Part shown: one piece after another, positions 1 to 20,117 of the stretch
Numbering within the stretch: position 1 is the stretch's first letter
Layout: each line of letters begins with the position of its first letter
The notes under the pieces: model-generated
Databases searched by the model: none
Seen by the model: the letters and a program-made list of their open reading frames with translations, nothing else
What the model was told of the DNA's origin: nothing
Translations under genes and position numbers: made by a program
Virus record (IMG/VR): IMGVR_UViG_3300045911_000239
Span: 1-20,117 of that record
Source: a virus
Length of the DNA stretch: 20,117 bases
Strand: one strand, 5' to 3'

Positions 1-271
1 CATCTCTATGACGTTTGCCATCCTTGTACCATTCCTGCCTACCATCTGCATGAATCATAGCAGGCTTGTCTCCATCTCTGTGAAGTTTGCCATCCTTGTA
101 CCAATACTGAGTACCATCTATACTAATCACAGCAGGTTCATCGCCATTTCTGTGGATTTCACCTCTAGCATTTTTAAAAATGAAATCACCAAAATTATCG
201 TCTAACTTAGACGATAACTTGTCATAATATTTTAATTTTTCAGGATTTGTATGTAGTTTGTATAAATTCAT
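1..271 (-). CDS. WYKDGK-repeat protein, copy 1 (partial, C-terminus outside window)
   Basis: This gene is read leftward and leaves the window before its stop, so about 90 residues are visible. It opens [19 protein letters not shown], the head shared by all copies here, followed by a [18 protein letters not shown] segment. It then has one full 24-residue repeat ([18 protein letters not shown]...) and the start of a second. The ATG (271-269) overlaps the TGA of the gene upstream in an ATGA, so translation is probably coupled to that gene. WYKxGKxHRxxxxPA repeats are known from phage and giant-virus proteins and look MORN-like (short beta-hairpin units), but no biochemical function is established that I can name. 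It is the fourth member of a tandem paralog array, and more copies may lie left of the window. Confidence 0.85.
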
Positions 272-822
272 TTGATTCGTCTTCCATCAACCCACCATTC
301 CTGTGTATCATTTGCCAAAATTACAGCAGGCTTGCCATGATCCCTGTGTCGTTTGTCGTCCTTGTACCAATACTGACTACCATCTTCCAAAGTCGCAGCA
401 GGCTTGTCTCCATATCTGTGAAGTTGGCCATCTTTATACCAATACTGACTACCATCTGCATAAATCGCGGCAGGCTTATCTCCATCTCTGTGAAGTTGGT
501 CATTCTTGTACCAAAACTGGCTACCATCTGCACTAATTACAGCAGGCTTGTCTCCATCTCTGTGAAGTTTGCCATCTTTATACCAATACTGACTACCATC
601 TGCATGAATCGCGGCAGGCTTGTCTCCATCTCTGTGAAGTTTGCCATCTTTATACCAATACTGACTACCATCTGCCAAAATTACAGCAGGCTTGTCTCCA
701 TCATTATGAATTCTACCTCTAGCATTTTTAAAAAACAAAGCACCATCATCATCTAACTTAAACGATAACTTGTCATAATATTTTAATTTTTCAGGATTTG
801 TATATAATTTATATAAATTCAT
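268..822 (-). CDS. WYKDGK-repeat protein, copy 2 (five full repeats)
   Basis: This is a 184-residue protein. After the conserved head (residues 1-30, [19 protein letters not shown]) and a half repeat ([11 protein letters not shown]), it has five 24-residue units of the form [YF][23 protein letters not shown]. It ends in the short cap [10 protein letters not shown]. Variation between units is mostly K/Q at the GK/GQ position and at H/S/Y/L before ADGSQ. The last unit is the most diverged ([16 protein letters not shown]). It has no signal peptide, membrane segment or cysteine-rich stretch. Start and stop both lie in 4-base ATGA overlaps with sister copies. The product is probably a soluble solenoid-like binding protein (inference); its role is unknown. 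Confidence 0.88.
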
Positions 823-1304
823 TTGATCCGTCTTCCATCAACCCACCATTGCTGAGCACCATTTGCCAAAATTACAGCAGGTTTGCTATGACCCCTGTGT
901 CGTTTACCATCCTTGTACCAAAACTGAGCACCATTTGCCAAAATTACAGCAGGCTTGTCTCCATCTCTGTGAATTTGGCCATCCTTGTACCAATACTGAC
1001 TACCATCTGGATGAATCACAGCAGGCTTGTCTCCATCTCTGTGAAGTTTACCATCCTTGTACCAATACTGGTCACCATTTGCCAAAATTATAGCAGGATT
1101 GTCCCCATCCCTGTGGAGATTGCCATCCTTGTACCACTCATGACTACCATCTACACTAATCACAGCAGGTTCATCGCCATTTCTGTGGATTTCACCTCTA
1201 GCATTTTTAAAAATGAAATTACCAGAATCATCATCTAACTTAGACGATAACTGATCATAATATTTTAGTTTTTCAGGATTTGTATGTAGTTTGTATAAAT
1301 TCAT
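819..1304 (-). CDS. WYKDGK-repeat protein, copy 3 (four full repeats)
   Basis: This 161-residue paralog has the same architecture: head [19 protein letters not shown], half repeat ([18 protein letters not shown]), four 24-residue units and the cap [10 protein letters not shown]. Its head region is closest to that of copy 1, while its last unit and cap are closest to copy 2. The ATG at 1304-1302 overlaps the TGA that would end copy 4 if its frame were intact. The AG-rich sequence before the start is the coding end of the previous copy (GGAAAACGAATCAA), a weak Shine-Dalgarno, so efficient translation probably relies on coupling. Function unknown. Confidence 0.88.
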   Translation of the reverse strand: MNLYKLHTNPEKLKYYDQLSSKLDDDSGNFIFKNARGEIHRNGDEPAVISVDGSHEWYKDGNLHRDGDNPAIILANGDQYWYKDGKLHRDGDKPAVIHPDGSQYWYKDGQIHRDGDKPAVILANGAQFWYKDGKRHRGHSKPAVILANGAQQWWVDGRRIK

Positions 1305-1568
1305 TTGATTCGTTTTCCATTAACCCAAAATTCTTCCCTACCATTTTCCCAAATCACAGAAAGTTTGTCTCCATCTCTGTGCTTTTTCGCCGCCCTTGTA
1401 CCAATACTGACTACCATCTGCATAAATCACAGCAAGCTTTTCACCGTCATTGTGGGTTTGACCTTTAGCGTTCCTAAAAATTAAAGAACCAGCACTATCT
1501 AATTTAGACGATAACCGATTATAATATTTTAATTTTTCATGATTTGTATATAGTTTATAAATGTTCAC
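1301..1568 (-). pseudogene. WYKDGK-repeat protein, copy 4, frameshifted, GTG start
   Basis: The intact frame starts at a GTG (1568-1566) where the sister copies use ATG and reads MNIYKLYTNHEKLKYYNRL, one half repeat and YWYKGGEK. It then falls out of the family frame and stops at 1338. Dropping one A from the A5 run (plus-strand T5, 1383-1387) restores HRDGDKLSVIWENGREEFWVNGKRIK-like sequence, which ends exactly at the TGA at 1301-1303 in the standard ATGA overlap with copy 3. The restored protein would have a single full repeat (about 88 residues). The exact restoration of cap and overlap shows a recent one-base insertion, a sequencing error or recoding. With no clear Shine-Dalgarno and a GTG start, decay is most likely. 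Confidence 0.75.
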
Positions 1569-1574
1569 TTACTA

Positions 1575-2306
1575 TTAATTTTTTAATTTAAACAAAATAT
1601 TTTTCAGATATCCTTCATAAAAATCATGCAATCTTGCTTGCAAAACTTTTTTTTGTTTACCATCAAGATACGATATGAAAGCTGCCTCTGGTAATTTGTA
1701 TATAATCTTTTGAAATTCTTTAAAAGATGAACCAACTTCATTTTTTATAACCATTTCTATAGCATTTTCGATAGATGTTATTTTACTATGTAAACCGGTA
1801 TTGCTTTTTTCTTTTTTCAATTCTTCAACTTGTTTATATAAGTCTCCCAGTGAATTCTTAAAAGCCAATATTAAGTTGTCATATTTTTCATTGAAAGATG
1901 CAGGATCATTTACGATTTTTTGTTTTTCGTGAGATGTCAATTCATCTTCCGAAACATCTTCAAAGGAGTGGTGGTGAATAATATATTGTTTTAATTTTTC
2001 TACTAATCTATTAAAATTTTTTTTGTTAGTTATAATGTGATGTATATTTTCTCTTTTTAGTTCTTCATCTGTTGATATTTGAATTAAATTTTCATTTGTA
2101 TCTTCGGTAGGAGAGTTAGTAATTTTAATTACTAAATTTTTGAACCTGCTATCTTTAATTAGTTGTCCTACGTTAAAACTGATATGATCATCTTCTCTTT
2201 CAACATGGCTATTATCTATCATGTCGTGGATTTTATGAGCTATAAGAATTGCTTGGTGGTCAATGGCATCTAAATTTTCTACTAGTAAAAATTGTTTGAA
2301 TCTCAT
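1575..2306 (-). CDS. Putative capsid-targeted internal protein, unknown function
   Basis: This is a 243-residue protein with no family I recognise. It starts MRFKQFLLVENLDAIDHQA. The first ten residues resemble the T4 capsid-targeting sequence of internal proteins (IPIII begins MKTYQEFIAE) and end in L-V-E, which fits the L/I-x-E motif after which the gp21 prohead protease cuts. The remainder is charged and mostly helical-looking, with lysine/glutamate-rich segments around residues 75-130 and a probable coiled coil around 150-190. It has no membrane segments. It is the first gene of the minus-strand operon, preceded by a late-promoter octamer (AATAAATA, 2333-2326) and a short AGG-type ribosome site. 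Packaging in the head is inference from the N-terminus. It could instead be an ordinary late protein with a chance match. Confidence 0.6.
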   Translation of the reverse strand: MRFKQFLLVENLDAIDHQAILIAHKIHDMIDNSHVEREDDHISFNVGQLIKDSRFKNLVIKITNSPTEDTNENLIQISTDEELKRENIHHIITNKKNFNRLVEKLKQYIIHHHSFEDVSEDELTSHEKQKIVNDPASFNEKYDNLILAFKNSLGDLYKQVEELKKEKSNTGLHSKITSIENAIEMVIKNEVGSSFKEFQKIIYKLPEAAFISYLDGKQKKVLQARLHDFYEGYLKNILFKLKN

Positions 2307-2325
2307 ACCTAAATCTCTTTTTTAT

Positions 2326-2333
2326 TATTTATT
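2326..2333 (-). promoter_or_regulatory. Late promoter octamer AATAAATA for the minus operon
   Basis: AATAAATA read on the minus strand lies 19 nt before the ATG of the putative internal protein and matches seven of eight bases of the T4 late octamer TATAAATA. With the usual T4 geometry the transcript would start about 6 nt further on, leaving a short leader with an AGG just before the ATG. It is divergent from the tail-tube promoter only about 35 bp away. Confidence 0.6.
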
Positions 2334-2368
2334 AATAGAATAAAATTTAGGTTTTTTAATCACACTAA

Positions 2369-2376
2369 TATAAATA
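2369..2376 (+). promoter_or_regulatory. Late promoter TATAAATA for the tail tube gene
   Basis: This is a perfect T4 late octamer. The expected start near 2382 gives a leader of about 19 nt containing AGGAG (2389-2393), 7 nt before the ATG. This is a strong ribosome binding site for a high-copy structural protein. Confidence 0.8.
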
Positions 2377-2400
2377 ATAGTAACCGATAGGAGAAGTATA

Positions 2401-3003
2401 ATGGCATTAATTACAGACTTTGGTGTAACACCTAGCGATGCAGGTATTTTACACCCTAAGCAAAGAAATAAGTGGAAAGTCACATTCATTGGGGTCGGCG
2501 GTGGCCGAGGCACCGGGGGCGGGGGTTTGAATGCACAAGGTCTCACCGTCCAAGCAGTTACAACCGATAGACCACAATTAGAATTCGATCAAGTACAATT
2601 GGATCGTTATAACTCAAGAGCTTGGGTGGCTGGTAAACACTCATGGCAACCACTCAATATGACATTTGAAGATGATATTGGCGGTGAAGTTACGCAGATT
2701 ATTCAAGAGCAGTTAGAAAAGCAACAAGCGTTAATAGCTCCGGGTTCAGGTAGAGTTTTGAATACTGCGCGTGCTGGTCAGGATTATAAGTTTGCAATAA
2801 GACTAGATATGCTCGATGGTGATATCGGAGTGATTGAATCTTGGGCTATTGAAGGTTGCTTCTTGGCGAATGTTAACTATGGTGATCTTGATTATAGCAC
2901 CGGGGAAGCTGTAAAGATCAGCTTGACTGTAAGATATGATCATGCAAGACAATTGAATCTTGGTGTTGCTGGAAACGCAACTGGCGGCCCCGCTGGATTT
3001 TAA
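2401..3003 (+). CDS. 19: Tail tube protein, gp19-like
   Basis: This 200-residue protein matches the long form of gp19 seen in marine T4-like phages (T4 gp19 itself is about 163 residues). Recognisable elements are the TTDRPQLEFDQVQLDRYNSR segment, the AGKHSWQPLNMTFEDDIGG strand pair, the YKFAIRLDMLDGD segment and the C-terminal WAIEGCFLANVNYGDLDYS...VKISLTVRYDHA block. These are typical of the phage tail-tube/T6SS Hcp fold. It would polymerise as hexameric rings to form the rigid inner tail tube. A glycine-rich loop (GVGGGRGTGGGG, about residues 31-42) is encoded by unusually GC-rich DNA. Start is supported by AGGAG and a perfect late promoter, and a strong terminator follows, so it can be transcribed alone at high level. 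Confidence 0.9.
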   Translation: MALITDFGVTPSDAGILHPKQRNKWKVTFIGVGGGRGTGGGGLNAQGLTVQAVTTDRPQLEFDQVQLDRYNSRAWVAGKHSWQPLNMTFEDDIGGEVTQIIQEQLEKQQALIAPGSGRVLNTARAGQDYKFAIRLDMLDGDIGVIESWAIEGCFLANVNYGDLDYSTGEAVKISLTVRYDHARQLNLGVAGNATGGPAGF

Positions 3004-3020
3004 ATTCCTGTATAAGCTGC

Positions 3021-3052
3021 AAAAAGCCCCCTTTTGGGGGCTTTTATTTTTT
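3021..3052 (+). terminator. Rho-independent terminator after the tail tube gene
   Basis: A perfect 10-bp stem (AAAAGCCCCC, 3022-3031, with GGGGGCTTTT, 3036-3045) has a TTTT loop and is followed by ATTTTTT. It begins about 18 nt after the gp19 stop. The flanking A and T tracts make it partly bidirectional, but no gene enters from the right. Confidence 0.92.
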
Positions 3053-3060
3053 GATAAATA
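3053..3060 (+). promoter_or_regulatory. Late promoter GATAAATA, 6 nt before an ATG
   Basis: The octamer begins right after the T-run of the gp19 terminator and ends 6 nt before the ATG at 3067. With T4 geometry (octamer at -13 to -6) transcription would begin at about 3066, one base before the start codon, predicting a leaderless mRNA. No Shine-Dalgarno is present. Confidence 0.6.
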
Positions 3061-3066
3061 AATTAT

Positions 3067-3609
3067 ATGAACAAACAAGTATTAAACAAATTACAAGAAT
3101 TATTTTTTAATTCTTCTGAAGAAGAATTTAATAATTATTTAAACTCTTTAAGAAATCCTAATATTTTAATACAACCAACAACTTTTTTAAAACCACAAGA
3201 ATTAACATTTTTATCACCTGAAAGATATAATCTTTATATTATAGATCAGGGTGATGGCCCAATAGGAAAAGGTCTTTCCAGTTTAGAAGTAGTGAGTTCT
3301 GAGTTAGTAGGAATTAATAGAAATAGTTTAGCTTTTTTTGATAAAACAACAAAATTGAATGTAAATCAAATTAGAAACTCAACTAATACACAATTACAAG
3401 AAATTATAATTAATGAAATCAGTATGACGGAACACTTTTTATATGGTTTAGAAAATGGAAGCCCGCAGGTTGTGGATTTTTTAAAAAATGTAAATAATAT
3501 TATGAAGGTTTTAAAGGTTGGTCGTTTTAAGAAAAGCAATTTTATAACTCCTACCTTAGACATAAGCAAGAAACTTATAAAATTTAATATAAGTAAGGCA
3601 GGTGTATAA
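3067..3609 (+). CDS. Hypothetical late (probably virion) protein
   Basis: This is a 180-residue protein without a family I recognise. It starts MNKQVLNKLQELFFNSSEEE, with two amphipathic helices likely in the first 30 residues. A mixed region follows (LSPERYNLYIIDQGDGPIGK, about 50-70), and the C-terminal third is lysine-rich (KVLKVGRFKKSN, KKLIKFNISK). It has no signal peptide or membrane segment. It lies between two tail-tube-fold genes, has its own late promoter, and overlaps the next gene by one base (TAATG). A tail or baseplate role is therefore likely by context only. The start is fixed by the promoter just upstream, although no ribosome site is visible. Confidence 0.7.
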   Translation: MNKQVLNKLQELFFNSSEEEFNNYLNSLRNPNILIQPTTFLKPQELTFLSPERYNLYIIDQGDGPIGKGLSSLEVVSSELVGINRNSLAFFDKTTKLNVNQIRNSTNTQLQEIIINEISMTEHFLYGLENGSPQVVDFLKNVNNIMKVLKVGRFKKSNFITPTLDISKKLIKFNISKAGV

Positions 3610-4262
3610 TGGCACAGTATTGGATGTTAAATAAAACTAATCTAGTTCCTAATGTTGGCGTCCCGAATGTAGCGATTCCTGACAACATGGTATCTACTGA
3701 AATTCCAAAATTGAAGTTCAATTTTACTGTTCAATTTTTTCCGAGAATTAATATATTTCCAGAGTTAGGCAATTTAGATGCAGAATATATGATGTTTCAA
3801 TTAAAATCCGCTACCAGACCATCTCCTCAAGTCAATTTAGAAGACGTAAATTTTTATAACTATAGATCAAAAATTGCAACAAGTGTAAAATATGGCAGTG
3901 TAACAATATCATTCTATGACGATCCTTTAAATAGAGCACATAATTTATTTAAAAAATATTTCGAACTGATAAGCCCAATAACATCTAGAACAAGAGAGCA
4001 AACGGATTCTCTAGATAGACAGGGATTTTCTGGAGCAGCTTCTATAGGAAGTTTACCAGATAACGCCAGAAATGGCATTTTCAGGGCCTTGGCGGTAGGG
4101 CAACAATATCAAGTTGCAGGGAAATATAAAGAAACAATATATAACTATTTGAATCCAAAAATTGAACAGGTAGATTTACAAGAATTAGATATGTCAATGT
4201 CAGAGCCATGTATAGTCAGTTTAACATTTTCATATGACGGGGTGAATATTATAGAAAGGTAA
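3609..4262 (+). CDS. Tail-tube-fold structural protein (gp19/gp54-like)
   Basis: This 217-residue protein begins MAQYWMLNKTNLVPNVGVPN. It carries features of tube-type proteins: a KSATRPSPQVNLEDVNFYNY segment, a KYGSVTISFYDDPLNRA strand pair followed by a helix (HNLFKKYFELISPI), and a C-terminal strand pair (EPCIVSLTFSYDGVNII). It is not gp19, which is already present upstream. A tube-initiator or baseplate tube role like that of T4 gp54 or gp48 is the best guess, though those proteins are longer (about 320-364 residues). The start codon overlaps the previous stop (TAATG) and head completion gp4 follows after 2 nt. Its assignment as a virion protein is fairly secure; the exact role is inference. 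Confidence 0.6.
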   Translation: MAQYWMLNKTNLVPNVGVPNVAIPDNMVSTEIPKLKFNFTVQFFPRINIFPELGNLDAEYMMFQLKSATRPSPQVNLEDVNFYNYRSKIATSVKYGSVTISFYDDPLNRAHNLFKKYFELISPITSRTREQTDSLDRQGFSGAASIGSLPDNARNGIFRALAVGQQYQVAGKYKETIYNYLNPKIEQVDLQELDMSMSEPCIVSLTFSYDGVNIIER

Positions 4263-4264
4263 TT

Positions 4265-4708
4265 ATGAAATTTAGACAAGATTTTTACAAAATTAAACAT
4301 CCCGAAAAATATATCGGCGATGTTAATAAAATTTTTTATAGATCGTCATATGAGCTTACAGCCTTTCAATTTTTGGATAATAATCCAAATGTTAAAAAGT
4401 GGGGCAGTGAAATTATCGCCATACCGTATTTAAAACCAACTGCGGACGGTTCATTTAAAAAAGCTAATTATTTTCCTGATTTATATGTTGAATATGTTGA
4501 TAGGAATAATAATTATATAAAAGAAATCTTTGAAATTAAACCAGAAAAGCAAACAAAACCCTCTAGTGCCAAGCGACAAAAAGTTAGGGTAGCTGAAAAT
4601 TTTACATATATGGTAAATCAAATGAAGTGGGATGCTGCACAAAAGTGGTGTAATGCTAGAGGTATAAAGTTTAGCATTATTGCAGAAAAGTCTTTATTTG
4701 GTAAATGA
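4265..4708 (+). CDS. 4: Head completion protein gp4 (PD-(D/E)xK nuclease-like)
   Basis: This 147-residue protein is the size of T4 gp4 (about 150) with its conserved landmarks: KHPEKYIGD, FYRSSYE (E30), NPNVKKWGSEIIAIPY, FPDLYVEY (D72) and EIFEIKPEKQ (E90, K92). E30, D72 and the E-I-K triad form the pattern of TnsA/PD-(D/E)xK-type nucleases, as noted for the gp4 family. In T4 gp4 acts late in head maturation, after DNA packaging, so that heads can join tails. AAGG 5-8 nt before the ATG supports the start, and it sits 2 nt after the tube-fold gene. In T4 gp4 is next to gp2 and gp53; neither is seen beside it here. Confidence 0.88.
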   Translation: MKFRQDFYKIKHPEKYIGDVNKIFYRSSYELTAFQFLDNNPNVKKWGSEIIAIPYLKPTADGSFKKANYFPDLYVEYVDRNNNYIKEIFEIKPEKQTKPSSAKRQKVRVAENFTYMVNQMKWDAAQKWCNARGIKFSIIAEKSLFGK

Positions 4709-4711
4709 AAA

Positions 4712-4719
4712 GATAAATA
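4712..4719 (+). promoter_or_regulatory. Late promoter GATAAATA before the coiled-coil gene
   Basis: The octamer lies right after the gp4 stop. It ends 6 nt before an ATG at 4726 that opens a six-codon reading frame. The main gene starts at 4743, after AAGGA (4731-4735). The expected transcript start is near 4725. Confidence 0.65.
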
Positions 4720-4725
4720 ATTAAT

Positions 4726-4746
4726 ATGAAAAGGATTAACAAATGA
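4726..4746 (+). other. Possible six-codon leader cistron (MKRINK)
   Basis: ATG at 4726 is followed by AAA AGG ATT AAC AAA TGA. The TGA overlaps the ATG of the large coiled-coil gene (ATGA at 4743-4746). The AAGGA ribosome site of the large gene lies inside this mini-frame. It may be chance, but its start sits at the predicted +1/+2 of the late promoter. Confidence 0.3.
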
Positions 4747-6173
4747 AACATTTGAAAGAAACTGATGGTGGATTTATTGGTGCTAGCGACATCGCAGCAA
4801 ATCTTGATAGAGTACAAGGTATGCGTAGACGTGAAATGCGCTCAAGTGTCGCCGATTGGCGCTCTTCAGTTGCGCATGACAAACAATCTAAAATCGCAAC
4901 AGAACCTGAACATGTAATACGAGCTAGAAAAAATCTAGAAATTCTGAAGCAGAAGAAACGCGAACAAGCTAGGATGAATAGTCCAAAAGAAAGATTTAAG
5001 TCGTTTATTGCTAGAACTGCAACTTCTGCAAAGGATGCAGTTAAAAAACGCTTTCAAATTTCAGAAGCATTTAACATGCAAGACGTTGTTTCTAGATTGA
5101 AAGGTTTTGAAAATAAGAGCTACGAAGACACCGTAACTTATGGTGTTGAAGATGATGATGGCAACATAATGAAAGTTACCGTGAGAGCTGAACAAGCTAA
5201 AAAGTTTGAGCAAAGAATGGCTGAAGAACTGGCAGTTATAAAAACTTTCGTTGACGGTTTAAGTTTGAATGGGGAAGATAAAAATACAAATAGAGATGCT
5301 GGTAAATCTATAGCAGAATTGCTATATAATTTAAAAAACGAATTTGATATTGTAGATGTGGAATTTCCTGAAATACCATCAGATGTAATTTATAATACTG
5401 ATAAAGCTACATATAATGCCCAAGATAGTATTGAATCTAGTGACCTTGAAACAGATGAAGAAATGTCAGATCAAGGTGTAGAAGATTTTAAAGATGAAGA
5501 TTCTGCTCTTCCGGGAGAAGAATCAGAGGAAGTCAACTCAGATGACCTCGATTCTGCTGAAAACTTTGAAGAACCTTCAACTGCACCTTCAACCGATAGT
5601 GATATAATACAATCAGTTTTAAGCATGTTAAAAGCAGAGGCAGAAGCCCGAAAGGCTGGATATGAAAAAGAGGCTGAAGAATATAGAGCTAGACAAGCAG
5701 AATACACGTATAAACTTGCAACTCATACTGCCAGCCAACAGGAAGAAATGGCTCAAATAGAAGCAGAAATGGAACGACAAAAAGAAAAAGAAAAAGAAGC
5801 TAAAAAATATGCAGATATTGCAAAGTTTAGAGTTCAGAAAATGAAATCAACCAACGAGTCTGTTGTAGATAAAATTTTTGAAGTCGAAAGTCTTGAAAGT
5901 GTCGCAAGTCTGATGAGAATGAAGCAAGCTCTAAGAAGTCAGTTTGCTGTTTCACCGACCGACACCCCACAAGATAAAGCATTTAAGATGGCATCCTTTA
6001 GGGATGCTTCGGCTGAATTAGACATGAGAATTAGACGTGCTAGACGTAGTGAGCAATTTAATTCTTTAAAGGCTAAAAAAGAACAACAAGAAGCTTTGAA
6101 GAATAAAAGACAACAAGATATGTTGGATAAGAAGCAACAACCACAGCCAGCTCAAAATCAAAAAATGGAATAA
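4743..6173 (+). CDS. Large acidic coiled-coil protein, probable virion or core component
   Basis: This 476-residue protein is in no family I can name. Residues 1-105 are strongly basic (GMRRREMRSSVADWRSSVA, ILKQKKREQARMNSPKERFK). An I-S-E|A-F motif at about 106-110 resembles an L/I-x-E prohead protease site. Residues about 220-285 are very acidic and low in complexity (DLETDEEMSDQGVEDF, GEESEEVNSDDLDSAE). Residues about 295-365 are a long charged coiled coil (EAEARKAGYEKEAEEYRARQ, MERQKEKEKEAKK). The tail is K/Q-rich. A basic head, acidic centre and coiled coil would suit a scaffold, core or internal head protein next to gp4, but this is inference. It has its own late promoter and AAGGA ribosome site (spacing 7). 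Confidence 0.7.
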   Translation: MKHLKETDGGFIGASDIAANLDRVQGMRRREMRSSVADWRSSVAHDKQSKIATEPEHVIRARKNLEILKQKKREQARMNSPKERFKSFIARTATSAKDAVKKRFQISEAFNMQDVVSRLKGFENKSYEDTVTYGVEDDDGNIMKVTVRAEQAKKFEQRMAEELAVIKTFVDGLSLNGEDKNTNRDAGKSIAELLYNLKNEFDIVDVEFPEIPSDVIYNTDKATYNAQDSIESSDLETDEEMSDQGVEDFKDEDSALPGEESEEVNSDDLDSAENFEEPSTAPSTDSDIIQSVLSMLKAEAEARKAGYEKEAEEYRARQAEYTYKLATHTASQQEEMAQIEAEMERQKEKEKEAKKYADIAKFRVQKMKSTNESVVDKIFEVESLESVASLMRMKQALRSQFAVSPTDTPQDKAFKMASFRDASAELDMRIRRARRSEQFNSLKAKKEQQEALKNKRQQDMLDKKQQPQPAQNQKME

Positions 6174-6175
6174 TA

Positions 6176-6499
6176 ATGCACATCTATGAAGTTTTATATG
6201 ATTGTGAACCTTGTAATATAGGACAAATCGATGAAGCAGCACCTAGAGTAACTAGGCAGATGCGTAGATACGGAAATACTTTAAAGATGCAATTTAGATG
6301 TAACTTTGGAGATAAAAAAGGTAGATTAGTTTCTAATCCTTCAAAATGTGGGATAAAGAAAAATCCATTAAAAGTTAGGGCTGGGGTAAAATCATCCAGA
6401 ATAAAAAAACTAATAAGAATTAGGAAATCTAAATTTACAAAATCAAAAGCCGCATCTAAGCGTTTGGTTAGAATAAACAATTGGTTAGGTAGAAAATGA
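6176..6499 (+). CDS. Small very basic protein, possible head-associated DNA-binding protein
   Basis: This 107-residue protein begins with a short neutral to acidic stretch ending QIDEAAPRV, where I-D-E|A (18-21) fits the T4-type prohead protease motif. The rest is extremely basic (RQMRRYGNTLKMQFRC, KKGRLVSNPSKCGIKKNP, KKLIRIRKSKFTKSKAASKR). The RC..GDKKGRLVSNPSKCG segment resembles a small family I recall from marine T4-like phages, whose members share a C-x-KKGR-V-x-C pattern. Four cysteines (10, 13 and the two flanking GDKKGR) might bind a metal. It follows the coiled-coil gene by 2 nt and overlaps the next by ATGA. A packaged DNA-binding role is inference from charge and motif. Confidence 0.65.
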   Translation: MHIYEVLYDCEPCNIGQIDEAAPRVTRQMRRYGNTLKMQFRCNFGDKKGRLVSNPSKCGIKKNPLKVRAGVKSSRIKKLIRIRKSKFTKSKAASKRLVRINNWLGRK

Positions 6500-6921
6500 A
6501 ATTTAACTCTTTATCTGAACTCTTAGAGTTTGTAAATAATTCAGAATTTGATACATCAGAATATGATTTTTATATCAATAAAAAAGAAAATAATCAATGT
6601 GCAGAGAATGTTCGTAAAATCTCAAATTTTAAAAGGGTCGAATTAGATTTTCCTTCTGGTAAAAAAGAATATAATGCAACTTTAGGTGATAAAAACGTTT
6701 TATATGTTGAAAGTTTTGAATCTATCCCAAATCTATGTGGGAGCGGTAGTTTTATTTTTGATGGTAGAAAAATAAATTGTAATATTTGTGAGTTTGAAAA
6801 TAATACTAAAGTCAGCTTAGACGTTACGGTAGACGGTGTATCACAAAATAAAGAGTTTTATCTTGCCTATATACATGAAAGGATAGATGAAAACTTAATT
6901 ACTTTGAAAAATGAAAATTAA
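6496..6921 (+). CDS. Hypothetical protein
   Basis: This 141-residue protein has no family I recognise. It starts MKFNSLSELLEFVNNSEFDT, a likely short helix, followed by what looks like a mainly beta domain (KRVELDFPSGKKEYNATLG, NVLYVESFESIPNLCG). It is acidic and has four cysteines, one in CAEN and three close together (NLCGSG, INCNICEF, about residues 75-97). The ATG overlaps the previous stop (ATGA) with a TAGGT 6 nt before it, and its end overlaps the next gene by 11 nt, so it belongs to the same operon. No signal peptide or membrane segment. Confidence 0.7.
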   Translation: MKFNSLSELLEFVNNSEFDTSEYDFYINKKENNQCAENVRKISNFKRVELDFPSGKKEYNATLGDKNVLYVESFESIPNLCGSGSFIFDGRKINCNICEFENNTKVSLDVTVDGVSQNKEFYLAYIHERIDENLITLKNEN

Positions 6922-7525
6922 AAGCCCGTTTTTTGTTATTGAAAATTTTATAGAACCTTTAACATGCGAAGATATAATTTCTAGATTGGATCACACTGTA
7001 CCAAACTATAATTCATCTGGAAAGCCAGAAAAAACTATAAAGTTTAACAGGCTTACAGAAATAAGGTTATTACCTTCTTTAGAAATGATAATTCCAGATT
7101 TGGAAACATATTATGGCTATCAACATAAAGGTCTTACCGGCTTCACTTTTGAATGGTATCCGCAGGGATTTCAAGGTGATAGACCTCGTTGTGAAAATAG
7201 TGAATATATTGATAAGAGATGGACTAGAGTAAACAACAACGATTTTTGTGGTTTGATCATATTAAATGAATATAATGATAAACCTCCATTTGACCCATAT
7301 TTTGAAGTTAATGGAGGAAAAATCAATTTTCCAAATCATAAGTTTTCTTTTAATCCAAAACGTGGTACGCTAATTGTTTTCCCCGGAAATGAAAACTTTT
7401 TAAATTTTGTAGGGCAAGTCAAAAACGGAGATTTGAATTTGATTAGATATCATATTACGGCTGAGAAACCGTATAGGTACGATATCAAAAACTTCCCCGG
7501 AGACTATAAAAGCTGGTTTAGCTAA
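6911..7525 (+). CDS. 2OG-Fe(II) oxygenase-like protein, metal ligands apparently lost
   Basis: This 204-residue protein aligns by eye with the prolyl-hydroxylase-like 2OG oxygenases of T4-like phages. Landmarks are the FFVIENFIEPLTCEDI opening, NSEYIDKRWTRV, FCGLIILNEYNDKPPFDPYF, EVNGGKINFPNHKFSFNP, KRGTLIVFPG and the IRYHITAEKP end with a putative 2OG-binding R179. In the family as I recall it, the iron is held by a His-x-Asp before NSEY and a His in PSGPHFIN. Here these positions read R93-C-E95 and N162 (NENFLNF), and no HxD or HxE occurs anywhere in the protein. Enzyme activity is thus doubtful; it may be a structural or ligand-binding derivative. The neighbour downstream is the lysin, whose translation may depend on this gene being translated. 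Confidence 0.7.
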   Translation: MKIKSPFFVIENFIEPLTCEDIISRLDHTVPNYNSSGKPEKTIKFNRLTEIRLLPSLEMIIPDLETYYGYQHKGLTGFTFEWYPQGFQGDRPRCENSEYIDKRWTRVNNNDFCGLIILNEYNDKPPFDPYFEVNGGKINFPNHKFSFNPKRGTLIVFPGNENFLNFVGQVKNGDLNLIRYHITAEKPYRYDIKNFPGDYKSWFS

Positions 7526-7530
7526 ACTTT

Positions 7531-7561
7531 AATAGTCCTCGGGATTAAAGCGAGGACTATT
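7531..7561 (+). promoter_or_regulatory. RBS-sequestering hairpin before the lysin gene
   Basis: AATAGTCCTCG (7531-7541) and CGAGGACTATT (7551-7561) are perfectly complementary with a 9-nt loop. The right arm contains the only Shine-Dalgarno (GAGGA, 7552-7556, 5 nt before the ATG) and ends at the base just before ATG 7562. No T-run follows, so it is not a terminator. The upstream gene stops at 7525, 5 nt before the left arm, so a terminating ribosome would open the stem. Confidence 0.8.
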
Positions 7562-8137
7562 ATGAAATATTTAATAACAATTTTTTTATTGTTTTGTAAT
7601 TTGGCATTTGCTGACCAGATTACAAAAGAAGAAACCATAAAAAATTTAATAAAAGAACAAAGAGATAGAAATTTAAATTTCAATCTAAAAGAATATGAGT
7701 TTGAATTAACAGAACTAGAATGTTTAGCCTTAACTGTATACCATGAGGCTAGGGGTGAGGGCGAGACAGGGATTAAGGCAGTTGCTTTTGTTATTCATAA
7801 TAGAGTAACGCTTTCTAGAAGAATGAAAAGCCAAGGCGCTCAAAAACCCTATTGGGGTGTCACATACTGTGATACTGTGTATCAAGATAATCAATTTTCA
7901 TTTATAAATGATAATAAAAATGATAGTGTTCTGTACTTTCATGATTATGAGAAAATACTTAGAATCTGTTATGATTTAATGTATAATGGCGGTTTTTTAT
8001 TAGAAAAATCTCCCGTTGGAAAATCTTATTTTTTTCATTCTCTTGAAAAACCAAAAGATTGGATGTATCATAGTCATTATGATTATGTTGCCACATTAGG
8101 CAACCACCATTTCTTTACCTTTAAAGGAGAAAACTGA
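7562..8137 (+). CDS. Secreted SleB-type cell wall hydrolase (endolysin)
   Basis: This 191-residue protein has an N-terminal Sec signal (MKYLITIFLLFCNLAFA, cleavage likely after AFA) and a Hydrolase_2/SleB domain (about 50-190). Landmarks are LALTVYHEARGEGETG with the probable catalytic E62, AVAFVIHNRV, and YCDTVYQDNQFSF, the CxxVxQxxQFS-type block. SleB-family enzymes cleave peptidoglycan glycan strands. It is the likely lysis enzyme, and the signal peptide would let it cross the membrane by the host Sec system rather than wait for a holin hole. Translation is gated by the hairpin upstream. The stop overlaps the next start (TGATG). Confidence 0.87.
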   Translation: MKYLITIFLLFCNLAFADQITKEETIKNLIKEQRDRNLNFNLKEYEFELTELECLALTVYHEARGEGETGIKAVAFVIHNRVTLSRRMKSQGAQKPYWGVTYCDTVYQDNQFSFINDNKNDSVLYFHDYEKILRICYDLMYNGGFLLEKSPVGKSYFFHSLEKPKDWMYHSHYDYVATLGNHHFFTFKGEN

Positions 8138-8418
8138 TGGCTAAAGATAATAATTTTACACTTCCTTCTTCAGAAGCAGATAGAAAAAAGATTAAAGATG
8201 CAATACATGAGATAGTTGCTGCAATGTCGTTTATCGACGACAAAAAATCTTTCATCAATGATGTAGTTTCTTCTTTAAAGGAAGATTATAACATGCCTAA
8301 AAATCTGACCAAGAAGATGGCTAATATTGTTTATAAACAGTCTTATGAAGAGGTCACAGCAGAAATTTCTACACTAGAATTGACATATGAAAATCTCTTC
8401 AAAACGGATAATCAGTGA
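8137..8418 (+). CDS. DsbA-like dsDNA-binding protein (T4-type)
   Basis: This small helical protein of 93 residues opens MAKDNNFTLPSSEADRKKIK, continues with an EIVAAMSFIDDKKSFINDVV helix and then with MPKNLTKKMANIVYKQSYEE. Size, pattern and the LPSSEADRKK opening recall the T4 DsbA family, a small double-stranded-DNA-binding protein associated in T4 with late transcription (here not the bacterial disulfide oxidoreductase of the same name). A strong AAAGGAGA lies 6 nt before the ATG, and the stop overlaps the polymerase start (TGATG). The identification rests on recall without an alignment and is moderate. Confidence 0.6.
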   Translation: MAKDNNFTLPSSEADRKKIKDAIHEIVAAMSFIDDKKSFINDVVSSLKEDYNMPKNLTKKMANIVYKQSYEEVTAEISTLELTYENLFKTDNQ

Positions 8419-11012
8419 TGTATATATCTGCCGATTTATCAAGGGATCGATCTAAGGTCATAGTTTGGGAACGGCATGAGAGCAATAAACAGCGCGTTGT
8501 AAAGTATTACGACGCGCCGTATTATTTTTATGTAACTGATGAAAATGGGAAATATGAAGATATTTTTGGTCAAAGATTGACAAAATTAGAATACCCGTCA
8601 TCAAAAGCCTTTTGGGACGCTACTCAAAATAATAAAAATATGGGTGTTTTAATGTGGGAATCTGACATACCTCCAGAGTACAAAATACTCTCTGAGAAGT
8701 ATGTTAAACAACCAAAAGCCAAACTAAACATAACCTTTTTTGATATTGAAACAGATTATGACAAGGAAATTGGTTATTCCGATCCATCAAATCCCTATGC
8801 TCCTATAAATGCAATATCTTTATATAAAAAGTATGAGGATAGGATGCTTGTATATGTCGTACCGCCAGATAAATCGATCAAATCTGTACCAGAAGATATT
8901 TCTCTGCTTGGTGAAGTTCATTTGTGTAAGGATGAAAAACATCTACTATTAAAGTTTCTAGATGAGATTGAAAATACTGATCTCATTAGCGGTTGGAATA
9001 GTGAATCATTCGACATACCATATATCTACGAAAGAATAAAAAAGAACTTTGGTGATAACTTTGCTAATAAACTTTGCTTTCCAGAAGCTAGGGCACCGTA
9101 CTATAAAGAAGTAATGGATAAAAACGGTGCAAAAAAACAAGCCTTAGTCTTAAGTGGAAGAATTCATTTAGACTTGATGCTTATTATGCAGAAATTTGAA
9201 CCTAAAGAGAGAGATTCTTTTGCTCTCGAAAATGTGGCTCAAGAAATATTGAAAGATATGAAAAAGCTGGAATACAGCGGTTCATTACATGATTTATACC
9301 GTAAAGATTTTTGGTTCTTTGTTAGATATAACTTGAGAGATAGTGAAATCCTTAAAGAGTTAGAAAGTAAAAAAGGTTATATTTCTCTAGCCATAACTAT
9401 GGCTCAAATGGATTCGTGCCCAATAACTGATGTAATGGGTACAATTAAATTAACAGAAATGGCCGTTGTTAATTACTGTCACCATACCTTGAATAAAATC
9501 GTACCAGATTCACCAAAAAATGCAGGATTTTCCGATGGAAAATTCGGTGGAGCTTTCGTGATTTCCCCGCAAATCGGAGAGTTTTCATGGATTGCCACTA
9601 TAGACGTTAATTCACTATATCCTTCAACAATGAGGACTTTAAATATCAGCCCAGAAGTAATAGTAGGTCAATTTTCTAATAAAAATGAAGATTTCGAGCA
9701 TATAAAAAACGGAAGTCCATTTGAAATTACATTAGAATTTGACAGAATAGGAAAACGTATAACAAAACCTGCAAATGAATGGAAAGATATCTTCATCAAT
9801 AATGGATGGGCAGTTAGTGGTTTCGGTACGGTTTTTAACCAGAATAAGATGGGTATAATTCCAGCACTGTTGACCCAATGGTTTGCAGAAAGAAAGAAGT
9901 TTAAGAAAATATCTGGTGAAGCTGAAAAGAAATATCTAGAACTGAAAGATATTGATGCAGAGGCAGCCAAGACATATTATGATGAATATAGATTAAATGA
10001 TCTTTTACAACAAACGTTAAAACTTAAACTCAACAGCACATATGGTGCATGTGGAAATAAATTTTTCAGATTCTATGATGTTAGATTGGCTGAATCAACT
10101 ACTAAAACTGGTATCCAAGTATTAATGCACATGGCTAAGATGGTAGGAAATATCTTACTAGAAAAACCGGAATTTCCTAATGATGCTGTTATATATGGAG
10201 ATACAGATAGTATTTTGTTCAAAACTTATGCTGAAAACAAAAAAGAAGCGATAGCTGTAGCTACTTACATAACAAATGAGATCAACAATTCTTTTCAGAA
10301 ATTTGCAAAAGATTCTTTTTGTGTAAAGGATGAATATTCTAAATTATTCGCAGTTTCACAAGAAGTCATATCAGATAAGGGTTTTTTCATTAACGGTAAG
10401 AAAAATTATATGCTTCATTTAGTTATGAAAGACGGCAATCCTGTAGATGATATAAAAGTTACAGGTTTGGCTATTAAGAAAACAACAATACCAAAACCAA
10501 TTAGAGAAAAACTAATAAAAAGTTTGGAAAGATACTTGAAGAATGAAGCATGGGATAATATTGGAATTGATCTTTTAGAATACAAAGAAAATCTTCTTAA
10601 GAATGGTTCATGTGAGATTTTGGGCCTACCTAAAAAGATCAAAGGTTTAGAGGAATATGTTGAGAGATACAACATTGATAATACTATTACGCTTCCCGGC
10701 CATGTTAGAGCTTCAATGTTTTGGAATAAATGTTTAGAAACTTATGAAGATAAGATATCATTTAAAATTAAGTCTGGAATGAGAATAAAAATATACTACT
10801 TTAAAAAGCCAATTGGTAAAGATAAAAGTATTGCTATACCTGTAGATTTAGAAGTTATTCCAGACTGGTTTTTACAAAACTTTTGGCCTATAATAGACAA
10901 AGATAAGCAAATAGAACGATTGATCGATAAACCAATGACTTCTATATTGAAGGCGTTAAGAAAAACAATTCCAACAAGAACAGATTTATTAATTGAGGAT
11001 GCTTTTGAATGA
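8418..11012 (+). CDS. 43: Family B DNA polymerase gp43
   Basis: This 864-residue replicative polymerase is close to T4 gp43 (898). The 3'-5' exonuclease has Exo I FFDIETD (D109, E111), Exo II SGWNSESFDIPYIYERI and Exo III YNLRDSEILKEL. The polymerase has motif A DVNSLYPS (D396), motif B LKLKLNSTYGACGN and motif C YGDTDS (D595, D597), followed by a GKKNYMLH motif. All catalytic residues are present. It should copy phage DNA with the clamp. I chose ATG 8418, which overlaps the previous stop (TGATG), rather than the GTG three bases earlier. The end overlaps the clamp-like gene (ATGA at 11009-11012). The C-terminal tail, the clamp-binding end in T4, is LLIEDAFE. Confidence 0.97.
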   Translation: MYISADLSRDRSKVIVWERHESNKQRVVKYYDAPYYFYVTDENGKYEDIFGQRLTKLEYPSSKAFWDATQNNKNMGVLMWESDIPPEYKILSEKYVKQPKAKLNITFFDIETDYDKEIGYSDPSNPYAPINAISLYKKYEDRMLVYVVPPDKSIKSVPEDISLLGEVHLCKDEKHLLLKFLDEIENTDLISGWNSESFDIPYIYERIKKNFGDNFANKLCFPEARAPYYKEVMDKNGAKKQALVLSGRIHLDLMLIMQKFEPKERDSFALENVAQEILKDMKKLEYSGSLHDLYRKDFWFFVRYNLRDSEILKELESKKGYISLAITMAQMDSCPITDVMGTIKLTEMAVVNYCHHTLNKIVPDSPKNAGFSDGKFGGAFVISPQIGEFSWIATIDVNSLYPSTMRTLNISPEVIVGQFSNKNEDFEHIKNGSPFEITLEFDRIGKRITKPANEWKDIFINNGWAVSGFGTVFNQNKMGIIPALLTQWFAERKKFKKISGEAEKKYLELKDIDAEAAKTYYDEYRLNDLLQQTLKLKLNSTYGACGNKFFRFYDVRLAESTTKTGIQVLMHMAKMVGNILLEKPEFPNDAVIYGDTDSILFKTYAENKKEAIAVATYITNEINNSFQKFAKDSFCVKDEYSKLFAVSQEVISDKGFFINGKKNYMLHLVMKDGNPVDDIKVTGLAIKKTTIPKPIREKLIKSLERYLKNEAWDNIGIDLLEYKENLLKNGSCEILGLPKKIKGLEEYVERYNIDNTITLPGHVRASMFWNKCLETYEDKISFKIKSGMRIKIYYFKKPIGKDKSIAIPVDLEVIPDWFLQNFWPIIDKDKQIERLIDKPMTSILKALRKTIPTRTDLLIEDAFE

Positions 11013-11710
11013 ATACCTTGTTACCAGAATATTTAAATATCATTAAAGAAACAGCAGAGATTTGTAATAGGCTAGGATTTGAAGAATTTGTAATTGATAA
11101 AGAATCTAGAAGAGCAGTAAATAAATCTGCCATCATGTGTACTCCTAATATTTCAGATTTCAACTTAAATCTAGGTATTACTAGAATACAACTATTTTTA
11201 AATAGAATGAAAACTATAGAGTCTATAAATCCTAAAACATTTGAAATTATGTACGAAAATTCGGACAGAGGGTATGTAAAAAAAATTATTTTTAAAAATA
11301 AAAAAACTTCAATTGACTTTTCATGTGCTGACCCGAATAACATTAAAACTTATAGAACTGCAAAAGACCCGATGTATTTTGAGATAACTGTAACTGAAGA
11401 ATTACATGCATTATTGTCTTCAATTAGAGCCATAATGGCTGGTGAGAAAAATTTTCATTTGACATTAGAAAAAGGCAAAGCGAAGGTTTTCAGCATAGAT
11501 AGTACAGGAGATTCAGCATCGACAGATATATCAGATTTTATAGAAAAGTTGCCGAATTGTGATAAAGATTCTTTTGCATTTTCATATTCATTAGATATTA
11601 TTTTACCATTACTAACACAAAATATAGGTAAAAAAATACAAATCTCTAAAAGAGGTTTCTGGAAAATGGATGGAGGCGGTAACACTTTTTATATTGTACC
11701 GGGAGTTTAA
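11009..11710 (+). CDS. Putative sliding clamp, gp45-like (divergent)
   Basis: This 233-residue protein has the length of T4 gp45 (228). It has an N-terminal helix, repeated strand patterns (ISDFNLNLGITRIQLFLNRM, IDFSCADPNNIKTYR) and a second half of like design (FEITVTEELHALLSSIRAIM, FSYSLDIILPLLTQNIGKKI, then NTFYIVPGV). This two-half layout fits a gp45/PCNA-type clamp, and the gene overlaps the polymerase by ATGA, so its translation is coupled to it. Direct sequence likeness to T4 gp45 is weak and no signature motif proves it. The ribosome site is GAGGAT about 9 nt before the ATG. The clamp loader (gp44/62) is not in the window. Confidence 0.6.
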   Translation: MNTLLPEYLNIIKETAEICNRLGFEEFVIDKESRRAVNKSAIMCTPNISDFNLNLGITRIQLFLNRMKTIESINPKTFEIMYENSDRGYVKKIIFKNKKTSIDFSCADPNNIKTYRTAKDPMYFEITVTEELHALLSSIRAIMAGEKNFHLTLEKGKAKVFSIDSTGDSASTDISDFIEKLPNCDKDSFAFSYSLDIILPLLTQNIGKKIQISKRGFWKMDGGGNTFYIVPGV

Positions 11711-11711
11711 T

Positions 11712-12044
11712 ATGATTAAAAAATATTTAAAAAAATTAATTGCAAGAGAGGTAAAAGCACAAGTTGAAGAAACATTACCTTCTGCTATAAAAGCATACGT
11801 TGATAAAAATATTCAAGAGATTATACCTGTTGTTAAAAAAATTGAGATTGAAAATGTAAAGTTATCAGATACTCCTTGGATTAATATCACAAGTGAAAAG
11901 TACGATCCAGAAGAGGGCATATTTCAATTAGAAATGGACTGGAATGATAAATTTATAGAAGAGTTAAAAAAGGCTGGTTTTACTGCTGCAAAAGATGAAG
12001 ATATTGTTAGAATGTGGCTAGCAAGCTTAACCAGAGTTTATTGA
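11712..12044 (+). CDS. Hypothetical protein of the replication block
   Basis: This is a 110-residue protein. I start it at ATG 11712 (MIKKYLKKLIAREVKAQVEE), 6 nt after GGGAG (11701-11705), rather than at an in-frame ATG at 11670 inside the clamp gene. The N-terminal half is a helical, possibly coiled segment (KAQVEETLPSAIKAYVDKNI). The C-terminal half has the pattern EEGIFQLEMDWNDKFIEEL KKAGF then WLASL, which I recall from small uncharacterised T4-like phage proteins. No function is known to me. Its position between the clamp-like gene and RNase H suggests a replication or late-transcription accessory role, by context only. Confidence 0.7.
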   Translation: MIKKYLKKLIAREVKAQVEETLPSAIKAYVDKNIQEIIPVVKKIEIENVKLSDTPWINITSEKYDPEEGIFQLEMDWNDKFIEELKKAGFTAAKDEDIVRMWLASLTRVY

Positions 12045-12045
12045 T

Positions 12046-12993
12046 ATGAAAAAGTTTTTGATTATTGATGCTAGTAACATCATTCATAGAGTATTCAGAG
12101 CGCACATTAAGGATAAGGAAGATATTTTATTAGGGATGTGCATCCATTCTTTTATGCACGTATTAAGTAAATATTACTACTCTCATCATCCAGACGATAT
12201 TGTAGTAGCTTTTGACTCAGAAAAAAGTTCATGGAGAAAAAAATATACTCTTTCCAAAGAAGCTAAAACTTATAAACAATATAAAGGTAATAGAAGGAAA
12301 AACTTAACTGAGTCAGAACTTAAAAAATACGAGGCTTTAGATAAATTAATTTTAGATATAAAAAATATTTTGAAAACACAGACTTCTCTGCTAGTTATAG
12401 AAGGTGAAGAACTGGAAGCTGACGATATGATTGCAGGATTTGTCCAATTACAAGAAGATCATAAATGTATTATTGTGTCGGCAGATAATGATTTTATTCA
12501 ATTAATGCGTAATCCAAATGTAACTCTTATAAATCCTATAGATGACAAACCTATGAGTTTGAAGGAATGGGATTTTAACGCAGATTATTTTATGTTTGAA
12601 AAGTGCATAAGAGGTGACGCCGGAGACAATGTTATGTCTTCTTACCCGAGACTTAGAAGTAATAAAATAAAAGAAGCTTTCTATGATGAATTTAAAAAAC
12701 AAAACATCATGAATCATGAATTTTTGGTGGAATATCTAGACGATGATGGAAAATTAATCTCAAAAAAATATAAAACTTCTATAATATTTGAAGAAAATCA
12801 ATTACTTATGAATTTACAAATGCAGCCAAAATATATTAAGAAAAAAATATATGAGTCGATCTATACATGTATGGAGAAACGAGGCACCTTTTCTATATTC
12901 AAATTCTTGAAGTTCTGCGGAAAATATGATTTGAAAAGCGTTGGAAAAAACATCAATAAGTTTATTCCAGTTCTAGCCATCAAGACTCATTAG
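12046..12993 (+). CDS. rnh: RNase H / 5'-3' exonuclease (T4 Rnh, FEN-like)
   Basis: This 315-residue protein is the length of T4 RNase H (305). Metal-binding acidic residues of the 5' nuclease family stand in order: IIDASN (D8), VVAFDSE (D57), EGEELEADD (E124, D126, D127), SADNDF (D147, D149) and RGDAGDNV (D191, D194). WRKKYTLSKEAKTYKQYKG fits the basic arch region that threads the 5' end. In T4 it removes RNA primers and short DNA flaps from lagging-strand fragments together with clamp and gp32. It starts 1 nt after the previous stop, and its last 14 nt overlap the tail of the opposite-strand gene. Confidence 0.92.
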   Translation: MKKFLIIDASNIIHRVFRAHIKDKEDILLGMCIHSFMHVLSKYYYSHHPDDIVVAFDSEKSSWRKKYTLSKEAKTYKQYKGNRRKNLTESELKKYEALDKLILDIKNILKTQTSLLVIEGEELEADDMIAGFVQLQEDHKCIIVSADNDFIQLMRNPNVTLINPIDDKPMSLKEWDFNADYFMFEKCIRGDAGDNVMSSYPRLRSNKIKEAFYDEFKKQNIMNHEFLVEYLDDDGKLISKKYKTSIIFEENQLLMNLQMQPKYIKKKIYESIYTCMEKRGTFSIFKFLKFCGKYDLKSVGKNINKFIPVLAIKTH

Positions 12994-13345
12994 TTGGTGG
13001 TTTCCAGTCATTCCATTTTCTACCAGTAGAGGTGTACAAACCGAATATACCAGCAGATAGGCCAATTATAGTAGTAACAAAGGCCGATTGTGCTGCAGTT
13101 GGTCCACCAACTACATCTGTGGTAGTACATGCAATTGAAGCGGCCTTACCGAGTTCTACTCCTTGCTTCAACAATACTTCGATTGTATTTGCATCACAAG
13201 ACTGTTTGATGTACGTAGGTATATTTTTGTACCATAAATACAATTCGACTACTAGCCAAGAATATCCAATAAGGATTAATCTAGGAACTACACGCCATGC
13301 ATCAAATGCTTCTGCTAATAGTAAAGATGTTCTTCTTAAGTTCAT
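12980..13345 (-). CDS. Small two-helix membrane protein (possible holin-like)
   Basis: This 121-residue protein opens MNLRRTSLLLAEAFDAWRVV. Two hydrophobic segments are visible, about 20-41 (VPRLILIGYSWLVVELYLWY) and about 87-107 (AFVTTIIGLSAGIFGLY). They are separated by a loop with two cysteines (QSCDAN, SIACTT), and the end is basic to polar (TGRKWNDWKPPTNES). Similar small membrane proteins occur in marine T4-like phages, as I recall, without a proven function. Size, topology and a late promoter would suit a holin or other lysis protein; this is inference. The TATAAATA octamer ends 6 nt before its ATG, and no Shine-Dalgarno is seen. It is the only minus gene between plus-strand neighbours. 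Confidence 0.72.
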   Translation of the reverse strand: MNLRRTSLLLAEAFDAWRVVPRLILIGYSWLVVELYLWYKNIPTYIKQSCDANTIEVLLKQGVELGKAASIACTTTDVVGGPTAAQSAFVTTIIGLSAGIFGLYTSTGRKWNDWKPPTNES

Positions 13346-13351
13346 AACTAT

Positions 13352-13359
13352 TATTTATA
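13352..13359 (-). promoter_or_regulatory. Late promoter TATAAATA, 6 nt before an ATG (minus)
   Basis: A perfect T4 late octamer on the minus strand, with spacer ATAGTT, leads to ATG 13345. The expected +1 is the base before the start codon, which predicts a leaderless message for the membrane protein. The site lies in the 17-bp gap to the divergent PHINT-repeat gene. Confidence 0.7.
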
Positions 13360-13362
13360 ATA

Positions 13363-14151
13363 ATGACTGAAAAAAGCCAAAAAATAAAAGATTCATTTGA
13401 AAGATATAAGAAAATGAAACCGCTTTTCAGGCAAAAGCGAAGAGGCAGACCTAACTATTGTATGCCATTTCAAGATGCGCGAAAGATTGTACGTAAAGAA
13501 GCTTTATCTTCTGTTAGTGACTATATCTCTTGGTGGAAAATCAATAGACCTTCTAGAATCCCTAAAAGACCTGATAGAACATATCATAAAGAATTTATAT
13601 CATGGGGAGATTTCTTAGGGGTTAATAATGAATTTGTTTTTAAAAGACAAACATATTTACCATACGATCAAGCCAAAAATTTATTAAAAAAATTAAATAT
13701 AAAAAGTATTGAGGATTGGCGTAATATTTGTAGAGAAAATAAAATTCCAAAGGGTATTCCCAGAAGACCTGATAATGTATATGGTAAGCGAGGCGAATGG
13801 GTTTCGTGGAGAGACTTTTTAGGTTATAGTATTGACAGTAAAATTGATTTTGCAAAAACAAACAAATCACTATTGACAATGGTAAAGTATCCAGATAGAC
13901 CAAATAATATTATTACAATATTGACACTTAATGAAATTAACTTTAGGCAACTTAAAGAAGATGTTTTAATGACCGGTGGTAAGATAATAAAAACCTATAT
14001 TGTTAACATGAATGGAATTTGGAAGGATGAACTTAGGAAATATTGCTCACCTTATAACACAGGATTTACAAACGAATATATTGTTCATGATGCGATAGGC
14101 TTATTCGAGTTTTTTAGAGATAATTGTTCCGAGTACGAGTCTGTGCTTTGA
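13363..14151 (+). CDS. PHINT-repeat (phage-integrase repeat unit) protein
   Basis: This 262-residue protein has two copies of a repeat of about 65 residues. Each has a helix (FQDARKIVRKEAL; YDQAKNLLKKLN), an SxxDYxxWW / SIEDWRNIC element, IPKRPDRTYHKEF / IPRRPDNVYGKRG and a WGDFLG / WRDFLG end. This matches the phage-integrase repeat unit (PHINT/INT_rpt). That repeat normally lies next to tyrosine recombinase domains or stands alone in marine bacteria and phages. No recombinase domain is present. The N-terminus is basic (PLFRQKRRGRPN, with an AT-hook-like RGRP), so DNA binding is plausible. The last 110 residues are unrecognised. It has no clear ribosome site. Its 3' end overlaps the convergent Nudix gene by 38 nt. 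Confidence 0.75.
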   Translation: MTEKSQKIKDSFERYKKMKPLFRQKRRGRPNYCMPFQDARKIVRKEALSSVSDYISWWKINRPSRIPKRPDRTYHKEFISWGDFLGVNNEFVFKRQTYLPYDQAKNLLKKLNIKSIEDWRNICRENKIPKGIPRRPDNVYGKRGEWVSWRDFLGYSIDSKIDFAKTNKSLLTMVKYPDRPNNIITILTLNEINFRQLKEDVLMTGGKIIKTYIVNMNGIWKDELRKYCSPYNTGFTNEYIVHDAIGLFEFFRDNCSEYESVL

Positions 14152-14539
14152 TTATATTTTCAGCAACTTCAAGTACCGGGATATGTATCCCCCTGCCAAT
14201 CTCTTTAAACTCGGAATAACTTAACCACTTGGTTTCCCCAGTTTCAAATGTGAAATTTGAAAATTTCTGTGGATTTCGGATTTTCGCAATGTAGATGTAA
14301 GTTCGACCTAAAAATTCGCCTAAGAAATCTAATTTTATTATATTTTCTTCTAATAACCCCAGTTCTTCAAATCCTTCTCTTAGAGCAGCTTGTTTTGGAT
14401 TTTCATATTTTTCTATCCTACCCTTTGCGATCTGAAAGCGATCACCGCCATAAACTGGAGACGATGGTTTCATTAAATAATATTTTATAGTATTATCTTC
14501 TATGTAATAAGGTAAAATACCTGCTCTGTATATCTTCAT
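14114..14539 (-). CDS. Nudix hydrolase
   Basis: This 141-residue protein has a complete Nudix box, G40-x5-E46-x7-R54-E55-x2-E58-E59-x-G61, reading GRIEKYENPKQAALREGFEE then LGL. Family members hydrolyse nucleoside diphosphates linked to another group; T4 NudE, for example, acts on ADP-ribose, Ap3A and FADH2. It could tune nucleotide or NAD-derived signals during infection, but the substrate cannot be read from sequence. It is read opposite to both neighbours. A possible host-type -10 TATAAT (minus, 14556-14551) lies 11 nt before the ATG, and no late octamer is present, so it is perhaps expressed early. Confidence 0.92.
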   Translation of the reverse strand: MKIYRAGILPYYIEDNTIKYYLMKPSSPVYGGDRFQIAKGRIEKYENPKQAALREGFEELGLLEENIIKLDFLGEFLGRTYIYIAKIRNPQKFSNFTFETGETKWLSYSEFKEIGRGIHIPVLEVAENIIKAQTRTRNNYL

Positions 14540-14550
14540 ATTAATTATGT

Positions 14551-14556
14551 ATTATA
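14551..14556 (-). promoter_or_regulatory. Candidate -10 box TATAAT for the Nudix gene
   Basis: A perfect sigma70-type TATAAT on the minus strand lies 11 nt before ATG 14539. I see no convincing -35 box or MotA box at the usual distance, so this is tentative. Confidence 0.35.
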
Positions 14557-14580
14557 CTGCGCTCACGAAAAATTTTATAT

Positions 14581-14588
14581 TCTAAATA
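14581..14588 (+). promoter_or_regulatory. Candidate late promoter TCTAAATA
   Basis: Matches seven of eight bases of TATAAATA. The expected start near 14594 gives a leader of about 21 nt with AGGAG (14603-14607) 7 nt before ATG 14615. Weaker than the other octamers in the window. Confidence 0.45.
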
Positions 14589-14614
14589 ATTTTAGATTGT
14601 ATAGGAGAAAAAAT

Positions 14615-15055
14615 ATGAATAACAATCAAAAATATAACCATGTTAGATTTTTAAAGGTTGGAAAATCTACAATGGCCGAGGAAGTTTTAATTTTAGCAGA
14701 AGATGCAAATAATGTCTATTTCATTCGCACAAACGAATTGGATGAAATTGATAGAATAAGGATGGCATCTATTTTAGATAAAAGAAACGCATCACACTAC
14801 CCGTTATGGGACTTATTAGACCAGACAACTCTCGGGAACGGAAAGAATGCACTTGAATATTTCCATCAGTTGGCTTATGTGCAAAACTCCGAGGGCGAAC
14901 TCAGCCGTCCGGGTAAAGCATTTGGTGTCGGTGTTAGAAACAGAATACAACAGTCTACACAGGCTACGAGTGCAGAGGCAGTTAATGTATTAGAAGCCGC
15001 AGAAGAAGTTGCACGTCGCCGACCGGGTAGACCTCCGAAGACAAACAACGCTTAA
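14615..15055 (+). CDS. Hypothetical protein with C-terminal AT-hook
   Basis: This 146-residue protein starts at ATG 14615 (MNNNQKYNHVRFLKVGKSTM), set by AGGAG 7 nt upstream. A TTG in frame at 14597 lies before the ribosome site and is rejected. The body has a small strand-rich N-terminal part (EEVLILAEDANNVYFIRT) and a helical middle (PLWDLLDQTTLGNGKNALEYF) that recalls small proteins common in marine T4-like phages. The C-terminus (ARRRPGRPPKTNNA) has the R-G-R-P-like core of an AT-hook, which binds the minor groove of AT-rich DNA. A late or DNA-associated role is likely, exact function unknown. A terminator follows. Confidence 0.7.
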   Translation: MNNNQKYNHVRFLKVGKSTMAEEVLILAEDANNVYFIRTNELDEIDRIRMASILDKRNASHYPLWDLLDQTTLGNGKNALEYFHQLAYVQNSEGELSRPGKAFGVGVRNRIQQSTQATSAEAVNVLEAAEEVARRRPGRPPKTNNA

Positions 15056-15062
15056 AATGATC

Positions 15063-15070
15063 TATAAATA
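15063..15070 (+). promoter_or_regulatory. Late promoter TATAAATA before the glycan cassette
   Basis: A perfect late octamer 8 nt after the stop of the AT-hook gene. Its last base is the first base of a terminator stem, so any transcript starting at about 15076 begins inside the hairpin and cannot form it whole. The glycosyltransferase ATG is at 15113 after AAGGA. Confidence 0.7.
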
Positions 15071-15097
15071 AGGGGGAGACAATCCCCCTTAATTTTT
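15070..15097 (+). terminator. Rho-independent terminator
   Basis: AAGGGGGA (15070-15077) pairs with TCCCCCTT (15083-15090) across a GACAA loop and is followed by AATTTTT. It ends transcription from the AT-hook gene, while the overlapping late promoter restarts it for the cassette. Confidence 0.85.
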
Positions 15098-15112
15098 ATA
15101 AAGGAAAAAAAA

Positions 15113-16471
15113 ATGAATACAATATTTGTTCAGATAGCAAGTTATCGTGACCCTCAATTGATACCAACTCTTAATGATATGTTACAGAATGCCGATCATC
15201 CTGAAAATTTACACATAGGAATATGTTGGCAACATGGAGATGATGAGCCTACCGATATCTTTTTAGATAATGAAATAACTATATTAGATTTTTATGAAAA
15301 ATCTGGATTTAATGTTTTAAAGGCAGAAAAGAAAGGTGCAAAATTTTCTATAATTGATGTCCATTATCATAAGACTAATGGTGCTTGCTGGGCAAGAAAT
15401 GCAATACAACAATTATATGCAAAAGAAAAGTATACTTTGCAGTTAGACTCACACCATAGATTTGCAAAGGGATGGGACACCACACTCATAAACATGTTAG
15501 AGGGATTAAGAACTCAAAGTGAGAAACCTTTACTTACTGCATATGTACCATCATTTGATCCTGATAATGACCCGCAAGGTAGAGTTATGCAGCCTTGGCA
15601 AATGAATTTTGATAGATTTATACCAGAAGGTGCAGTGTTTTTTATACCGTCTGAAATACCAAACTGGAGACAATTAAATGGGCCGATACGTGCAAGGTTC
15701 TATTCGGCACATTTTTGCTTCGCTGACGGTTCTTTCGCTGAAGAAGTACAACATGATCCTGAATATTTCTTTCATGGAGAAGAAATTTCAATATCAGCTA
15801 GAGCATTTACACACGGATACGATTTATATCATCCACATATACCTATAGTTTGGCACGAATATACTAGAAAGGGTAGAACTAAAGTTTGGGATGACCACAC
15901 CGAAGCACAAAAAAATAAAGGTAGAATTAATTTACATTGGTTAGAAAGAAATAACATATGCCATAGAAGAAATAGAATATTATTTGGTATGGATGGAGAA
16001 GACCAAAATAGTATAGATTTTGGAAAATATGGTTTTGGTAGTAAAAGAACTCTTAAAGAATATGAAGAATACGCTGGTATAAGTTTTAAATATAGAGGTG
16101 TTCAACAAAAAACTTTGGATAAAATTGATCCAGTTTGGCCTTTACAAACCTCTTATGCAAGTGAAGAAGATTGGAAGAATACTCTAGTTGGCTCCCATGA
16201 TATAAGAATATGCTTCCACAAGAGTGAGTTGGGTGAGTTAGTAAATGATTTTGATTTCTGGTATGTAGGCGCACATAATGCGGAAGGAAAAGAAATTTTT
16301 AGAAAAGATTTAACACAACCAGACATCAATAATTATTTACAAAATGATTTTATTGATTATAGATTTATATTTTTATCAAATGAGAAACCGGCTACATACA
16401 CAATTTGGACACATAGTACTAGTAAGGGCTGGATGTTCAAATTGGATAAACCTGTCCCGCCACATGGATGA
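15113..16471 (+). CDS. GlcNAc-type glycosyltransferase (GT60-like)
   Basis: This 452-residue protein has an N-terminal domain (about 1-285) that fits the Glycosyltransferase (GlcNAc) family related to Skp1 GlcNAc-transferase. Landmarks are IFVQIASYRDPQLIPTL, HIGICWQHGDDEP, NGACWARNAIQQLY, LQLDSHHRFAKGWD (D112-x-H, the DxD-like metal site) and FFHGEEISISARAFTHGYDL. These enzymes are GT-A-fold transferases using sugar nucleotides. The last 120 residues or so are a separate, unrecognised, mostly beta domain (IRICFHKSELGELVNDFDFW onward). AAGGA 7 nt before the ATG and the late promoter mark it as first gene of the cassette. The acceptor may be LPS, a capsid or tail protein, or DNA; sequence does not say. 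Confidence 0.85.
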   Translation: MNTIFVQIASYRDPQLIPTLNDMLQNADHPENLHIGICWQHGDDEPTDIFLDNEITILDFYEKSGFNVLKAEKKGAKFSIIDVHYHKTNGACWARNAIQQLYAKEKYTLQLDSHHRFAKGWDTTLINMLEGLRTQSEKPLLTAYVPSFDPDNDPQGRVMQPWQMNFDRFIPEGAVFFIPSEIPNWRQLNGPIRARFYSAHFCFADGSFAEEVQHDPEYFFHGEEISISARAFTHGYDLYHPHIPIVWHEYTRKGRTKVWDDHTEAQKNKGRINLHWLERNNICHRRNRILFGMDGEDQNSIDFGKYGFGSKRTLKEYEEYAGISFKYRGVQQKTLDKIDPVWPLQTSYASEEDWKNTLVGSHDIRICFHKSELGELVNDFDFWYVGAHNAEGKEIFRKDLTQPDINNYLQNDFIDYRFIFLSNEKPATYTIWTHSTSKGWMFKLDKPVPPHG

Positions 16472-17118
16472 AAATATCTAAAAAAACCATTGAGAAGTGG
16501 GTACCATATTCAGAGTATAATGTAAAAAATTTGGTGCTATACACTTTACAAATTTTGCCACAAACCCAAGTTACCATTATGGATATTGGTAGCAATATCG
16601 GGAGCTTTGTTAAGTGTATTAATGATAAAATTACAGTTAGAGATGCAGTATTGATTGAACCTATAAGAGAGTTGTTGCATTTTTCAAAAACATATACAAA
16701 TCCTAATTTTAAATTTGAACAAGTTGCCTTATCTAATTATAATAAAACTGTTGATTTTTATATCTCTAATACTTGGAATCTTGGAGTGAATAAAATTTTA
16801 GATAATACTAATGTTTCAACAAGAAAAATAAAAGTTGAAAAATTCAATGACAATCTTGCAATTAAATATAAAGATTTTCATCCAACTATAATAAAGATAG
16901 ATGTTGAAGGGGAAGAATTTAAGGTGCTTGAACATACACTAGAGTACATTAAAACCCGAAATCTTAGACCTCTTATAATCATAGAAGTTATCAAAAGTCA
17001 ATGCCAAGATGATATTAAAAATTTCTATGCTTCACTTGGCGATGGCTATAAAATAGTAGATAAATACGCAAGTGATTCTTGCGACCTATTTTTTGTCCCA
17101 AAGGAATATAATGTTTAA
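16468..17118 (+). CDS. FkbM-family methyltransferase
   Basis: This 216-residue SAM-dependent methyltransferase has motif I IMDIGSNIGSFVKCI (D39), motif II AVLIEPIRELL, the FEQVALSNYNKTVDFY block and IKIDVEGEEFKVLEH (D145, E147), all characteristic of FkbM. FkbM enzymes mostly O-methylate hydroxyls of sugars or polyketides, so it would methylate the sugar product of this cassette. The start overlaps the glycosyltransferase stop by ATGA, with no Shine-Dalgarno of its own, so translation is coupled. Its end overlaps the carbamoyltransferase by 8 nt. Confidence 0.88.
   Translation: MKISKKTIEKWVPYSEYNVKNLVLYTLQILPQTQVTIMDIGSNIGSFVKCINDKITVRDAVLIEPIRELLHFSKTYTNPNFKFEQVALSNYNKTVDFYISNTWNLGVNKILDNTNVSTRKIKVEKFNDNLAIKYKDFHPTIIKIDVEGEEFKVLEHTLEYIKTRNLRPLIIIEVIKSQCQDDIKNFYASLGDGYKIVDKYASDSCDLFFVPKEYNV
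17059..17066 (+). promoter_or_regulatory. Candidate internal late promoter GATAAATA
   Basis: Inside the FkbM coding sequence, 44 nt before the carbamoyltransferase ATG at 17111. It matches the NATAAATA form used elsewhere here. It may simply be coding sequence. Confidence 0.35.
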
Positions 17119-19423
17119 TATAAAAGATGAAGACAAATTAATCATTTCCATATACGGCTCTCACAATGCATCTGTTGTAATGTATTATAAGGGAGAATAT
17201 ACTGTCGTAGAAGTTGAAAGATGGTTAAATTTAAAAAATGCAGGCTTAACCTTGTATTATCCATGCCAACAACCACAAATAGTATTTGATGAAATAATAA
17301 ATTATTTGTTAAATAAATCTGGTAGAACACACGTTGATGTTTTATTATTAAACTATGCAGATTATTTAGATTTTAAATTTGTATACAAAGAGAAGATTGG
17401 ATTCGATCATCATACTGCTCATGCTGCAACGGCATTTTATCAATCACCATATGAAGAAATGTTAGTATTTACATATGATGGTGGTGGCAATGGTGGCTAT
17501 TTTAATGTATATACTGCATCAAGACGAGATGGTATTAAATTAATCAATAATTTAGATTATGATCTAGGTTATCCTTATATGCTTTTGGCTGATCATTTAG
17601 AAGATATAAGAAAAGAACCTTTAAATATTGGTAATTTAGTATATGCTGGAAAATTAATGGGCCTTTGCTCTTATGGTAAAGTTAGAGAAGACTGGTTGCC
17701 ACATTTTGAAAATTATTACCAGAAATTTAAATACACCGGCGATGCATTCTTCGGTGGTAATGAAATCCGCCCACAAGCATTAAAACAACTATTTGAAAAA
17801 ATAAATTTAGAATTTGATTTAAACACAACACGCTTTTCAGGTCAAATAGCATGGGATATTGCTGCAACTACTCAAAGAGCATTTGAAAATGAATTTCTAA
17901 GGCACGCACAGCCGTATATCGACAAGTTTCCAGACCTTCCTATCGGATTAGCTGGTGGATGCGCATTAAACGTTCTATTAAATAAGCGAATATTAGATAA
18001 CAAAAAGGATAAAAAAGTTTTTGTTCCGCCGAACACTAATGACTGCGGTATAGCTGCGGGTGGTGTTTTGTGGTATTTAAAACCTCAAAAACAAGTGGAT
18101 TTGACTTATTCCGGCTTGCCGATTTTAGATGCAGATAATTTAGGTTATCTTATTAACAAATATTATTTGGAAGTTTTCGAAAATGTAACTTTAGATGAGC
18201 TAGCAATTTATTTAAACGATGGACATATCGTTGGAATTATCCAAGGAAATTCTGAACATGGGAGTAGAGCTTTAGGTAATCGAAGTATTTTATGTGATCC
18301 TCGTAGTGGGATGAAAGATATTTTAAATAATAAAGTAAAAAAGAGAGAATGGTATAGGCCATTCGCGCCTATGGTCAGATTGGAGGATGCACCAACATAC
18401 TTTGATATTCCAGAAGGCGTAGAATCTCGCCACATGGTTTTTGTTGCAAATGTTAGAGATGAGTGGGCCGATAGACTGGCATCTGTAAGACATGAAGATG
18501 GAACTGGAAGATTGCAAACAATTACAAAAACTCAGAATCCATTAATATATGATCTTCTTGGAAAATTCGGAAACTTATCTGGACACAGCGTTTTGCTTAA
18601 TACTTCGTTTAATATAAACGGAAAACCTATTTTAACAAGATTAGATGACGCCTTTAAACTTCTGAAAGAATCAGATTTGGACGCTGTGTATTACGATGGG
18701 AAGATGTTCTTCAAGCACAACACTTCCAAGAATTTTTCAATTATACGAAAAAATAAAATAACATCAAAGATAAACAAAGATACAACATCTGTTTTATATT
18801 ATTTTAACACAGAAGTTCCAGATAATATCATAAAGACTGCTGAAAAATATATAAAAAATATAAGCAAGAAAATAGTTTTCATGATTAACCATGAGATTTA
18901 TGATAAATTTAAAAAGTATGAATCTGAAAATGTAAAAGTGCATCTAGTTACAGAAGGTAGAAAGTATTTCATGAGTCAAATTTACAACCGTGAAGTTAAC
19001 TTAACTAAGATGAGTGAATTAATAAAGTGTCTATGGTTCAAAGAACTTATAAGAGAAAATGTTTTTAATAATCAAAACCATATCTTTATAAACTTAGATT
19101 CTAACAATATAAAACTAAAGCATATTTTTAAAGCACTAGAAGCTGACACGCATACGACTGTTTATGCGACAGGGTATTTAAGAAAGGAAGAAAACAGAGT
19201 CTATGGTGAGGATTTCTTAAAAAAGAGATACAATAAAAAACCAGAATATTCTATGAACTTAGATATTTTGTATGGAGATAATGACGATTTGATTATTATA
19301 TCGAATCTGTATGAAGCATATTTGATTGGAGGTTTCCAAGAAGGGAAAATTGGTGTAGAAGCAGATTATCTAGACTTCCCGATGTTAGAAAATGAAAAGA
19401 TTAAAATACATAGAGTTGATTGA
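17111..19423 (+). CDS. Carbamoyltransferase fused to a glycosyltransferase-like domain
   Basis: This is a 770-residue protein. Residues 1-535 are a NodU/CmcH/TobZ-type O-carbamoyltransferase. The N-terminal Kae1-like part has FDHHTAHAATAFYQSPYEEM (H100, H101, H104) and VFTYDGGGNGGYF. The C-terminal part has GNSEHGSRALGNRSILCDPR, NNKVKKREWYRPFAPMV and LLNTSFNINGKPI. Such enzymes move carbamoyl from carbamoyl phosphate through carbamoyl-AMP to a sugar hydroxyl. Residues about 540-770 are extra. ELIKCLWFKELIRENVFNNQ then HIFINLDSN resembles the YNPLVFSKQFML...FNTKYYLWIDAG part of the next gene, so it is perhaps a diverged HtrL/YibB-like domain. I chose ATG 17111 (AAGGA 6 nt before) over ATG 17072, which lies within FkbM and has no ribosome site. 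Confidence 0.88.
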   Translation: MFNIKDEDKLIISIYGSHNASVVMYYKGEYTVVEVERWLNLKNAGLTLYYPCQQPQIVFDEIINYLLNKSGRTHVDVLLLNYADYLDFKFVYKEKIGFDHHTAHAATAFYQSPYEEMLVFTYDGGGNGGYFNVYTASRRDGIKLINNLDYDLGYPYMLLADHLEDIRKEPLNIGNLVYAGKLMGLCSYGKVREDWLPHFENYYQKFKYTGDAFFGGNEIRPQALKQLFEKINLEFDLNTTRFSGQIAWDIAATTQRAFENEFLRHAQPYIDKFPDLPIGLAGGCALNVLLNKRILDNKKDKKVFVPPNTNDCGIAAGGVLWYLKPQKQVDLTYSGLPILDADNLGYLINKYYLEVFENVTLDELAIYLNDGHIVGIIQGNSEHGSRALGNRSILCDPRSGMKDILNNKVKKREWYRPFAPMVRLEDAPTYFDIPEGVESRHMVFVANVRDEWADRLASVRHEDGTGRLQTITKTQNPLIYDLLGKFGNLSGHSVLLNTSFNINGKPILTRLDDAFKLLKESDLDAVYYDGKMFFKHNTSKNFSIIRKNKITSKINKDTTSVLYYFNTEVPDNIIKTAEKYIKNISKKIVFMINHEIYDKFKKYESENVKVHLVTEGRKYFMSQIYNREVNLTKMSELIKCLWFKELIRENVFNNQNHIFINLDSNNIKLKHIFKALEADTHTTVYATGYLRKEENRVYGEDFLKKRYNKKPEYSMNLDILYGDNDDLIIISNLYEAYLIGGFQEGKIGVEADYLDFPMLENEKIKIHRVD

Positions 19424-19425
19424 TT

Positions 19426-20117
19426 ATGGCAAGAAAAAATTTAACATTAGTAACTGGTTTATTTGATATCGGTAGAGATAAGATTCCTGAAGGATTCAGA
19501 AGACCATTTGATCATTACATTAAACACTTTATAGAATTCTTAAAGGCTACAAAAAACTATCCTTTAGTGGTGTATATCGAAGCTAAACATGAAGACATTG
19601 TATGGCAGCATAGAAGTCGTGAAAACACTGCAGTTGTAATTAAAACTTTAGATTACTTTAAGAAATTTCCATTTTTTGAGCAGGTTCAAAAAATAAGAAA
19701 TAATAAAGAGTGGAAGGAACGAGCAGCGTGGATTGTTGACAGCCCACAATCTTCAATGGAACTTTATAATCCGTTGGTCTTCAGTAAACAATTTATGTTA
19801 AATGATGCAACCCATTATAATTTCTTTAATACAAAATATTACTTGTGGATTGATGCTGGAATTACGAATACAGTGGGCGGCTTAAGTGGATATCTAGATA
19901 GAACATTCGAACAACGAGTTACTCCATATTTGAAAAAAATGTTATACTTATGTTTTCCATATGACGGGAAAATTGAAGTTCATGGTTTTAAAAAGAATAA
20001 GATGGATGAACTCGCAGGTAAGCCAACAGAATATGTTGCTAGAGGTGGTGTGTTTGGAGGTTCTAAAGAAACAATAAACCGGATCAATGAAATTTATTAT
20101 TCACTACTAAATCAAAC
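19426..20117 (+). CDS. HtrL/YibB (WlaTC)-family glycosyltransferase, partial
   Basis: The gene starts at ATG 19426, 2 nt after the carbamoyltransferase stop, and runs off the right edge with 230 residues visible. MARKNLTLVTGLFDIGRDKI, FRRPFDHYIKHFIEFL, DSPQSSMELYNPLVFSKQFM, FNTKYYLWIDAGITNT and YVARGGVFGGSKETI are typical of the HtrL/YibB family. Its members occur in LPS or capsule loci (Campylobacter WlaTC, Escherichia YibB) and are thought to be glycosyltransferases. WIDAG probably includes the metal-binding aspartate. It is the fourth gene of the surface-sugar cassette. Confidence 0.85.
   Translation, partial: MARKNLTLVTGLFDIGRDKIPEGFRRPFDHYIKHFIEFLKATKNYPLVVYIEAKHEDIVWQHRSRENTAVVIKTLDYFKKFPFFEQVQKIRNNKEWKERAAWIVDSPQSSMELYNPLVFSKQFMLNDATHYNFFNTKYYLWIDAGITNTVGGLSGYLDRTFEQRVTPYLKKMLYLCFPYDGKIEVHGFKKNKMDELAGKPTEYVARGGVFGGSKETINRINEIYYSLLNQ

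Follow-up and report, generated by a model that had tools for sequence, protein, structure and literature searches.

The internal proteins (IPs) of phage T4 are not strongly conserved, and in IPIII, which begins MKTYQEFIAE, genetic work assigns targeting to residues 4 and 7 and processing to residues 8 and 10 (PMC9026906). In SPN3US, a phiKZ-type jumbo phage, the propeptides of the ejection proteins are mostly long (>100 residues), in contrast to such 10-residue tags (PMC5694885). The stretch of DNA analyzed here (the window) is a complete virus record of 20,117 bases and contains, on the minus strand at positions 1575 to 2306, an ATG-initiated ORF of 243 amino acids, designated P0001. Its translation begins MRFKQFLLVENLDAID, the N-terminus being MRFKQFLLVE followed by N. 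On the basis of the ORF, its translation and its family members, P0001 is proposed to be a capsid-targeted internal head protein.

The window comes from a jumbo myophage whose relatives include Xanthomonas phage XacN1 and Stenotrophomonas phage RAS14, a grouping based on the tail tube protein (2401 to 3003, plus strand; phrog_4542, E value of 3e-46), the gp4-type head closure protein (phrog_218) and gene order. The window also has a run of sugar-modifying genes at 15113 to 19423, including a GlcNAc-type glycosyltransferase (PF11397), a carbamoyltransferase (PF02543/PF16861) and, judged by eye, an FkbM-like methyltransferase. Unlike its neighbors, P0001 belonged to no named family in PHROG, Pfam or NCBIfam. 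A single-sequence search of viral contigs with P0001 found no homologue, but alignments and synteny did recover homologues in Stenotrophomonas phages RAS14 and CM1, in XacN1 (ORF352) and in six IMG/VR contigs. The aligned family comprised nine members: the window, RAS14, XacN1, L005, L009, L010, L011, L134 and L136.

In every clade member seen (9/9, the window included), the P0001 gene adjoined the tail tube gene in divergent orientation. The homologues were 22 to 33% identical to the window protein, compared with 47 to 61% for the adjacent tail tube, and this difference at a single fixed site indicates a gene that is fixed in position and fast diverging, as expected from the description of internal proteins as fast evolving in the sequence-only reading. 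That reading also placed P0001 at the head of a repeat operon. Within the window this was borne out, as P0001 is followed on its strand by ORFs containing a 72-bp repeat, the first about 6 nt away; in RAS14, XacN1 and L009, however, other genes occupy that place. The window region 1 to 1568 (minus strand) holds several ORFs with this 24-residue (72-bp) repeat and a common N-terminus, of which the copy at 1338 to 1568 has a frame shift and an early end, as decay of the copy or an error in sequencing would produce. The ORF immediately after the L009 homologue (6471 to 7160, minus strand) has a kinase-like HADN...DPF pattern by eye. Contig L013 (and also L012/L151), which lacks P0001, carries just downstream of the tail tube a DSP-type phosphatase gene (3143 to 3739) whose product starts MTMNLTFKEYLQEE and matches Pfam PTP-NADK (E value of 6e-9) and the Tc-R-P polymorphic-toxin phosphatase (E value of 1.5e-7).

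Alignment of the nine family members revealed the tag M-x(1-2)-F-x-x-[F/Y/H]-[L/I]-x(1-2)-E in all of them, its part from F to E lying within residues 3 to 11. The best conserved column of the N-terminal region was F3 (mean BLOSUM score of 6.0), with F6 and L7 each scoring 3.4. The tag as a whole averaged 2.0, compared with -0.1 for the next seven residues (11 to 17), where indels occurred, and 2.2 for the domain starting at residue 18; a conserved end peptide, a variable linker and a conserved domain together form the pattern expected of a detachable signal. The conserved tag columns are the counterparts of T4 IPIII residues 4 and 7 (targeting) and 8 and 10 (cleavage). The spacing of the T4 IPs was exact in XacN1, RAS14, L009, L010 and L011 (5/9) and one residue longer in the window, L005, L134 and L136 (4/9), the last two also having H in place of F/Y together with L-Y-E. 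The ORF and N-terminus were as the sequence-only reading had quoted them, with a tag that is above chance and kept in 9/9 members at 22 to 33% identity. Its likening of the layout to the T4 capsid-targeting sequence held for the aromatic, aliphatic and glutamate pattern but not for the spacing, since the window tag has an extra residue between F6-L7 and L8-V9-E10. Conservation, enrichment and low pLDDT mark codons 1 to 10 (2277 to 2306, minus strand) as the proposed capsid-targeting sequence, with a predicted cut after E10.

T4 gp23 contains FLTE65/A, its cleavage site (slashes here and below mark known or proposed cuts). In the complete relatives, the gp21 protease of T4 has a homologue (E value of 6e-12); no gp21-type protease was found in the 20-kb window fragment. 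Alignment of the major capsid proteins of five relatives to T4 gp23 placed the putative ends of their propeptides at LAE/T in XacN1, LLE/T in RAS14 and relative G001, LVE/N in PA5oct and LME/N in Atu_ph07. P0001 reads LVE/N, resembling these alignment-derived LxE/T or LxE/N capsid sites. Upstream of all nine family members, at 19 to 29 nt, lies [G/A]ATAAATA, a T4-late-promoter-like element, which in the window is AATAAATA (2326 to 2333, minus strand), 19 nt before the P0001 start. A divergent late-promoter-like element, TATAAATA (2369 to 2376, plus strand), precedes the tail tube gene by 24 nt (start at 2401), with counterparts 24 to 44 nt upstream in all relatives.

The occurrence of the tag on other proteins was analyzed in the eight P0001-bearing records. 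A loose motif, tried first, gave a weak enrichment (30/5028 starts against 30/9372 internal Met, p 0.011). A stricter motif, which was defined after this first look and is in that sense tuned, was then tested against shuffled sequences and interiors. Of 1860 ORFs, 22 carried it within their first 22 residues; shuffled N-termini gave 3.3 +/- 1.8 (p <= 5e-4), and the expectation based on interior 22-mers was 5.0, the gene calls in relatives being mechanical and the homologous genes counted being non-independent. By homology cluster, 12 were tagged against 3.3 expected (maximum of 9 in 300 shuffles), and the P0001 family was the sole large cluster tagged in all members (8/8); several of the 12, such as the portal and a HAD-like cluster, are likely to be chance hits. 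The strict tag was found on 12 of 162 genes with a late-promoter-like element and on 8 of 1698 others (p 9e-9). With the P0001 family left out, the strict tag stood at 4/154 against 8/1698 (p 0.013), and a broader tag at 19/154 against 85/1698 (p 6e-4). Run on T4 as a positive control, these scans picked up ipII, ipIII, gp22, gp24 and Alt, plus some false positives. T4 gp68 was dropped as support for the motif, the peptide MLLEFKQFLYE sitting within uvsW. Motif enrichment at N-termini was not found in PA5oct or Atu_ph07; PA5oct gp257 (MTNKTFKRFLSTE) carries an annotation as an ESI-MS/MS virion protein.

Among the tagged proteins is an acidic, coiled-coil, core-like protein encoded beside the gp4 gene, with N-termini MSFKTFLQE/TAAGG in G001 and MGFKNFLQE/NASAG in G007. 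Its window orthologue (4743 to 6173, plus strand; phmmer family of seven, E values of 2e-52 to 1e-69), for which no PHROG or Pfam name was found, has the short N-terminus MKHLKE/TDGG. The decapeptide was also to be sought on other proteins of the same genome: the 20-kb fragment yielded only weaker LxE/AE N-termini, those of the core-like protein and of a small membrane-like protein (12980 to 13345, minus strand; phrog_10198), whereas the longer relatives contained several clear cases. The membrane-like protein, with the N-terminus RRTSLLLAE/AFDAWR, has orthologues in five relatives that keep the AE, has TATAAATA upstream and is a second, weaker candidate for such processing. In XacN1 and RAS14, ORF299, a small ORF flanked by the portal and protease genes, has the N-termini VSKFSEYLAE and SKSFREHLAE, respectively, and ORF314 (XacN1 190362 to 191417, RAS14 138721 to 139761) has an N-terminal FxxFLxE tag. 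The syntenic ORF314 orthologue in G001 (178398 to 179378; locus L059; hmmsearch E value of 2e-5) instead carries the tag at its extreme C-terminus, ending SLSFKQFLIEKIDK. Two HExxH proteins, XacN1 ORF117 (53927 to 54784, with a duplicate at 372722 in the terminal repeat; MKTSFRQFLAE) and its RAS14 counterpart at 281509 to 282357 (MTQSFKQFLIE), match "virion structural protein" families of PHROG at an E value of about 1e-7. Since hhalign was unconvincing (E value of 0.037, probability of 1%), paralogy between the P0001 family and these proteins is not claimed.

Two further genes were observed during these comparisons. The small, very basic protein encoded after the core-like gene in the window (6176 to 6499; orthologues in G002/G003) contains GQIDE/AAPRVTRQ where relatives have FLEE/SPRITRQ. 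In G001, a late-promoter gene at 226054 to 226869 encodes the N-terminus MKINSLLESLLAE; the resemblance of its YHATSKSNLRSILKSG...GVYLT to an ADP-ribosyltransferase was by eye only, had no Pfam match and was set aside.

The AlphaFold2 model of P0001 (mean pLDDT of 81.7, pTM of 0.48) was least confident at residues 1 to 10 (pLDDT below 50), with a helix predicted at 2 to 7, and confidently showed a two-part domain after residue 10. Codons 11 to 243 (1578 to 2276, minus strand) would thus encode the mature protein, composed of an alpha/beta part (14 to 112) and a helical part (125 to 242). No fold match was found in the PDB, and Pfam, PDB and coiled-coil matches to proteins of the nucleoporin, syntaxin and EIF4E-T type were rejected as chance effects of low complexity or coiled coils. 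The BFVD structure matches were both viral: A0A7D0KZ52 (E value of 1.4e-12) and A0A248SK74 (250 amino acids; E value of 2.1e-4), the latter probably being Salicola phage SCTP-2 gp462 (ASV44477). A profile search picked out SCTP-2 gp462 independently (E value of 3.9e-6); it was homologous to P0001 over about 220 columns (hhalign E value of 1.3e-6), and it too has a short N-terminus, MKLEQLFE/DP, with AATAAATA just upstream. Unlike P0001, its gene lies away from the tail tube and its product contains KLFVHELTHLYDQDR...TPAEYNAYY, which by eye resembles the HExxH...E pattern of zincins (HELTH). The zincin HExxH with its third ligand was absent from 9/9 P0001 family members and the pattern in SCTP-2 gp462 had no Pfam support, so the hint that the P0001 family may be of pseudo-peptidase origin is treated as a lead only. 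For mature P0001, a binding or structural (pseudo-enzyme) role appears more likely than catalysis.

Taken together, the conserved tag, the N-terminal enrichment, the capsid-like LxE/T or LxE/N site and the late-promoter-like element make P0001 a probable capsid-targeted, protease-trimmed internal head protein. Capsid targeting, as the sequence-only reading had it, is backed by a family-wide tag, by its sharing with late and head-core-like proteins, by the likeness to capsid sites and by the promoter-like element. The invariable divergent linkage to the tail tube gene would also suit a factor that helps to assemble the tail or neck, such as a chaperone for the tail tube, and the helix predicted at residues 2 to 7 could then be an ordinary amphipathic helix. 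We regard this as unlikely, as such a helix requires neither the glutamate column nor the LxE pattern, residues 1 to 10 have the lowest model confidence and are followed by a variable linker, and unrelated proteins carry this N-terminal pattern as well, one orthologue having it at the C-terminus. The motif is short and random matches do occur (five per 1860 ORFs by the interior expectation), so the likeness might be coincidental or inherited and P0001 a non-virion late protein; the better conservation of the tag than of the linker in diverged homologues, its N-terminal enrichment and its association with late-promoter-like elements make this very unlikely.

The further claim, that P0001 is injected to counter defense or to take over the host in the manner of T4 IPI or Alt, would draw on the same tag evidence as packaging does, on the faster divergence of P0001 relative to the tail tube, and on the phosphatase gene beside the tail tube, with a similar N-terminus, in two contigs without P0001. 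Against it, no likeness to IPI or to counter-defense proteins was found in Pfam, PHROGs, NCBIfam, PDB sequences and folds or PADLOC (which covers defense systems rather than counter-defense), and the family is without a catalytic signature. Nor was a patchy, polymorphic distribution found: the tail-tube-adjacent site is occupied in all clade members seen, unlike the polymorphic IPs, and this fixed, syntenic distribution disfavors an IPI-like polymorphic factor. The claim thus gained no positive evidence, and we consider the anti-defense role rather unlikely.

As a capsid-targeted internal protein, P0001 would be a late component of the prohead core of an XacN1-type jumbo myophage. F3 and F6 may dock it on the core in the way that IPIII tag residues 4 and 7 do, and the gp21-type protease would cut after E10 (LVE/N) once the shell has assembled. 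Residues 11 to 243 would stay in the head alongside the DNA and would probably be delivered into the next host. More tentatively, the XacN1-type jumbo phages may possess a modular capsid-addressing system in which a short tag at either protein end loads the head with varied cargo for delivery (P0001, ORF314, the HExxH proteins and, in related contigs, the DSP-type phosphatase), P0001 being the conserved pseudo-peptidase of the payload. Should the capsid-targeting reading of P0001 be right, the T4-type head-loading tag would extend to a jumbo phage clade, and the tag combined with a late promoter would provide a sequence rule for predicting virion-internal proteins among many unnamed ones. It would also yield a small set of payload proteins open to testing and make XacN1 and RAS14 usable for testing the C-terminal version of the tag.

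Compared with the known systems, P0001 shares with T4 IPII, IPIII and IPI an aromatic-x-x-aromatic and aliphatic-x-E arrangement within the first 9 to 11 residues, a variable mature part and, with its late-promoter-like element, putatively late expression, apart from the extra residue before the glutamate in the window protein. The T4 IPs are small basic proteins with a patchy distribution, whereas P0001 has 243 residues and is a fixed gene of its clade; packaging has been demonstrated for the T4 proteins only, to which P0001 is likened from its sequence. T4 Alt (MMELITELFDE) resembles P0001, with its late-promoter-like element and proposed propeptide, in its late promoter, its short, acidic-ended N-terminal propeptide and its larger size, but Alt is an ADP-ribosyltransferase and P0001 has no recognized enzyme domain. 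The ejection proteins of SPN3US are, as proposed for P0001, packaged in the head and trimmed by a gp21-related protease.
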